Source: Deltaproteobacteria bacterium (GTDB lineage Bacteria; Myxococcota; Myxococcia; Myxococcales; 40CM-4-68-19). Taken from it: a stretch of 64,000 nucleotides of DNA. Shown piece by piece: positions 1-64,000 of the stretch. Every line of letters starts with the position of its first letter. The stretch's first letter is position 1. The stretch is taken from positions 124,001 to 188,000 of the forward strand of contig VBKI01000053.1 in the NCBI GenBank assembly GCA_005879535.1. Direction: 5' to 3'. The notes below the pieces were generated by a model. It ran no database searches, was not told where the DNA came from, and saw nothing but the letters and a program-made list of their open reading frames with translations. Position numbers and translations under genes: made by a program.

Positions 1-293
1 ATCACTTCGCCGGGCAACTCCCGCGCCGTCGAGGCGCCGACGGCGGCGAGCGGCAATCCGGGGTTGCCGCAGAGCGCGAGCAAACGCCGCGCGGCGTGAG
101 GCGACGCGATCACGAGCAGGTCGGCGACCTTCTCGCGGACGACGGTGACGATTCGGCCGACGTCCGGCCCGTCCTCGAAGGCGATGCAAGGCATCCGGAC
201 CGGGATCGCCCCCCGCTCCCGCAAGAGCGTCTCCAGCTCGGCGGCATCCTCCACCGCGCGCGTGACCAGCACGCGGGCCCCGGCGAGCGTCAA
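1..293 (-). CDS. hemD: Uroporphyrinogen-III synthase, N-terminal part (cut by window edge)
   Basis: The product would cyclise hydroxymethylbilane to uroporphyrinogen III, the step after HemC in cytoplasmic tetrapyrrole synthesis. The visible residues begin MTLAGARVLVTRA, the usual first strand of HemD, and continue with an ELETLLRERGA helix and a VIASPHAARRL segment typical of the family. The start is a TTG whose bases overlap the hemC stop (TTGA), so the two are translationally coupled. About 97 codons are visible; the 3' end lies outside the window. Identification rests on the N-terminal motif plus position directly after hemA-hemC. Confidence 0.8.
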   Translation of the reverse strand, partial: MTLAGARVLVTRAVEDAAELETLLRERGAIPVRMPCIAFEDGPDVGRIVTVVREKVADLLVIASPHAARRLLALCGNPGLPLAAVGASTARELPGEV

Positions 294-1294
294 GCGCGCT
301 TCGGCGCGGGCAGCCCCGAGGCCTGCGACCGCGCCGCCTCCAACAGCGGCGCTCCGCCCTTGTCGAGCAGCGCCTCGGCGACGCTCTTGCCCAGCGCCTC
401 GGGGCCCGTCGCCGATCCGCGCATCTCCGCGCGCACCACGATGACACCTCCCTTGCCATCGGGACCGCCGAGCGCCGCACGAAGCCAGATGCGATCGCCT
501 TCCAGCAGGCCGTACGCGGCGACGGGAACCGTGCAGCCTCCCGCCAGCCGGGCAAGGACCGCGCGCTCGGCGCGGACGCAGCGCGCGGTCGGGGCGTCGT
601 CGAGCGGCGCCGTCGCCTCGAGACCCGGCGAGCCTCGCAGCGTCTCGATGGCGAGGGCTCCCTGCCCCGCCGCCGGCAGCGAAAGCTCTGGCGGGAGGAT
701 CTCGGTCACCTCCCCGTCGAGGCCAAGACGGCGCAGGCCCGCGAGCGCGAGAACGACGGCGTCGAGAGGCCCCTGCGGATCTCCCTCGGCCGGCCGCACT
801 TCGACGCCGCCGCGGACCACCGTCGCTCCGGTCGCGCGGGCGAGGCGCGTCTGCACGTTCCCGCGGACGGGCACGACGATCAGATCGGGTCGCTCGGCCA
901 GGAGCTGGACGGCGCGGCGCAGCGAGCTCGTGCCCACGCGCGCTCCGCGAGGAAGGTTCGCGAACCGCTTCGCGAACGGCGCGACCAAGGCGTCGCGCGG
1001 ATCCTCCCGGGCGCAAAAAGCGCTGAGCACGAACGCGTCGGAAATCGCGAACGGCACGTCTTTCGCGCTGTGTACGGCCAGGTCGGCGCGCCGATCCGCG
1101 AGCGCCTGCTCCAGGTCCTTGACGAAGAGGCCTTTACCGCCGGCTTCGGCAAGCGATCGGTCGAGAATCCGGTCACCTTCGGTGGATATGGGCAAGAGCT
1201 CGCAGGCGTGCCCGCGCTCCCGCAGCCATCCCCCGACGCGCTCGGCCTGCCACAGCGCGAGCGCGCTCTTGCGCGTCGCGATACGGAGATTCAC
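290..1294 (-). CDS. hemC: Porphobilinogen deaminase (hydroxymethylbilane synthase)
   Basis: Condenses four porphobilinogen molecules into hydroxymethylbilane in the cytoplasm. The 334-residue length is slightly above the usual 310. The N-terminus (RIATRKSALALWQAE) and the VHSAKDVP segment are family signatures, and the cysteine in ARLAGGCTVPVAAY is the expected attachment site for the dipyrromethane cofactor. The GTG start overlaps the hemA stop as GTGA, and the stop overlaps the hemD start, so hemA-hemC-hemD form one tightly coupled unit. Confidence 0.95.
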   Translation of the reverse strand: MNLRIATRKSALALWQAERVGGWLRERGHACELLPISTEGDRILDRSLAEAGGKGLFVKDLEQALADRRADLAVHSAKDVPFAISDAFVLSAFCAREDPRDALVAPFAKRFANLPRGARVGTSSLRRAVQLLAERPDLIVVPVRGNVQTRLARATGATVVRGGVEVRPAEGDPQGPLDAVVLALAGLRRLGLDGEVTEILPPELSLPAAGQGALAIETLRGSPGLEATAPLDDAPTARCVRAERAVLARLAGGCTVPVAAYGLLEGDRIWLRAALGGPDGKGGVIVVRAEMRGSATGPEALGKSVAEALLDKGGAPLLEAARSQASGLPAPKRA

Positions 1295-2613
1295 CGCCGC
1301 CTCAACAGCGGCAGCACGGCCCCGTCGTCGCCGCGTTGCTTGTCCACGGTCGTCGCTTTCGTCGCCGACGCGGGCTGCGGCTCTCCGTCGAGCCCGAACA
1401 ATTCGGCGGCGGCGTCGCCCAGGGGGCCCTGCCCTGCTTCGGCCCGGAGGCGGCTCGTGGGCGCGTGGAGGAGCTTGTTGACGATGGCGCTCGCCATGGC
1501 CCGCACCGTCTTTTGCTGCTTCTCGTCGAGCCCGTTCAGCGCCGCGAGCGTCTTCTCGGCCTCGGCGCGCGCGAGCGACTCGGCGTGCGCCCGCAGCCGC
1601 GCGAGCACCGGCACCGCGGCCCGCTCGCGCGACATCGTCAGGAAGGCCTTCAGCTCCTCCTCGACGATCTCCTCCGCCTTTCCCACGTGCGCCGCGCGCA
1701 GATCGCGGTTCTGCGCGGCGACGCGCTCGAGATCGTCGAGATCGTAGACGTAGACGTTCTCCAGCTCGTTCGCGCTCGGCTCGACATTGCGGGGCAGCGT
1801 CAGGTCGACGAGGAAGATCGGCCTGTAGCGCCGCGCCTTGAGCGCCTTCGCCATCATGTCGCGGGTCACCACTGCCTGGGACGCGCTGGTGGAGCAGATG
1901 GCGACGTCGGCGCGCTCCAGCAGGGCCGGCAACTCCGCCAGCGAAACGTGGACTCCGCCTGCCTCGCGGGCCAGCTCCTCCGCGTGCTGCGGGCTGCGGT
2001 TGGCCATCAGCAGCTCGCGGGCGCCGGCGGAGCGGAGCTCTCGGGCGGCCAGCTGCGCCATCTCGCCCGCGCCGAGGAGCAGGATGGAACGCCCCTCGAG
2101 ATTGCCGAGAAGCTTGTGGGCGAGCTGGACGGCGACGCTGGAGACGGACACGGCGCCGCGCGCGATCTCCGTTTCCGTGCGGACGCGCTTCGCGGCCGTC
2201 GTGGCGCGGGCCAGCGCCTGGGAGAGTTCCGGACCGAGCGCCCCTGCCCGCTGCGCCTGGAGGGCGGCATCCTTCACCTGGCCGAGGATCTGCGCCTCGC
2301 CCACCACCATCGAATCGAGGCTCGCGGTGACGCGGAAGAGATGGCGAAGCGCCTCCTCTTCGAACCGGCAGACGGCGTGCGGCGCCGCGACGGGGCCGAA
2401 CGTCTCCAGCAAGTCCTGGGCCGCGGCGCGCGTCTCGGCGATGGCGAAGATCTCGAGCCGGTTGCAGGTGGAGACGAGCAGCGCCTCGCGCACGCCGGGA
2501 AGCGCCTTCAGGTCGCGCAGGTGGCCTTCGATCTGTTCGGGTCGCACGGCGACCTGCTCGCGCACCGCGATGGGCGCCTGCTTGTGCGAGAGGCCGACGC
2601 AGATCAGCGTCAT
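1291..2613 (-). CDS. hemA: Glutamyl-tRNA reductase
   Basis: First committed enzyme of the C5 heme pathway: reduces glutamyl-tRNA to glutamate-1-semialdehyde with NADPH. The 440-residue protein starts MTLICVGLSHKQAPI, carries the active-site motif STCNRLEIF, a Rossmann segment (LLLGAGEMAQLAA) and a C-terminal helical dimerisation region. The ATG at 2611-2613 was chosen because homology starts there, although the frame stays open far upstream. It overlaps the stop of the upstream cytochrome assembly gene (ATGA). HemA beside a CcsA/HemX-type membrane protein is a common bacterial arrangement. Confidence 0.95.
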   Translation of the reverse strand: MTLICVGLSHKQAPIAVREQVAVRPEQIEGHLRDLKALPGVREALLVSTCNRLEIFAIAETRAAAQDLLETFGPVAAPHAVCRFEEEALRHLFRVTASLDSMVVGEAQILGQVKDAALQAQRAGALGPELSQALARATTAAKRVRTETEIARGAVSVSSVAVQLAHKLLGNLEGRSILLLGAGEMAQLAARELRSAGARELLMANRSPQHAEELAREAGGVHVSLAELPALLERADVAICSTSASQAVVTRDMMAKALKARRYRPIFLVDLTLPRNVEPSANELENVYVYDLDDLERVAAQNRDLRAAHVGKAEEIVEEELKAFLTMSRERAAVPVLARLRAHAESLARAEAEKTLAALNGLDEKQQKTVRAMASAIVNKLLHAPTSRLRAEAGQGPLGDAAAELFGLDGEPQPASATKATTVDKQRGDDGAVLPLLRRR

Positions 2614-3440
2614 GTTGCGCTCCCGCTCAGCGCCGGCGCCGCGCTGAGCAAACCGGCATAGGTCCCGATCAGAAGGACGAATCCCGCCACCACCAGCATC
2701 GCTACGCGGCGGCCGCGCCAGCCGGCGACCAGCCTCGCCTGGATCATCGAGGCGAAAAGCGCCCAGGCGAGGACCGCGAAGCCCTGCTTGGGCGCGATGG
2801 GGAAGGTCAACCCGGTGGCCTCGCGGGAGACCAGCGAGCCGGTGGCGATGGCCAGCGAGAGGAAAACGAATCCCCAGACGGCGAGGCGATACCCGGCGCG
2901 GTCGAGGAGGTCGAGCGAGGGCAGGCGCGCGAAGAGCCGGCCGGGCCGCTTGCTCTTCATCTGCCTCTCGCTCGCCAGGTAGAGGATGGCGAGGCCGAAG
3001 GCCAGCGCCAGCACCGCGGTTCCCAGCGCAGCGGCGCCGACGTGGATGAAGAGAAGGATGCTGTGCGAGACCTCCGGCGCGATCGCCCGGGCGTTCGACT
3101 CGACGAGGTGGGCGGGGACCATCACGGCCACCGTGAAGGGAGCGACGAACGCGCCGGCGACGGGCAGCTCGTAGCGGAAGTCGAGCACCAGATATCCCGC
3201 CACCGTCACTGCCGCGAGCAGGCTGAAGAGCTGTCCGCCCTTCCAGGCAGGGACACCCAGACCTGCTCCGGCGACGCCGAGCGAAACCCCGAACGCCGCG
3301 AAATGAACCACGACGCCGATGGCGAGCAGCGCGCGTCCGGCGCGGGCGAGACGCGTCTGCGGGCGGACGAGCCAGGTGAGAAAGGCAGCGGCGGCGGCCG
3401 CGTAGGCCACGAGCGCGATGTGGACGAGGATGGTGGCCAT
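2610..3440 (-). CDS. Cytochrome c assembly protein, CcsA/HemX type
   Basis: Integral membrane protein of 276 residues with about eight hydrophobic segments. It belongs to the family of CcsA/CcmC/HemX heme-handling proteins. A conserved histidine lies in LLFIHVGAAALGTAVLAL and a second region reads YRLAVWGFVFLSLAIATGSL. Members next to hemA are usually called HemX and either help cytochrome c maturation or affect HemA level. The stop codon overlaps the hemA start, which indicates co-translation. It could be a true CcsA partner of a ResB protein encoded elsewhere; no ResB is seen here. Confidence 0.8.
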   Translation of the reverse strand: MATILVHIALVAYAAAAAAFLTWLVRPQTRLARAGRALLAIGVVVHFAAFGVSLGVAGAGLGVPAWKGGQLFSLLAAVTVAGYLVLDFRYELPVAGAFVAPFTVAVMVPAHLVESNARAIAPEVSHSILLFIHVGAAALGTAVLALAFGLAILYLASERQMKSKRPGRLFARLPSLDLLDRAGYRLAVWGFVFLSLAIATGSLVSREATGLTFPIAPKQGFAVLAWALFASMIQARLVAGWRGRRVAMLVVAGFVLLIGTYAGLLSAAPALSGSAT

Positions 3441-3449
3441 CGCGGCTGC

Positions 3450-3902
3450 CTACAGGTTTTCGAGCAAGAACTGCTCCAGCATGTCCTGCTCCTCGTCGCC
3501 TTTCTTTTCGCCCTGCGTCCCCTGCGGATTCGACGCTGGATTTGCTCCTGCCGCTTTCGTCGCCGGAGCGGACCCGGGTTGCTGCGACGCGGCCGCGGCA
3601 CGGCGCAGCGCGTTCGCGTCGGCGAGAAACCCCTGCTGCACCTGATAGGCACTCTCGCCGAGGATCACCGACTCCATGTAGTGTTCGGCGCCCATCTGCT
3701 TGAGCGCGTCGGTGGTCTTCACCTTCGCCAGCAGGCCCGCGTTGTCGTCGCCGGCCTCCATCTTGATGAAGCGGACTGCCGGGGTCAGCGCGAAGCTCTT
3801 GTGCTCGCCGAGGATGGTGAGCACGTTGCCGTCCACTTCGATGCGTCCCTGCTCCGACCACCTGTCGAGCACGGACTGGGGAACGAAGAGGTAGTCGGCC
3901 AT
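3450..3902 (-). CDS. Conserved hypothetical protein
   Basis: A 150-residue protein starting MADYLFVPQSVLDRWSEQGR. The first ~100 residues look like a compact, soluble domain; the tail (about 105-140) is a low-complexity stretch rich in A, P, Q, K and E, followed by an acidic-hydrophobic end EEQDMLEQFLLENL. No family is recognised. The internal ATG at 3900-3902 is preferred to the longer open frame, whose extra N-terminus looks non-coding. The gap to the next gene is only 9 bp, so it is probably the first gene of the ccsA-hemA-hemC-hemD unit. Function unknown. Confidence 0.65.
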   Translation of the reverse strand: MADYLFVPQSVLDRWSEQGRIEVDGNVLTILGEHKSFALTPAVRFIKMEAGDDNAGLLAKVKTTDALKQMGAEHYMESVILGESAYQVQQGFLADANALRRAAAASQQPGSAPATKAAGANPASNPQGTQGEKKGDEEQDMLEQFLLENL

Positions 3903-4054
3903 GGGGCGCTGCGCATCCTCGCCGCGCGTCGAACATCCTATCGCGGGCGCGGCTCTTCCGGTTGATACCAGCGACCCCGGGTCACGCGCAATGTGATTGA
4001 CGGGCAGGCGGGCGGGCGGCAGATTCATCAGACCTTGCGAGAGGAGCTCATCGA

Positions 4055-4384
4055 ATGGCGAGCGCGGACGTAGCAACCTTCACCGACGATAACTTCCAGA
4101 GCGAGGTGCTGGGCTCCACGGAGCCCGTACTGGTGGATTTCTGGGCGGCCTGGTGTGGACCGTGCCGCAACCTCGCGCCGCTCGTCGATCAACTGGCGGC
4201 CGAGTACAAGGGCAAGCTGAAGGTCGGCAAGCTGGACGTCGACGCGCACCAGAACGTCCCCCAGAAGTACAACGTGCTGAGCATCCCGACCCTCTTGCTC
4301 TTCAAGAACGGCCAGGTAGCGGACCAGGTCGTGGGGTCGGTGCCGAAGGCGACCCTGGACGCGATGGTCAAGCGGGCGATCTGA
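4055..4384 (+). CDS. trxA: Thioredoxin
   Basis: A 109-residue cytoplasmic thioredoxin that reduces protein disulfides with electrons from thioredoxin reductase. The catalytic motif W-C-G-P-C is at residues 33-37, preceded by the usual VLVDFWAA strand, and the cis-proline loop reads SIPTLLLF. Length and motifs are those of classical TrxA with no signal peptide. A GAGAGG-like ribosome-binding sequence precedes the ATG (gagaggagctcatcgaATG). The stop overlaps the next start (TGATG), so the zinc-ribbon gene downstream is co-transcribed. It could serve as reductant for the peroxiredoxin-like selenoprotein near 11 kb, but that is inference. Confidence 0.95.
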   Translation: MASADVATFTDDNFQSEVLGSTEPVLVDFWAAWCGPCRNLAPLVDQLAAEYKGKLKVGKLDVDAHQNVPQKYNVLSIPTLLLFKNGQVADQVVGSVPKATLDAMVKRAI

Positions 4385-4701
4385 TGGCGAAGGCGAGCGA
4401 CACGGAGGAGGAGTACTTCGCGCGTGAGAACGCGGAGCGGCTGCGCAAGCTCGCCGCCGAGCAGAAGAAGTCACTAGCCGACTCCGAGCGCGAGAAGCTC
4501 CGCAAGCTCCACCACATGCGCTGTCCCAAGTGCGGCATGGAGCTCCAGGAGATCTCCGTGCGCGGCGTGCAGGTCGATCGCTGCTTCGCCTGCAACGGCA
4601 CCTTTCTCGACGCGGGCGAGCTCGAGAAGCTGGCCGGAGGCCAGGGCGAGAACACGGTGATGTCGGCGGTGCTGCGGGTGTTCGGCGGGGGTAAGAAGTA
4701 G
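4384..4701 (+). CDS. Zinc-ribbon (TFIIB-type) protein
   Basis: A 105-residue soluble protein. The first 45 residues are charged and helical (EEEYFARENAERLRKLA). The middle holds two CxxC knuckles, MRCPKCGMEL and DRCFACNGTFLDAGELEKL, the signature of the zf-TFIIB family of small bacterial zinc proteins. The ATG lies inside the trxA stop region (TGATG). The exact role of this family is unknown; pairing with thioredoxin suggests a redox or metal-handling context. The short C-terminal tail ends FGGGKK. Confidence 0.8.
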   Translation: MAKASDTEEEYFARENAERLRKLAAEQKKSLADSEREKLRKLHHMRCPKCGMELQEISVRGVQVDRCFACNGTFLDAGELEKLAGGQGENTVMSAVLRVFGGGKK

Positions 4702-4831
4702 AAGCCCGTCACAGGCCGTGCATGGCCTGCCGCACGACCGCGATTCCGCGGGTCCCAGTCGACGCCCAATCGATTCATGATCCTTCCGACACAGCCCTCC
4801 GGCCGGAAGGGAAAGCGCCTCGTTCAGGCTG

Positions 4832-5941
4832 TCAAAACATGAACCGACGGAGCGAGACGTTGAGGAGGATCCCGATCCCCAGCATGTCCGCCACCACGCT
4901 GCTGCCGCCGTAGCTGAAGAGAGGCAGCGGCACGCCGACCACGGGCAGAAGCCCTGTGACCATGCCCATGTTGATGAAGGCGTGCCAGAAGAAGAGCGCG
5001 GCGACGCCGAGGGAAAGAAAGCTGCCGAACTTGTCGCGGGCGTTCGCCGCCACGTCGAGAGCGGCCAGCACGAGGAACGCGTAGAGCGCGATCAGCACCA
5101 CCCCGCCAAGGAAGCCATGCTCCTCTGCCCAGACGGAGAAGATGAAATCGGTGTGCTGCTCGGGAAGGAACGCGAGCTGGTTCTGCGTTCCTTCGCCCCA
5201 CCCCTTCCCGCTCCACTGCCCGCTACCCACCGCGATCACGCTCTGGATCGCGTGGTACCCGGCGCCTTTTGCGTATGCCTCCGGGTTGAGGAACGTCAGC
5301 AGACGCTGCTTCTGGTAGTCCTTGAGGAACCGGCTCCAGGCGAACACCGCCGCAGCGGCCCCTCCGGCGAGCATGATCACCACGTCGCGCCACTTCACCT
5401 TGGCGAACATCACCATGGTCATGGCGATGGCGAAGGTGACGAGCGCGGTGCCGAGGTCCGGCTGCTTCATCACCAGCGCGACGGGGATGAGGATCACCGC
5501 GAACGGCCGCAGCAGATCGAGGATGCCGTAATGTCCCTTGCGCAATCCCGTCTCGTCGCGGGCAAACCAGCGGGCGAGCAGGATGATCACCGCCAGCTTG
5601 ACGAACTCGCTGGGCTGCACCTGCATGGAGCCGATCTGCAGCCAGCGACGGGCGCCGAGCACCTTCTTTCCGAAGAAGGCGACTCCGGCGAGGAGGCCGA
5701 GGGCGGCGACGTAGCCGGGCCAGGCCACCGTCTGCAGCCAGCGGTAGTCGATGAGCAGCAGGAGCGCGACGAAGACGCCGCCCACCAGCATCCAGCGGAA
5801 CTGCACGAGCGCCATGATCACCGGCGCGTTCTTGGTCGCCGAGGCGAGATTCCAGACGCCCAGGGAGCAGATGATCAGCGTGCACAGCAGCAGGGGCCAG
5901 TGCAGGTTGTCCAGCTTCTTTTCGGTTACGCCGAGCGACAT
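4832..5941 (-). CDS. rodA: Rod-shape peptidoglycan glycosyltransferase RodA
   Basis: SEDS-family polytopic membrane protein of 369 residues with about ten hydrophobic segments. It polymerises lipid II into glycan strands during cell elongation, working with the transpeptidase encoded just upstream. Family signatures seen are GARRWLQIG, the VQPSEFVKLAVI helix, KQPDLGTALV, the ESF-like EQHTDFIFSVWAEEHGF segment and the C-terminal LPLFSYGGSSVVADM. Only 1 bp separates its ATG from the mrdA stop. It is the last gene of mreC-mreD-mrdA-rodA. Confidence 0.95.
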   Translation of the reverse strand: MSLGVTEKKLDNLHWPLLLCTLIICSLGVWNLASATKNAPVIMALVQFRWMLVGGVFVALLLLIDYRWLQTVAWPGYVAALGLLAGVAFFGKKVLGARRWLQIGSMQVQPSEFVKLAVIILLARWFARDETGLRKGHYGILDLLRPFAVILIPVALVMKQPDLGTALVTFAIAMTMVMFAKVKWRDVVIMLAGGAAAAVFAWSRFLKDYQKQRLLTFLNPEAYAKGAGYHAIQSVIAVGSGQWSGKGWGEGTQNQLAFLPEQHTDFIFSVWAEEHGFLGGVVLIALYAFLVLAALDVAANARDKFGSFLSLGVAALFFWHAFINMGMVTGLLPVVGVPLPLFSYGGSSVVADMLGIGILLNVSLRRFMF

Positions 5942-5942
5942 G

Positions 5943-7877
5943 TCACTGCACCACCGAGCTGGTTGCGAGCGGCGGGGCCGGCAGCACCGGGGCCGGAGCG
6001 GCGTCCTCGCGCTTCATCTTGAAGTACGCGGAGACGATCTTCGCCGCCGCCGGCGCCGCCGCCTCCGCTCCCCAACCGCCGTGCTCGTTGAGCACGACCA
6101 CCACGATCTCCGGGTCGTTGGCGGGCGCGAAGGCCACGAACCAGGCATGGTCGCGCGAGAAGTACGCCTGCGTCGTGGGATCGAGCTTCTGCTTCTGCCC
6201 GAGCTTCATCACCTGCGCCGTTCCCGTCTTCCCGGCCATCTCCACGTCCTGCAGCCGGGAGCGCCAGCCGGTCCCGCCCGGCTCGTTCACCACCGCGAAG
6301 AGGGCGCCGCGAACCGCCTCCAGCGACGTTTCTCGAAGGCCCAGCTTGCGGACCACCTGCGGCTCGAAATCGCGGATCACCTTCCCGTCCGGTGCTTCGA
6401 TCCGGCGGACGATCTGGGGAAGCAGGATGTCCCCGCCGTTGGCAACGGCGGCGTACGCCACCACCTGCTGCAGCGGGGTGACGTTGATCTCTCCCTGGCC
6501 GATGGCGGCGTTGATCGCGTGGGCGCGGGCGCTGCCGCTCTCCGGCGTGATGGTCTTCGAGTCGGGGATGATGCCGGGGATCTCGCGTCCCAGATCGAGG
6601 CCGGTCGGCTGCCCGTAGCCGAATCGTCTCGCCATGTCCGCGACGGCGTCGAGGCCGGCGCGATCTCCCACCGAGTAGTAGTAGACGTCGCACGACTGGG
6701 CCAGCGCGTGCCTGAGATCGAGCGAGCCGTGGCCCTGCGGCTTGTCGCAGCGCCAGCGGTGGTTGCCCATGGTGTAGCTGCCGCCGCAGAAGACGCTGCT
6801 TTCCGGGTTGATCACGCCGTTCTCCAGACCGACGAACGAGATGATGGTCTTGAACGTCGACCCCGGGTGGTAGTTCTCGTTCATCACCCGGTTCAGCATC
6901 GGCTTGAGCGGATCTTCGGAGATGGCCTTCAGCTCCGCCCGGCTGATGCGGCCGGACATCTTGTTCGAGTCGAACGAGGGACGCGACACCATGGCGAGGA
7001 TGAAGCCGGTCTTCGCTTCCATCGCTACGACGGCGCCTGCGCGTCCGGGAAATGCGGTGTCGGCGGCGCGCTGGAGCTTCTCGTCCACCGAGAGCACCAG
7101 GTTGTTGCCCGGGGTGGCCGGCACCAGGCGCTCGTTCTCAGGGATGAGCGCCTCCTGCGTGTCCTTGTCGAGCTCGCGGCCCTTCGCGTCGACGGCGATG
7201 TTCTGCTTGCCGTCGGCGCCGCGCAGGTCGCGCTCCCAGCGCCGCTCCAGCCCCCGCCTCCCGATGGTCTGACCGCGCCGGTATTCGGGATGGTCGTCGA
7301 GCTCGTCGGGCGTGACTTCGCTCATGTAGCCGAGCACGTGCCCCATGCTCAGGGGGGCGTGGTAGGAGCGGTGCGGCGTGGGGATGAGGTTGACGCAGCT
7401 CATCTCGGTCTTGTGCGCCTCCAGCACGTCGACCTGATCGCGCGGGATGTCCAGCATCACCAGATAAGGCTTGAAACGCTCCAGCTTGTCCTTGCTGAAC
7501 CAGCTCTTCTGGTAGTCGGCCTTGATCCGCTCGACGTCGTCCTGCCCGAGCCGGAGGTAGGCCTGGAGCTTCTCGATCACTTCGTCGCGCTCCTTGCCCT
7601 TGCAGAACGCCGGCGTGAGGAAGACGTCGAACGAGGGACGGTTGTCGACGAGCGTGCGCCCCTTGCGGTCCTTGATCACGCCGCGGTCCGCCGGAACGAA
7701 CAGCGACTTGCGGAAGTTGGCGATGGACTGCGCCCCGTAGACGTCGCCGCGCAGGATCTGCAGCTGGTAGAGGCGCACGACCAGCACCAGCATGGAGCAG
7801 ACGACGATCAGCGCGCCCAGCGCAGCGCGCGGGCGGATCTCGCGGATGTCGTCGGCGTCGCGCCGGACGAGCATCAT
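5943..7877 (-). CDS. mrdA: Penicillin-binding protein 2 (elongation transpeptidase)
   Basis: A 644-residue class B penicillin-binding protein that crosslinks peptidoglycan during lateral wall growth as partner of RodA. A single N-terminal transmembrane helix (ALGALIVVCSMLVLVVRLYQL) is followed by a dimerisation domain with the conserved RGVIKDRKG motif. The transpeptidase domain carries the SxxK serine in HPGSTFKTI, the SxN-type motif in QSCDVYYY and the KTG box in AGKTGTAQV. The start overlaps the mreD stop by 4 bp. The tail contains an A/P-rich extension. Confidence 0.95.
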   Translation of the reverse strand: MMLVRRDADDIREIRPRAALGALIVVCSMLVLVVRLYQLQILRGDVYGAQSIANFRKSLFVPADRGVIKDRKGRTLVDNRPSFDVFLTPAFCKGKERDEVIEKLQAYLRLGQDDVERIKADYQKSWFSKDKLERFKPYLVMLDIPRDQVDVLEAHKTEMSCVNLIPTPHRSYHAPLSMGHVLGYMSEVTPDELDDHPEYRRGQTIGRRGLERRWERDLRGADGKQNIAVDAKGRELDKDTQEALIPENERLVPATPGNNLVLSVDEKLQRAADTAFPGRAGAVVAMEAKTGFILAMVSRPSFDSNKMSGRISRAELKAISEDPLKPMLNRVMNENYHPGSTFKTIISFVGLENGVINPESSVFCGGSYTMGNHRWRCDKPQGHGSLDLRHALAQSCDVYYYSVGDRAGLDAVADMARRFGYGQPTGLDLGREIPGIIPDSKTITPESGSARAHAINAAIGQGEINVTPLQQVVAYAAVANGGDILLPQIVRRIEAPDGKVIRDFEPQVVRKLGLRETSLEAVRGALFAVVNEPGGTGWRSRLQDVEMAGKTGTAQVMKLGQKQKLDPTTQAYFSRDHAWFVAFAPANDPEIVVVVLNEHGGWGAEAAAPAAAKIVSAYFKMKREDAAPAPVLPAPPLATSSVVQ

Positions 7878-8386
7878 CGGAGGCCCCCCGGCGCTTCCTC
7901 GCCATGCTGGAACCCGGCGTCCACGCGGCGGAGCACCGCGAAGACCAGCGGCGCGGCGAGAGCGGTGCCGAACGCCGACCAGAACATGGGCCCGAGCTCG
8001 AAGTGCATCCCCGCGCCGGTGAAGAAGCCGAAGATCAGCGTCGCGAGCAGCGAATGGCCGAGGCTGGCGCCGAACGCCACGGCGGCGGACTGGATGCCGC
8101 CCTCGGTGCGCAGGGCAGCGCCGGCGGTCCGCACCACCACGAAGGTGAGGACGGCGAGGAAGGTGTAGAGAAATGCAGGCGTCGCCGAGGTCAGATCGGA
8201 GAGATAACCGACGGCGGCCGAAAGCGCCGCGCCCTCCATCACGTCATCGCGCAAGGCGAGATAGAGCACGACGATCAGGAGCAGATCCGGCCGCGCCGTC
8301 TTGAGGTGCAACAGGTGCGGGATCACCGACTCGAGGATGGTCAGCACCAATGCGACGAGGAGGACCAGCGCGGCGCGCAGCTTCAC
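7874..8386 (-). CDS. mreD: Rod-shape-determining protein MreD
   Basis: A 170-residue, mostly hydrophobic protein with about five predicted membrane helices, matching the size and topology of MreD, a member of the elongasome that links MreC to the wall synthases. Sequence conservation in this family is weak; the helical layout, the segment RPDLLLIVVLYLALRDD, and the location between mreC and mrdA with 4-bp overlaps on both sides make the assignment. Confidence 0.88.
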   Translation of the reverse strand: MKLRAALVLLVALVLTILESVIPHLLHLKTARPDLLLIVVLYLALRDDVMEGAALSAAVGYLSDLTSATPAFLYTFLAVLTFVVVRTAGAALRTEGGIQSAAVAFGASLGHSLLATLIFGFFTGAGMHFELGPMFWSAFGTALAAPLVFAVLRRVDAGFQHGEEAPGGLR

Positions 8387-9258
8387 TGCCCGCTCCCCGC
8401 TGCTCCCGGTGCCGCAGCCACGCCCTGCGGCATCACTTCGCTCCCGAGCACCACCGACACCTCGTCCAACCGGGAGAAATCGACAGCCGGGATGACCTCG
8501 GCCTCGAGGAAGAGGCCGTGCGGCTTCTTCTGCACGTTCACCACCCGCCCGACCCGGTAGCCATGGGGAAAGAATCCGGGACCGCCGGCGGTGACCAGCA
8601 CGTCGCCTTCCTGGAGGTCGTCGGTGCGGAGCGCGTAGGTGAGCTTGCAGCGGGAGATGTCTCCGGTGCCCTTGACGGTGCTCCGGCTGCGCGTCCGCTG
8701 CGATACCGCGGGGACCGCGCTGAGGGGGCTGACGATGAGCTGGACGTCGGCGTAGCTGCCGGTGAGCTGGGAGACGATGCCGACTGCACCGTCCGGCGCG
8801 ATCACCGGCGCACCCTTCACCACCCCGTCGTCCGATCCGCGGGCGATGCGCAGGGTGTGGGAGTGCGGCGAGGCGCCCACGGCGACCACGCGCGCGATCA
8901 TGAGGCGGGTGGGCACTTGCTTGTCGACGAAGTCGAGCAGGTGCCGCAGGCGCTCGTTCTCGAACCTCAGCTCGGCCGCCTGCTGCTCGAGCTGGCGGGC
9001 TTTCAGGCTCTCGCGCCGGAGCACGAGATTTTCATCGCGCACCCCGCGCAGCGCCACGTAGCCGTTCCAGGCGTCGATCGCTCCGAAGGCGGCGAGCGTG
9101 ATGAGCTTCTCCGCCGGCGCGATCGCGAAGATGATGGCACGATCCAGCGCATTCAGGTCGCGCCCCTTCTTGGCTTTGACGAAGAAGATCGCGAAGGGGA
9201 TCGCCAGCAGGGCGATCACGAAGATCGGCTCGCGAAAGCGCTTGAAAATGGAGTGCAC
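8383..9258 (-). CDS. mreC: Rod-shape-determining protein MreC
   Basis: A 291-residue periplasmic scaffold anchored by one N-terminal helix (PIFVIALLAIPFAIFFV). A coiled coil follows (about residues 65-100, with ENLVLRRESLKARQLEQQ) and then the two beta-barrel domains typical of MreC, including ARVVAVGASPHSHTLRIARG. It organises RodA-PBP2 along the cell. The start is GTG at 9256-9258. MreB itself is not in this window. A GC-rich hairpin lies just upstream in the 154-bp gap to the divergent foldase gene. Confidence 0.92.
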   Translation of the reverse strand: MHSIFKRFREPIFVIALLAIPFAIFFVKAKKGRDLNALDRAIIFAIAPAEKLITLAAFGAIDAWNGYVALRGVRDENLVLRRESLKARQLEQQAAELRFENERLRHLLDFVDKQVPTRLMIARVVAVGASPHSHTLRIARGSDDGVVKGAPVIAPDGAVGIVSQLTGSYADVQLIVSPLSAVPAVSQRTRSRSTVKGTGDISRCKLTYALRTDDLQEGDVLVTAGGPGFFPHGYRVGRVVNVQKKPHGLFLEAEVIPAVDFSRLDEVSVVLGSEVMPQGVAAAPGAAGSGQ

Positions 9259-9268
9259 GCAGGCTCAC

Positions 9269-9301
9269 AACCCGGGGGAGAGGCCGGTCTCTTCCCGGGT
9301 T
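9269..9301 (+). terminator. GC-rich hairpin with T-tract in the mreC/ppiD divergent gap
   Basis: AACCCGGG (9269-9276) pairs with CCCGGGTT (9294-9301), with further partial pairing of GAGAG with CTCTT inside, and the plus-strand right arm runs into TTTTTCCCC. It looks like an intrinsic terminator read on the plus strand, yet no plus-strand gene ends before it. In the mreC transcript it would be a leader hairpin. It may therefore be regulatory rather than a true terminator. Confidence 0.35.
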
Positions 9302-9412
9302 TTTCCCCTTGCATCTGTCGCCCGGCTTCTCTAGGGTGTCAAGCTTTCCAAGCAGCCGTGCGCACGGCGATTTTCAGAGGCGCGCGGGGACCGACAGACG
9401 GGTGGCAGTCCG

Positions 9413-11020
9413 ATGCTCGACGTGATGCGGTCGAACGCGAAGTCTTCACTGATCGCCCTGATTTTCGGCGCGATCATCCTCACCTTCGTCTTCTCGTTCG
9501 GGCGTGGCTCGTCGGGGTTCCGCACGCGGACGCCGGAGACGTGGGCCGCCAGAGTCAACGGCGAGCTGGTGACGGCGAGCGACTTCGCGCAAGCCTACGC
9601 GAACCGCTTCCGCCAGATGTCGGCGATGCGCGGGGGCAAGTACACGACCGACAATGCGAAGCAGGACAATCTCAAGTCGGAGACCCTCAAGGGCCTCGTC
9701 GATCAAGAGCTCATCGCGCAGCAGGCCGACGATCTCGGCATCCGGGTCAGCGACGCCGAGGTGGCCGATGCCATCGCCAGGAGCCCGCAGTTCCAGCAGG
9801 ATGGCAAGTTCGACTTCGACTACTACAAGCGGCTGGTCGAGAACGGCTACGGAATGAGCGTCACGCGCTTCGAGGAGGCGTACCGCCGCGACCTGCTCCG
9901 CGGCAAGGTCGTCCAGGCGGCCGTCGCGGGCGCCAACGTCTCGGACGACGAGGTGAAGGCCGCCTGGGCCGCGCAGCACGAGAGCGTCGCCATCGCCTGG
10001 GTCCGGTTCAACCCCTTCATGTTCCGCGACCAGGCCACGGCGAGCGACGCCGAGGTCGCGGAGTACGCGAAATCGCACGCTGACGAGATCGCGAAGAAGT
10101 ACGAGGACGAGAAGGCGACCCGGTGGACGCAGCCCGCCGCGATGAGGGTGCGCGCCATCACCGTCTCCCTGCCCCCGAACGCGACCGGCGATCAGGAGAA
10201 GGCGGCGCGCGAGAAGATCGATCAGGCGCTCGCGGAGGTGAAGGGCGGCAAGGACTTCGCCGAAGTCGCGAAGGCGCGGAGTGAGGATCAGGCGACCAAG
10301 GCGAACGGCGGCGACCTCGGGTTCGTGGCTCGCGGGCAGTCGCCCTACGGCAAGACGCTGGAGGATCAGGCCGTCCGGCTCAAGCCCGGGCAGCTGAGCG
10401 AGATCTTCAAGGATCGATCCGGATTCCACCTGCTCAAGGCGGAAGAGGAGCGGCCCGCCCGCCTGCAGCCGCTCGACGAAGTGCGCAAGCACATCGCCGC
10501 GGACCTGGTGAAGTCGCAGAAGGCGAAGGAGCTGGCGAAGCGGAAGGCGGAGGACGCCCTCGCGCAGCTTCGCGCCGGCAAGGACCTCAAGGAACTGTAT
10601 CCGGTGAAGAAGACCGAGCCCGGGCAGTTCGACTTCAGCGCCTTCACCGCTCCGCAGACGACGGAGACGGAGACGTTCCACCCGATGGGCGGCTACGTCC
10701 CCGGCGTCGGGCAGGCTCCGAAGCTCTCCGCCGCCGTATTCGCGCAGAGCCAGGCTGGCGCGATTCCGCAGGCGCCGGTGGAGGAAGGCGAGAGCTGGTA
10801 CGTATTCCGGGTGAAATCGCGCGAGCGGGCGGATCCGTCGAAGCTCGACGCGGAAGAGATGAAGTCGATGCGCGACCGGCTCGTCGGGCAGAAGCAGGGC
10901 GAGCTGTACGCGAAGTGGGTCGACTCGTTGCGGCGCAAGGCGAGGATCGTCGAGAACGAGCACGTGCTCTCGTACGACGTCGGCCCGGCGCACGAGGCGT
11001 TCCAGCCGGACGACTTCTAG
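9413..11020 (+). CDS. PpiD/SurA-type peptidyl-prolyl cis-trans isomerase
   Basis: A 535-residue envelope foldase. One N-terminal membrane anchor (LIALIFGAIILTFVFSFGRG, residues ~13-32) is followed by a SurA-like chaperone N-domain with the typical WAARVNGELVTASDFAQAY start, and a parvulin-type rotamase domain around residues 245-350 (GGKDFAEVAKARSED and GGDLGFVARGQ). The layout is that of PpiD, which assists folding of secreted proteins at the inner membrane, though shorter than E. coli PpiD. The next gene starts 2 bp after the stop, so both are probably one transcript. Confidence 0.88.
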   Translation: MLDVMRSNAKSSLIALIFGAIILTFVFSFGRGSSGFRTRTPETWAARVNGELVTASDFAQAYANRFRQMSAMRGGKYTTDNAKQDNLKSETLKGLVDQELIAQQADDLGIRVSDAEVADAIARSPQFQQDGKFDFDYYKRLVENGYGMSVTRFEEAYRRDLLRGKVVQAAVAGANVSDDEVKAAWAAQHESVAIAWVRFNPFMFRDQATASDAEVAEYAKSHADEIAKKYEDEKATRWTQPAAMRVRAITVSLPPNATGDQEKAAREKIDQALAEVKGGKDFAEVAKARSEDQATKANGGDLGFVARGQSPYGKTLEDQAVRLKPGQLSEIFKDRSGFHLLKAEEERPARLQPLDEVRKHIAADLVKSQKAKELAKRKAEDALAQLRAGKDLKELYPVKKTEPGQFDFSAFTAPQTTETETFHPMGGYVPGVGQAPKLSAAVFAQSQAGAIPQAPVEEGESWYVFRVKSRERADPSKLDAEEMKSMRDRLVGQKQGELYAKWVDSLRRKARIVENEHVLSYDVGPAHEAFQPDDF

Positions 11021-11022
11021 CC

Positions 11023-11553
11023 ATGGAGCTCGGCGACGTGGTCGTCAAGGACACGGAGGCGCGGGACGTGCGCCTCGGAGACCTCTGGCGGGACAAGCCG
11101 GCGGCGCTGGTATTCGTCCGCCATTACGGTTGAGCGTTGTGCCGGGAGCAGGCGGCCGAGTTGCGGCCGCGCGCGGATGAGTTCGCGAAGGCGGGCGGAA
11201 AGCTCGCCGTGATTGGGAACGGCTGGCCGGCCATGGCGAAGTCTTGGGCAGAGCACGTCGGGTTCCCACCCTCGGTCGCGGTCCTGACGGATCCGACGCG
11301 CAAGGCGTACGACCTCGCCGGCATGAAACGGTCCGTGGCGCTGACGCTCTTCAATCCTTTCGCGCTCGTGCGCTGGGGACGGGCGCAGCTGCACGGCTTC
11401 CGGCAGGGCAAGACGGCGGGGGATGCCTGGCAACAGGGCGGCGCGCTGGTGGTGCAGCCGGGAGGAAAGGTGACCTTCCGCTACGTCAGCCTCGGTCCGG
11501 GCGATCATCCGGGCCCGACCACACTGCTCGCCGCGTTGAAGCGCGCCGCCTGA
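11023..11553 (+). CDS. Peroxiredoxin-like protein with in-frame TGA; candidate selenoprotein (SelU/AhpC-TSA-like)
   Basis: A 176-residue thioredoxin-fold protein if the TGA at 11131-11133 is read as selenocysteine (residue 37). The region before it (LWRDKPAALVFVRHYG) and after it (ALCREQAAELRPRADEFAK) together form the F-x-R-H-x-G-C-x-x-C-R-E-Q core known in the AhpC/TSA-like PRXL2/SelU family, with U replacing the first cysteine (U-A-L-C). The frame stays open for 420 bp beyond the TGA and keeps family motifs such as LAVIGNGWPAMAKSW and DPTRKAYDLAGM. The product would act as a thiol-dependent reductase or peroxidase. The ATG lies 2 bp after the foldase stop. The alternative is a simple nonsense mutation, but the exact position and the downstream hairpin argue against it. 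Confidence 0.75.
11131..11170 (+). promoter_or_regulatory. Candidate bacterial SECIS element with Sec codon TGA
   Basis: The TGA is followed after 18 nt by GCGGCC (11152-11157) pairing perfectly with GGCCGC (11165-11170). The loop is GAGTTGC, or AGTTG if G11158 pairs with C11164. A G is present in the first two loop positions, and the apical loop begins 24 nt after the TGA, both within the known limits for bacterial SECIS elements bound by SelB. The hairpin is within the coding region, as expected in bacteria. Confidence 0.65.
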
Positions 11554-11559
11554 GCTCCG

Positions 11560-11937
11560 TCAGCGCCCTTCGGCAAGCGCCTGTATCAGCTCCTGCAGCG
11601 AATCCGCGAGGGCCTCGAATTCGTGGACGCCGGCGGCGATCAGCGGGATGCGGCCGTACCGATGATGCCGCAGCCGCGCGAGGTAGCCATATGCCTCGGC
11701 CCCTCCGTCGGTCCCGAAGAGGAGAAGCCCGGGCGTCGCGAGCGAAACCTCCTGCGACTGCGCCTCCCGCGCGATCTCCTCCGCGCTCCAGAGGATCAGC
11801 GGCCGGTTTCCCACCTTGCCCCGGCCTCCATCGTGCTGCTCGAGGAACGCGCGCAGGTCCGGCGGAAGGCCGGGGATCGCGTCCAGCGTCTCCTTCGGGG
11901 CGCCCTCGGGCGCGAGCTTCATGCCGGGCAGGTCCAT
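11560..11937 (-). CDS. SMI1/KNR4 family protein
   Basis: A 125-residue cytoplasmic protein. Features of the SMI1/KNR4 (SUKH) fold are seen in order: IPGLPPDLRAFLEQHDGG near residue 20, PLILWSAEEIAREAQ, and PGLLLFGTDGGAEAYGYL. In bacteria this superfamily includes immunity proteins of contact-dependent toxins, but many members have unknown roles and no toxin gene lies nearby. The ATG at 11935-11937 is preferred since homology begins there. It lies 7 bp downstream of proC on the same strand, so it is probably co-transcribed. Confidence 0.75.
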   Translation of the reverse strand: MDLPGMKLAPEGAPKETLDAIPGLPPDLRAFLEQHDGGRGKVGNRPLILWSAEEIAREAQSQEVSLATPGLLLFGTDGGAEAYGYLARLRHHRYGRIPLIAAGVHEFEALADSLQELIQALAEGR

Positions 11938-11944
11938 GCGTGGC

Positions 11945-12772
11945 TCATAGCTTGCGGAGGAATTCCTCGCCCAGCTCCCGGGAACGCCGTGTCGCGGCCT
12001 CGACTGCATTCATCAGGACGTTGCGCAGGCCACCCGCCTCCAGCGTATGCAATCCGGCAATGGCGGTCCCGCCGGGGCTGGTGACGCCGTCCTTGAGCAT
12101 GCCGGGATGCTGTCCGCTCTCGATCAGCAGCTTGGCGCTCCCGAGCACCGTCTGCGCGGCGAGTTGCAGGGAAGCGCGGCGGGAGAGGCCGACTTTGACG
12201 CCCGCGTCGGCCAGGGCCTCGATGATCAGGAACAGGTAGGCGGGGCCGCTGCCGGAGAGACCGGTGACGGCGTCGAGCTGCGACTCCTCGAGCAGGACGG
12301 TGAGGCCCACGCTGTCGAAGATGGTGCGCGCGGTGGCGAGATCGGCGTCGGTCGCGTGCTCCCCGAGGGCGAGCGCGGTCGCGGCGGCGCCCACTGTCGC
12401 GGGCGTGTTGGGCATGGCGCGCACGATGCGCATCGGCGGATGCAACCGCCGTTCGATGGCCTGGATGGGCACGCCAGCGGCCACGCTGATGATCAGCTTG
12501 TCGCGCGAGACGTCGGGGGAGATCCCGCGCAGGACCTGATCGAGGATCTGCGGCTTGACGCAGAGCACGACGACGTCGCTCTCGCGCGCGATTTCGGAAT
12601 TGGTGCCGCTGCGCACTCCGTAGGCTGTCACCAGCTCCTGCACGCGCTCGGGCCGGCGCGCGCTGACGAGGATCTGCCCGGGCTTTGCCGCCTTCGTGTT
12701 CAGCAGGCCCTTGAACAGCGCCTCGCCCATGTTGCCGGCGCCGATGAACCCGAGCTTCTTGTCCGTGACCAT
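11945..12772 (-). CDS. proC: Pyrroline-5-carboxylate reductase
   Basis: A 275-residue cytoplasmic enzyme that reduces 1-pyrroline-5-carboxylate to L-proline with NAD(P)H. The Rossmann signature KLGFIGAGNMGEAL is at the N-terminus, VRAMPNTPATVG marks the conserved centre, and the C-terminal dimerisation domain holds DAVTGLSGSGPAYLFLI and KDGVTSPGGTAI. The ATG at 12770-12772 is preferred; the frame upstream reaches into a palindromic repeat. It lies 70 bp downstream of an amine dehydrogenase subunit, which suggests a link with proline or related amino-acid turnover. Confidence 0.95.
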   Translation of the reverse strand: MVTDKKLGFIGAGNMGEALFKGLLNTKAAKPGQILVSARRPERVQELVTAYGVRSGTNSEIARESDVVVLCVKPQILDQVLRGISPDVSRDKLIISVAAGVPIQAIERRLHPPMRIVRAMPNTPATVGAAATALALGEHATDADLATARTIFDSVGLTVLLEESQLDAVTGLSGSGPAYLFLIIEALADAGVKVGLSRRASLQLAAQTVLGSAKLLIESGQHPGMLKDGVTSPGGTAIAGLHTLEAGGLRNVLMNAVEAATRRSRELGEEFLRKL

Positions 12773-12805
12773 GCTCGAAGTAAAACCCAGGTTCACGCAA
12801 CTGCA

Positions 12806-12842
12806 TAGCCGCAAATCCCGCCTCCGGCCGGGAGCGGCCAGG

Positions 12843-12845
<3 letters not shown>
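12806..12845 (-). repeat. Dispersed palindromic repeat, degenerate copy
   Basis: Read on the minus strand this starts with TAG and ends with the 10-mer TTTGCGGCTA shared by the family. The inner stem (CCCGCC.. with GGCGGG) is diverged, and the CTGTACA end found in other copies is not recognisable. The TAG (12843-12845) is the stop codon of the upstream oxidoreductase gene. The repeat lies 34 nt before the proC start. Confidence 0.55.
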
Positions 12846-14332
<1,487 letters not shown>

Positions 14333-14342
<10 letters not shown>

Positions 14343-15511
14343 GCTGCGCTCCCCGCGGTCCCGCCGGACCGCGCGGCGTCCTTGCGAGCGACCGTGCCAG
14401 CCGCGAAGAGCCAGGGAACGCTGGTGCGGCCGTCGGCATCGGTTTCCACCGGAAACCCCGCGCCATCGAAATGGGCCTGCGCGCCGACGGAGCTGGCCAG
14501 CTCGTGCAGCGGCGCCGGCGGAATCGCGATGGCGACGGCGTCGCAGCGGATCCGCTCGCCGCTGGCCGTGTCCACCGCTTTGACCGGATTGCCCAATGCG
14601 CGTCGGGGAACGCCCGGAACGATCGCGATCTCGTATCCGCGACGCGAGAGGGCCGCAGCGCAGCGCTGCGCTTCCGCGCCTTCGCCGACCACGGCGAGCT
14701 TGACGCCGACGCGCGCGGAAAGCGCGAGCAACCCTCGGGCGGCGTAGACGCCCGGCCGGTCGACGCCCGGAAACGGCAGCGGCTGCGAGACGCCGCCCGT
14801 CGCGACGATGACCCGGTCGGCGATGACGGCGGAAAGCCGATCGCGGTGCCGGACGGCGAGCAGCCCGTTCCCAGGCAGGCTGGTGTCGTTGGCGTAGAGG
14901 CCGACGCATTCCGCCTGCAGGAGGACTTCGGCGCGACCGGCATCGGCGTTGATGGTGTCTCCGAAGAGCAACGGGGCTCCGCCGACCCGCCGCTCGCGCT
15001 CGATCAGCAGCGTTCCGGCAGCGGCCATGCGGGCGGCGGAAAGCCCTGCGGGCCCGCCGCCCACGATCGCGAGCTTCACGGTCCGCAGCTCGCCGCGCAC
15101 CGCGCTCCGCGCTTCGCCGGGAAGCTCTCCCAGGCCGGCCAGCCGCCGCGCGACTTCGAGCGCGACCCGTCCGAGAAGGCGGGATCGCACCAGCAGATGG
15201 TGGTGGTCGAGGCCCTCGGGAAAGAGGAAGTCGGCGGCGCGAAACAGGTCGTTCTCCACGCCGAGGGGGCCGTTCTGCCGCACGCAGCGCATTCCTTCCG
15301 CCGCCTGCACGCGGCAGGCGGGCAGACTGGGGACGCCGTCGATCCGCATCAAGCACTGCCCGCACGAACCCGCGAAGCAGAAGGGACCACGAGGCCGGTG
15401 GTACTTGATCGAGCGCGTGAACGTGGTCACGCCCGCGCGCAGGAGCGCCGCGGCGACGCTGTCCTCGAGTTGGGCTTCGATGGCGTCGCCGTCGAGGAAG
15501 ATCCGCGGCAT
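14333..15511 (-). CDS. [2Fe-2S]/FAD oxidoreductase, alpha subunit of amine dehydrogenase (HcnA-HcnB/SoxA-like)
   Basis: A 392-residue protein. The N-terminal ~100 residues are a plant-type [2Fe-2S] ferredoxin domain with the cluster motif C-x4-C-x2-C in FCFAGSCGQC and a fourth cysteine in LPACRVQ. From residue ~135 a pyridine-nucleotide-disulfide-oxidoreductase-type FAD domain follows (KLAIVGGGPAGLSAARMA). The order matches the alpha subunit of sarcosine oxidase, hydrogen cyanide synthase and opine oxidase. The C-terminal BFD domain expected here is found at the start of the next gene. Its ATG abuts the TAG of the upstream aldehyde dehydrogenase (TAGATG), so the three genes form one operon. 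Confidence 0.75.
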
Positions 15512-17193
15512 CTAGAACACGAAATGGCGACCCTTCTGCCGCCGGGAGTAGATCGAGATCGTCGCCTGCACCTCTCCCACGCCCATGTTGCCGCTCTCGC
15601 CGACCGTCGAGGCGCCGAACTCTTCCCACTCGAGAGCGGAGTCGGTGCCGTCGTTTTCCTTGAGCATGCCGGCAAGCGTGCGGCGCGCCCGCGTGAGCTT
15701 CCGGTCGTCCCGCGTCCAGATGCTGGTGGCCAGATCGTGCGGGTTATCGAAGAGCGAGAACCTCACGAAATCCTCGAAGCTCTTCAGCGGCATGGCCACC
15801 AGGATGGGCATGAACAATTCGGTGGTCGCGATCCGGTATTCGCGCACGCCCTTTCCGTCCCAGTCGTGGCGGAGCGTGGTCTGCGGCGTCACCCCGTCGA
15901 TCAGCGCCGGCTTCACCGCTTCGGCGTTCGCGCCGTAGTCGCCGCCGGCACGGCCGCCCTCGCGGACGATGCGCAGGCCCGCCTTGCGCGCCTCGGCGAC
16001 GACGTCGAGCGCCGTCTGGGCCTTGTGCACCATCAGCGGCCCGAGCGTCTTGTCCGTCGCGTCGGGGCTGCGCGGATCCGCTACCTGCCAGCGGTCCATC
16101 TCCGCCGCGATCATCGGCACCAGCCGGTCGAGGGTTGCCCGCGAGGCGGAAACGCCGTGCAGGCCCGTGCACTTGTGCGAAGAGAGCCCGAGCTTGCGTC
16201 GCTGTATCGGTCGTCCACCCACGACCAGTTGCAGCCGCCTCCTTCGAAGCGCGTGCGGGCCAGACCGCGGCCCGCGGAGATGGTCCGGGCGGTGTCCGAG
16301 GAACCGGTGACGGCGACCACGGCGACGCGAGGGTCGGTGGCGAGCGGCGCGATGCCCTTGCCGAAGCCTTCCACCTTCTGGACGAAGCGCGGGTCGGCCC
16401 CTGCGGCGAGGAAGCAGCGGACCATCGACGTGTTCGTGGCGGCGGCGAACGGGTGTCCCTTGAGGATCCATGGGCAACCGGTCAGGTACGCGCCGGCGAG
16501 ATGGATCATCGGGATGCCCCAGATGAAGTTCATCGGGGTGATGATCGCCGCGAGCCCGGCGGGCATGAACGCGTCTCGCCAGAAGCGCTGGCCCGCCATC
16601 ATGTCCGGCACGAGCTCGCCCTTGATCGCCGCTTCGAAGCTACCCTCCAGGTGGTCGCAAGCGCGCTTCGCCTCGAAGAAGTCCTTCTCCGCTTCCAGCT
16701 TCGTCTTCGGGATCTGCTGGCGGATCTCGTGGAGGAATTCCTCGGTGTAGTGGGCGAGGATGCGCGAGACGTTCTGCACCACGTATTTGCGGTACGCGAG
16801 GCCCTCGTCGGCCCAGGCGAGGGACTTCCAGACCTGGTCACCGGCCGACACCGCGGCCTCGACGTCCTGCTTGCCGGAGGCGGGCACGTCGAAGAGCTGC
16901 ACGCGCTTGTCGGCAGAACAGGTCATGGTCGCGTGCTCGCCGGAAGCGGGCCCTCGCCATTCGCCGGCGATCAAGTTGCGAATCGTCAGCTTCCGGCGTG
17001 GCGGCAGCTCGCCGTAGCAGAAGATGTAGGGGCGCAACGCCTCGATGTCGGCATCGCTCATCATGCGCGCGAAGAGGGAGTAATTCGCGCGCCGATCCGC
17101 GTAGCGCGCGGCCAGCGGGTCGGGTCCGACCTGGCCGCGTTCGTTGAACGAGCGGATGGCGGATTTGAGGCTCTCGTCGACGAAGGTGGCCAT
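15512..17193 (-). pseudogene. Aldehyde dehydrogenase family (P5C dehydrogenase-like), frameshifted
   Basis: The N-terminal part (from ATG 17191-17193) reads MATFVDESLKSAIRSFNERG and continues through aldehyde dehydrogenase segments such as ITPMNFIWGIP, WILKGHPFAAATN and VAVTGSSDTA to EGGGCNWSWVDDRYSD. The C-terminal part, in another frame, resumes with RKLGLSSHKCTGLHG, which holds the presumed catalytic cysteine, and ends RHFVF. The change lies near 16190-16215. The glutamate-to-cysteine spacing is about 7 residues shorter than usual, so a small out-of-frame deletion is likely. In the first frame translation ends at 16111. Operon position with an amine dehydrogenase and proC suggests oxidation of glutamate semialdehyde or a similar aldehyde. 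A sequencing error remains possible. Confidence 0.65.
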
Positions 17194-17201
17194 GGCGCGG
17201 C

Positions 17202-17882
17202 CTACATATCGACGGGCCCGCGGGGAGGCAAGGGTCGTTCTCCAAAGATGGCGGTTCCCACGCGGACGAGCGTGGCGCCCTCCTCGATGGCGGCCTCGTA
17301 GTCGGCGCTCATGCCCATGGACAGCTCGCGGAGGCCCAAGGTGTTGCCGAGCTGGCGCAGTTGGCGGAAATACTCGCGCGGATCGCCTTCCGCGGGCGGA
17401 ATGCACATCAATCCTTCGCAAGCGAGCGCCGGCAACGCACGCACCTGCTCGAGCAGCGCGGGGACGTTCTCCGGCAGGACGCCGGCCTTCTGTGCCTCGC
17501 GCCCGACGTTCACTTCCAGCAGCACGCGCTGGACGAGGCCCGCGGCTTTCGCCCGCTTCGACAGCTCCTGCGCGAGCGCGAGGCGGTCGCAGGTATGGAT
17601 CAGCGCGGCGCGACCCACGACCAGCTTCGACTTGTTGGTCTGAAGCCCGCCGACGAAGTGCCACTCGACTCCGGACCCGAGCGCTTCCGCCTTCCCCTTC
17701 ATCTCCTGCGCGTAGTTCTCGCCGAAGATGGTCTGCCCGGCCGCGACTGCCTCGCGCAGCATCTCTACCGGCTTCGTCTTGCTCACCGCGATCAGCCGCA
17801 CCGAGGCCGGATCGCGGCCCGACCTGGAACAGGCAGCCGCGATGCGCCCGCGCACGCGCGAGAGACCCGCCGCTACGTCCAC
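17202..17882 (-). CDS. PLP homeostasis protein, YggS/PROSC family
   Basis: A 226-residue single-domain PLP-binding protein related to the alanine racemase N-terminal barrel. The lysine of VRLIAVSKTKP (about residue 35) is the PLP attachment site, and FGENYAQEMKGKA, WHFVGGLQTNKSK and LSMGMSADYEAAIEEG are family signatures. It controls cellular PLP balance rather than catalysing a known reaction. It starts at GTG 17880-17882, overlapping the end of maf by 10 bp. Confidence 0.92.
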   Translation of the reverse strand: MDVAAGLSRVRGRIAAACSRSGRDPASVRLIAVSKTKPVEMLREAVAAGQTIFGENYAQEMKGKAEALGSGVEWHFVGGLQTNKSKLVVGRAALIHTCDRLALAQELSKRAKAAGLVQRVLLEVNVGREAQKAGVLPENVPALLEQVRALPALACEGLMCIPPAEGDPREYFRQLRQLGNTLGLRELSMGMSADYEAAIEEGATLVRVGTAIFGERPLPPRGPVDM

Positions 17883-18427
17883 GGCAGCTCCACGCCCGCC
17901 TCCGCGAGCATCTGCAGCGTTTCCGCCAGCGGCAGGCCCACCACGTTGGTGAAGCTGCCTTCGATGCGTTCCACGAACGCGCCGGCGAGTCCCTGGACGG
18001 CGTAGGCCCCGGCCTTGTCGTCGCCGTCGCCGGAAGCGGCCAGCCAGCGGACCTGCGCGTCCGTGAGCGGGGCAAACTTCACCGTGGTTTCCACTGCGCG
18101 CACGCGCGGAGGGACGCAGACGGCGCTGATCACGCGGTGCTCGATCCCCGAAAGCATGCGTAGCATCCGTTCCGCATCGGACCGATCGCGCGGCTTGCCC
18201 AGCACATCCTCGCCCACCACCACGATGGTATCCGCCGCCAGCACCACTTGTCCGGGACGCGCGCAGCTTTCCGCCTTTTCCCGCGCCATCCGCAGCGCGT
18301 ACGCCACGGCAGCCTCGCCGGGCCCGCGCGTCTCGTCGATGTGCGCAGGGGCGAGCGAAAAACCCACCCCGATCCGCTCCAGGAACTCGCGCCTGCGGGG
18401 CGACGCGGAGCACAACACGAGCTTCAT
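17873..18427 (-). CDS. maf: Maf-family nucleotide pyrophosphatase
   Basis: A 184-residue cytoplasmic house-cleaning enzyme that hydrolyses non-canonical or excess nucleoside triphosphates and has been linked to septum inhibition. The N-terminal LCSASPRRREFLERIG, the AADTIVVV strand and EGSFTNVVGLPL near the C-terminus are typical Maf signatures. The ATG at 18425-18427 is chosen over a longer frame. It is divergent from the diguanylate cyclase gene, with a 56-bp shared promoter region. It overlaps yggS downstream, and the pair is probably one operon. Confidence 0.92.
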   Translation of the reverse strand: MKLVLCSASPRRREFLERIGVGFSLAPAHIDETRGPGEAAVAYALRMAREKAESCARPGQVVLAADTIVVVGEDVLGKPRDRSDAERMLRMLSGIEHRVISAVCVPPRVRAVETTVKFAPLTDAQVRWLAASGDGDDKAGAYAVQGLAGAFVERIEGSFTNVVGLPLAETLQMLAEAGVELPWT

Positions 18428-18483
18428 CGCGCGCGCTCTACAGGATTTGGCGCGTTGCGACAACCGGGCGTACACTCTGTGAA

Positions 18484-19587
18484 ATGAGGGGGAAGGATCT
18501 CCTCCGGGAGCTGCAGCGCACCGTCGACGAGCTCGCCGTCCTCAACGAGATCGGGAAAGCCCTGACCTCGTCGCTGGACATCGGCGAGGTCATGCACGTC
18601 ATCCTGGCCAAGGTCAGCGAGCTCCTCAAGCCCAGCAACTGGTCGCTGCTGCTCAAGGATCACGCGACGGGAGAGCTCTACTTCCACGCGGCGGTCGGCG
18701 AGGGATCGGACCGGCTGCTGGGGTTGCGCCTCAAGCCGGGCGAAGGGATCGCCGGCTGGGTGTCGCAGCACAACCAGCCGCTGCTGGTGCCAAACGTCCA
18801 CGCCGACCCGAGGTTCGCCAGCCGATTCGACAAGGCCTCGCGATTTCATACCAAGTCGATCCTCTGCGTCCCTCTCACCTTCAAGGACCGCACCCTCGGC
18901 GTCATCGAGCTGGTGAACGGTCCGCGCGACGGGGCCTTTCACGAGGAAGACCTGAGGATCCTGGGCACGGTGGCGGAATTCAGCGCCATCGCCATCGAGA
19001 ACGCGCGCAACTTCCACAAGGTGCAGGAGCTGACGGTCCTCGACGATCACACCGGCCTGTTCAACTCGCGCCACATGAAGCGGCAGCTCGAGCAGGAAGT
19101 GGTGCGCGCCACCCGGTTCGGGCACCCGGTCTCGGTGATCTTCTTCGACCTGGACTACTTCAAGCGGGTGAACGACAGCCACGGCCACCAGGCCGGCTCG
19201 CAGGTGCTGCACGAGATTGGCAGGCTGCTCTTGAAGACGCTGCGCTCGACCGACGTTCCAGTGCGCTACGGCGGCGACGAGTTCATGATCGTGATGCCGG
19301 AGACAAGCAAGGACCAGGCGGTAGCGGCGGCGCGCCGCATCGGCGGGCAGATCGCCCGCCAGCCCTTTCTCGCGGACAAGCCGTACGGTCCGATCAAGCT
19401 GACGGCCAGCCTCGGCGTCGCCGCCTTCCCCGACGACGCGCGAGATCCGGAGAACCTGATCCGTCGCGCGGACGAGGCGATGTACCACGTCAAGGCGTCG
19501 GAGCGCGGCGGGGTGTTCGCGGCGGTCTCGCCGAAGCCGCCGGAGCGGACCGGAACCTTGACGGCAGGGGTATCCTCCGAACCATGA
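18484..19587 (+). CDS. GAF-GGDEF diguanylate cyclase
   Basis: A 367-residue cytoplasmic signalling enzyme. A short N-terminal helix leads to a GAF sensor domain (about residues 20-175) and a GGDEF domain (about 190-345). The catalytic motif YGGDEF is at residue ~262 and an RxxD inhibitory site (RSTD) sits exactly five residues before GGDEF, so product inhibition by c-di-GMP is expected. LDYFKRVNDSHGH is the usual metal/substrate-binding segment. The stop overlaps the next ATG (ATGA). A TACACT hexamer ends 7 nt before the ATG, so the mRNA may be leaderless. Confidence 0.92.
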   Translation: MRGKDLLRELQRTVDELAVLNEIGKALTSSLDIGEVMHVILAKVSELLKPSNWSLLLKDHATGELYFHAAVGEGSDRLLGLRLKPGEGIAGWVSQHNQPLLVPNVHADPRFASRFDKASRFHTKSILCVPLTFKDRTLGVIELVNGPRDGAFHEEDLRILGTVAEFSAIAIENARNFHKVQELTVLDDHTGLFNSRHMKRQLEQEVVRATRFGHPVSVIFFDLDYFKRVNDSHGHQAGSQVLHEIGRLLLKTLRSTDVPVRYGGDEFMIVMPETSKDQAVAAARRIGGQIARQPFLADKPYGPIKLTASLGVAAFPDDARDPENLIRRADEAMYHVKASERGGVFAAVSPKPPERTGTLTAGVSSEP

Positions 19588-20105
19588 AGCTCACCCCGCT
19601 CGACCTGCACCAGAAGACCTTCCGCAAGGTCGCTCTGGGTGGCCTCGACGAGCGCGAGGTGCGCACCTGGCTGGATCTCGTCGCCACCCAACTGGAGGAG
19701 CTGGTCCGCAAGCTGAACAGGCAGGACGAGGAGCTGCGCCGGCGCGAAGCGCGGATCAACGAGTTCAAGGACCGCGAGCAACTCTTGCAGCAGACGCTGA
19801 CCACTACCCAGAAGGTCGCAGAGGAGATGAAGGCGAACGCCCGCAAGGAGGTGGACATCATCATCTCCGAGGCCGAGCTGCAGGCGGAGAAGATCATCGC
19901 CAACGCGCAGGCGCGCAGGATGCAGCTGGTGGGAGAGATCGAGGAGCTGAAGCGCGCGCGGGCGTCGTTCGTGCAGCAGCTGCAGGGGATATTGGATCAG
20001 CACAAGGCGATGCTCGATCACCTGCGGCCGGAGCCGAAGAAGGAAGAGCCGCCGGCAGCAGACAATGTGTCGTTCCTGGCGCCGCCGGTGAGCAAGAAGA
20101 AGTAG
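19584..20105 (+). CDS. DivIVA-domain coiled-coil protein
   Basis: A 173-residue protein starting MKLTPLDLHQKTFRKVALGGLDEREVRTWL, which matches the N-terminal membrane-curvature-sensing domain of DivIVA/GpsB proteins. A long coiled coil follows (about residues 35-145; LNRQDEELRRREARINEF and later heptads), then a P/A/K-rich tail ending SKKK. Such proteins act as polar or septal scaffolds. Translational coupling to the c-di-GMP cyclase upstream (ATGA overlap) suggests the two are expressed together. Confidence 0.85.
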   Translation: MKLTPLDLHQKTFRKVALGGLDEREVRTWLDLVATQLEELVRKLNRQDEELRRREARINEFKDREQLLQQTLTTTQKVAEEMKANARKEVDIIISEAELQAEKIIANAQARRMQLVGEIEELKRARASFVQQLQGILDQHKAMLDHLRPEPKKEEPPAADNVSFLAPPVSKKK

Positions 20106-20156
20106 ACGGCGAGGCCGCAGCGCACGCATCGGCTACCGGCTGCGCCCGCGCGATCT

Positions 20157-20302
20157 GAAGTCTGCCCAATTCGACGGTGCGGTCGTGCGTCTCAGCGATG
20201 TTCGCCGCGATTCGAAGTCTGCCCGTTTCGATCAAGCGGGCGCCGCGTAGCATCCGCGAGCCCGCAGAGCTCGCGTCCGGTCCCGCGAAGAATTGGGCAG
20301 AC
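20157..20302. repeat. REP-like direct and inverted repeats upstream of a RAYT transposase gene
   Basis: GAAGTCTGCCC occurs at 20157-20167 and again at 20214-20224, each followed by a (A/G)TTTCGA-like or ATTCGA end, and GAATTGGGCAGAC at 20290-20302 is the reverse complement of the first copy (GTCTGCCCAATTC). The set of two direct copies plus one inverted copy flanking GC-rich stems is the usual layout of REP/BIME substrate sequences next to a REP-associated tyrosine transposase. Confidence 0.6.
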
Positions 20303-20364
20303 ATCGATCCCCCCAGTGCCCGTCCCGCCGATGCGTTGTCAGACCCCACCTCTACGCTGCCAGC

Positions 20365-20982
20365 ATGGCAACTCAGCTCTCCTTCCCTCCCCGCGGACGC
20401 GGCGGCGCGCGGCCTGGCGCGGGTCGGCCCTGCGGGAATCGCGTCACTCACCATGGCCGTGCTCCAGTCGATGCACGACACCCACTGCACGTCGTCCTCC
20501 GCATCCTTCCGGGGATCTGGAGCCTGCGAAGCAAGACGCTCTTCCGGCAGATCCGGTACGCATTCATCAAAGTGGCCGAGCGCGAGGGGTTCCGCCTCAT
20601 CCACTTCAGCGTGCAGGGCAACCACATCCATCTCATCGTCGAGGCCGACAGCACCGAGCAGCTCTCGCGGGGGATGCAGTCGATGAACACGCGCATCGCG
20701 AAGCGCATCAACGCCCGAATGTCCCGCCGCGGCCGGGTTTTCGACGACCGGTTCTTCGCCCGGTCGCTGCGCAATCCGACGCAGGTGGCGAACGCGATCA
20801 TGTACGTGCTCGACAACGCCTACCGCCATGAGGTGCGCCGCGGTTTCGCGGCATTTGCGAGCCAGGAGCTCGATGCGTTTACGTCGTCGGGGCTCGCCGA
20901 TTCCGATCCGCCCCTTGTCTCGCCGCCCAGGACGTGGCTCCTGCGCATCGGGTGGACGCGCGCGCGGCGACCGGCGGCATAA
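20365..20982 (+). mobile_element. REP-associated tyrosine transposase (IS200-like Y1 family)
   Basis: A 205-residue Y1 transposase-like protein. The N-terminus has the usual basic, glycine-rich stretch (RGRGGARPGAGRPC) of RAYTs. The HUH metal-binding motif is NHIHLIVEAD, and a candidate catalytic tyrosine lies in IMYVLDNAYRH near the middle of the C-terminal half. Further family marks are RSLRNPTQVANA and RVFDDRFFA. Such proteins mobilise short palindromic REP elements instead of themselves; matching inverted repeats lie directly upstream. The ATG at 20365 is preferred over an upstream start. Confidence 0.85.
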
Positions 20983-21000
20983 CCCGCCTCCGAGAGCGAA

Positions 21001-22416
21001 TTATTGAACTATGCGAGCGAGCCCGGGCCACCAGCGGATCAGGCATCCGAACTGCAGAAGGAGAGTGCCATCGGGCGAGATTGTGTCCGTGAAGCCACAG
21101 AGGTTCGAGCCCTCGAGCGCGAGGGTGAAACACGTCGCGCCCGAGGGGGCGAGAAGCAGAATCGTGCGCGCGCAGGTATCCGGATCATGTCGTAGAGCCG
21201 CATAGGCCGTACCTCCCGCGAGCAATTGCAGCGAGCCGTCATAGGACTGCAGCCACGCCGGCGCCTGGGTCGTTCCTGCCTGACCACTCGGATAGAATGC
21301 GTACCAGCCTGACGGGGAAATCGTACCGCCGATCCCCTGAGGCGCCGGCGCGTGGAACATGGCAAATCCGCCATCACGAAGAGGCCGTATTGCGCCCCAC
21401 TCGGCGAAATAGACCCTGCTATTCGAGGACGTATACGTCGGCGCGATCGGTTGGAAGGGCTCGGTCAGGGCTCCAGTCGCGTCCATCCAACGAGCGCTGA
21501 ACGTCCACATCGAGGGCGGCTGAGGCGATCCGAGAGAAGGTGGGAAGACGAAGGACAGCATCAGGGCTTTACCCTGCTGGTCGACGGCGACGCGCCACAA
21601 GTTCTCCGTGCCCAGCGGCCAGGTCATCGCGGTGTGCCAATCGCCCAGGGCCTGGAGAGAGTCATCGACCCAGCGGAGCTGAAGGGAGTATTCCTGTTGA
21701 GTCGGTCGACCAACGAGCTCCCTCGCTTCTACATATCCGCCGAGTGGATTCGGAACCAGCGCCCAAATGTGGGCGGCATGCAAGGATTCTAGGAGAATTG
21801 CCGGGGTAGGGATGGCGTCCTGGTCGAGCAGCTCCGCGAATTCACACCACGGCTTGTAGATTTGAGGGAGCAGCACGAACCCGCTCGCGCGCGGAGCAAC
21901 GGCGACCTGAAGCTCATTGGTATTGCCGTCTGCGAAAAATCTGGCACCCGTGCCATCGCCGCGAACAAACGAGTTGCCTGTGACCGGACCGGAAAGAGAG
22001 AACACCGCCAGATTGCCTTTGCCATCGACAATCGCTGGGTCGCACCCCGGTGGAAACGTCTTCGTGCCTACTGTCGTGGCCGCCGGACCAGTCCATGACA
22101 GCTGCGCCGACAGCGCGCCGGGCTGGATTGCCGTGCATTCCGCATCACTCGACACCGCGACCCAGCCCGCATTTTGAGGCGGAGCGACGGACGCCGCCAC
22201 CCCAGGCCCCGAGATCAAACCGCCATCGGTGAGCAGCGCTGGGTTGCACTGCGCCGCATCGTCGACACTCGATGATGCATCTCCTGCGTCTCCCGCGGCT
22301 GCGTCGGGCTCCTGAGCGATCACTCCGGCATCCGCGACCACCTCAGCACCGCGACCGCAGCCGCTCATGACGAGCAGCAACAAAACGAACAATCGTGCGC
22401 GACCGTGCAAAAGCAT
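21001..22416 (-). CDS. Hypothetical lipoprotein
   Basis: A 471-residue secreted protein of unknown function. The signal peptide LFVLLLLVMSGC ends in a lipobox cysteine at about residue 20. An Asp/Ala-rich linker follows (DAGVIAQEPDAAAGDAGDAS), then a long beta-rich region without recognised motif, with repeated short segments that could form a propeller. The gene is visibly richer in A and T than its neighbours and has less third-position GC. It is convergent with the RAYT gene 18 bp away. Both points suggest horizontal acquisition. Lipoproteins of this architecture are common in myxobacteria. Confidence 0.7.
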   Translation of the reverse strand: MLLHGRARLFVLLLLVMSGCGRGAEVVADAGVIAQEPDAAAGDAGDASSSVDDAAQCNPALLTDGGLISGPGVAASVAPPQNAGWVAVSSDAECTAIQPGALSAQLSWTGPAATTVGTKTFPPGCDPAIVDGKGNLAVFSLSGPVTGNSFVRGDGTGARFFADGNTNELQVAVAPRASGFVLLPQIYKPWCEFAELLDQDAIPTPAILLESLHAAHIWALVPNPLGGYVEARELVGRPTQQEYSLQLRWVDDSLQALGDWHTAMTWPLGTENLWRVAVDQQGKALMLSFVFPPSLGSPQPPSMWTFSARWMDATGALTEPFQPIAPTYTSSNSRVYFAEWGAIRPLRDGGFAMFHAPAPQGIGGTISPSGWYAFYPSGQAGTTQAPAWLQSYDGSLQLLAGGTAYAALRHDPDTCARTILLLAPSGATCFTLALEGSNLCGFTDTISPDGTLLLQFGCLIRWWPGLARIVQ

Positions 22417-22470
22417 GGCCCCGCAACCTGCGCATGTTGCAGGCGCTTCGCAGAAGTGACCGCGATCCGG

Positions 22471-23196
22471 TTACTTCGCCGCGACCGTAGGCCGCTTCCC
22501 GTCCACCCGCACCCGCGGCACCGGCGGCTCCAGCAGGACACCGCCCCGGCAGCACGTCTCAGGGTGCCGCACTTCCCGCGCGCTCCTCCACCTTGCCTCC
22601 GTCCCCTGGAAGAGCTTCGCCATCGCGGACCTGCACGCAGGCTGCGTCCGATCGAACTCCAGCCCCGCCTCGCCGCCCTCTACCCACACCGCCCGGGCGC
22701 GCCCGACCTCGGGGATCTCCCCCGGCTCCGCCGAAGCGAGCCGGACGTCGATGCGCTCGCCCGCGGCCATCGAGGCCGGGACTCCGCCGCCGATGCGCGC
22801 GCCGGCGAGGCTCACGTCGACGAGGTTCACCATGTACTCGCTGCCGCCCTCCAGGCGCAGGCGGATGAATCGGTCGGCACCGAGCCGGCGGCCGCGCCGG
22901 GAGAGCAGGCCGCGCTCCTTGACCTGCCGCGCGAAGCGGGCGTTGGGCATCGCCAGCCAGAGGCCGGCGGCCTCGGCGCGGGTGAGGACGGTGGTGCGGA
23001 CAACCCGCGTCTCTTCGCTGGTGTCGAAGACCATCTCGATCAGCGCGGTACTGCCCGGCACCAGGTCGAGCGCCGGGTCAGGGAAGAACAGGAGGGTCGC
23101 GTTGTCCTCGACGTGCAGGTGCGCGCGCAGCTGCACGAGCGACGGAAAGCGCAAGCGCAACAGCGCCGCCTTGGCCTGGCGAAGGTCTGCGGTCAT
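22471..23196 (-). CDS. PilZ-domain protein (candidate c-di-GMP receptor)
   Basis: A 241-residue soluble protein. Residues ~1-90 resemble the PilZN-type N-domain seen in myxobacterial PilZ proteins (LVPGSTALIEMVFDT). A PilZ domain follows at about 95-200 with the basic motif RRGRRLGADRFIR and the second motif DVSLAGARIGGG, the two elements that contact c-di-GMP. The tail holds two adjacent cysteines (HPETCCRG). Cyclic-di-GMP cyclases at 18.5 and 60.2 kb are possible partners, but that is inference. A palindromic repeat lies 58 nt upstream of its ATG. Confidence 0.8.
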   Translation of the reverse strand: MTADLRQAKAALLRLRFPSLVQLRAHLHVEDNATLLFFPDPALDLVPGSTALIEMVFDTSEETRVVRTTVLTRAEAAGLWLAMPNARFARQVKERGLLSRRGRRLGADRFIRLRLEGGSEYMVNLVDVSLAGARIGGGVPASMAAGERIDVRLASAEPGEIPEVGRARAVWVEGGEAGLEFDRTQPACRSAMAKLFQGTEARWRSAREVRHPETCCRGGVLLEPPVPRVRVDGKRPTVAAK

Positions 23197-23253
23197 CGGC
23201 CCCCCGGTCCGAATGCACGAGCTTCGACCGCAATGCTAGCGCAGTTTCTGGCC

Positions 23254-23308
23254 TGTGCAGCCTCAAGCAGTAGCCGCAAAGCCGCACCTTTCGGTGCGGC
23301 AGCGGCTA
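23254..23308 (-). repeat. Dispersed palindromic repeat, intact copy
   Basis: The plus-strand sequence runs from TGTGCAGCCTC to CGGCTA. GCCGCACC (23281-23288) pairs with GGTGCGGC (23293-23300), and the outer stem is TAGCCGC/GCGGCTA. On the minus strand the inner loop is GAAA. It lies in the gap between the PilZ gene (minus) and glyQ (plus). This is the only copy that is not preceded by a minus-strand gene ending at its TAG. Confidence 0.8.
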
Positions 23309-23381
23309 TCCCGAAACCTGCGACATTCCCGCAGAACTGCGCTTGCGCAATCGCCGCGCTGCGTCTACGTTCCGGCGCCCG

Positions 23382-24377
23382 ATGCCCAATGCTCCCAAGG
23401 ACTTCCAGGGGCTCCTCCTCGCGCTGCAGACGTACTGGGCCGAGCGCGGCTGCGCGCTGATGCAGGGATACGACCTGGAAGTGGGCGCGGGCACGATGAA
23501 TCCCGCTACCTTCCTGCGCGTGCTCGGCCCGGAGCCCTGGAACGTCGCCTACGTCGAGCCTTCCCGGCGCCCCGCCGACGGACGGTTCGGCGAGAACCCG
23601 AATCGTCTCTACCAGCACCACCAGTACCAGGTGATCCTCAAGCCGAGCCCCAAGGACGTGCAGGAGCAGTACCTCGGGTCGCTGCGGGCCATCGGCATCA
23701 CCTCCACCGACCACGACCTGCGCTTCGTCGAGGACGACTGGGAGTCTCCGACGTTGGGCGCCTGGGGCCTCGGCTGGGAAGTGTGGTGCGACGGGATGGA
23801 GGTGACGCAGTTCACCTATTTCCAGCAGGCCGGCGGGTTCGAGTGCCGGCCCGTCTCCGCCGAGCTGACCTACGGCCTCGAGCGCATCGCGATGTACCTC
23901 CAGGGCGTCGACGACATCTATGACCTGGTGTTCTGCACCTATCCCGACGGAACGCGCCTCACGTACAGGGACGTGTTCTGGCAGAACGAGCGGGAGCAGA
24001 GCGAGTACAGCTTCCACGCCAGCGATCCCGACCGCCTCTTCCGCCTCTTCGACGAGTACGAGAAGGAGTGCCGCCGCCTCGTCGAGAAGAAGCTCCCGCT
24101 GCCGGCGTACGACTACTGCCTGAAGTGCTCGCACGCCTTCAACCTGCTCGACGCGCGGGGCGCCATCAGCGTCACGGAGAGGCAGGGCTTCATCCTCCGC
24201 GTCCGCCGGCTCGCCCACGACTGCGCGCGGCTCTATCTGTCGACGCGGGCGCAGATGAAATTCCCGGCGCTCAAGGACCGGGCCCTCGCCGAGAAGGAGC
24301 TGGCCCGCTACGCCGACCTCCTCGCCGACGAGCCGGTGCAGAAGACCGCGGAGCCGCGCCGGGCGGAGCGCCGGTGA
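23382..24377 (+). CDS. glyQ: Glycyl-tRNA synthetase alpha subunit
   Basis: A 331-residue catalytic subunit of the tetrameric (alpha2beta2) GlyRS, which activates glycine. Class II motifs are visible: [12 protein letters not shown] and [12 protein letters not shown] near the N-terminus, [14 protein letters not shown], and [17 protein letters not shown]. The length is somewhat above the usual 290-310 owing to a C-terminal tail. The ATG at 23382 is preferred because [15 protein letters not shown] is the conserved start; upstream start codons lie in weakly coding sequence. glyS follows 1 bp later. Confidence 0.96.
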
Positions 24378-24378
24378 G

Positions 24379-26466
24379 ATGGACCTGGTCTTCGAAATCG
24401 GCACCGAAGAGCTTCCAGCCAGCTTCCAGAAACCGGCCCTGGAATGGATGGCCGCGGAGATCAACAAGGCGCTCGACGACGCGCGCCTGAACGGCGAGGG
24501 AGAGGGCCAGCGCGCGAACATCACCACCTTTGCCACCCCGCGCAGGCTCGCGATGATCGTCACCGCCATCGCGGAGAAAGCGCCCGACGTGCGCAAGAAG
24601 CTGTCCGGCCCGCCCGCGAAACAGGCGCTGCAGGACGGCAAATGGACGAAGGCCGCCGAGGGTTTCGCGCGCAAAGCCGGCGTCGCGGTCGAGGCCCTGA
24701 AGATCGAGGGCGACCGCGTCATCATCGAGCAGCAGATCCGTGGACAGGCCGCCGCCGAGGCGCTGCCCCGCATCCTCGAGCAGATCGTGCGCGGAATCCC
24801 GTTTCGCAAGTCGATGCGCTGGGACTCGCTCGACGCGGACGCGTTCGCGCGGCCCGTGCACTGGATCGCCGCCGCGCTCGACGGCAAGCCGCTGACGGTG
24901 AAGTTCGCGGACGTCGAAAGCGCGCCGAAGACCCGCGGGCACCGTTTCGCCGCGCCGCAGGAGTTCCCCCTGCCCTCGGCCCGCGATTACGTGTCCGCGC
25001 TGCGGCAGGCGCACGTCCTCGCCGACTGGGCCGAGCGGAGCCAACGCATCGCCGGAGAGGTGGCTCGCGCCGCGCGCGAGGCGGGCGGCGTTCCGCGCCC
25101 CGATCCCGAACTGCTGGAGACCGTCACCGGCCTCGTCGAGGAGCCCTTCGCCGTCGCCGGGTATTTCGAGAAGGAATTCCTGCAGCTCCCCCCGGAGGTC
25201 CTCGTCTCGGAGATGCGCGGGCACCAGAAGTATTTCGCGGTGCAGAACGAGAAAGGCGACCTTCTGCCCTCGTTCGTCGCCGTGTCGAACACCAAGGTCC
25301 GCGACCCCAACGTCAGCCGCAGAGGTTACGAGCGCGTGCTGCGCGCGCGCCTCTCCGACGGAAAATTCTTCTTCGATGAAGACCGCAAGGTGCCGCTCCG
25401 CTCCCGCGTCGAGAAGCTGGGGCGGCGCACCTTCCTGCAGGGACTCGGCACCGAGCTGGAGCGCATCGGACGTCTGCGCGAGCTCTCGCTCTGGCTCCAC
25501 GGCGCGACCGGACGCGGCGATCCCCGCCAGCTCGCGGAGGCTTCCGAGCTCTGCAAGGCAGATCTCACCACCGGAATGGTGGGGGAGTTCCCGGAGCTGC
25601 AGGGCTCGATGGGCCGCGTCTATGCGCTGCAGCAGGGCATCGAGCCCGCCGTCGCCGATGCCATCTTCGAGCACTACCTGCCGCGCGGCGCTGAGGATCG
25701 TCTGCCTTCCGGCGACATCGGGGCGCTCCTCGGGATCGCCGACCGGCTCGATCTGCTGGTCGGCCTCTTCGGCCTGGGAAAGGAACCGACCGGAACGGCG
25801 GACCCCTATGGCCTCCGGCGCGCCGCGCTGGGGATCCTCCGCATCACGCTGGCGCGCGGGTACCGCTACGACATGGCGGAGGCGCTGCTCGCCGCCCAGA
25901 AGCTGCACAAGAAGGAGGACGCCTCCGTTCGCGACCGCATCTGGCAGTTCCTCCTCGGGCGACTCGAAGTGATCCTGCGCGAGCGGGCACAGGCCGATTC
26001 GATCCAGGCCGCCCTGCACACCGGGGCGACGGACCTGGTCTCGCTGGAGAAGCGAGTCTCTGCGCTGCAGACGGTGCGGGAGAAGAGCCGGGCCCAGTTC
26101 GAGGCGACCGCGGCGGCATTCAAGCGGATCGGGAACATCCTCGCCCAGGCGCAGGAGAAGGGCATCGCCTTCGTCGGCTTCCACGCGGCTCTCTGCAAGA
26201 CCGGCTCCGAGCAGGCCCTCTTCGCCGCGCTCGAGCAGAGCCGCGCCCGCGTCTCCGGCGCCCTGGCGGAAAAGGAGGATTATCTCGCCGCATATGCGGC
26301 GCTGGCGGAGCTCCGACCGGTGGTCGACCGCTTCTTCGACGACGTGATGGTGATGGACAGCGACACCGCCCAGCGCGACAACCGACTCGCGTTGCTGCGC
26401 TCCCTGCACGAGCTGTTCGCTCCGCTCGCGGATTTCTCCCGGCTGCAGGTGGAGAAAACGGCTTGA
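24379..26466 (+). CDS. glyS: Glycyl-tRNA synthetase beta subunit
   Basis: A 695-residue beta subunit required for tRNA recognition. The N-terminus MDLVFEIGTEELPASF, FATPRRLAMIV, MRWDSLDADAFARPVHWI and the MRGHQKYF motif are characteristic. The C-terminal part carries the HD-like region and the anticodon-binding domain (about 560-680; DDVMVMDSDTAQRDNRLALL). It follows glyQ with a 1-bp gap. A perfect hairpin 9 bp after the stop separates it from the lipoprotein gene. Confidence 0.96.
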   Translation: MDLVFEIGTEELPASFQKPALEWMAAEINKALDDARLNGEGEGQRANITTFATPRRLAMIVTAIAEKAPDVRKKLSGPPAKQALQDGKWTKAAEGFARKAGVAVEALKIEGDRVIIEQQIRGQAAAEALPRILEQIVRGIPFRKSMRWDSLDADAFARPVHWIAAALDGKPLTVKFADVESAPKTRGHRFAAPQEFPLPSARDYVSALRQAHVLADWAERSQRIAGEVARAAREAGGVPRPDPELLETVTGLVEEPFAVAGYFEKEFLQLPPEVLVSEMRGHQKYFAVQNEKGDLLPSFVAVSNTKVRDPNVSRRGYERVLRARLSDGKFFFDEDRKVPLRSRVEKLGRRTFLQGLGTELERIGRLRELSLWLHGATGRGDPRQLAEASELCKADLTTGMVGEFPELQGSMGRVYALQQGIEPAVADAIFEHYLPRGAEDRLPSGDIGALLGIADRLDLLVGLFGLGKEPTGTADPYGLRRAALGILRITLARGYRYDMAEALLAAQKLHKKEDASVRDRIWQFLLGRLEVILRERAQADSIQAALHTGATDLVSLEKRVSALQTVREKSRAQFEATAAAFKRIGNILAQAQEKGIAFVGFHAALCKTGSEQALFAALEQSRARVSGALAEKEDYLAAYAALAELRPVVDRFFDDVMVMDSDTAQRDNRLALLRSLHELFAPLADFSRLQVEKTA

Positions 26467-26474
26467 CCTGGCAA

Positions 26475-26501
26475 GCGAGCGGCCCTAGGAAGGCCGCTCG
26501 C
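26475..26501 (+). promoter_or_regulatory. Perfect hairpin between glyS and the lipoprotein start codon
   Basis: GCGAGCGGCC (26475-26484) pairs without mismatch with GGCCGCTCGC (26492-26501), leaving a 7-nt loop CTAGGAA. The right arm ends at the base before the ATG at 26502. The only Shine-Dalgarno-like sequence (AGGAAGG) lies in the loop and the first bases of the right arm, so the hairpin could modulate initiation. It lacks a T-tract and so is a poor intrinsic terminator. Confidence 0.5.
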
Positions 26502-27932
26502 ATGAAGAAGAGCGCGATCGTCGCCGCGGCGCTGCTGCTCCGCTGCCACACGCTCCCGCCGGAGCTGCTGCCGCCTCCCTTCGGGCCGGATGGCCCGAAG
26601 CCGCCGCGCCTCTTTTTTCCCACCGGCCTCGCGGTAGCCAGCAACGGCCTTCTCGTCGCGAACGGCAACTTCAACCGCGCGTTCGAGGCAGGCACCGTCG
26701 TCCAGATCTCGGGCGGCTACATCGACTCGCTCCTGAAGAGCACCATCGACTGCGACGTCGATCCCGCCACCCTCGATCAGGCGACCAAGGATGCCTGCTA
26801 TCCGCAGATCCTCCCCGCCGAATTCATCGGGTCGGCGATGATCGGCAACTACGCCGGACCGCTCGCGCTGAGCTCCGACCATACGGCCGTCTTCACCGCC
26901 TCGCGCGATACCGCCACCATCAACGCCGTGCAAGTCAGGGCGACCGCCCGCCCGGATGGAACCCTCGGCTGCCTCCCCAACGCCGGCAACGACGCAACCC
27001 GGGACTGCCGCAAGGGCATCATCGATCTCACGGCGGCGGGCCTCGACGGCCCGTACACGGTCATTCCGGGCGACACGATCCCGCCCGGGACCGGATCCCC
27101 CCTCGACGTCCTCTTCGTCTCGTCGATCGTGCCTCACATCGAGACCATTATCTCCGGCACCCCCATCACCACTACGTCGGTCGCAGCCCTGAGCATGCAG
27201 GACCCTTCGCAGCTCCTCTTCCAGATGCGGGCGGGGTCGCAGTTCGTCGCGGGCGGATTCGGCGTCGGACCCATGGTCTTCGACCGATCCCGTCGGCGTC
27301 TGTACCTCGGCGGTTGCTTCCAGCGGTCGTCGGCCTTCGGTTCCGGCGAGCCCGGCACCGGTCTGTGCTCCGGAATCAGCAACAACTATCTCCGGATCAT
27401 CGACGTCGACGCGGGCTCCGCGGCGGATCCGGATCTGATCGACCTTCGGCCGGACGTGCAGAGCATCAACACGACGCAGCTGCTGCTCGACACGCCCGGA
27501 GGTCCGGCCACGCCCTCATCGCCGATCACGACGCTCTGGGCCACCATGCGTGCCCCGGACACGTTGGTCGTGATCGATCTTCCGGCGCAGCCGTCCGTGG
27601 CGCCCCGGATCCGCGAGGTCATCCCGCTGCCCGCCTCTCCTGCCGACATGCTGCGGATCGATCGGGGAACGTCTCCGCCGCTGCTCGCGGTCGTTGCGGA
27701 GAAGATCGGCGCCGTCTCCATCGTGGATACCGGCAGATCGCAGGTCGTCGCACAGGTGGGACGCCTCGGCGACTCGCCGTTCAACATCGCGAGCGTCGAT
27801 TGTCCTTCGAAGCCCGGCTCCGCCTGCCTGGCAGTGAGCGTATTCCATGAGTGTCGCGTCGCCCTGATCGAAGTTCCCAAGGACGACCCTTCGCGATCCG
27901 CTCTGCGCGCGCTCGCCGGGAGCTGCCCGTGA
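26502..27932 (+). CDS. Hypothetical lipoprotein, beta-propeller-like
   Basis: A 476-residue secreted protein of unknown function. The short signal peptide MKKSAIVAAALLLRC has a lipobox-like cysteine at residue 15. The mature part contains repeated blocks such as FPTGLAVASNGLLVANG, GNYAGPLALSSDHTAVFTASRD and KIGAVSIVDTGRSQVVAQVG, which resemble YVTN/NHL propeller blades. Several cysteine pairs suggest periplasmic or surface location. Its stop overlaps the next start (TGATG); both lipoproteins are probably made together. Confidence 0.65.
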   Translation: MKKSAIVAAALLLRCHTLPPELLPPPFGPDGPKPPRLFFPTGLAVASNGLLVANGNFNRAFEAGTVVQISGGYIDSLLKSTIDCDVDPATLDQATKDACYPQILPAEFIGSAMIGNYAGPLALSSDHTAVFTASRDTATINAVQVRATARPDGTLGCLPNAGNDATRDCRKGIIDLTAAGLDGPYTVIPGDTIPPGTGSPLDVLFVSSIVPHIETIISGTPITTTSVAALSMQDPSQLLFQMRAGSQFVAGGFGVGPMVFDRSRRRLYLGGCFQRSSAFGSGEPGTGLCSGISNNYLRIIDVDAGSAADPDLIDLRPDVQSINTTQLLLDTPGGPATPSSPITTLWATMRAPDTLVVIDLPAQPSVAPRIREVIPLPASPADMLRIDRGTSPPLLAVVAEKIGAVSIVDTGRSQVVAQVGRLGDSPFNIASVDCPSKPGSACLAVSVFHECRVALIEVPKDDPSRSALRALAGSCP

Positions 27933-30232
27933 TGACGCGTGCGTCGCCGCTGATCGCCGCCGTGGCCGTTGTCGCGTGCACCTCGAATCCGTTCAACGTC
28001 GCAACCGGCGAATTCACGGCACCCTCGGGCCTGGCCGCAACCGCAGCCGGCGACCGCGACCTGCTCTTCGTCGCCAATACCGGGCGCGACGGCCTGCGCG
28101 CCCTGCAGCTCTGCAATGCGCCGCTGTTCCTGGACGGCGGAGTGGATCCGGCGGACACGTGCCCGAAAAGCGCGCACGCCCAGTTCATCCCTGCGCCCAT
28201 CCGCCTGTTCCCGGCGTTGATCGAGACCGGCGACCGGCCGTTGCGCGTCGCCGGCGTCCGGCTGAACCGCAGCAGCGACGCAAGCGCCGCCGGCGTCGCC
28301 CTCGTGGCCGGCGCCGGTTCCTCGCTGGCGGTCGTCGATGGGCGCAGCCTCGTCGATACGCAGACGACAGGGACTGCGCCCAAGGCTGTCCTCCAGTTCG
28401 ACCTCGGTCAGGGGGCGGACGGCGGAACTCCGGCGGACGGCGGCACCCCCGTCGCCACGGCCGCCGAGACGGTGGACGTCGTCGCCGCCAATCCCCTCGA
28501 TACCCGGTTCGACTTGGAAACCGGGGCTGCCACCGTCACCGCGTTCGCCGCGACCCGCTCCGAGCTGGTGGTGTTCGACGTGACTCTCGGCGCGGACGGA
28601 TTCGCTCAGTTTTCCAGCGTCCGCAGATGCACGCTCGATCCCGTGGTGCCCACCCGGCTCGCCGTCGTGCCCGGCAGCGCTGCGCAGGTCTACGTCGCGG
28701 ACGGCGCTGGAGACGGCGTCGTCGCCATCCAGACGAGCAGCGTCCTGGCAAGCGGAGGCGCTTGCGTCATGGACCGCATCAGCGCGGGCGGCCGGAGCGT
28801 CCGCTCCATCGCCTTGAGCCCGCCTTGGTACGACCAGGACGACAGCGGCCAACCCCGGACGCGCGCGGCGGGCGAGCTGCTGCTCATGGTCCTCCAGCCT
28901 GCGATGGTACAACCCGGACAGAGGGCCGATCCCGGCGGGGTCCTCGTCGCAGGGACGGGGCTGGGACTGGTGCCGAAGGGGATCGTTCCCATTCCGCCGT
29001 TCGACCCGGCCAAGGAAGTCGCGGAACCGATGCGGCCGCTCTCGCTGCCCAACCCCGGCGGACTGTTCAACGAAGGCGCTTTCCTCCGCGCCGTGAAGCC
29101 GAAAGCGGCGCCGGAGGCGCCGGACCTGACCGCCTGCCCCACGGCCCCGTGCACACCGCTCTCCATCGGCCAGCCTCCCGGCGCGGCGCCGGTGTTGTTC
29201 CCGTTGCTCGCAGCGGTGAGCTGTAGTGACGGCGTCACGTATTTCATCGACGTTGCCAACCGGCGCTTCGTGAACCAGAACAAGTACGCCCAGCCGGGTG
29301 ACCTCGGAATCCTGCCGATCGTCAGCGTGCCGGTGTTCGCGGGGGTCGGCTCGGCGGCCTCCACGCCGCCTTCTCTCACCCTCGACGCGACCAAAATCGA
29401 ACCCGGCGTCACGCGCGGCTCGTCCTGGCGGGTGGTCTGGCACGCCGCGATTCCCGGCCTTGAACGCCGCGGCGGCACCATCAAGCCGGTGGACAGCGAT
29501 ACGCTCCGGTTCACCGTAACGCTGCCCAATCTCAATCTTTTTCGCGACGACCCTGCGATCGCGCTCGCTGTCGGCGACGTCGTCTCGCTGGCCGGGTACT
29601 CGATCGGGACCGATAACTCTGCCGCCTGTCAGACGGTGGTGAGCTCGGAGTCGACGCCCCGCCGGTTCGAGCTGAACATCAAGGACGTGCAGCCCGATCA
29701 CCTCGACCTTCAAGTATTGCCGGACAACGGGGCGACGCTCGGCTTCCATCCGCAAGGATGCAGCGCATTCGGGGCCGTGGCCGAGGTCCGGACGGCCCGC
29801 ACGCAGCCCTGGCTGGTGTTCGACGGCAACACCGTCAAAGGCCGCGTGAGAGACGACGGAACGTTCGACGCGCATCAGCCGCGTTTCGACTACCCGCTCT
29901 CTGCGTACGGACGGACGGCTACGGACGTTCCCCCAGCTCCGATCGCTTCACGCGATCTGGCGTTCTCGCTCCTGATCTCCGGGCCTATTCCGGATACCCC
30001 GCAAGAGGCCGGCTCGCAGTTCATCTGGAGCTTCACCAGCGGGCTCTCACCGGTGGCTTACGGAGACCAGGTCCACACGACGCCGGGGTTTGCAACAGCG
30101 GTGTACGGATACAGCTCCCGCCGGACACAAAACCTGGCCTTCACCTCGGTGACCGGAATGGACGAAGTGCTCCAGGCGGATCCCTTCTTTCTCAACTCCA
30201 CCACGACGGTCGGGCTGGTCGCTTACCGGTAG
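27932..30232 (+). CDS. Hypothetical lipoprotein, large
   Basis: A 766-residue secreted protein of unknown function. The signal peptide MTRASPLIAAVAVVACTS ends in a lipobox cysteine at about residue 16. Propeller-like segments (APSGLAATAAGDRDLLFVANTG; VPTRLAVVPGSAAQVYVADG) occupy the first half. The C-terminal half is beta-rich, with RRFELNIKDVQPDHLDLQVL and a conserved-looking end. The overlap TGATG with the preceding lipoprotein gene and the similar blade motif suggest two parts of one envelope structure or paralogues. Start chosen at 27932 for the signal peptide. Confidence 0.65.
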   Translation: MTRASPLIAAVAVVACTSNPFNVATGEFTAPSGLAATAAGDRDLLFVANTGRDGLRALQLCNAPLFLDGGVDPADTCPKSAHAQFIPAPIRLFPALIETGDRPLRVAGVRLNRSSDASAAGVALVAGAGSSLAVVDGRSLVDTQTTGTAPKAVLQFDLGQGADGGTPADGGTPVATAAETVDVVAANPLDTRFDLETGAATVTAFAATRSELVVFDVTLGADGFAQFSSVRRCTLDPVVPTRLAVVPGSAAQVYVADGAGDGVVAIQTSSVLASGGACVMDRISAGGRSVRSIALSPPWYDQDDSGQPRTRAAGELLLMVLQPAMVQPGQRADPGGVLVAGTGLGLVPKGIVPIPPFDPAKEVAEPMRPLSLPNPGGLFNEGAFLRAVKPKAAPEAPDLTACPTAPCTPLSIGQPPGAAPVLFPLLAAVSCSDGVTYFIDVANRRFVNQNKYAQPGDLGILPIVSVPVFAGVGSAASTPPSLTLDATKIEPGVTRGSSWRVVWHAAIPGLERRGGTIKPVDSDTLRFTVTLPNLNLFRDDPAIALAVGDVVSLAGYSIGTDNSAACQTVVSSESTPRRFELNIKDVQPDHLDLQVLPDNGATLGFHPQGCSAFGAVAEVRTARTQPWLVFDGNTVKGRVRDDGTFDAHQPRFDYPLSAYGRTATDVPPAPIASRDLAFSLLISGPIPDTPQEAGSQFIWSFTSGLSPVAYGDQVHTTPGFATAVYGYSSRRTQNLAFTSVTGMDEVLQADPFFLNSTTTVGLVAYR

Positions 30233-30272
30233 GGCTGTTCCCGACTCGCCCGGTCCGCTACACTGGCGAGCG

Positions 30273-30989
30273 ATGAACGATCAGGGCGCGAAGACGGCGC
30301 GCACGCTGCTCATCGCCGACCATCTCTGGGAGGCGTTCAGCAGCATGGCGATGGAGATGGGCAGCGAGCGCGACTCGCTCATCAATCAGGCGCTGTACAC
30401 GTTCGCCCGGCTCAACGGGTTCCTCGTCGCCTCGGATCTGGCGAACCTCGGCGTCGTCCCCCGAACGGCGCTGACCGACTCCGGCCGGCTCCGCATCGCT
30501 CCGCCGGCGGAGGACACGCACGAGATGGCGGCAGGCGGCATGTCCCTGAGGGTCGGGGCCAGCGGCGAGGCGCCGTCGTTCGAGGAAGAAACCGCGGACG
30601 CGGCGCCAACGAGCCTGGATCTGCCGAACGTCGGCGGCGGCCTGCGGACCCGCGCGGCGATCGTCAGCGCGCATCCACGGGATCCGTCGCACGCTGCTCC
30701 AGCCGGCCGCACGCTGGTGCTCCTGGCCGGCGACGGGCACGAGCTGGAGCGCGTCCGCAAGGATCGCTTCCTCATCGGACGCGGCAAGCATTGCGACCTC
30801 GTGATCAACTCCGGCAAGGTGAGCCGCGAGCACGCGGCCATCGTCCGCGAGGGAAATTCCTGGTTCATCGAGGACCTCGGCTCGTCGAACGGAACCTGGT
30901 TCGACAAGCGCCGGCTGACGCGGCGCGAGATCCAGGAAGGCGACGAGTATTACGTCTGCGCGGAGAAGCTCCGCTGCACATTCAATTAG
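30273..30989 (+). CDS. FHA-domain protein
   Basis: A 238-residue soluble protein. Residues ~10-50 (LIADHLWEAFSSMAMEMGSERDSLINQALYTF) form helices resembling a ribbon-helix-helix or ParG-like DNA-binding unit. A variable acidic/Gly-rich region follows. Residues ~145-235 are a forkhead-associated domain that binds phosphothreonine, with FLIGRGKHCDLVI, KVSREHAAI and DLGSSNGTWFD. It precedes the tad pilus genes and may integrate kinase signalling with pilus assembly. A TACACT hexamer ends 8 nt before the ATG. Confidence 0.85.
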   Translation: MNDQGAKTARTLLIADHLWEAFSSMAMEMGSERDSLINQALYTFARLNGFLVASDLANLGVVPRTALTDSGRLRIAPPAEDTHEMAAGGMSLRVGASGEAPSFEEETADAAPTSLDLPNVGGGLRTRAAIVSAHPRDPSHAAPAGRTLVLLAGDGHELERVRKDRFLIGRGKHCDLVINSGKVSREHAAIVREGNSWFIEDLGSSNGTWFDKRRLTRREIQEGDEYYVCAEKLRCTFN

Positions 30990-31014
30990 CCGGACGCCGC
31001 AGGCGCACCGGCTA
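30987..31014 (+). repeat. Hairpin spanning the FHA-gene stop codon and the gap to cpaA
   Basis: TAGCCGG (30987-30993) pairs with CCGGCTA (31008-31014), with an inner CGCC/GGCG stem. The TAG is the stop of the FHA gene and the GTG start of the prepilin peptidase follows the right arm directly. The plan resembles the dispersed repeats (TAG stop plus hairpin) though the sequence differs, so relation is uncertain. Confidence 0.45.
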
Positions 31015-31512
31015 GTGGACGGTCTCCTCAGCGAATTCACCGCAGCGCCGGTGCAAGCGAAGATCGCCGTGGCCGACCTCGCCCTCGCGCTCACAATCAG
31101 CGCCGTCACGGATCTACGCGAACGCCGCATCCCGAACGCCGTCACCTATCCCGCGCTCGCCGTTGCCGCCGCCTGCGCCATCTCGCTCGGCGGCCTCCCG
31201 CTCCTGCTGGAATCCGCCGTGGGCGCCCTCGTCTGCGCCACCCCCCTCACGCTCGCCATGTGGCGCGGCTGGATGGGCGCCGGCGACGTCAAGCTGATGG
31301 CCGTCGCCGGCCTCGTCTCCGGCACCGCCGCCGGCTGGAGCTTCTCCCTGATCGTCCTCCTCGACGTCGCCGTCGCCGGCGGCGCACAAGCACTCCTCTG
31401 GCTTCTCGCGGCGAAGGCCCGCCGGCGCGATCGCCCCAAGGCCGTCCCCTACGGACTCGCCATCGCCGTCGGGACGACTTGGGCATTCCTGACCGGAGCC
31501 CCGCTCTTTTGA
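31015..31512 (+). CDS. cpaA: Prepilin peptidase, CpaA/TadV type
   Basis: A 165-residue integral membrane aspartic protease of the A24 family that removes the leader from Flp-type prepilins. The two catalytic aspartates lie in AVTDLRERRIPNAVTYPAL and GWMGAGDVKLMA (the GxGD motif). About five membrane helices are predicted and there is no N-methyltransferase domain, as expected for TadV. The start is GTG at 31015-31017. No pilin gene is visible in the window. Confidence 0.85.
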   Translation: MDGLLSEFTAAPVQAKIAVADLALALTISAVTDLRERRIPNAVTYPALAVAAACAISLGGLPLLLESAVGALVCATPLTLAMWRGWMGAGDVKLMAVAGLVSGTAAGWSFSLIVLLDVAVAGGAQALLWLLAAKARRRDRPKAVPYGLAIAVGTTWAFLTGAPLF

Positions 31513-31555
31513 CCGATGGCGTCTCTGCCCGCCGGATGTCACGCTGCGTCCGGTC

Positions 31556-33001
31556 ATGGGAAGTCTGCCGCTTCTCGCCGTGCTCCTCGCCACCGCCGCG
31601 GCACCCCCGGAGGGCGCTGTCATCGCCCTCGGCGTCGGGCAGCAAAAGGTGATCCAGCTCGGCAACGTCGCGCGCGTGGCCATCGGCGAGCCGGAGATCG
31701 CCGACGTGAAGCAGGTGGGCGGCGGAAGCGAGCTCTTGATCACGGGCATGGGCGAGGGCCGCACCTCGCTGCTCGTCTGGCGCGCGAACGGCACCCGCCT
31801 CAGCTACGCCGTCGTGGTGCGCAGGCAGGACCCGAAGGAGCTGGTGAGCGAGATCCGGGCGCTCCTCGGAGACCGCGAAGGCGTCCAGGTGCGGATCGTC
31901 GGCGAGCGCGTGGTGCTGGAAGGCGAGACGCTCACCGGCGACGACTACGACCGCGTGCAGCAGGTGGTACAGCTCTATCCGTCGGTGAAATCGTTCGTGC
32001 GGCCGAGCGGAAACGCGAAGCGGCTCGCCGCCGAGGCGTTGAACCGCGTCCTGCAGAGAAACGGGCTGGCCGCGGTCTTCGCGACCGTACTGGGGAACGC
32101 GCTGGCGCTGGAAGGGTCGGTGGACTCGAAGGAAGATCTGCGCAGGCTCGAGTTGCTCACCCGCGCCGCCGCGGAGAAGGTGGAGAACCTCGTCACCATC
32201 AGCGCGAAGAGGATGATCCTTGTCGAGGTGGATTTCGTGGAGGCGAGCTCCGGCTCGAGCAAAGCGGTCGGCATCAAACCGCCTTCGGCGTTCGTCTCCA
32301 CCGGAGACGGCGCATCGGCAACCGTCAGCATCGTCCGGCCCATCCCGGGGCTCGATTCCGGACAGACGCAGAAGTCCGCCAGCCTGACCGTGAACGCGGG
32401 CGCGGCAACCGATTTTTCCGCGGCGGCGCGCTTCGACCAGGGCGCCGTCCGCGTCCTCAGCCGGCCGAGGCTGGTCTGCGCCAGCGGCGAGAAGGCGGAG
32501 TTTCTCGCCGGAGGCGAGATCCCGGTGGTGATGGTCACGCAGAACCAGTCCGCGGTCGAGTTCAAGAAGTTCGGCATCCTGCTGCACATCACGCCGACGG
32601 CGGACCGCGCCGGCCACATCACCGTGGAGATCCACGCCGAAGTGAGCGACGTCGACCGCAGCATCTCGGCGCGCGCGAACGGATTCGACCTGCCCGGGCT
32701 GCGGGTCCGCGAGGTGAAGACGAACGTGACCGTGAACGACGGCGAGACCATCATCCTCAGTGGGCTGTACAATTCGGCCGAGGACAAGGAAGTGTCGAAG
32801 GTCCCGCTGCTCGGGCACCTTCCCATCCTCGGGGAGCTGTTCAAGAGCCGCAGCTTCATCGAGCGCAGGACGGAGCTGGCCATCTACGTGACGCCACGGC
32901 TGCTCGCGCCAGCGAGCGAAAAGGCGAAAGAGATGATCGACGGCGCCCGCAAGCTCTACAAGGACGCTGAGGACTCGGTGTCCTTCTCGATGTTCGACTG
33001 A
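31556..33001 (+). CDS. cpaC: Type II/IV secretin, CpaC/RcpA family
   Basis: A 481-residue outer-membrane secretin that should form the pore for a tad pilus. It starts with a signal peptide (LLAVLLATAAAPPEG), then an N-domain binding region typical of the pilus formation N-terminal domain (residues ~25-95; VARVAIGEPEIADVK), a BON-like domain (about 98-165), and the secretin core (about 285-455; VRVLSRPRLVCASGEKAEFLAGGEIP, VKTNVTVNDGETIILSGL and PLLGHLPILGELFKSR). The C-terminus overlaps the next ATG by one base. Confidence 0.88.
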   Translation: MGSLPLLAVLLATAAAPPEGAVIALGVGQQKVIQLGNVARVAIGEPEIADVKQVGGGSELLITGMGEGRTSLLVWRANGTRLSYAVVVRRQDPKELVSEIRALLGDREGVQVRIVGERVVLEGETLTGDDYDRVQQVVQLYPSVKSFVRPSGNAKRLAAEALNRVLQRNGLAAVFATVLGNALALEGSVDSKEDLRRLELLTRAAAEKVENLVTISAKRMILVEVDFVEASSGSSKAVGIKPPSAFVSTGDGASATVSIVRPIPGLDSGQTQKSASLTVNAGAATDFSAAARFDQGAVRVLSRPRLVCASGEKAEFLAGGEIPVVMVTQNQSAVEFKKFGILLHITPTADRAGHITVEIHAEVSDVDRSISARANGFDLPGLRVREVKTNVTVNDGETIILSGLYNSAEDKEVSKVPLLGHLPILGELFKSRSFIERRTELAIYVTPRLLAPASEKAKEMIDGARKLYKDAEDSVSFSMFD

Positions 33002-34098
33002 TGAGCGCCGCCTGGATCCGAAGGATGGTCCTGCCTCCCGCGGCGGCTTTTCTCCTGCAGCGCGCGCTGCTCGCCGCCGTCGCCTGGGCGCACGGCTTCG
33101 ATCCGTTTGCGGCGGAAACCTGGTCCCGCTGGGATTCGACGTACTATCTGCAGATCGCGTCGAGCGGTTATCTGCCGCTCGAACACTGCCGCCCCGAAAC
33201 GCACTACCCGGCCGACGCCTGGTGCGGCAACGCAGCCTGGTTTCCTGGCTACTCCTGGCTCGTCGCGGCCGTCGCGCATCCGCTCGGTCTTTCACCGGCC
33301 ACTGCTGCTGTCTGGATCAGCGCCTTGGCGCAGCTCGCTTGCCTCATTCTCGTCTGGGTGCTGCTCGACGATGCCCGCCGGTGGCCTCCATTGGCCTTCG
33401 CTGCCTTCTTTCCCGGCAACGTCTACATGGCGGCAGTGTTTCCGGTCTCGCTGTGCGCGCTCGCCCTGCTCTGCTGCATCCGGCTGAGCTGGTCCGGGAT
33501 GTTCAAGCGAGCGGCGCTTGCGGCAGCGGCGGCAGCCGCGTGCTACCCCACCGGGGTCCTGCTTGCGCCAGTGGTCGGGCTCTGGGCGCTTCTGCATCGC
33601 CGCTGGCACGCGACATGGGTCGTGGCGGGGGCTCTCGGCGGACTTGCGGCCGTGGTCCTGGTCATGCGGGTCCAGACCGGCGCCTGGGACGCTTTCGCCC
33701 TGGTGCAGGCCAAGTACGCATACAGCGGCAATCTTCTCGACTCCCTGGGCGCGCGGCTCAAACCGCTGGTGAATCCAAGGTATCGGGACGAGAAGGGCTT
33801 CGTCACCGGGCTGCAAACGCTTCTTTCAGCCGTCATGGTTCTCTTGCTCGCCTCCCAGGAACTGCGCCGGCGCTGGCCGGAACGGAGCTCTCTCGTTGCC
33901 CTCTGCATGGGGACATTCTGGATGACACCGCTGATGCTGGGCGGGCGGCTCTCGCTGTATCGTTCCGACGCCCTTCTTCTTCCCGCGGTGCTCCTGTTTC
34001 CGGCGTTGCCGCGCAAGGTCCAGCTCGCCTTCGTCGGCGCCGCGTTCGCCCTCTCTTTCCCGATGGCCGCGATGTTCTTTCGCGCCGTGCTGGTATGA
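33001..34098 (+). CDS. Membrane glycosyltransferase, GT-C type (PIG-V-like)
   Basis: A 365-residue polytopic membrane protein with about nine hydrophobic helices. The motif RWDSTYYLQIASSGY near residue 40 matches the W-D-x3-Y-x2-I-A-x2-G-Y element of GT-C mannosyltransferases of the PIG-V group, where the aspartate is catalytic. A lipid-linked sugar donor is assumed from family knowledge. It sits between the secretin and CpaF, where tad clusters do not normally carry such a gene, so it may glycosylate pilin or be a chance insertion. Start overlaps the cpaC stop (TGATG). Confidence 0.65.
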   Translation: MSAAWIRRMVLPPAAAFLLQRALLAAVAWAHGFDPFAAETWSRWDSTYYLQIASSGYLPLEHCRPETHYPADAWCGNAAWFPGYSWLVAAVAHPLGLSPATAAVWISALAQLACLILVWVLLDDARRWPPLAFAAFFPGNVYMAAVFPVSLCALALLCCIRLSWSGMFKRAALAAAAAAACYPTGVLLAPVVGLWALLHRRWHATWVVAGALGGLAAVVLVMRVQTGAWDAFALVQAKYAYSGNLLDSLGARLKPLVNPRYRDEKGFVTGLQTLLSAVMVLLLASQELRRRWPERSSLVALCMGTFWMTPLMLGGRLSLYRSDALLLPAVLLFPALPRKVQLAFVGAAFALSFPMAAMFFRAVLV

Positions 34099-34131
34099 TT
34101 GCAAACTCGTCGATTCGAGGGGGCCGCCAAC

Positions 34132-35877
34132 ATGTCATTCAGCGTGATCCTGACCGAGAAAGGCGGCTCCACGCAGCGGCTCGACTTCGACGCCGAAGAG
34201 ATCACCATCGGGCGCGTCGACGAGAACGACATCTGCCTGCCCAAGGGAAACATCTCCAAGAAGCACACGCGGATCGTGGTCAAGGACGGAAGGATCATCG
34301 TTCTCGATCTGAAGTCCACCAACGGCACGTACGTGAACGGCAAGAAGCTCGCCGGCCCACAAGTGATCTCGCCCGACGACAAGGTCTACATCGGCGATTT
34401 CATCCTCAACGTCGAGCCGCCCGACCTGGAACCGGCGCCGACCAATGGCGAGCCGCAGGACGGCGACGCGATGGCCGAGATGCCGACGATGACGCCGGCC
34501 CGGCCGCACTACGTCGCCAGCGAGGCGACGCACCGGGACGGCCAGCCGCAACCGCCCCCGAAGGCAGCTCCGCCGCCACCGGTGCAGGGAATTTCGCCCG
34601 TCGGCGATGACGGCCGCACGCTGCAGCTCGCTCACGACCGCCTGATCGAAGCGCTCGACCTGCGCCGTCTGGACCTCGACGCGCTGGGATCGGACGAGCT
34701 GTGGGAGAAGAGCGAGGCTGCCCTCCGGCAGATCGTCGCGCGCATGGACCAGACGGGCGAGCTCGATCCGCACGTCGACCGCGAGCAGCTCGTCCAGGAC
34801 GTCCTCAACGAGGCGCTGGGACTGGGCCTCCTCGAGCCGTACCTCGCCGACGACACGGTGAGCGAGATCATGGTGAACGGCCCGAATCAGGTGTACGTCG
34901 AGCGCGAGGGATGCCTGGAGCGGGTGGAGAAGGCATTCAGCTCTGCCCAGGCGGTTCTGGCCGTGATCGAGCGCATCGTCGCTCCGCTCGGCCGGCACGT
35001 CGACGAGTCGTCGCCCCTGGTGGATGCGCGGCTTCGCGACGGGAGCCGGGTCAACGCGATCATTCCCCCTCTCGCGCTGAAGGGACCCTGCCTCACCATC
35101 CGCAAGTTCAAGCGCGAGCTCCTGACGATGGAGCACCTGATCGGGTACGGAACGCTGACGCCGCAGATCGCGCAGTTCCTCGACACCTGCGTGAAAGTGC
35201 GGCGCAACCTGGTGATCTCCGGCGGCACCGGGTCGGGGAAGACTACTCTATTGAATATCTTGTCCGGGTGCATCCCCGAGCAGGAACGGATCGTCACCAT
35301 AGAGGACGCCGCCGAGCTGCAGCTCGCGCAGGAGCACTGGATCCAGCTCGAGTCGCGGCCGCCGAACATCGAAGGCAAGGGGCAGATCACCATCCGGGAC
35401 CTGGTGCGCAATGCGCTGCGGATGCGGCCCGACCGCATCGTCGTCGGCGAGTGCCGGGGCGGGGAAGCGCTGGACATGCTCCAGGCCATGAATACGGGAC
35501 ACGACGGCTCGCTCACCACGCTGCACGCGAATTCCACCCGCGACGCGCTGGCCAGGATGGAGACCATGGTGCTGATGAGCGGCATGGACCTGCCGGTGCG
35601 CGCCATCCGCGAGCAGATCGCGAGCGCGGTCCATCTCGTCATCCAGCAGACGCGCTTCGCCGACGGCTCGCGCAGGGTGACCGCCATCAGCGAGGTGTCC
35701 GGCATGGAGATGGACGTCATCACCATGCAGGACATCTTCCAGTTCCAGCAGGAAGGGTTCGACGACCAGGGCGCGGTCGTCGGGCGGTTCGTGCCGACCG
35801 GATTCGTTCCCCGTTTCTACGACGACCTGCAGCGCCGCGGGATTCCCGTCGACATGGACGTCTTCGGGGAACGCTGA
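34132..35877 (+). CDS. cpaF: FHA domain fused to CpaF/TadA secretion ATPase
   Basis: A 581-residue cytoplasmic motor ATPase. Residues ~1-95 form an FHA domain (ITIGRVDENDICLPKGNIS and DLKSTNGTYVNG), followed by a Pro-rich linker. From about residue 155 the CpaF part begins, with the N-terminal helical domain (LGLLEPYLADDTVSEIMVNG), Walker A in ISGGTGSGKTTLL, the Asp box and the RNALRMRPDRIVVGECRG segment. It powers tad pilus assembly. The FHA fusion is common in myxobacteria. The ATG at 34132 follows GGGGG as ribosome-binding sequence. Confidence 0.92.
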   Translation: MSFSVILTEKGGSTQRLDFDAEEITIGRVDENDICLPKGNISKKHTRIVVKDGRIIVLDLKSTNGTYVNGKKLAGPQVISPDDKVYIGDFILNVEPPDLEPAPTNGEPQDGDAMAEMPTMTPARPHYVASEATHRDGQPQPPPKAAPPPPVQGISPVGDDGRTLQLAHDRLIEALDLRRLDLDALGSDELWEKSEAALRQIVARMDQTGELDPHVDREQLVQDVLNEALGLGLLEPYLADDTVSEIMVNGPNQVYVEREGCLERVEKAFSSAQAVLAVIERIVAPLGRHVDESSPLVDARLRDGSRVNAIIPPLALKGPCLTIRKFKRELLTMEHLIGYGTLTPQIAQFLDTCVKVRRNLVISGGTGSGKTTLLNILSGCIPEQERIVTIEDAAELQLAQEHWIQLESRPPNIEGKGQITIRDLVRNALRMRPDRIVVGECRGGEALDMLQAMNTGHDGSLTTLHANSTRDALARMETMVLMSGMDLPVRAIREQIASAVHLVIQQTRFADGSRRVTAISEVSGMEMDVITMQDIFQFQQEGFDDQGAVVGRFVPTGFVPRFYDDLQRRGIPVDMDVFGER

Positions 35878-35992
35878 GGACGCATCTCATTCGCTAAGCC
35901 GCCTTCGGCGGCCGCGACTGTCGATCCGACACGGTTCGCACACCATCTTCCGCGCCTACCATGCCCTGCCCCACCTCTCCACCCGGCAGGGA

Positions 35993-38602
35993 GTGCCGAC
36001 GAATGCCGTCTACGGCTTCACCACCATGCTCCTGCGTGCCATTCGCGAGGGCAGCCCCACTCACCTCGCGGTCGCATTCGACGAGGAGGCGAAGGCGAAG
36101 CGGAGCGAGATCTACTCCGCATACAAGGCGACCCGCGGCGCTCCTCCCGAGGACCTCAGTCCCCAATTCCCGCTGGTGCGCCGCGTCCTCGAGGCGCTGC
36201 GCGTCCCGGCCATCGGCTTCCCCGGCTACGAAGCGGATGACGTGATCGCCACCCTCGCCCGCCGGGCGCGCGCCCAGGGCTGGGAAGTGGTGATCGTCTC
36301 TGGCGACAAGGACCTGATGCAGCTCGTGGTCAACGGAATCCGCTGCTATGACTCCATGTACGAGAAGTGGTACGGCCCCGAAGAGGTGGAAGCGAAATGG
36401 GGCGTCCCCCCACAGCAGGTCGCCGACCTGCTCGCGCTCACGGGCGACAAGATCGACAACATTCCGGGCGTACCCGGGGTCGGCGAAAAGACCGCCGCCG
36501 GCCTGCTCAAAGAGTACGGCACCCTCGAGAACGTCCTCGCCAACGCCGGCGCGGTGAAGAAGCCGAAGCTGCGGGAAAACCTGCTCGCCAGCCTCGACTC
36601 CGTCCGGCGAGGGCGCCAGCTCATCTCGCTCTACGAGGAGCTGCCGCTTCCAGTGCAGCTCGAGGACCTGGAGCGCAAGGCGGTCGACGAGCCGCGCGCG
36701 CGAAAGCTCTTCACCGAGCTGGAGTTCGTGCGACTGGTGAACGACCTCCCCCGGCCGGCGCCGACTCCACCCTCGGGTGCGCGCTCGATGGCGGGAACGC
36801 TCGAGGACGTCCAGCGCCTGGTCGACAAGGCCCGCGCGGCGAGGCGCTTCGCCATCCTCACCCTCACCAGCGATGACGAGCCGCTGCGCGACGAGATCCT
36901 CGGGCTCGCCGTGTCTCTGCCCGACGAGTCGGTCTACGTTCCGCTCGGCCACCGTCCGGCCGGCGGCGCATCGGGCGCGCTCTTCGCACCGGCGGAGCTG
37001 AACGCGGCCAGGGCCATGGCGCTGCTCAAGCCGCTGCTCGAGGACGCGACCATCACCAAGGACGGCCACGATCTCAAGCGCGACCTGGACGCCTGGCGGC
37101 GCGTCGGTGTGAACGTGACCGGGCTGGGCCTCGACTCGCGGCTCGCCTCCTACCTGATCGATCCCACCGGTCGCGATCACTCGCTGGTGCAGACCGCGCG
37201 GGAGCGGATCAGCTGCGAGCTGCCCCTGCTGAAAGAGCTTTGCGAGCGCAGTGGAAAGGGGAAGAAGGCCACGCCGCTGGCCGAGATCTCCGTCGACGAG
37301 ACTTCCGCGGCCGCCTGCGCGCTGGTGGAGGGCGCCCGCAGGCTGTGCGAGGCGCTCGGGGAAGATCTGCGGGCGGACCCGGAGCTGCTCGGCCTGTATT
37401 CCGAAATCGAGAAACCGTTGATCGAAGTGCTGGCGAACCTGGAGCTGACGGGCATCCGGGTCGACGTTCCGCGCCTGCAACGCCTCTCGGACGAGATCGG
37501 CCGGCAGATCGATGCGCTGCTGCAGGAGATCTTCCAGCTCGCCGGCGGCGAGTTCCTGCCCGCGTCGACGCAGCAGCTCGCCGAGGTGCTCTACAAGCGC
37601 CTGAACCTTCCCGTCCTCAAGCGCGGGAAGACAGGGCCCTCCACCGACCAGGAAGTATTGGAGGAGCTGGCGCAGCAGCACCCGCTGCCGGCGAAAGTCC
37701 TCGAGCACCGCCAGCTCACCAAGCTGAAGAGCACGTATCTCGACGCGCTGCCCGCGGTGATCGGCAAGGACGGCCGCCTGCACACCACCTTCGATCAGGC
37801 GGTAGCGGCCACGGGCCGGCTCTCCAGCGTCAACCCGAACCTGCAGAACATTCCCATCCGCACGCCCATCGGAGCGAAGATTCGCGAAGCCTTCGTCCCG
37901 GAACCAGGCTGGAAGCTGCTGAGCGCCGATTACTCGCAGATCGAGTTGCGCGTGCTGGCGCACATCTCCGGCGACCCCGTGCTGCGGGCGAGCTTCGAGT
38001 CTGGCGAGGACCTGCACGCGCGTATCGCCGGGGAGACGTTCGGGGTGCCGCCGGCGGAAGTTACGCGGCAGCAGCGCGACATCGCGAAGATGATCAACTA
38101 CGGCATTGCCTACGGGCTCTCCGCGTTCGGCCTCGCGCACCGCCTCGGGCTGGAGCAGAGCGAGGCGGCGGACATCATCGAGAGGTACTTCGCGCGGTAC
38201 GCAAAGGTGAAGCAGTGGCTCGACGACACCATCGCCCAGGCGCGCAGGAGCGGGATGGTGAAGACGATGTTCGGTCGCCGCCGGTACTTGCCGGACATCA
38301 ACAGCAAGAATCCGGCGGCGCGCAGCGCGGCGGAACGAACCGCGGTGAACACGCCGATTCAGGGGACGGCGGCGGATCTGGTCAAGCGCGCGATGCTCTC
38401 TGTGGACGCCGCGCTACGCGGCGGCAAGTACAGGACGCGCATGCTGCTGCAGGTCCACGACGAGCTCGTGCTGGAAGCGCCGCCCGACGAAGTGGCGGAG
38501 GTCGGACCGCTCGTCAAGGCGAGGATGAGCGGTGCAGCCGATCTCGCCGTGTCGCTCGTCGTCGAGCTCGGCCAGGGCGACACCTGGGCGAGCGCACACT
38601 AG
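35993..38602 (+). CDS. polA: DNA polymerase I, 5' end uncertain
   Basis: An 869-residue protein from GTG 35993: 5'-nuclease domain (about 1-265), 3'-5' exonuclease-like domain (about 265-440) and family A polymerase domain (about 470-869). Motif A is DYSQIELRVLAHISGD, motif B RQQRDIAKMINYGIAYG and motif C QVHDELVLE. The in-frame codons just upstream still encode GSHTIFRAYHALPHLSTRQG, a family N-terminus, but no ATG, GTG or TTG occurs in frame there, and the conserved first aspartate (DGS) appears as histidine. The proofreading acids DxE are replaced (ILTLTSDDE), so the second domain is probably inactive. It repairs gaps and removes RNA primers. Confidence 0.85.
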   Translation: MPTNAVYGFTTMLLRAIREGSPTHLAVAFDEEAKAKRSEIYSAYKATRGAPPEDLSPQFPLVRRVLEALRVPAIGFPGYEADDVIATLARRARAQGWEVVIVSGDKDLMQLVVNGIRCYDSMYEKWYGPEEVEAKWGVPPQQVADLLALTGDKIDNIPGVPGVGEKTAAGLLKEYGTLENVLANAGAVKKPKLRENLLASLDSVRRGRQLISLYEELPLPVQLEDLERKAVDEPRARKLFTELEFVRLVNDLPRPAPTPPSGARSMAGTLEDVQRLVDKARAARRFAILTLTSDDEPLRDEILGLAVSLPDESVYVPLGHRPAGGASGALFAPAELNAARAMALLKPLLEDATITKDGHDLKRDLDAWRRVGVNVTGLGLDSRLASYLIDPTGRDHSLVQTARERISCELPLLKELCERSGKGKKATPLAEISVDETSAAACALVEGARRLCEALGEDLRADPELLGLYSEIEKPLIEVLANLELTGIRVDVPRLQRLSDEIGRQIDALLQEIFQLAGGEFLPASTQQLAEVLYKRLNLPVLKRGKTGPSTDQEVLEELAQQHPLPAKVLEHRQLTKLKSTYLDALPAVIGKDGRLHTTFDQAVAATGRLSSVNPNLQNIPIRTPIGAKIREAFVPEPGWKLLSADYSQIELRVLAHISGDPVLRASFESGEDLHARIAGETFGVPPAEVTRQQRDIAKMINYGIAYGLSAFGLAHRLGLEQSEAADIIERYFARYAKVKQWLDDTIAQARRSGMVKTMFGRRRYLPDINSKNPAARSAAERTAVNTPIQGTAADLVKRAMLSVDAALRGGKYRTRMLLQVHDELVLEAPPDEVAEVGPLVKARMSGAADLAVSLVVELGQGDTWASAH

Positions 38603-38673
38603 GCGGTCCCGACTCATCGGAAAGGGTATGCGACCACGCTTTGGCCTGTACGTGTTCTGGGATGCTTTCTGCT

Positions 38674-39531
38674 TCACTGCACGCTGATGGCGGCCGTGCC
38701 ATGCCCCGTCCCGTACATCTCGGTCCCGGAAATGGCCTTCGCGACGCAGGCGGAAATGCTCTCGTCGCGCAGTGAATCCATGATCACCTGCGGTTCCCGG
38801 ACGCGGCCATTCTGCACCGAGAAGCTGACGAGGAGCTTTCCGGCGCGATGCGCGCCCGTCGCGCACCGATCCAGAGCGCGCTGCGTGGAGGACAAGCGGG
38901 AACGGCCCTCGTTGTCCTGAGGGGTATCGTCGGAGTCGAGTGTCACCTTCTCGACCCGCACCTGGCGCGGTCCATTGCCGCCGACCGGCTCCCCGTCCTC
39001 GTTGGCTGCAGCCACGATTCCCTGTGCGCCGGTCAATTCCCACGAGCGCGCGCGGCCAGCGATGCGCCACGACTCCGCGGCAGCGCTTCCTGCGCAGCGA
39101 TCGCCCGCCGGCTTGAAGACCACCACGAGCTTCAACGCCTTTGCCTTCTTTTGCTGGTTCCACGTCGCGACCTGCTCGGCCCGCGCATTGAAGGACACGT
39201 CGTCGATGCCCTCGAGGTCGAGGACGAGCATGTCATCGATCGCGCGCAGCGGGCGGTCGCCGTCGAGCTCGATCTGCTGATCCTGCGCGCGGTACAGACC
39301 GAACGCGAATCCCTTCGAGGGGACTTCCACGCGGTACCAATGCTCCGCCGCCTCGTCGCGCCGGGCCTTCGCCGCCTTCCGGGCCGCGGCCAGTTGTGCC
39401 GGGTCCAGATTCGACTCCGAGGGCTGCGCGCGCAGCGCCTCGCACAGCTCCTTGAGCTGCGACTTCTGCGTGAGCTGCACGACGTCCTGGCCGGGGGCTG
39501 CGGCGAGCAGCAGGATCGCGAGGAGCGGCAT
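38674..39531 (-). CDS. Secreted protein with AgmX/TonB-like C-terminal domain
   Basis: A 285-residue exported protein. A signal peptide (MPLLAILLLAAAPG) opens the protein and a Lys/Arg/Glu-rich helix follows (ARKAAKARRDEAAEHW). The last ~70 residues (GAHRAGKLLVSFSVQNGRVREPQVI and ISACVAKAI) fit the C-terminal domain of AgmX/PglI-type proteins that contain a C..V.G.V....DG.V..SL pattern, known in gliding-motility and TonB-like systems. Convergent with polA, 71 bp away. The ATG at 39529-39531 lies 13 bp from a palindromic repeat. Confidence 0.6.
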   Translation of the reverse strand: MPLLAILLLAAAPGQDVVQLTQKSQLKELCEALRAQPSESNLDPAQLAAARKAAKARRDEAAEHWYRVEVPSKGFAFGLYRAQDQQIELDGDRPLRAIDDMLVLDLEGIDDVSFNARAEQVATWNQQKKAKALKLVVVFKPAGDRCAGSAAAESWRIAGRARSWELTGAQGIVAAANEDGEPVGGNGPRQVRVEKVTLDSDDTPQDNEGRSRLSSTQRALDRCATGAHRAGKLLVSFSVQNGRVREPQVIMDSLRDESISACVAKAISGTEMYGTGHGTAAISVQ

Positions 39532-39543
39532 GGATCGAGGATA

Positions 39544-39595
39544 GTACAGTCTCGGAAATAGCCGCAAAGCCGCACCTCCGGTGCGGCAGCGGCTA
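39544..39595 (-). repeat. Dispersed palindromic repeat, intact copy
   Basis: Plus-strand: GTACAGTCTCGGAAA, TAGCCGC, then GCCGCACC pairing with GGTGCGGC across TCC, then the closing GCGGCTA. The CTA (39593-39595) is the complement of the TAG stop codon of the lipid kinase gene. The repeat occupies the intercistronic gap to the next minus-strand gene, whose ATG is 13 nt away. Confidence 0.85.
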
Positions 39596-40531
39596 CCTAA
39601 CCAGATGGACGGCACCGGGCAGCAGCGTGAACGTCGCCGGGAGTTGGCCGAGACGCTCGCCGTCCACTTCGATCCCGACCGGTTCTTTGTCGCGGGGCTC
39701 GACGCGCACGGTCCGAGCGGTCCGCGTCCGCGTTCCTTTCAGCCGGACGTGGGAGCCGTCGTACATGGACGCACCCTTGAGCACGAAATCGGAGAGACCG
39801 TAGCCGCTCCAGATGGTGACGTGGAACTGCCCGTCGTCGAGGCGCGCTTCCGGCGCCACCATCATGCCGCCGCCGAAGTACTTGCCGTTGGCGACGACGA
39901 GCGTCGTCACTGTCATGTTCTCGGCGAGCCCGCCGTCGAAGGACACGCGGATCCGCACGTCGTCCCAGCCGGCGAGCGCGCGAATCGAAGCAAGCTTGAA
40001 CGTCATCTTTCCGCCCAGCCTCTTGCTGGAGCGATTCGCGATGTCGACCACCTCGGCGCCCACGCCCACCTCTCCGACGTTGATGAAGTAGCGGCTCGCC
40101 GGCGTGCCATGCTTCCCGGTGTAATCGACCCGGCCGACGTCGATCGCGCCCCGCTCACTCCTGAGGCGCGCGGCGCAGCGCGACAGATCGCGATCGAGCC
40201 CGATCGATCGCCGGAAGTCGCCTCCGGTGCCGCGGGGAAGCATCGCCACCGCGGCGTCCGGGCGGATTGGCTTCGCCGCTTCTCCAGGTCGCGCCGGATG
40301 GAAGAATCCGTTCACCACCTCGTTGAGGGTGCCGTCGCCGCCGACGGCGATGATGAGGTCGTGCCCCGCCCGGAGCGCCTCCCGCGTCAGATCGGAGGCG
40401 TGCATCGCGTGCTCGGTAAACGCGTGCTCGACGTCGCCGACAGCGGCGCGCACCGCGTGGGCGATGCTGTCGAAATGTCGCGCCGTCGCGCCGTTCGCGG
40501 AGCGCGGGTTCACGACCAGGAAAGGTTTCAA
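39593..40531 (-). CDS. Diacylglycerol kinase family lipid kinase
   Basis: A 312-residue soluble or peripheral membrane lipid kinase (DgkB/YegS type). ATP-binding motif IIAVGGDGTLNEVVNGF at residue ~65, the LPRGTGGDFRR motif around 100, and a C-terminal beta domain (VEVDGE-like GIEVDGERLGQ) are diagnostic. It phosphorylates diacylglycerol or another lipid. The start is TTG at 40529-40531, overlapping the glcF stop (TTGA). The TAG stop lies at the edge of a palindromic repeat. Confidence 0.85.
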   Translation of the reverse strand: MKPFLVVNPRSANGATARHFDSIAHAVRAAVGDVEHAFTEHAMHASDLTREALRAGHDLIIAVGGDGTLNEVVNGFFHPARPGEAAKPIRPDAAVAMLPRGTGGDFRRSIGLDRDLSRCAARLRSERGAIDVGRVDYTGKHGTPASRYFINVGEVGVGAEVVDIANRSSKRLGGKMTFKLASIRALAGWDDVRIRVSFDGGLAENMTVTTLVVANGKYFGGGMMVAPEARLDDGQFHVTIWSGYGLSDFVLKGASMYDGSHVRLKGTRTRTARTVRVEPRDKEPVGIEVDGERLGQLPATFTLLPGAVHLVR

Positions 40532-41586
40532 CGCGTCCCCTGCGCGAGCCAGCGCGCAAGGACGGAGACTACCTCAGTCGCGCCGAGGGCGGCGGCGCAG
40601 GCGGGGCTGGAGGTGACCGCGGGGCCGCCCAGCTCCGCGCGGCGATCGTCGGCGACCTTCCGCGCGATGTCCGGGAGAGTCCGGGGCAGCAGCCCCGAAG
40701 CCCCGCAGCAGCTCGTGTCCACGCCGCATCGCGGCGGCTCGCGGAATGCCGAAATCGCGGCCGCGAGAAGAGCGCGCGGCGCAATGGTCTCGCGCAGTCC
40801 CCGGGCAAGCGCGCAGGGATCGTGGAACACGAGCGTCTCGGGCAGAGGAGGCGGGCGCTCGGATTCCGGCATCGCCACCAGCAGCCGGGCCAGGTAGGTG
40901 GTGATGTGCTCGACGCGAGAACCGTGAGGGAGCGTCCAATGGTCGCGCACGCCGGCCGCGCATCCGGGATCGAGCAACACCAGATGCACGGGGCGGCGTC
41001 CCCGCACGATCAAACCGCGCACCCGTTCGCCGTGCGCCGCGTGCAGCTCCGGGTGACCGCCCTCGAGCAGCTTGCGTCCGCAGCAGAGCGCGTCCTCGGG
41101 AGCGAGCTTGAGCGGAACCCCCAGCTTGTCGGCGACATAGAGTGCATCGCGCACCTCCTGGCCGCCGCGCGACAGCGCTTCGCAGCCGGCGAGGAGCGTC
41201 GCTTCGCCGCGCGTGACGGGCAGGCTCCTCCGCACCGCGCCCAGATCTCCCGTTTCGCCGTGTCCGCGGGCGGCGAAGCGCAGCGCCAGCTCCGACCAGG
41301 GGGACGGCGCCACGCCGGCGCGAACGGCGCCGGCCCGGGCGGCGAACAGCATCGCCGGAACGTCGTTGTCGTGTGCGCAGTGTTGCGCGCAGCGATCGCA
41401 ACCGGTACAGCCGGCGAACGCCAGCGCCGCCGAAGCGTCGGGATCGCGGCCGCTCAGGGCCGCGAGCGAGACCTTCGCCCAGGGCGTCAGCGCTTCGCGC
41501 CCCTCTGCCTCGCTCACCGGACAGGCGAACCGGCACAGCTTCGGACAGAACTCGCAGAGCTCGTGTGCCCGCTGCAGCGCCGTCAC
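40528..41586 (-). CDS. glcF: Glycolate oxidase iron-sulfur subunit GlcF-like
   Basis: A 352-residue iron-sulfur protein. Two [4Fe-4S] motifs open it: CEFCPKLCRFACP and CTGCDRCAQHC. Two CCG domains follow (LCCGRKLLEGG and TSCCGASGLLP), which in this family bind heme or a non-cubane cluster. Together with GlcD and GlcE it oxidises glycolate or other 2-hydroxy acids and passes electrons to quinone at the membrane. The start is GTG 41584-41586, overlapping glcE by 4 bp (GTGA). GlcF is usually around 400 residues, so this one is short; the first 4Fe-4S motif sits only ~10 residues from the start. Confidence 0.82.
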   Translation of the reverse strand: MTALQRAHELCEFCPKLCRFACPVSEAEGREALTPWAKVSLAALSGRDPDASAALAFAGCTGCDRCAQHCAHDNDVPAMLFAARAGAVRAGVAPSPWSELALRFAARGHGETGDLGAVRRSLPVTRGEATLLAGCEALSRGGQEVRDALYVADKLGVPLKLAPEDALCCGRKLLEGGHPELHAAHGERVRGLIVRGRRPVHLVLLDPGCAAGVRDHWTLPHGSRVEHITTYLARLLVAMPESERPPPLPETLVFHDPCALARGLRETIAPRALLAAAISAFREPPRCGVDTSCCGASGLLPRTLPDIARKVADDRRAELGGPAVTSSPACAAALGATEVVSVLARWLAQGTR

Positions 41587-42686
41587 GCTTCGACTCCGAG
41601 CGCCTCGAGCAGACGCTGCCATGGCGCCGCCGCGCCCGCCGATTCCCATCCCGGCCCTGCATCGCGCAGCCGCCGCGGCGCAATCACCCGCGTTCCGGCG
41701 GCGCGGGCGAGCGCGGCGGACTCGTCCGCCGGACGCGCCTCGGGCAGCGCGAGCATCGCGAACGCGCCGCCCGCGTGCAGCCCGAAGAGGTGCACGTCGC
41801 CGTGCGGCGACCAGGCGCGCAAGCTCGGCCAGCGCGCGTCCACCTCGACGGGATGTCCGTCCGCCGAGTCGCGCACCCAGTTGCCCGGGACGTCGGGCAG
41901 GAAGGAGCAGGAGGCGCGGAGGAGATGCGCGGCGCGGTCGCGATCGATGCCGGCGCTCTCGAGCCCTTCCCACACCATCGCAAGCTGGGCGCCGTCCGCG
42001 CCCGCAAGGATGCGGGCACGCGCGGGCGCGAGCCGGTTCTGGCACACCAAGGCAAGCGCGGAGACCGCGGATGCGAGGTCCGGACAGCTCCACGCGCTGG
42101 CGAGCGCCGGCGTGGCCGGGAACAGGCGGATGGACGCCGCGGCGATGATCGCAAGCCGCCCTGCGCCGCCGAGGGCGAGGTGATCGAGATCCGGGCCGAC
42201 GGCCTTCGCCGGAGCGGCACGTCCCTCGGCGATGCGGCCGTCGGCGAGGACAGCGGCCACCGTCAGCGCCGCCGTCTCGCGGCGCGCGCCGGGAACGCCG
42301 CGCAATCCGCGCGTCGGTCCCGCAAGCCAGGCGCCCACCGAACCGGCGCGAACGGAGGGCAGAAGCGGGCCCAGCGTACATCCCGCGCGGCGCACGGCGG
42401 ATTCGAGCGCTGCAATCCCGCAGCCCGCTTCGACGCGAGCGATCCCGGAAGCAGCGTCGATGGAGGCGATACGATCGAGCGAGCCGAGGTCGAGCAGGAC
42501 CCCGGAAGCGGGGGCGTTCACCGGGGCGTCGCCGCTGCCGCGCACGCGCAGGAGCACCTTGTGCGCGCGCACCACCGCCACCGCCCGTCCGAGCGAGGCA
42601 ATACTCGGCGGAGTGACGCGGAGACCGCCTTCTCCGTCCTCGACGAGCGTCGCGCCGGTGGCGGAGAGGTCGTCGCGCAACGTCAC
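41583..42686 (-). CDS. glcE: Glycolate oxidase FAD-binding subunit GlcE-like
   Basis: A 367-residue FAD-binding protein of the PCMH/FAD_binding_4 type. The flavin-binding core is seen at VLLDLGSLDRIASIDAASGIARVEAGCGI and the substrate domain in GDVHLFGLHAGGAF. It pairs with GlcD as a smaller flavoprotein subunit. Start is GTG at 42684-42686 with 4-bp overlap to glcD (GTGA). Many residues are A, R and G, which fits the high GC. The substrate of the complex cannot be decided from sequence; lactate, glycolate and D-2-hydroxyglutarate are all known for relatives. Confidence 0.8.
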   Translation of the reverse strand: MTLRDDLSATGATLVEDGEGGLRVTPPSIASLGRAVAVVRAHKVLLRVRGSGDAPVNAPASGVLLDLGSLDRIASIDAASGIARVEAGCGIAALESAVRRAGCTLGPLLPSVRAGSVGAWLAGPTRGLRGVPGARRETAALTVAAVLADGRIAEGRAAPAKAVGPDLDHLALGGAGRLAIIAAASIRLFPATPALASAWSCPDLASAVSALALVCQNRLAPARARILAGADGAQLAMVWEGLESAGIDRDRAAHLLRASCSFLPDVPGNWVRDSADGHPVEVDARWPSLRAWSPHGDVHLFGLHAGGAFAMLALPEARPADESAALARAAGTRVIAPRRLRDAGPGWESAGAAAPWQRLLEALGVEA

Positions 42687-44245
42687 AGGAGCAGCTTTCC
42701 GGGATTGAGGATGCCGTGCGGGTCGAAGGCCTTCTTCAGAGCGCGAAGCTGCCGGACGCCCTCGCCGAGCTCGCGCCGAAGGAAGAGCTGCCGTTCCGCG
42801 CCGACGCCGGAATGGTGTGAGATCGTTCCTCCTTCGTCGGTGACGGCGGAGAGCGCGGCCGTGACGACCGTGTCCCTGCGCTTCTGCGCCTCCTCGAGAT
42901 CCGCTTCGGCGTCCTCCGGCGACCCGCGCGCGATCGCCGCGGCGGCCGCGCCGCCGAGTCCGAGCAAGGCGATCTCGATCGCGCACCCCTGCGGCGTCGC
43001 GTGGGCGAATCGCGCGCGCACGAAGGCGAGATCCTCCACCGCCCTCCGGACGGCGACGCAGAGCGCCTCCGCGCGATCCCACGTGGTCGCGAAGTCCAGC
43101 GTCTCGACGAAGGCGCCGGCTGCGAACAGCGGCGCCTTCATCCAGCGCACGCGATCCGCGGAAGCAAGACTGCGCTCTCCGGCCACGACCCCCTGATCCT
43201 CGCCGCGGGCGGCGTCGCAGATCCCCAGCGCTACGTCGCCTTCGCGCGCCCCGTCGTCCTCGGACGTCCCCTCGAAACCGAGCACCAGGAGCGCCGCCGA
43301 GGGCAACGCGTCCGCAAGACGGTTCAGCAGCAGCGGCGCGCGGAGCGAGAGACGCAGCGCTTCTGCCTGCGCTCCGTCGACCAGCCACTTGAGCGGCTGT
43401 GGAACGCGCAGCGGGCCGGCGCCGGCGAGCAGCGTGTCCAGCGGGTCGTGCAGGTGCGCGATCGCCGGACGCAGTCCCGCCCGCAGCACGTCGCGCATGC
43501 CGCGCAGCCCGTCGGCCAGAGAGGGAAACCGGATGCCGCGGACCCACCGCTGTGGCGGGCGCGGCCAGATGCGCAGCCGCGCCGAGGTGAAGATCGCGAG
43601 CGTGCCTTCGCTGCCGAGCAGCAGCGGCGAAAGGTCCGGCCCGCCGCTCGGACCGTCGAGGGTGCGGAGGATCTCGCCCGCGCCGTCGACCGCCTCGAAG
43701 GACAGAACCATGTCCGCGATGCAGCCGTAGCGCGCGGAGAGCATTCCCGCGCTACGCGTGGCGAGCCAGCCACCGACGGTTGCGCTGGGCAGTGAAACGG
43801 GACAGTGGCCGAGCGTCGCTCCCTGCTGCGCCAGCGTCTCCTCGAGGCGCTTGCCGATCACGCCGGCGCCGACCTCCGCGACGCGGTTGGCCAGGTCGAC
43901 GTGCAGCGGCCGCGTCAGGCGCTTCGTGTCGAGGACGATTCCGCCGCGCACGGCGACGGCGCCGCCCGAGGTGCCGGTGCCGCCGCCGGCCGGCACCACC
44001 GGAACCTGCCGCTGCGCCGCGAAGCGCACGATGGCTGCGACCTGCTCGACATCCTCCGGCCATGCGACGACGTCCGGCGGGTGCGGAACGGCGCGCGCCT
44101 TCGTCCAGAGCAGCGCGGCAGCGGAGCAGTCGCGCGAGGCGGCCCAGAGATCGGCTGCATCGCACGACGCCGTGACCCCCAGCGCGGAGATCTCGCGCCG
44201 CAACGCCTTGCCTCGAGCGGTCGCGCTCGGCAGAGGGCCGGTCAC
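42683..44245 (-). CDS. glcD: Glycolate oxidase subunit GlcD-like (FAD-linked)
   Basis: A 520-residue flavoprotein. The PP-loop FAD domain includes VPHPPDVVAWPEDVEQV, VPVVPAGGGTGTSGGAV, LTRPLHVDLANRVAEVGAGV and LPSATVGGWLATRSAG; the C-terminal FAD-oxidase C domain ends with HHSGVGAERQLFL and LKKAFDPHGILNPGK, the usual closing motif. It belongs to the VAO family, related to D-lactate dehydrogenase, AGPS and GlcD. The HHGxG-like motif (HHSGVG) is close to that of alkyldihydroxyacetonephosphate synthase, so the substrate is not certain. First gene of glcD-glcE-glcF-lipid kinase, all with 4-bp overlaps. Confidence 0.82.
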   Translation of the reverse strand: MTGPLPSATARGKALRREISALGVTASCDAADLWAASRDCSAAALLWTKARAVPHPPDVVAWPEDVEQVAAIVRFAAQRQVPVVPAGGGTGTSGGAVAVRGGIVLDTKRLTRPLHVDLANRVAEVGAGVIGKRLEETLAQQGATLGHCPVSLPSATVGGWLATRSAGMLSARYGCIADMVLSFEAVDGAGEILRTLDGPSGGPDLSPLLLGSEGTLAIFTSARLRIWPRPPQRWVRGIRFPSLADGLRGMRDVLRAGLRPAIAHLHDPLDTLLAGAGPLRVPQPLKWLVDGAQAEALRLSLRAPLLLNRLADALPSAALLVLGFEGTSEDDGAREGDVALGICDAARGEDQGVVAGERSLASADRVRWMKAPLFAAGAFVETLDFATTWDRAEALCVAVRRAVEDLAFVRARFAHATPQGCAIEIALLGLGGAAAAAIARGSPEDAEADLEEAQKRRDTVVTAALSAVTDEGGTISHHSGVGAERQLFLRRELGEGVRQLRALKKAFDPHGILNPGKLLL

Positions 44246-44296
44246 CCGAGCTATCGTCGCTCATGACACCCCGCGTCGCAATGGAAATGTTTGCTC

Positions 44297-44824
44297 TCAG
44301 ACTGTGCCGCGTGACGAGGGAATACGCCGTGGACCCGATCCCGCAATCCCCCAGGCGCTGATCACCGCAGCCCCGACCATGAAGGCCGCCGCTGCCCAGC
44401 GCGGAAACGGCAGCATCGCGCCGAGCGCCGCCCACGCTGCCGCCAGCGCCTGCGCGCGGGGCCACCGCGGATTCCACGGCGCCTGGAACAAGCCGGCGAT
44501 TGCTCCGGCCGCCGGTGCCGCAACGATGGTGAGCGGTGGGTAGACCGCATGCGCCGCGCCCACGCCTACGCCGGCGAGCGCGGCGATCCCAATCCACCGC
44601 ACGCTGACGTCCTTCAGCGCCAGCCACTGAAAGAAGCCCACGACCACACCGCCCACCGCGCCGGCGATCACGTCGCCCGTCTGCGAGAGGAACGGGAGCG
44701 TGAGGCGGAGGCCGTTCCAGACCCGTCCGGCGAGGTCCATGCCGAGGAGCGGCGCGCCCTGCGGCACCACGAAGGCGGCGACGACCATCGCGGCCGTCCA
44801 GACGAAGAGCCGCGCGGGATTCAC
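44297..44824 (-). CDS. Hypothetical membrane protein
   Basis: A 175-residue hydrophobic protein with about five predicted membrane helices (for example LFVWTAAMVVAAFVVPQG and VIAGAVGGVVVGFFQWLALK). No family is recognised. The start is GTG at 44822-44824, overlapping the aspS stop (GTGA), so it is translated after aspS. It ends 51 bp before glcD on the same strand. It may be a small integral membrane regulator or transporter, but nothing in the sequence decides. Confidence 0.6.
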   Translation of the reverse strand: MNPARLFVWTAAMVVAAFVVPQGAPLLGMDLAGRVWNGLRLTLPFLSQTGDVIAGAVGGVVVGFFQWLALKDVSVRWIGIAALAGVGVGAAHAVYPPLTIVAAPAAGAIAGLFQAPWNPRWPRAQALAAAWAALGAMLPFPRWAAAAFMVGAAVISAWGIAGSGPRRIPSSRGTV

Positions 44825-46656
44825 GCCGGCGGCTTGTAGGTGACGGCGACGTGCAGCTCGCGCAGCTGCGCCGGATCGGCGTCACCGGGGGCATCGGTCA
44901 TCAGATCCGTTCCCTTTTGCGTCTTCGGGAACGGGATCACGTCGCGCAGCGATTCCGCTCCGGTGAGCAGGAACGCAAGCCGGTCCATTCCCAGCGCGAT
45001 GCCGCCGTGGGGAGGAGCGCCGAAGCGCAGGGCCTGGAGGAGGAAACCGAACTTCTGCTCCGCCTCCTCGGCCGAGATCCCCATGGCGGCGAACACCTTC
45101 GCCTGGACCGCGGGATCGTGCAGGCGGATGGAGCCGCCGCCGATCTCGAATCCGTTCAACACCAGGTCGTAGCGGTAGCAGAGGACCTTGCCGGGATCCC
45201 TCTCGAGATACTGAATGGATTCATCATGCGGGCGGGTGAAGGCGTGGTGCGCCGCGACCCAGTGCTTGAGCTCGTCGTTGTACTCGAACAGCGGCGGATC
45301 GACGACCCAGAGGAACTTCCAGGAGTCGGTCTGCTTCGGATCGCGGGTGCCGTACTCCGGGATGAGGCCGAGCCGCTTGCCGAGATGGAGGCGGAGGTTC
45401 GCGAGCACGGTGTGCACCATGCTCTCCTTCCCGAACTGGAAGAGCAGGACGTCGCCCGGCTCGGCGGCGGTCGCGGCGTTGATCGCCTCGCGTGCTTCCT
45501 TGGTGATGGATTTCGCGAGCGGACTCTGCGTCCACTCGCCGTTGTCGCCGACCTTCGCGCGCGCAAGCCCGCGCGCGCCCATCCCCTTGGCGATCTCCTC
45601 CAGCTTGTCGGTCTCCGTCCGCGAGAAGTTGGCGCTGGCCGGCACCTTGAGGGCCTTGACGATCTGGCCGGGCGTGATCGTCGAGAAAGATTGCCACATG
45701 GGAACGCCCGCGCCCTTCGACTCGGCGACGATGGCAGTCAGATCCACGTGCTGCATCCCGAAGCGCAGATCCGGCTTGTCGTTGCCGTACTCCCGCATCG
45801 ACTGCTCGTAGCGCATGCGCGGAAACGGCTTGGGGATCTGCACCCCGAGCACCTCCCGCCACAGCGCGGTCACCAGCTCCTCGACGACGGCGAAGACGTC
45901 GTCCTGGGCGACGAAGGACATCTCCAGGTCGATCTGCGTGAACTCCGGCTGGCGATCGAGGCGCAGGTCCTCGTCGCGGAAGCACTTGACGATCTGGAAG
46001 TACCGCTCGAGGCCCGCCACCATGAACAGCTGCTTGAACAACTGCGGACTCTCCGCCAGCGCGTAGAACTTCCCGGGGTGCAGGCGCGCGGGCACGAGAA
46101 AGTTTCGCGCGCCGCCGGGCGTGTACTTCACGAGGTACGGGGTCTCGAGCTCGAGGAAGCCGAGGCGGTTCAGCGTCTGCCGGGTGACGGCGTTCATCTG
46201 GCTGCGCTTCATCAGCGTCTGCTGCAGCGGAGCGCGGCGGAGGTCGAGGTAGCGGTAGCGGAGCCGCTTGTCCTCCGCGGTGTCGAGCTTGTCCTCGATC
46301 AGGAACGGCGGCGTCTCGCTGCGGTTGAAGATCGTGAGCTGGGTGGCGTGCACCTCGATCCCGCCGGTGACCAGGCGCGGGTTCAGGTTGCTGCCGCGCG
46401 AGACCACCTTTCCGCGAACGCCGATGCAGAACTCGTAGCGCAGCTCCTGCGCCAGGTCGTGCACCTTCTGCCCCTCCTCCGCTTCGAAGACTACCTGCGT
46501 CAGCCCGGCCCGGTCGCGCAAGTCGATGAACACGGCGCCCCCGTGGTCGCGCCGGTTGTGCACCCATCCGAAGAGGACCACTTCCTTGCCGACGTCGCCC
46601 GACGTGAGCTCGCCGCAGGAGTGGGTGCGCTTCAGATCGCGAATGAATTCGGCCAC
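44821..46656 (-). CDS. aspS: Aspartyl-tRNA synthetase (probably non-discriminating)
   Basis: A 611-residue class II synthetase that charges tRNA-Asp. Order: OB-fold anticodon domain (about 1-105; VLFGWVHNRRDHGG), catalytic core with motif 2 CFRDEDLRLDRQPEFTQIDLEMSF, an inserted GAD domain (about 300-420) and motif 3 GGIALGMDRLAFLLTG. The histidine in RRDHGG is the residue seen in non-discriminating AspRS (as in Pseudomonas), so tRNA-Asn may also be mischarged and repaired by GatCAB. The GTG at 46654-46656 follows GGAGG, a strong ribosome-binding site. Confidence 0.95.
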   Translation of the reverse strand: MAEFIRDLKRTHSCGELTSGDVGKEVVLFGWVHNRRDHGGAVFIDLRDRAGLTQVVFEAEEGQKVHDLAQELRYEFCIGVRGKVVSRGSNLNPRLVTGGIEVHATQLTIFNRSETPPFLIEDKLDTAEDKRLRYRYLDLRRAPLQQTLMKRSQMNAVTRQTLNRLGFLELETPYLVKYTPGGARNFLVPARLHPGKFYALAESPQLFKQLFMVAGLERYFQIVKCFRDEDLRLDRQPEFTQIDLEMSFVAQDDVFAVVEELVTALWREVLGVQIPKPFPRMRYEQSMREYGNDKPDLRFGMQHVDLTAIVAESKGAGVPMWQSFSTITPGQIVKALKVPASANFSRTETDKLEEIAKGMGARGLARAKVGDNGEWTQSPLAKSITKEAREAINAATAAEPGDVLLFQFGKESMVHTVLANLRLHLGKRLGLIPEYGTRDPKQTDSWKFLWVVDPPLFEYNDELKHWVAAHHAFTRPHDESIQYLERDPGKVLCYRYDLVLNGFEIGGGSIRLHDPAVQAKVFAAMGISAEEAEQKFGFLLQALRFGAPPHGGIALGMDRLAFLLTGAESLRDVIPFPKTQKGTDLMTDAPGDADPAQLRELHVAVTYKPPA

Positions 46657-47103
46657 GACTCGTCCTCCAGGGGCCGCTCCGGTTAACACGAATCGGCCGA
46701 TCGGGCGAGCTTGCAAGCGGGCGGGCGGACGCGCCTTTGCTGCGGTTTGGCAGTCGCGTTGCACATTTCCGGCGCATGGGACGCTTCTTCCTCTCCGGGC
46801 AAACCACCTGCGCATTGCTCCTCGGCGCCGGCCTGCTGCTCCGGGCGCACGCGGCGCTCCGCGTTCCGGAGCAGGGGGCAACCGAGAACGTCAAGACGCG
46901 ACCGGCGGAGATGGCGGGCGAGCGGGCGCCGCGGCCGGCAGTCGCGGTGGCGCAGGGGAGGTCGGGGAGCGCCCGGACTGTGCACGGAAATTCCCATAAG
47001 AGGAAGGGCTTCACGCACCGTGACGGGCGTCACCGCGTGCGCAACTGCGGCGTCGCACTTGCAGATCGTGGAATCAGGTGCGGTCAGGCGGGGGGTTCGG
47101 CAC
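46657..47103. other. 447-bp region between aspS and the YHS gene without a convincing gene
   Basis: The aspS ribosome-binding site is at its left end and a GG-N10-GC sigma-54-like promoter is at 46747-46763. A 114-codon frame (46776-47120) begins with a signal-peptide-like stretch (ALLLGAGLLLRAHAA) but its remainder looks random and it runs into the YHS gene; it is not called. The rest may be a long leader. Confidence 0.5.
46747..46763 (+). promoter_or_regulatory. Candidate sigma-54 promoter
   Basis: TTGGCAGTCGCGTTGCA matches the sigma-54 pattern TTGGCA-N6-TTGCA, with GG (46749-46750) and GC (46761-46762) separated by exactly 10 nt. It points towards the YHS gene, which starts 341 nt downstream, or a short frame at 46776. 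The fit is good, but chance occurrence in GC-rich DNA is possible, and no enhancer-binding site was sought. Confidence 0.35.
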
Positions 47104-47337
47104 GTGAACTCGGGCGATAGCAGGACCAAGGGGAGGTCGTACGACCCCATCTGCGGCGCGGCGGTGGAGAGCGGCGACCGCACCCCGAGCAGCGAGTACA
47201 AGAAGCGGCGTTATTTCTTCTGCTCCGAGAAGTGCAAACACGAATTCGAGCGCGCGGCGGAGCGCATCCGCATGCAGGAGGCGGCCCGAGCCGGCGCGCT
47301 CTTTACGCACGGCAAGGTGAGGTGGGGGCTGGCCTGA
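47104..47337 (+). CDS. YHS-domain protein
   Basis: A 77-residue protein starting at GTG with a GGGGGG ribosome-binding run about 9 nt upstream. It carries a YHS motif: SYDPICGAAV with the conserved cysteine, then YFFCSEKCKHEFE with two more cysteines. YHS domains are small metal-binding modules found in copper- and heavy-metal-handling proteins and monooxygenases. The C-terminal ~25 residues are basic and helical. It is a monocistronic gene with a terminator-like hairpin 24 bp beyond its stop, convergent with recJ. Confidence 0.7.
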   Translation: MNSGDSRTKGRSYDPICGAAVESGDRTPSSEYKKRRYFFCSEKCKHEFERAAERIRMQEAARAGALFTHGKVRWGLA

Positions 47338-47361
47338 GGGGTGGCGAGTCGAGGGACTACC

Positions 47362-47384
47362 CCGCCGGCAGCCAGCGCCGGCGG
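47362..47384 (+). terminator. Terminator-like hairpin after the YHS gene
   Basis: CCGCCGGC (47362-47369) pairs perfectly with GCCGGCGG (47377-47384) and is followed by TTT. The short T-run makes it a modest intrinsic terminator for the plus-strand YHS gene. Confidence 0.5.
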
Positions 47385-47413
47385 TTTCCCAAAAAGCGAA
47401 CGAACGCGGAAGG

Positions 47414-47443
47414 GGCGCGGTCCGCCCGGTTGCGGGCCGCGCC
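47414..47443 (-). terminator. Terminator-like hairpin after recJ
   Basis: GGCGCGG (47414-47420) pairs with CCGCGCC (47437-47443). Lying between convergent recJ and YHS genes, it could end recJ transcripts. No clear T-tract is present on the minus strand, so it may act with Rho or as a 3' stabiliser. Confidence 0.3.
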
Positions 47444-47475
47444 TCTCGCGCATTCGCGGGCCGACCACTCTGCCG

Positions 47476-49227
47476 TCAGACCTTCACGCCCTTCAACTTC
47501 AACTGCAGCCGCTCCGCGCCGTTCCAGGTATCGATCGCCAGCTGAAACGCCGCGTCGAGCCGTGTACCGACAGCTAGCGCGGTGCCGCCGAGATTGAAGC
47601 CGATTGCGTCGAGGCTGGTCGGATCCTCCTCGGCGGCGCATGCGCCGGCCTCGCCGAGGCGGAGCTTCAAGTGCCCCGGGCCGGCGCCGCGCTTGTCCGG
47701 GAGCAGGCGGACCTCGTGCGCCGCCAGCTCGCGGCAGAAGAAGACCGGTTCGGGGTTTCCCGCGCCGAACGGCGCAAGGCGGCGGAGCTGCGAGGCGAGC
47801 TCCAGGTGGATCTCGCGGGGGTGCAGCTCGGCGTCGATGCGAAGCCGCGCAGAGAGCTGCTCGGCGTCCAGCGCTTCCCTGCCCTGCGCTTCCAGCGCAT
47901 CGGCGAACGCGCCGATGCGGGCGGTATCCAGAGTGATGCCCGCCGCGTGCTTGTGGCCGCCGAACTTCGTCAGGTGGTGCGCGCAGCGGGCCAGCGCGTC
48001 GTAGAGATGAAAGCCCTCCACGCTGCGCCCGGACCCCTTGGCGACACCGCCCTCCTCGGCAATGACCAACGCGGGCCGGTGGAACCGTTCCACCAGCCGC
48101 GCCGCCACGATTCCGACCACACCGACGTGCCACCCCGACGACGACACCACCAGCGTCCGCCGCTGCTCCGGCGGTCCGAGCTTTTCCGCATGCGCGACGG
48201 CCTCGCCCGCGATCCGCGCCTGGAGCTCCTGCCGCTCGGCGTTGGCGCGGTCTAGCTGTTCCGCGAGCACGCGCGCCTCGCGCGCGTCCTCGCTGAGCAG
48301 CAACCGGACGCCGACGGACGCGTCGTCGAGCCTTCCCGCGGCGTTGATCCGCGGACCGAGCTTGAACCCGACGTCGCCGGCGGTCACCTCGCCGGCGAGT
48401 TGCGCCACCGACTTGAGGGCCAGCACGCCGACGCGGCCGCCCCGCGCCAGCTCCTTGAGCCCGAAGTGCACGAGCACGCGGTTCGGTCCGGTGAGCGGCA
48501 CCACGTCGGCGATGGTGCCGAGCGCCACCAGATCGAGCACCTCCCGCAGGTTCGGTTCCGGTCGCGCCGCGAACCATCCCGCCTCTCGCAGCCGCTTGCG
48601 CAATGCCAGCAGCAAGTGGAAGGCGACGCCGACCGCGGCCAGCTCGCGGCCCGGAAACGTGCATCCCGGCTGGTGCGGATTGAGAATGGCGACCGCGCGC
48701 GGCAGATCCTGCGACGCGGTGTGGTGATCGATCACCACCACGTCGAGGCCGAGGCGGGCGGCGGCGTCCACCTCCGCCACCGCGGTGACGCCGCAGTCGG
48801 CGCTCACCACCAGGCGCGTACCGCGGGAGGCGATCTTCGCCAGCGCCTGCGCGTTCAGTCCGTATCCTTCGATCAGCCGCTGCGGGACGTAGAAGTCCAC
48901 CTTGCCGCCCAGCTTGCGCAGCACCGAAACCAGCAGCGCCGTGCTGGTCACGCCGTCGACGTCGTAGTCGCCGTAGACGCAGATGGGCTCGCCCTGCAGC
49001 AGCGCGCGCTGCACGCGCGACACTGCCGCCTCGATCCCCTTCAGCTCGAACGGATTGGGCAGATGCTCGAGCCGCGGCTCGAGGAAACGCTCCGCTTCCG
49101 CCTGCTCGCGATACCCACGCGCCCAGAGGACGCGGCCCAGCGCCGCGGGCACGCCGAGCGCCGACGCGAGCCGGGAACCTTCCTGGACTGCGTCGCGGCC
49201 GGTTCCGTGCCCGAACTGCCAGCGCAT
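47476..49227 (-). CDS. recJ: Single-stranded-DNA-specific exonuclease RecJ
   Basis: A 583-residue 5'-3' exonuclease of recombination and mismatch repair. DHH-family metal motifs are in order: YGDYDVDGVTST, VSADCG, VIDHHTASQ, and the DHHA1 part with FGGHKHAAGITL. An OB-like domain follows and ends with LQLKLKGVKV. It follows secD-secF on the same strand, as in several delta-proteobacteria. A palindromic repeat occupies the secF-recJ gap, 46 nt before its ATG. Confidence 0.95.
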   Translation of the reverse strand: MRWQFGHGTGRDAVQEGSRLASALGVPAALGRVLWARGYREQAEAERFLEPRLEHLPNPFELKGIEAAVSRVQRALLQGEPICVYGDYDVDGVTSTALLVSVLRKLGGKVDFYVPQRLIEGYGLNAQALAKIASRGTRLVVSADCGVTAVAEVDAAARLGLDVVVIDHHTASQDLPRAVAILNPHQPGCTFPGRELAAVGVAFHLLLALRKRLREAGWFAARPEPNLREVLDLVALGTIADVVPLTGPNRVLVHFGLKELARGGRVGVLALKSVAQLAGEVTAGDVGFKLGPRINAAGRLDDASVGVRLLLSEDAREARVLAEQLDRANAERQELQARIAGEAVAHAEKLGPPEQRRTLVVSSSGWHVGVVGIVAARLVERFHRPALVIAEEGGVAKGSGRSVEGFHLYDALARCAHHLTKFGGHKHAAGITLDTARIGAFADALEAQGREALDAEQLSARLRIDAELHPREIHLELASQLRRLAPFGAGNPEPVFFCRELAAHEVRLLPDKRGAGPGHLKLRLGEAGACAAEEDPTSLDAIGFNLGGTALAVGTRLDAAFQLAIDTWNGAERLQLKLKGVKV

Positions 49228-49272
49228 CCACGCGTGTTAGCACGCGGGTCCGACAAGAACGAATCTCTAACC

Positions 49273-49326
49273 TGTACAGTCTCGGAAGTAGCCGCAGAGC
49301 CGCACCTTTCTGTGCGGCAGCGGCTA
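49273..49326 (-). repeat. Dispersed palindromic repeat, intact copy
   Basis: Plus-strand TGTACAGTCTCGGAAG, TAGCCGC, GCCGCAC pairing with GTGCGGC (one pair lost compared with other copies), AG, GCGGCTA. The secF TGA stop starts 2 nt beyond its CTA end, and recJ starts 46 nt on the other side, so it lies inside an operon. Confidence 0.85.
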
Positions 49327-49327
49327 A

Positions 49328-50539
49328 TCAGCGCGCCGCCGCGGTGCGAGGCTGCTCCGGTTTCTTCGGCTTGGGCCGCGCTTCCTCGATGGCCTTGCGC
49401 TGGTCGGCGTGCTCCTCCAGCCAGATGGTCATCGGGCTCGCGATGTACCAGGTGGAGTACGTGCCCGAGATGATGCCGACCAGCATGGCGGCAGCGAAGT
49501 CCCAGATGGTGCCGACGCCGTAGAGCAGAAGCCCGAGCAGCGAGAGCGCCGTCGCTCCCGAGGTGAGGATGGTGCGGCCGAGCATCTGGTTGATCGAGAG
49601 ATTGACGATGTCGCGCAGCGGCCGGCCCTTGTGCGTGCGCGCGTTCTCGCGAATCCGGTCGTAGATGACGATGGTGTCGTTCACCGAGTACCCGACCACC
49701 GTCAGGATCACGGTCACCGACGTCAGGTTGAACTCGTGCCGGCTGACGAGGAAGAATCCCAGCGTGATGATGGCGTCGTGCACCAGGGCGATCACCACGC
49801 CCGGAGAAAAGCGAAAGTCGAACCGGAACCCGACGTAGATCAGGATCATCCCGATCGCGTAGACGACCGCGAGGATGCCGTCGACCCGCAGCTGCTTTCC
49901 CACCTGGGGACCGACGTAGTCGGTCCGGACGACGTCGACCTGGTCCTGGCCGTACTTCTCCCGCAACGCGGCGCCGATCTTGTCCGCCGTCCCCTGGGTG
50001 ATGACGGTGTACTCCTGCTCCGCCCCTTCGCGCGCCACCAGCTGCCGGATCTCCTTCACCGGCGTGCCCTGCTTCTCTACCGCTGAGCGCAGCGTGTTCT
50101 CGTCCACGGCCTGCTTGAAGAAGAAGTCCAGCTTGTCGCCGACCTCCGGGTCGAACCGAAAGCTCTGCAACCCCGGAAGCGCCTGCGAGACGGACGCCTT
50201 GATCTGCTGCGCCTTGTCGGGCGTGAGCAGCGCGATGCGCTCCACCCGGACGAGGAACTGGTTCTCCGCCTCGTTGCCGTAGCGCTGGACGGTGGGCTCG
50301 CCGAATCCCTGGTGACCGACGAGGTCGCGGATCTCGCCGGGCTCGACCGGCTTCTTGAAGTGGACCTGCAGCTCGGTGCCGCCCGCGAAGTCGACTCCGT
50401 AGTTCAGGCCCGGCCAGACGATGACCCCCACGAGGACGAGCGCGTTGACGATCAAGGACACGACCACCGCGATGCGGCGGTACTTGACGAAGTCGTGCGT
50501 GGTGCCGGGCTTGATCAGATCGAAATACTTCATTTCCAT
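49328..50539 (-). CDS. secF: Preprotein translocase subunit SecF
   Basis: A 403-residue inner-membrane protein with six membrane helices that works with SecD to use proton motive force in late protein export. Signatures: GLNYGVDFAGGTELQVHF after the first helix, the large periplasmic loop, and the RND-type core TVVGYSVNDTIVIYDRIREN and LTSGATALSLLGLLL. The C-terminal tail is basic and Pro-rich. It is longer than E. coli SecF (323), with an extended first periplasmic domain. It lies 10 bp downstream of secD. Confidence 0.95.
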   Translation of the reverse strand: MEMKYFDLIKPGTTHDFVKYRRIAVVVSLIVNALVLVGVIVWPGLNYGVDFAGGTELQVHFKKPVEPGEIRDLVGHQGFGEPTVQRYGNEAENQFLVRVERIALLTPDKAQQIKASVSQALPGLQSFRFDPEVGDKLDFFFKQAVDENTLRSAVEKQGTPVKEIRQLVAREGAEQEYTVITQGTADKIGAALREKYGQDQVDVVRTDYVGPQVGKQLRVDGILAVVYAIGMILIYVGFRFDFRFSPGVVIALVHDAIITLGFFLVSRHEFNLTSVTVILTVVGYSVNDTIVIYDRIRENARTHKGRPLRDIVNLSINQMLGRTILTSGATALSLLGLLLYGVGTIWDFAAAMLVGIISGTYSTWYIASPMTIWLEEHADQRKAIEEARPKPKKPEQPRTAAAR

Positions 50540-50549
50540 GACGCGGCTC

Positions 50550-52313
50550 CTAGAAGGTCACGGCCTTGTGGAGGCGGCCATGCGAGACGAACCACTCCAC
50601 GATCGCCCGGGTGACGACGATGGAGGTGAACATCGAGGCGAGCAGTCCGATGATCAGCGTGGTGGCAAATCCGCGCACCGGCCCCGAGCCGTATGCGCGG
50701 ATCACGAACCCGGCCACCAGCGCGGTGACGTGCCCGTCGAAGATGGTCCAGAACACCTTGTCGTAGCCGGTCTTCACCGCCGCCGCGATGTTCCTGCCCG
50801 TCTTCAGCTCCTCGCGGATGCGCTCGTTGATGAGCACGTTCGCGTCCACCGCCATCCCGAGGGTGAGCACGAAGCCCGCGATGCCGGGAAGCGTCAGGGT
50901 GGAGTTGATCGCGGCCATGATCGCCAGCACCACGAGGCCGTTGAGCACCAGCGCGACGTCGGCGACCAGGCCGGAGAACCGGTAGTACACCGCCATGAAC
51001 GCGAGCACCGCCAGCAGGCCGATCAACGCGGCCATCGATCCCCGGCGGATCAGCTCCGGCCCCAGCGAAGCGCCCACGCTGCGCTCCTCGAGGATGCGCA
51101 CCGGCGCGGGCAGCGCACCCGACTGGAGGAGCAGGACGAGCTGCCTCGCTTCCTCAACGACCTCGTTGACCGGCTTCAGGCCGCCGAGATGGATGGAGCA
51201 GATGCCGCCGGGAATCTCCGTCTGGATGATCGGCGCCGAGTCGACGGTGTCCTCGAGGACGATCGCCATCCGCCGCTTGACGTTTTCCTTCGTCAGCTTC
51301 CCGAACAGATCAGCGCCGGTGCGGTTGAACCGCACTTCGACGTAGGGCCGGTTCCCCTCACCCGGTGAATTGTCGAAGCGAACCGCCGCGTCCGTGATGT
51401 ACTCGCCGGTCATGCCCTGCTTCTGATCGAGGAGCCAGGAGCGGTACGTCGCATCGGCGCGGGCGCGGCCCTCGACCTTGCCGATGGCAAAGACGTGCCC
51501 GGAGGGCGCCTTGTCCTTCAGGTACTGCACGAGCGCCGCCCGATCCTTCGACTCCAGATACGGCGACGACACGAGCGCATCGCCCGCGCCGTTGTACCGG
51601 TCCCAGTTGAGGGTGACTCCCGGCGGCAGGTCCTTGAGCTTGGTGACGGTTTGATCGGTGTCGTCGACGATCTTGAACTCCAGCTGCGCAGTCTTCCCGA
51701 TCAGATCCTTCGCCTTCTCCGGATTGGAATACCCGGGAAGCTGGACCAGGATCGACGCGTCTCCCCGCTTCGCGATGGTCGGCTCGGAGACGCCCCACTT
51801 GTCTACGCGGTTGCGGATGGTCTTCACCGCTTGGTCCACGGCGCTTTCCTTGAGCGTCTTGACCGCGTCGTCCTTCATGGCGAGCTCGATGGTCTTGCCC
51901 GAGGTCCGGCGGACGTACATGTCGTTGAAGTAGCCGATGACCTCTTTCCCCTTGTCGAGGTCCGGAACCGTCACGCTGACGATGCCGGTATCGGGATCGC
52001 CCCGGACGTCCGCGCCCTTGACGCCCTTGCGGTCCATCTCCGCAGCGATCTCCTCCGCGCGCCGCACCGCCTTCTCCCGCACGGCGCGGTCGACTTCGAC
52101 GCCCATCACCAGGTGGATTCCGCCCTGCAGGTCGAGGCCGAGGTTGAGGTGCTTCGCCGGGGCCCACTTCGGCCGCGCCTTCTCGAAGACGCTGGCTTCG
52201 TTGCGCTCGCCCGCAGGCAGCCGGAAGTAGGTGAAGCTGGGCACCAGGGCCCAGACCGAAAAGACGGTGACGGCCAGAATCAGTCCGGCCTTCCAGTACC
52301 ACGCGCGATCCAT
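50550..52313 (-). CDS. secD: Preprotein translocase subunit SecD
   Basis: A 587-residue inner-membrane protein with six helices and a large periplasmic P1 domain. HLNLGLDLQGGIHLVMGVEVD is the usual start of P1, followed by the RVDKWGVSEPTIAKRG motif and the SecDF core with GMAVDANVLINERIREE and VTALVAGFVI. It completes protein export with SecF and YajC. Gene order yajC-secD-secF is the standard arrangement, with 9 bp between yajC and secD. Confidence 0.95.
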   Translation of the reverse strand: MDRAWYWKAGLILAVTVFSVWALVPSFTYFRLPAGERNEASVFEKARPKWAPAKHLNLGLDLQGGIHLVMGVEVDRAVREKAVRRAEEIAAEMDRKGVKGADVRGDPDTGIVSVTVPDLDKGKEVIGYFNDMYVRRTSGKTIELAMKDDAVKTLKESAVDQAVKTIRNRVDKWGVSEPTIAKRGDASILVQLPGYSNPEKAKDLIGKTAQLEFKIVDDTDQTVTKLKDLPPGVTLNWDRYNGAGDALVSSPYLESKDRAALVQYLKDKAPSGHVFAIGKVEGRARADATYRSWLLDQKQGMTGEYITDAAVRFDNSPGEGNRPYVEVRFNRTGADLFGKLTKENVKRRMAIVLEDTVDSAPIIQTEIPGGICSIHLGGLKPVNEVVEEARQLVLLLQSGALPAPVRILEERSVGASLGPELIRRGSMAALIGLLAVLAFMAVYYRFSGLVADVALVLNGLVVLAIMAAINSTLTLPGIAGFVLTLGMAVDANVLINERIREELKTGRNIAAAVKTGYDKVFWTIFDGHVTALVAGFVIRAYGSGPVRGFATTLIIGLLASMFTSIVVTRAIVEWFVSHGRLHKAVTF

Positions 52314-52322
52314 CCGCTCTCC

Positions 52323-52667
52323 CTATTTCTTGGCGGGCTCTTCGGCCGGCTTGGATTCCTCGACCGTCTTGTACGGCCCCTGGATCTGCGCCTTGAGCAC
52401 GCGCAGCTTCACGTTGTTCGCCACCTCGACGAACACCAGGTCGCCGGCGACGCGGTCCACCCTGCCGACCACGCCCCCGGAGGTGATCACCTCGTCCCCC
52501 TTCCCCAGCTTCTCGAGGAAGGTCTTGTGGACATTCTGCTGGCGAGCCTGCGGGCGCATGACGATGAAGTAGAAGATCACGAAGAACAGTGCAGCGGGCA
52601 CCAACAATCCGAACGCGCCGAAGGGCGACTGCTGCTGATCGGCGGCCTGGGCGAGCAAGGCAAACAC
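52323..52667 (-). CDS. yajC: Preprotein translocase accessory protein YajC
   Basis: A 114-residue protein with one N-terminal membrane helix (FGLLVPAALFFVIFYFIVMRP) followed by the conserved RPQARQQ and LGKGDEVITSGGVVGRV segments of YajC. The C-terminus is a Glu/Lys/Pro-rich tail. It sits in the SecDF-YajC complex of the export machinery. It precedes secD by 9 bp. Confidence 0.92.
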   Translation of the reverse strand: MFALLAQAADQQQSPFGAFGLLVPAALFFVIFYFIVMRPQARQQNVHKTFLEKLGKGDEVITSGGVVGRVDRVAGDLVFVEVANNVKLRVLKAQIQGPYKTVEESKPAEEPAKK

Positions 52668-52755
52668 GGCGGCAATTCTCCTGTTTTGCGCCCGAAATCG
52701 GGGCCGGACCTTCTAGCACCCACGCCCCGGATGGGCAAACGGGCAGCGGCGCCGA

Positions 52756-53178
52756 TCAGCTCGCGGCGCGCCCGGTCCCCGCGCGGCGGGTCTCTTCGTC
52801 CAGCCGGTGCATTCCTTCCAGGAGAAGCTCGGTGGCGGACTCGCCTTCGCCTTCGGGCAGGACGCCCTCCGGTGTCCTGATGAAGGTGAACTGGCCGTGA
52901 TGCAAACGGACGAGCCCGAACCCGACCTCCCGAATGTCCCGCTCGTCGGTCGCCGACGATGCCGCCCAGGTGACCTGGCCTTTGACGACACCGAGCGCCC
53001 GCTCGCTCGCATCGCGCCCCCGCACCAGCAGCAAGCCCGTCTGCCGGCCGTGGGCAAGTACACTCAGTAGATCGGACAGTGGCAATCCCGAGAGCTCACC
53101 CCACAGGACGGGGGTGAACCCGGTACCGCCTGCCACCAGCTCATGCACGGCGGCGAGATGGAAGCTGCGGTGATCCAC
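52756..53178 (-). CDS. DUF4388-domain protein
   Basis: A 140-residue soluble protein. The segment WGELSGLPLSDLLSVLAHGRQTGLLLVRG matches the opening of DUF4388, a fold (also called PATAN) found in cyanobacterial and myxobacterial signalling proteins, sometimes linked to motility or gas-vesicle control. Its position between tgt and yajC has no obvious functional reason. The 28-bp gap to tgt and 88 bp to yajC suggest it is part of the same transcript. Confidence 0.75.
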   Translation of the reverse strand: MDHRSFHLAAVHELVAGGTGFTPVLWGELSGLPLSDLLSVLAHGRQTGLLLVRGRDASERALGVVKGQVTWAASSATDERDIREVGFGLVRLHHGQFTFIRTPEGVLPEGEGESATELLLEGMHRLDEETRRAGTGRAAS

Positions 53179-53206
53179 CTCCTGCTCAACCTCCTACCTT
53201 GGTGTC

Positions 53207-55320
<2,114 letters not shown>

Positions 55321-55337
55321 GAGGGCGCTTCTATAAC

Positions 55338-56537
55338 CTACGCGTTGTCGACCTGATCGGCGATCTCGTAGACGCCCATTTGCGGCAGGCACATGCCTGC
55401 TTCGGCGGCGCTCGCCAGCACCCCGTCCTCGACCCATTCCTGCAGCCACTGCCCGGCGAGCGTGGGATCGTGCTGCGGAAGCGCGGCGCCGCGATCCGTG
55501 GCCCATCGCAGGTTGCGCGCCTCGTGCTCCCCGACCGGCGGCGCGGCGATGAACGGCAGACCCAGAGCGGCGAAGAACGTCAGCTCGGAGGGCTTGCTCC
55601 ACAGCGCATCGGCGCGCGCGATCAGCGCGTTGAACCGGCGGATGTACGAGAACACTTCCGGATCGTACAGCAGCTCCGTCCCTCCGTGCCCGGCAAGCCC
55701 GCGCCCGGCCAGCTCCGCGCTCAGCGCCGAAGCCACCTCCTTGCGCACGCCGGCCACCAGCGCCAGCCGCAGGGTCCCGTCGCGGATCTGCTTCTCCATT
55801 CCCGAGATCAGCGTCTTTGCAAGTGGCACCTGCGCGCCCGCGCCGCCGACGGCGAAGACGATGAGCGGCGCCTCTCCTTTCCTTGCGATGCGCTCCATCC
55901 GCGCGCGGAAGTTCCTCTTCAGCGCGGCCCGGTCGCGGCCGACCAGCTCGGGAGGCAGCGGATATCCGGTCACCCGGATGCGCGACCGCGGAACGCCGTA
56001 CGATTCCATCCGGCGCCGCGCCGAGTCCGCCGGCGCGAAATACAGGATGCTGGTGCGCTTCGAGTCCGGAGGCGCCCAGACCCGATTCACGTCGCTGTCC
56101 GTGATCACGCAGTGCAGCCGCTCGGCGCCGTGCATCTCCGCCAGAATGGCCGCGGCGTAGAAGGTGGCGATCAGCGGCGCGCCCGACTCGCGCAGGTACC
56201 GGGCCAGCGCGCGCCCGACGCCGGCGCGGGCCGCGCTGCGCATCCAGCGGGTGCCCTGCGTCGGCCCGGACAGATCGCGCTTGGGTGCAGGGGACGGAAT
56301 GGCCGTGATGGTGTTCAGCAGCGCACGCATCGGAGCGCCCGCCGTCGGGGCTTGCGACATCCGGGTGAGGGGCTCGTACAGCTTTCTGATACCGGCCCAG
56401 AACGCCCGGTCGCGCTTGCTGCCCACCGGCGGAGCGTCCATCTGGACGACTTCCGTCGCCAGATGGTCGGCGAGAGCGGCGGCGGGCCGCAGGTGGCCGT
56501 ATCCCATGTCGATGGCGGCGACCACGGGCTTGATCAT
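55338..56537 (-). CDS. GT-B-fold protein, MurG/MGD-like glycosyltransferase
   Basis: A 399-residue protein. The N-terminal VVAAIDMGYGHLRPAAALADHL resembles the glycine-rich acceptor loop of the GT28 family (MurG, diacylglycerol glycosyltransferase). FAVGGAGAQVPLA in the middle and a C-terminal PFIAAPPVGEHEARN segment, where a UDP-sugar would bind, also fit a GT-B fold. The donor and acceptor are unknown. It is divergent from a GT4 gene. It starts at ATG 56535-56537; the longer frame upstream is not needed. Confidence 0.55.
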   Translation of the reverse strand: MIKPVVAAIDMGYGHLRPAAALADHLATEVVQMDAPPVGSKRDRAFWAGIRKLYEPLTRMSQAPTAGAPMRALLNTITAIPSPAPKRDLSGPTQGTRWMRSAARAGVGRALARYLRESGAPLIATFYAAAILAEMHGAERLHCVITDSDVNRVWAPPDSKRTSILYFAPADSARRRMESYGVPRSRIRVTGYPLPPELVGRDRAALKRNFRARMERIARKGEAPLIVFAVGGAGAQVPLAKTLISGMEKQIRDGTLRLALVAGVRKEVASALSAELAGRGLAGHGGTELLYDPEVFSYIRRFNALIARADALWSKPSELTFFAALGLPFIAAPPVGEHEARNLRWATDRGAALPQHDPTLAGQWLQEWVEDGVLASAAEAGMCLPQMGVYEIADQVDNA

Positions 56538-56587
56538 GGAGGGCGGTGTCGTCTGCGAAACGCAGCGCGCTGTCAAGGGACTCGCGG

Positions 56588-57787
56588 ATGGGAACGGCGA
56601 TGCACACCCTGCGAGCTACCATGCTCTCGACCGACATTCCGGTGCTGCACCTCGTGAACCGCTTCTGGATCGGGGGCGCCGAGCGCCAGTTCGTCGAGCG
56701 TCTGCGCCGCCACCCGGCCGGGTTCCGCGCCGTCGTCGGTTGCCTGGAGACCTCGGGCCCGATGCTCGAGCCCGTCCGGGCCATGGGATACGAGCCCGAG
56801 GTCTTTTCCCTCAAGGGCACGCTGCTGCAGGCGAACACTGCGGTGCAGGTCGCGCGCATGGCCGCGCTGATCCGCGCCGAGGGAATCCGGATCGTCCACT
56901 CCACCGACTTCAACACCAACCTGCTCGGGTTCGCGGCCGCCCGACTGTCCGGAGCGAAGTCCGTCATCAGCCGCCTCGACCTCGGCCATCTGCGCGCGGG
57001 ATTCGGCCGGTGGCATCGGGAGACGGAGAAGCTCACCGCGCGTTTCGCCGACCTGGTGGTGACCAACGCCGACGCAGTGCGCGAGGTCTGCATCCGGGAA
57101 GAAGGCGTGAAGCCCGAGAACTGCGTCGTGGTGCGCAACGGAATCGACCTCGAGAGCTTCGACGCGCTCGCCGCGCAGGGGTTGAAGGCTCCCTTGCCGG
57201 TTCCCGACGACATGCCGACGGTCGCCGTGATCGGCAACCTCTGGCCCGTCAAGGGCCACCGCACGCTCGTCGAGGCCGTTGCCCGCCTCCCCGAGGAGCT
57301 CCACCACGTGCGCTTCCTCTGCGCCGGCGAAGGGCCGGAGCGCGAGCACCTCGCCGAGCGCATCGCGCGGCTCGGCCTCGCGGAGCGCGTGCTGCTCCTG
57401 GGACACCGGCTGGACATCCCCGGGATCCTCGCGCGCGCCGGCGCCGCCTGCCTGTGCTCGAGCGCGGAGGGCTTGTCCAACGCGCTGATGGAAGCGATGG
57501 CGGCGCGACTGCCCATCGTCGCCACCCGCGTGGGTGGAAATCCCGAGCTGGTGCACGACGGCGACAACGGCTTTCTCGTACCGTTCGGCGACGCTGACGC
57601 GCTCGCGTGTGCGCTGCGGACGCTGCTCTCGTCGCCGGAGCAGGCCCGCGAGATGGGACTGCGGGGCCGGCGCCGCGTCGAGACCGATCTCTCCATGGAC
57701 CGGATGGCGCAAGGCCACGGCGCGCTCTACCGCCGCGCCCTGGGTGCCGCGCCGCTGGTGCGTGAGCCCGAGCTGCGCGCGGCGTAA
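56588..57787 (+). CDS. Glycosyltransferase, GT4 family
   Basis: A ~399-residue GT-B-fold glycosyltransferase. The acceptor loop reads VNRFWIGGAERQFVERL, and the C-terminal donor domain holds VAVIGNLWPVKGHRTLVEAV, EGPEREHLAERI and the EGLSNALMEAMAARLPIVAT motif, where the second Glu of the E-x7-E pattern contacts the nucleotide sugar. It would add sugars to a surface glycan or glycolipid. The start is uncertain: 56588 follows AAGGGA, while 56600 and 56621 are alternatives with homology starting near 56621. Confidence 0.8.
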   Translation: MGTAMHTLRATMLSTDIPVLHLVNRFWIGGAERQFVERLRRHPAGFRAVVGCLETSGPMLEPVRAMGYEPEVFSLKGTLLQANTAVQVARMAALIRAEGIRIVHSTDFNTNLLGFAAARLSGAKSVISRLDLGHLRAGFGRWHRETEKLTARFADLVVTNADAVREVCIREEGVKPENCVVVRNGIDLESFDALAAQGLKAPLPVPDDMPTVAVIGNLWPVKGHRTLVEAVARLPEELHHVRFLCAGEGPEREHLAERIARLGLAERVLLLGHRLDIPGILARAGAACLCSSAEGLSNALMEAMAARLPIVATRVGGNPELVHDGDNGFLVPFGDADALACALRTLLSSPEQAREMGLRGRRRVETDLSMDRMAQGHGALYRRALGAAPLVREPELRAA

Positions 57788-57796
57788 GATGGATCC

Positions 57797-58642
57797 GTGC
57801 TCCGGGAAGCGCTGGCGGTGTATGGCAGGCACTTCGGCACGCTGGTCCTGACCTGCGCGGTCGCGCTGCTGCCGGCGAACCTGCTCGCGGCAGGGGCCGT
57901 GGTCTTCGGCCTCGCCTCTCTCGGATCGGGTGGATTCGCCGAGGCGCAGACGCACAGCGAACAGATCCAGCAGAAGCAGCAGGATCTGCGGGACAAGCCG
58001 CCCGCCAGCACCGAAGCGCGGGACGAGCGGACGCGGCAGCTCGGCCGTGAGGCGTTCGAGGGCGGAGCCGCGGTCGATGCGCGGCACATCTTCGAAAACC
58101 TCTTGCCGATTGCGTACGCCACCGCCATCGTCGCCGGCCTGCTGCTGGCGGGGCTCTTTCTCGCCCACGCCGCGGCGGTGCCGCTGGTGCTCGGATTCGT
58201 CGAGCGCAAGACCGCTGGACCGGGGCACGCCTGGGCGGTGGTCGCCTCGCGCCTCGGCGCACTTTTCGGAACCGGTCTCCTGGGCGCGGCGCTGGTGGCG
58301 CTGGGTGCGGTCTTCTTCATCCTGCCCGGCGTCGTGCTCGCAGCGGGGTTCTCGCTGGCGCCGCCTCTCGTCATCCTCGAGGGTATGTCGGGACGTGCGG
58401 CGCTGGAGCGGTCCTGGCGCCTTCTGGGTGGGCGCTGGGCGCACGCATTCCTGTTCTGGGCGCTGATCGTCGCCTTCTCGGTCCTGGGGTCCGCGGCAGC
58501 CGCGCTTCTTCCGGCGGGCCCGTGGCGCCCCGCTGCCTCTACGCTGATCCGCGTCCTTCTCTATCCGCTCCCGCTGACCGGGCTCGTCCTGCTCTACCGC
58601 GATGCAACTCAGTACATGCGGCGGACCTCGGCGTCCGGATAG
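57797..58642 (+). CDS. Hypothetical membrane protein
   Basis: A 281-residue protein with about six hydrophobic helices. An N-terminal helix (FGTLVLTCAVALLPANLLAAGAVVF) is followed by a polar, Gln/Arg-rich loop and then several long helices (ATAIVAGLLLAGLFLAHAAAV; GVVLAAGFSLAPPLVILEG). The plan resembles DUF-type glycerophosphoryl-diester-phosphodiesterase membrane domains, with the motif LVILEGMSGRAALERSWRL. The start is GTG at 57797; TAAGAT overlapping the GT4 stop ends 6 nt before it. Its 3' end overlaps the opposite-strand SpoIID gene by 34 bp. Confidence 0.6.
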   Translation: MLREALAVYGRHFGTLVLTCAVALLPANLLAAGAVVFGLASLGSGGFAEAQTHSEQIQQKQQDLRDKPPASTEARDERTRQLGREAFEGGAAVDARHIFENLLPIAYATAIVAGLLLAGLFLAHAAAVPLVLGFVERKTAGPGHAWAVVASRLGALFGTGLLGAALVALGAVFFILPGVVLAAGFSLAPPLVILEGMSGRAALERSWRLLGGRWAHAFLFWALIVAFSVLGSAAAALLPAGPWRPAASTLIRVLLYPLPLTGLVLLYRDATQYMRRTSASG

Positions 58643-59640
58643 TAGTGGGCGAGGATGTCGCGGTAGCCGGCGCCCGCCAGCGCCCTGCTCCGCGCGCCCC
58701 ACTGGCAAAGGCCGACGCCGTGGCCGCTCCCCCGGCCTCGGAAGAGCGCCGTGGCTCCTTCCGTGCTCACCTCGAAGAGCAGCGAGGGGATCCGGTTGTA
58801 GCCGAGCAATTGCCGGAGCTCGACGGCGGACAGCGGCCGCGTTCCCGAAGACGTCGCCAGCGCCAGATCCTTCGCCCGCCCGCTGGCCGTGCGCGTCTCG
58901 ACAGCGACCCCGCGGATCTCCGCCTGGATCCGCTGCGCTTTCCGCAAGGCCGCGGTGATCTCCGCCAGCGGCAACCGCACTGTCCACTCCCTCCGATCGT
59001 CGTCGCTGTCGCCGCCGCGAATGTACGGCGCGGCGCCCGGCTCGAGATGGAACGCCGCCTCCGCGCTCTCGCTCACCCCACCGCAGCTGGCGCTGAACCA
59101 CGCGGCGATCGGCGCCGCTCCATAGGTCAGGACCTCGCCGGCGGTCGACCGCGCCGCGTCGAGCGCGGGCTGCGGCGGGCGGGCGGCGTTGCGGTAGACC
59201 TGGTCGAGCACGGAGGAGCCGAGATGCGCGCGAGCGCCGGGGCCTTGCGCAACCTTCTGCGCGACGGCGAACGTGCGCGCCGCCACCGCCTGCGCGCGGA
59301 GCGCCTCCGCCGGCCACTTCGGGGACACTTCGCTGGCCACGACCGCCGCGACGTACTGCTCGAGGTCGACCGCATTCACGGCCACGAGCGCGCCGCGGTC
59401 GATGAACACCTCCAGGCGCCCGGGCAGCTCGCGGCCGTCCACTCGAACCGGCCCGGGAAACTCCGCGGAGGCGACCGCTTTGCCGTCCACGGTCAGGACG
59501 GAATCGACGACCGCGAGCGCGTGGTTGCGTCCCCCGGCTTCGATGCGCGCCGCGCGCTGGCCGCGCGCGACCTCGATGCGGATCTCCTCGGCCTGTACGG
59601 CGAGGCCTGCGCAGAGAACGACGACCGCGGCCGCACGCAT
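58609..59640 (-). CDS. SpoIID/LytB-domain protein
   Basis: A 343-residue secreted protein. A signal peptide (MRAAAVVVLCAGLAVQAEE) precedes the SpoIID domain with VDLEQYVAAVVASEVSPKWPAEALRAQAVAARTFA, the conserved core, and later SCGGVSESAEAAF, GRGSGHGVGLCQWGA and a C-terminal ILAHYYPDAEV. In Bacillus SpoIID is a lytic transglycosylase acting on denuded peptidoglycan; homologues in non-sporulating bacteria act in cell-wall remodelling. The ATG at 59638-59640 is chosen for the signal peptide. It lies 43 nt beyond a palindromic repeat. Confidence 0.85.
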   Translation of the reverse strand: MRAAAVVVLCAGLAVQAEEIRIEVARGQRAARIEAGGRNHALAVVDSVLTVDGKAVASAEFPGPVRVDGRELPGRLEVFIDRGALVAVNAVDLEQYVAAVVASEVSPKWPAEALRAQAVAARTFAVAQKVAQGPGARAHLGSSVLDQVYRNAARPPQPALDAARSTAGEVLTYGAAPIAAWFSASCGGVSESAEAAFHLEPGAAPYIRGGDSDDDRREWTVRLPLAEITAALRKAQRIQAEIRGVAVETRTASGRAKDLALATSSGTRPLSAVELRQLLGYNRIPSLLFEVSTEGATALFRGRGSGHGVGLCQWGARSRALAGAGYRDILAHYYPDAEVRRMY

Positions 59641-59682
59641 TGCGCGCAGCGTGCCGCAGTGAACGTCGGCAAGCAAAAAACG

Positions 59683-59733
59683 TGTACAGCCTCGAGCGGT
59701 AGCCGCAAAGCCGTTTCGGTGCGGCAGCGGCTA
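59683..59733 (-). repeat. Dispersed palindromic repeat, shortened copy
   Basis: Plus-strand TGTACAGCCTCGAGCGG, TAGCCGC, then GCCG..TTTCGGTG..CGGC (four bases missing from the left inner stem), AG, GCGGCTA. The CTA (59731-59733) is the stop codon of the CBS-domain gene. The SpoIID-like gene starts 43 nt beyond. Confidence 0.8.
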
Positions 59734-60165
59734 ATGGCGAGCTGTCGAACCTTCCTCCTTCACACCGCGGACCGTCTGGCCAACCTCGCCCTCGCTCTCC
59801 GACTGCGCCAGGTCCTGCAGGCTGATCACGCCCACCGGCTTCTTCTGCGCGTCGCAGACGAGGATCCGCTGCACCTTCCGCTGCTGCATGAGCTGGCGTG
59901 CGCGGTCGACGTCCTCTTCCGGCCGGCAGCAGACAACTTCGTTGCCCCCGAAATCGCTCAGCTTCGCCGACTTCGGGTCCACGCCTTTCGCCACCACGCG
60001 GATGACGATGTCGCGATCGGTCACCGTGCCGACGGCAATTCCGGACTGGTCGACGATGGGGACGAACCCGATGTCCTTGTCCGCCATCAGGCGCGCGACC
60101 TCCTGGACGTTGGCGTTCATCTGCACGGTTGCGGGGTTCTTCGACATGATTTCCTGACAGCGCAT
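59731..60165 (-). CDS. CBS-domain pair protein
   Basis: A 144-residue cytoplasmic protein with two tandem CBS domains (about residues 5-65 and 75-130): MSKNPATVQMNANVQEVARLMADKDIGFVPIVD and the second half PEEDVDRARQLMQQRKVQRILVCD. Such pairs bind adenine nucleotides and act as energy or ionic sensors. The ATG at 60163-60165 is chosen because it follows AAGGAGG, an ideal ribosome-binding site. The TAG stop is the edge of a palindromic repeat. Confidence 0.85.
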   Translation of the reverse strand: MRCQEIMSKNPATVQMNANVQEVARLMADKDIGFVPIVDQSGIAVGTVTDRDIVIRVVAKGVDPKSAKLSDFGGNEVVCCRPEEDVDRARQLMQQRKVQRILVCDAQKKPVGVISLQDLAQSESEGEVGQTVRGVKEEGSTARH

Positions 60166-60248
60166 TGCGGCCTCCTTCGAGGTCCGTAATGTGCGTTTCG
60201 CACCCACCCGCAGCCAGTGCGGCACAGAGGCGGTACAATCGGCTGCTC

Positions 60249-61748
60249 GTGCTCTCGCGTATCCGCCGATCGCTCGCCCTCAAGCTCATCCTCGCCTCGG
60301 CCATCCCCTCGGCTCTGGTGCTCCTCACCGGTCTCGGCGCTCTCGTCGCGCACAGCCACCGCATCGCCCTGCGTAACCCGGCGATGGCGTTCGACGAGCT
60401 GCGCACCGGCGCCATCCTCGGCACCCTGCTGGCGCTCACGTTCGCAGGGATGACCATCGCTCTCGCGGCGCGTCATTTCCTGCTCAAGCCCATCCAGGCG
60501 CTCTCGCGGGTGATGGCTCGGGCCGAGCTCGGCGAATTCCTCGTCCGCGCCCGGGTACAGACCGAGGACGAGCTGGGGAGGCTCGCCCGCAGCTTCAACA
60601 CGATGCTCTCGCGGATCACCGACATGGCCGTGACGGACATCGAGACGCGCGCCTCGATGGCGCGGATGGAGCGCGATCTGTCGCTGCAGGCCGAGCTCCA
60701 GGCGGTGAACGAACGCCTCGGCGCGCACGTCGGCGAGATGGAGCTTCTCCTGGAAGTCTCCAACGCCATCTCCGGAACGCTCGATCTTCCCGAGCTGCTC
60801 GCGACTCTCGGGCGCCAGGTGTGCGCGCGGTTCGGGGTCAGCGAGTTCTCGGTGATGCTCGTCGACGATGCGACCGATCAGCTGGTCGTCGAGGCCGTCG
60901 CGGGCGACGCCCCGCGGAACGCCCGCGGCATGCGCTTCCATCTCGGCGAGGGCATCACCGGCGAGGTGGCCGCGCGCGGTCAGATCGTCTACGTCAAGGA
61001 CGTCGCCAAGGACCCGCGCTACCTGCAGCACAAAGGCAAGGACCCCAGCGCCGGCTCCTTCCTGGCCGCGCCGCTGCGGAGCAAGGGGCGGATCCTAGGG
61101 GTGATGAACCTCAACCGCCCGCGCGAGGACGACTTCAGCGCCCAGGAAATCCGCCTCGCCGAAGCCATCGGCGCCCAGGCGGCGCTGGCCATCGCCAACG
61201 CCCGCCTCTACCAGCAGACGCTGGAGCTGTCGTTCACGGACCCGCTCACCGGCGTTCCCAACCGGCGGCAGCTCTTCCTCCGCCTGGAGAACGAGCTGTC
61301 GCGGTCGCTGCGGTTCGGAGACCCGCTCTCCGTCCTGATGATCGACCTGGATCTGTTCAAGCGGATCAACGACGCGCACGGCCACAGCGTCGGAGACGGC
61401 GTGCTCCGCGGCGTCGCACTGGCCCTGCGGCGAACCATCCGCAAGATCGACGTCGTCGCCCGCTATGGCGGCGAGGAGTTCTGCGTGGTGCTGCCGCGCG
61501 TCGCCAAGCCCGAGGCGTTCGAGGTCGCGGAGAAGCTGCGCCGTGCGGTCGCCGCCACCACCGTCCCCGGTCCCGAGGGCCATCCTGCGCTCTCGGTGAC
61601 CATCTCTGTCGGCGTTGCAACACTGGACACCGACGCACAGGACGTTGTCGGCCTCATCGACAAAGCCGACAGCGCGCTGTACGAAGCCAAACGACTCGGG
61701 CGGGACCGGGTCTCGATGGCTACGCCGCTCCATCGGGCGAGTGCCTGA
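60249..61748 (+). CDS. HAMP-GAF-GGDEF diguanylate cyclase
   Basis: A 499-residue membrane-anchored c-di-GMP synthase. Two N-terminal helices (about residues 10-35 and 60-80) enclose a very short periplasmic loop and lead into a HAMP-like segment (KPIQALSRVMARAELGEF). A GAF domain follows at ~175-330 (LHLGEGITGEVAARG-like) and GGDEF at ~335-490, with active GGEEF at 407-411 and an RxxD inhibitory site (RKID) five residues before it. The GTG at 60249 is chosen; a longer frame exists. TACAAT ends 9 nt before it. Confidence 0.9.
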   Translation: MLSRIRRSLALKLILASAIPSALVLLTGLGALVAHSHRIALRNPAMAFDELRTGAILGTLLALTFAGMTIALAARHFLLKPIQALSRVMARAELGEFLVRARVQTEDELGRLARSFNTMLSRITDMAVTDIETRASMARMERDLSLQAELQAVNERLGAHVGEMELLLEVSNAISGTLDLPELLATLGRQVCARFGVSEFSVMLVDDATDQLVVEAVAGDAPRNARGMRFHLGEGITGEVAARGQIVYVKDVAKDPRYLQHKGKDPSAGSFLAAPLRSKGRILGVMNLNRPREDDFSAQEIRLAEAIGAQAALAIANARLYQQTLELSFTDPLTGVPNRRQLFLRLENELSRSLRFGDPLSVLMIDLDLFKRINDAHGHSVGDGVLRGVALALRRTIRKIDVVARYGGEEFCVVLPRVAKPEAFEVAEKLRRAVAATTVPGPEGHPALSVTISVGVATLDTDAQDVVGLIDKADSALYEAKRLGRDRVSMATPLHRASA

Positions 61749-61856
61749 CGCACTGCGCCCCTTGCAGCGCCTTCCGCCGATGCGCACCCTCCGCCCCGGG
61801 GGCGGACCGCCTTGCGGCGGCTGCAGGGTCGGGTGGGTCAGGGGGAGGAAAACTCG

Positions 61857-62432
61857 ATGCTTTTCGCAGTCCTGGTTCTCGGCGCCGGTTCCTCCGTGGC
61901 GCCCGCGGCCGACCGGTCCGGGGAGGCCGGCGTCCAGTCGATGGTCAACGAGGAATCGCCCGACGTGTTCCTCGCCAAGGCGACGCTGCAGCAATACCTG
62001 TCGCGGGTCGTGCGCAAGGACTGGGACGGAGCCCGGCGGCTCACGCATGCGAGGACGCTGGTCGTCATCGCCCACATGAGGCGGCGCACCGGAGTGGAGC
62101 GCCACAATCTCGCTCCCTGGGCGAACCGCGAATCCGAGCTCAAGACGTTCAGGTTCACCGGCGCGCGGCAGGTGTCGCCGGGCGCGGTTCTCATCCAGGT
62201 CAGCGAGGACAGCTACCGCACCGCGGAACAGGGGATGTCGGTGGACGACCCGGCGGTCTATCTCATGTTCAAGTCGCGCGGCGGATTCGTCGTGGGCGAC
62301 AAGAAGGCCGGGGTCGAGTTGAGCGACGTCAGCGACCATTCGGTACGAGCCGGCTATCCCGGATACGTCGACCAGCAGGTCCAGGCGCAGGCCCGGCGAG
62401 AGTCGGCGCTCTTCGACGGACGACATCGGTAA
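61857..62432 (+). CDS. Hypothetical secreted protein
   Basis: A 191-residue protein with a short N-terminal hydrophobic stretch (MLFAVLVLGAGSSVAPAAD), likely a signal peptide. The rest is soluble and mixed alpha/beta with an Asp/Glu-rich pattern but no recognised domain. The region resembles the SnoaL/NTF2-like style of small secreted proteins (ATLQQYLSRVVRKDWDGARRLT), but the match is weak. GGGGAGGAAAA gives a good ribosome-binding site before ATG 61857. It is convergent with the MoxR gene, with a gap of 4 bp. Confidence 0.6.
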   Translation: MLFAVLVLGAGSSVAPAADRSGEAGVQSMVNEESPDVFLAKATLQQYLSRVVRKDWDGARRLTHARTLVVIAHMRRRTGVERHNLAPWANRESELKTFRFTGARQVSPGAVLIQVSEDSYRTAEQGMSVDDPAVYLMFKSRGGFVVGDKKAGVELSDVSDHSVRAGYPGYVDQQVQAQARRESALFDGRHR

Positions 62433-62436
62433 GGCC

Positions 62437-63363
62437 TTACCGAAACTCAGCCCCCGCGATGTACGCGAGGTGGTCCCGCGCCTTCGCGATGTCCGCCTCG
62501 TACTTCAGGATGATCGCCAGCGTATCCGCCACCAGCTGCGGCTCGAGCGTCGCGGCGTTCAGGATCGTCAGCGCGCGCACCCAGTCGAGCGTCTCGCTGA
62601 TCGACGGCGGCTTCTTCAGATCGAGCTTCCGCACCGCCTGCACCGCCGCGACCACCTTCCGCGCCAGCTGATCGGCCACGCCGGGAACGCGCGAACGCAC
62701 GATCTCCAGCTCGCGCTGTGGCGTGGGGAAATCGATGTACAGGTGCAGGCATCGCCTCTTGAGCCCATCCGACAGCTCGCGCGCTGCATTGGAGGTCAGG
62801 ACGACGCGCGGCGTGTGCACCGCCCGGACGGTGCCCAGCTCGGGCACCGTTACGGCACTGTCGGCGAGCACCTCGAGAAGGAACGCCTCGAACTCCGGGT
62901 CGGCCTTGTCGATCTCGTCCACCAGCAGCAGTGCCGGGTCCTTCGATCGGATGGCCGCGAGGACCGGTCGAGGGAGCAGGAACCGTTCGCTGAAGAAGAG
63001 ATCGTCGGAGCTGGCGATCCGTTCGGCCGCTTCCGCCAACGTTCCCGTTCCGGCGATGGTCTCGGCGATCTTGTCCTTGAGCAGCTGCGTGTAGAGAAGC
63101 TGCTTCGCGTACTCCCACTCGTACAGCGCCTTGGACTCGTCGAGGCCCTCGTAGCATTGCAGCCGCAAGAGCGTGCGACCCGTGGCCTGGGCGAGCGCCC
63201 GGGCCAGCTCGGTCTTGCCGACCCCCGCGGGACCTTCGACCAGGATCGGCTTCTCCAGCCGGTCGGCCAGAAAGGCGCTGGTCGCGATCTCCGGCGACGG
63301 CAGGTAACCCGCGCCGCGGAGGCGTTCCGCCGCGTCCTCGACGGTCTGCAGCGCGTGAGCCAT
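62437..63363 (-). CDS. MoxR-family AAA+ ATPase
   Basis: A 308-residue AAA+ protein. Walker A is EGPAGVGKTELA (residues ~45-55) and Walker B ALLLVDEIDKADPEFEAFL, followed by sensor-1 RVVLTSNAARELSDGL and the AAA lid. MoxR proteins act as chaperone-like ATPases that activate partner complexes with a VWA-domain protein; no such gene is visible here, and the partner could be beyond the next genes. A TACACA hexamer on the minus strand ends 7 nt before the ATG. Confidence 0.88.
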   Translation of the reverse strand: MAHALQTVEDAAERLRGAGYLPSPEIATSAFLADRLEKPILVEGPAGVGKTELARALAQATGRTLLRLQCYEGLDESKALYEWEYAKQLLYTQLLKDKIAETIAGTGTLAEAAERIASSDDLFFSERFLLPRPVLAAIRSKDPALLLVDEIDKADPEFEAFLLEVLADSAVTVPELGTVRAVHTPRVVLTSNAARELSDGLKRRCLHLYIDFPTPQRELEIVRSRVPGVADQLARKVVAAVQAVRKLDLKKPPSISETLDWVRALTILNAATLEPQLVADTLAIILKYEADIAKARDHLAYIAGAEFR

Positions 63364-63436
63364 CGCGCGTTGTGTAACATGCCACGCACCGCGCAGGGAG
63401 TTTCGCACTGGCACCCCTCGTGCACCCCCTCCTCGC

Positions 63437-63628
63437 GTGAACCGGAAACTGGCGCTCATCCTCGCGGCGATCGTCCTTCCTGGCGGTTTCATCGCCCTTT
63501 TGGGCGCCATGTTCCTGAGAGCGCTCGGCCAGACCGAGCGGGGCCGCAAGGTGTTCGCCCTGGCGCGCAAGCGCGTCCCCCGGTGGCGCCGGATCGCGCC
63601 GGCGTTCCGGGAACGACAGGTTGCGTAG
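63437..63628 (+). CDS. Small hypothetical membrane protein
   Basis: A 63-residue protein from GTG 63437 with one membrane helix (LALILAAIVLPGGFIALLGAMFL) and a basic C-terminus (ARKRVPRWRRIAP), suggesting an inner-membrane protein with its tail in the cytoplasm. No family is recognised. It is divergent from the MoxR gene and 30 bp from a convergent hydrolase gene. The frame is short, so expression is uncertain. Confidence 0.45.
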   Translation: MNRKLALILAAIVLPGGFIALLGAMFLRALGQTERGRKVFALARKRVPRWRRIAPAFRERQVA

Positions 63629-63658
63629 GAAAAGCGCTTCCGCTGGGTAAGGGAGTTC

Positions 63659-64000
63659 CTACGCCTCGTCGCGGTGAGCGCCGAGCTCGATCCGGATCGC
63701 CAGCGGCTCGCCTTCCATCTCGCGTACCGCGGCGAAGCACGAATCGCCCGTGCAGGTGAACTCCACGCTCACGCGCGTGTCTCCGATGCGCAGCCGCTCC
63801 AGCCTCACCCGCTCGAGCGGTTTCGGCAGGTGCGGGTTCACGATCTTGAGCGTCTTCCTCGGCGCGTCGGGATAAATGCCGAGGCAGGCGCGCAGCATCA
63901 GGAAGAGCGCTCCGGAGGCCCACGCCTGCGGGGAGCAAGAGACCGGATAGCTGACCACCAGGTCTCCCTCCGCGCGCCCCATGCCGCAATAAAGCTCCGG
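63659..64000 (-). CDS. Amylo-alpha-1,6-glucosidase/debranching-enzyme-like hydrolase, C-terminal part
   Basis: Only the last ~113 residues are visible; the frame is open to the window edge. The segment VSYPVSCSPQAWASGALFLMLRACLGI is the typical end of the (alpha/alpha)6-barrel glycoside hydrolases annotated as glycogen debranching enzymes, and the tail holds a beta-rich domain (KIVNPHLPKPLERVRLERL). The substrate cannot be judged from this fragment. The preceding PELYCG is also typical. Confidence 0.65.
   Translation of the reverse strand, partial: PELYCGMGRAEGDLVVSYPVSCSPQAWASGALFLMLRACLGIYPDAPRKTLKIVNPHLPKPLERVRLERLRIGDTRVSVEFTCTGDSCFAAVREMEGEPLAIRIELGAHRDEA

Follow-up and report, generated by a model that had tools for sequence, protein, structure and literature searches.

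Peroxiredoxin-like (Prx-like) selenoproteins with a UxxC motif, in which U stands for selenocysteine (Sec), have been described since 2005-2008 (PMC1088965, PMC2398784). Reviews of prokaryotic selenoproteins list Prx-like proteins of PF00578 with UxxC or UxxU motifs, together with AhpC/TSA proteins of PF13911/cd02970 with a UxxS motif (PMC9312934, PMC13188914), and selenophosphate synthetase with a UxxK motif is also a listed selenoprotein (PMC13188914). In fish, SelL carries a pair of Sec residues spaced two residues apart, and both are served by a single SECIS (PMC3316567). For bacteria, the bSECIS model comprises an upper stem of 4-16 bp, an apical loop of 3-9 nt with G in one of its first two positions, a distance of 16-37 nt between UGA and loop, and a minimum free energy of -7.5 kcal/mol or lower (PMC13188914).

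Here we analyze a stretch of 64,000 nucleotides (the window) from a draft genome of the Myxococcota, in which an earlier note had proposed a selenoprotein gene. Comparative sequence analysis leads us to put at about 0.96 the probability that the UGA at 11131-11133 is decoded as Sec in a SelL-related redox protein.

Results

The candidate selenoprotein gene occupies positions 11023-11553 on the plus strand and encodes 176 amino acids, with Sec at codon 37. Translation from the ATG at 11023 to the terminal TGA at 11551-11553 meets a single internal in-frame stop, the TGA at 11131-11133, and the frame is hence open apart from this codon, as the earlier note had maintained. The read-through product contains the motif FVRHYG-U-A-L-C-REQ, in which the TGA takes the place of the first Cys of a CxxC motif; this placement, also proposed earlier, is borne out by a homologue (L029) with Cys at that position. 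The assignment of Sec37, the first residue of U-A-L-C, draws on the occurrence of TGA in 22 genomes, on Cys in L029 and on the Sec machinery of the genome. Cys40 (TGC, 11140-11142), the presumed resolving residue, is invariant across an alignment of 26 sequences. A mechanical list of open reading frames includes a frame at 11137-11553 (138 amino acids) with a TTG start at 11137. Standard gene calling would either shorten the gene to 36 codons or begin it at this TTG and, because of this, the catalytic residue would be dropped from the annotation.

The read-through protein passes the Pfam gathering cut-offs of AhpC-TSA_2 (PF13911; 64.9 bits, cut-off 27) and AhpC-TSA (39 bits, cut-off 26). Over its whole length it also matches the NCBIfam model NF040769 (SelL-related redox protein) with 126.4 bits (cut-off 120) when U is entered as C, and with 117.3 bits in a DNA-based score that leaves the stop in place. 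At E 0.001, each of the 26 aligned homologues matches NF040769 and no second family. For this family, which the earlier note related to SelU/AhpC-like selenoproteins, the name SelL-related, or AhpC-TSA_2, fits better. An AlphaFold model built on 26 homologues (mean pLDDT 95.1, pTM 0.91) predicts a thioredoxin-type, peroxiredoxin-like fold in which the redox pair sits where the first long helix (residues 38-56) begins, and its top match in the PDB is human prostamide/prostaglandin F synthase (PGFS; TM 0.77), ahead of Bcp, ResA and AhpE.

The genome of the window (118 contigs, 100% complete, 1.11% contaminated) encodes the full complement of genes searched for in connection with Sec synthesis and insertion, in agreement with the earlier proposal that the organism makes selenocysteine. 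A tRNA-Sec (selC; 70.2 bits, cut-off 47) is confirmed by ARAGORN, which assigns it the anticodon TCA, and matches above cut-off are obtained for selA (500 bits, cut-off 268), selB (269.8 bits, or 302.7 with a second piece, cut-off 242) and selD (355.4 bits, cut-off 125). These genes lie on several contigs and are tied to the selenoprotein gene only by the genome assembly. The SelD protein of this genome (L018, G000:C33:15304-16236) is also a selenoprotein, with TGA in the motif GSGUACK; the hairpin predicted for its gene starts only some 7 nt after the TGA, has the loop CCCGU and falls outside the standard bSECIS model.

Within the phylum, 22 of 195 genomes carry TGA at the same codon, the window's genome and 21 others. 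The earlier note had looked to homologues for either Cys or TGA at position 37, and both are found, TGA in close homologues and Cys in L029. A selA match is present in 20 of the 22 TGA-bearing genomes, the two without it being assemblies that are 61% and 87% complete. Since selA is common in the phylum (above cut-off in 150 of 195 genomes), this co-occurrence is consistent with Sec decoding rather than strong proof of it. In the tree, the Cys form, L029 (G048:C93:4073-4573; FGCLFC), branches from within the Sec forms, a position suggestive of Sec loss in its lineage; its genome retains selA. Distant homologues from another family of the order (L032-L036) have Cys at this place (GCPVC). Scanning of genome contigs with the single protein returned only two loci, one of them in the close relative 13_1_40CM_4_68_19, and a homologue search of plasmids gave no match.

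A further variant, L030 (G057:C31:11564-12046), lacks the three U-x-x residues, with the frame kept (RHFG-CREQ), and retains the second Cys, and a 7-bp hairpin persists at the place of the SECIS. The Sec site may have been deleted here recently, unless the assembly is at fault. The SelL-related family in the phylum is nearly all Sec, with one Cys replacement and one site deletion nested among Sec forms.

Related genomes also contain a second Prx-like TGA family (L037, L040, L042) with the motif FYRG[HD]W-U-x-Y-C (FYRGDWUPYC in L040), each member having a 7-bp hairpin after the TGA with a GGU or GGC loop. This distant paralogue shares with the window protein a Sec in UxxC and a hairpin downstream of the TGA, but it differs in motif and is ResA/AhpC-like. 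Its TGA form was not found in the window's own genome.

Downstream of the TGA in the SelL-related gene, positions 11152-11170 can form the hairpin GCGGCCG-AGUUG-CGGCCGC, with a 7-bp stem (11152-11158 with 11164-11170) that starts 18 nt after the TGA and a 5-nt apical loop (AGUUG, 11159-11163) that starts 25 nt after it and has G in its second position. The perfect 6-bp stem reported earlier (11152-11157 with 11165-11170) is indeed present, but an extra pair, G11158-C11164, extends it to 7 bp, and the distance of 24 nt then given for the start of the stem fits that note's own 7-nt loop, not the stem. In stem length, loop, distance and predicted energy (-15.4 kcal/mol in a 27-nt window), the hairpin agrees with the bSECIS model. 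Taken alone, it does not stand out significantly: synonymous re-coding produces a hairpin just as good in about 11-12% of trials (p ~0.11-0.12), as a GC-rich gene encoding the peptide AAELRP is prone to form one of this kind. Across 14 distinct homologues, the stem positions pair in 96.9% of cells, as opposed to 29-60% in slid-partner controls, and eight cells have changed on both sides of the stem, a value that none of 500 shuffles reached; related sequences can exceed such shuffles, and the figure is to be read as support and not as a probability. Two homologues excluded from the 14 (L045 and L056) keep the hairpin with a 4-nt loop and a register shifted by one base. The Cys form L029 shows only a weak fold (-3.5 kcal/mol, compared to about -11 to -16 in most Sec forms), and a hairpin of this type is weak or absent in the distant Sec homologues L028, L051 and L057. 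The earlier suggestion of a SECIS-like hairpin is hence supported by covariation and by its fit to bSECIS constraints: at the sequence level, the single hairpin is suggestive, and it is the comparison across genomes that makes the reading as a SECIS firm.

Directly upstream of the selenoprotein gene, on the same strand, lies a gene for a PpiD/SurA-type peptidylprolyl isomerase (9413-11020), whose TAG stop is separated by 2 nt from the ATG at 11023. On the opposite strand, an SMI1/KNR4-like gene (11560-12009) and proC (11945-12772) are found downstream. Each of the six loci from the window's taxonomic family that carry the redox gene whole or in its 5' part (L022-L027) has the PpiD/SurA-type gene upstream, and this gene was not found within flanks of up to 1.5 kb at loci from other families. 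The two genes probably form one operon in this taxonomic family. Inspection of the redox protein revealed no hydrophobic signal segment at the N-terminus (MELGDVVVKDTEARDVRLGDLW), and the protein is probably cytoplasmic. Consequently, of the view that this is an envelope-foldase-linked reductase, we retain the conserved upstream gene within the family, the link to the envelope being one of gene order only; an envelope function beyond that is not retained.

When the window was scanned coarsely for TGA-bridged frames, using GC content by codon position, one place came up, at 34096 (plus strand), where a gene seems simply to end and the next one to begin; the same filter missed the known TGA at 11131, and its result does not exclude others in the window. 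The only tRNA called by ARAGORN in the window is a tRNA-Glu (CTC) at 17809-17897 on the minus strand, which at 89 bases is long for a tRNA-Glu.

Discussion

An in-frame TGA in a draft genome of 118 contigs could in principle stem from a sequencing or assembly error, or from decay of a Cys gene that has acquired a nonsense codon. That 21 other, separately assembled genomes have TGA at this codon refutes this explanation, to which we attach a negligible probability. Furthermore, comparison of the gene with the relative closest to it (79% identity) yields dN/dS values of 0.142 for the codons preceding the TGA and 0.146 for those that follow. Purifying selection is equal (~0.14) on the two sides, a pattern not to be expected of a broken gene. 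The same figures bear on the idea that translation simply ends at the TGA and that a shorter protein, devoid of Sec, is made from TTG 11137. The corresponding reading frame does exist, but the 36 codons that precede the TGA are as constrained as the rest and encode the first strands of the domain, which are part of the fold and are modelled with high pLDDT. Moreover, a protein starting at the TTG would keep Cys40 and lose the nucleophile position. Initiation at this TTG is thus very improbable, if marginally less so than an error or decay.

It might also be argued that the UGA is read as some other amino acid, such as Trp, owing either to an altered genetic code or to leaky read-through. Our analysis yielded no evidence in favor of such decoding, and several observations speak against it: the same gene terminates in TGA (11551-11553), the aligned position is Cys in both L029 and human PGFS, and the genome possesses a tRNA-Sec with anticodon TCA together with selA, selB and selD. 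We consider this possibility as negligible as that of a sequencing error. Decoding of the UGA as Sec is the reading that we prefer, and the gene at 11023-11553 provides a clean example of a functional stop codon.

In mechanistic terms, SelB carrying GTP and Sec-tRNA-Sec would bind the hairpin and insert Sec at the UGA. Sec37, as its selenolate, may then attack a peroxide or a disulfide, with Cys40 resolving the product to give a Sec37-Cys40 selenenylsulfide, and reduction of the latter by thioredoxin or a low-molecular-weight thiol would regenerate the enzyme. Family and active site make a peroxidase or disulfide-reductase chemistry of this kind likely. A broader proposal is conceivable, though in our estimation rather doubtful: that the UxxC SelL-related form constitutes a Sec-dominated redox enzyme widespread in the phylum, not singled out in the selenoproteome reviews consulted and operon-coupled to the periplasmic chaperone PpiD in one taxonomic family. 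If true, the operon coupling to PpiD would point to a role in protein folding or oxidative stress. More generally, the Sec, Cys and deleted forms of this family make up a small natural series on the loss of selenocysteine while the sel genes stay.

Neither NF040769 nor the term SelL-related is named in the text of the selenoprotein review or in the other selenoprotein literature searched. Prx-like UxxC selenoproteins are nonetheless already known, and an NCBI model exists for the exact family; what is new is this gene as a further member. Among solved structures, that of human PGFS (PDB 9us9, 9usa) comes closest, with E 9e-11 at the sequence level and E 2.5e-12 at the level of the fold. The motif FGCVVC of the human enzyme aligns with FGUALC of the selenoprotein, and its mutated Cys pair, C44/C47 (9usa/9us9), matches U37/C40. 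The human enzyme, however, has Cys where the window protein has Sec, and identity between the two is about 22-26%. Prostaglandin substrates are not to be expected in bacteria. The two Sec residues spaced two residues apart that define animal SelL are replaced in the window protein by a single Sec followed by Cys (U-A-L-C), and whereas one SECIS serves both Sec residues in fish, the window gene has a bacterial in-frame SECIS. Finally, the Prx-like and AhpC/TSA selenoproteins reviewed in prokaryotes likewise have Sec at the catalytic position of a peroxiredoxin-like domain, but the motif of the reviewed PF13911/cd02970 selenoprotein is UxxS, in contrast to the UxxC of the protein presented here.
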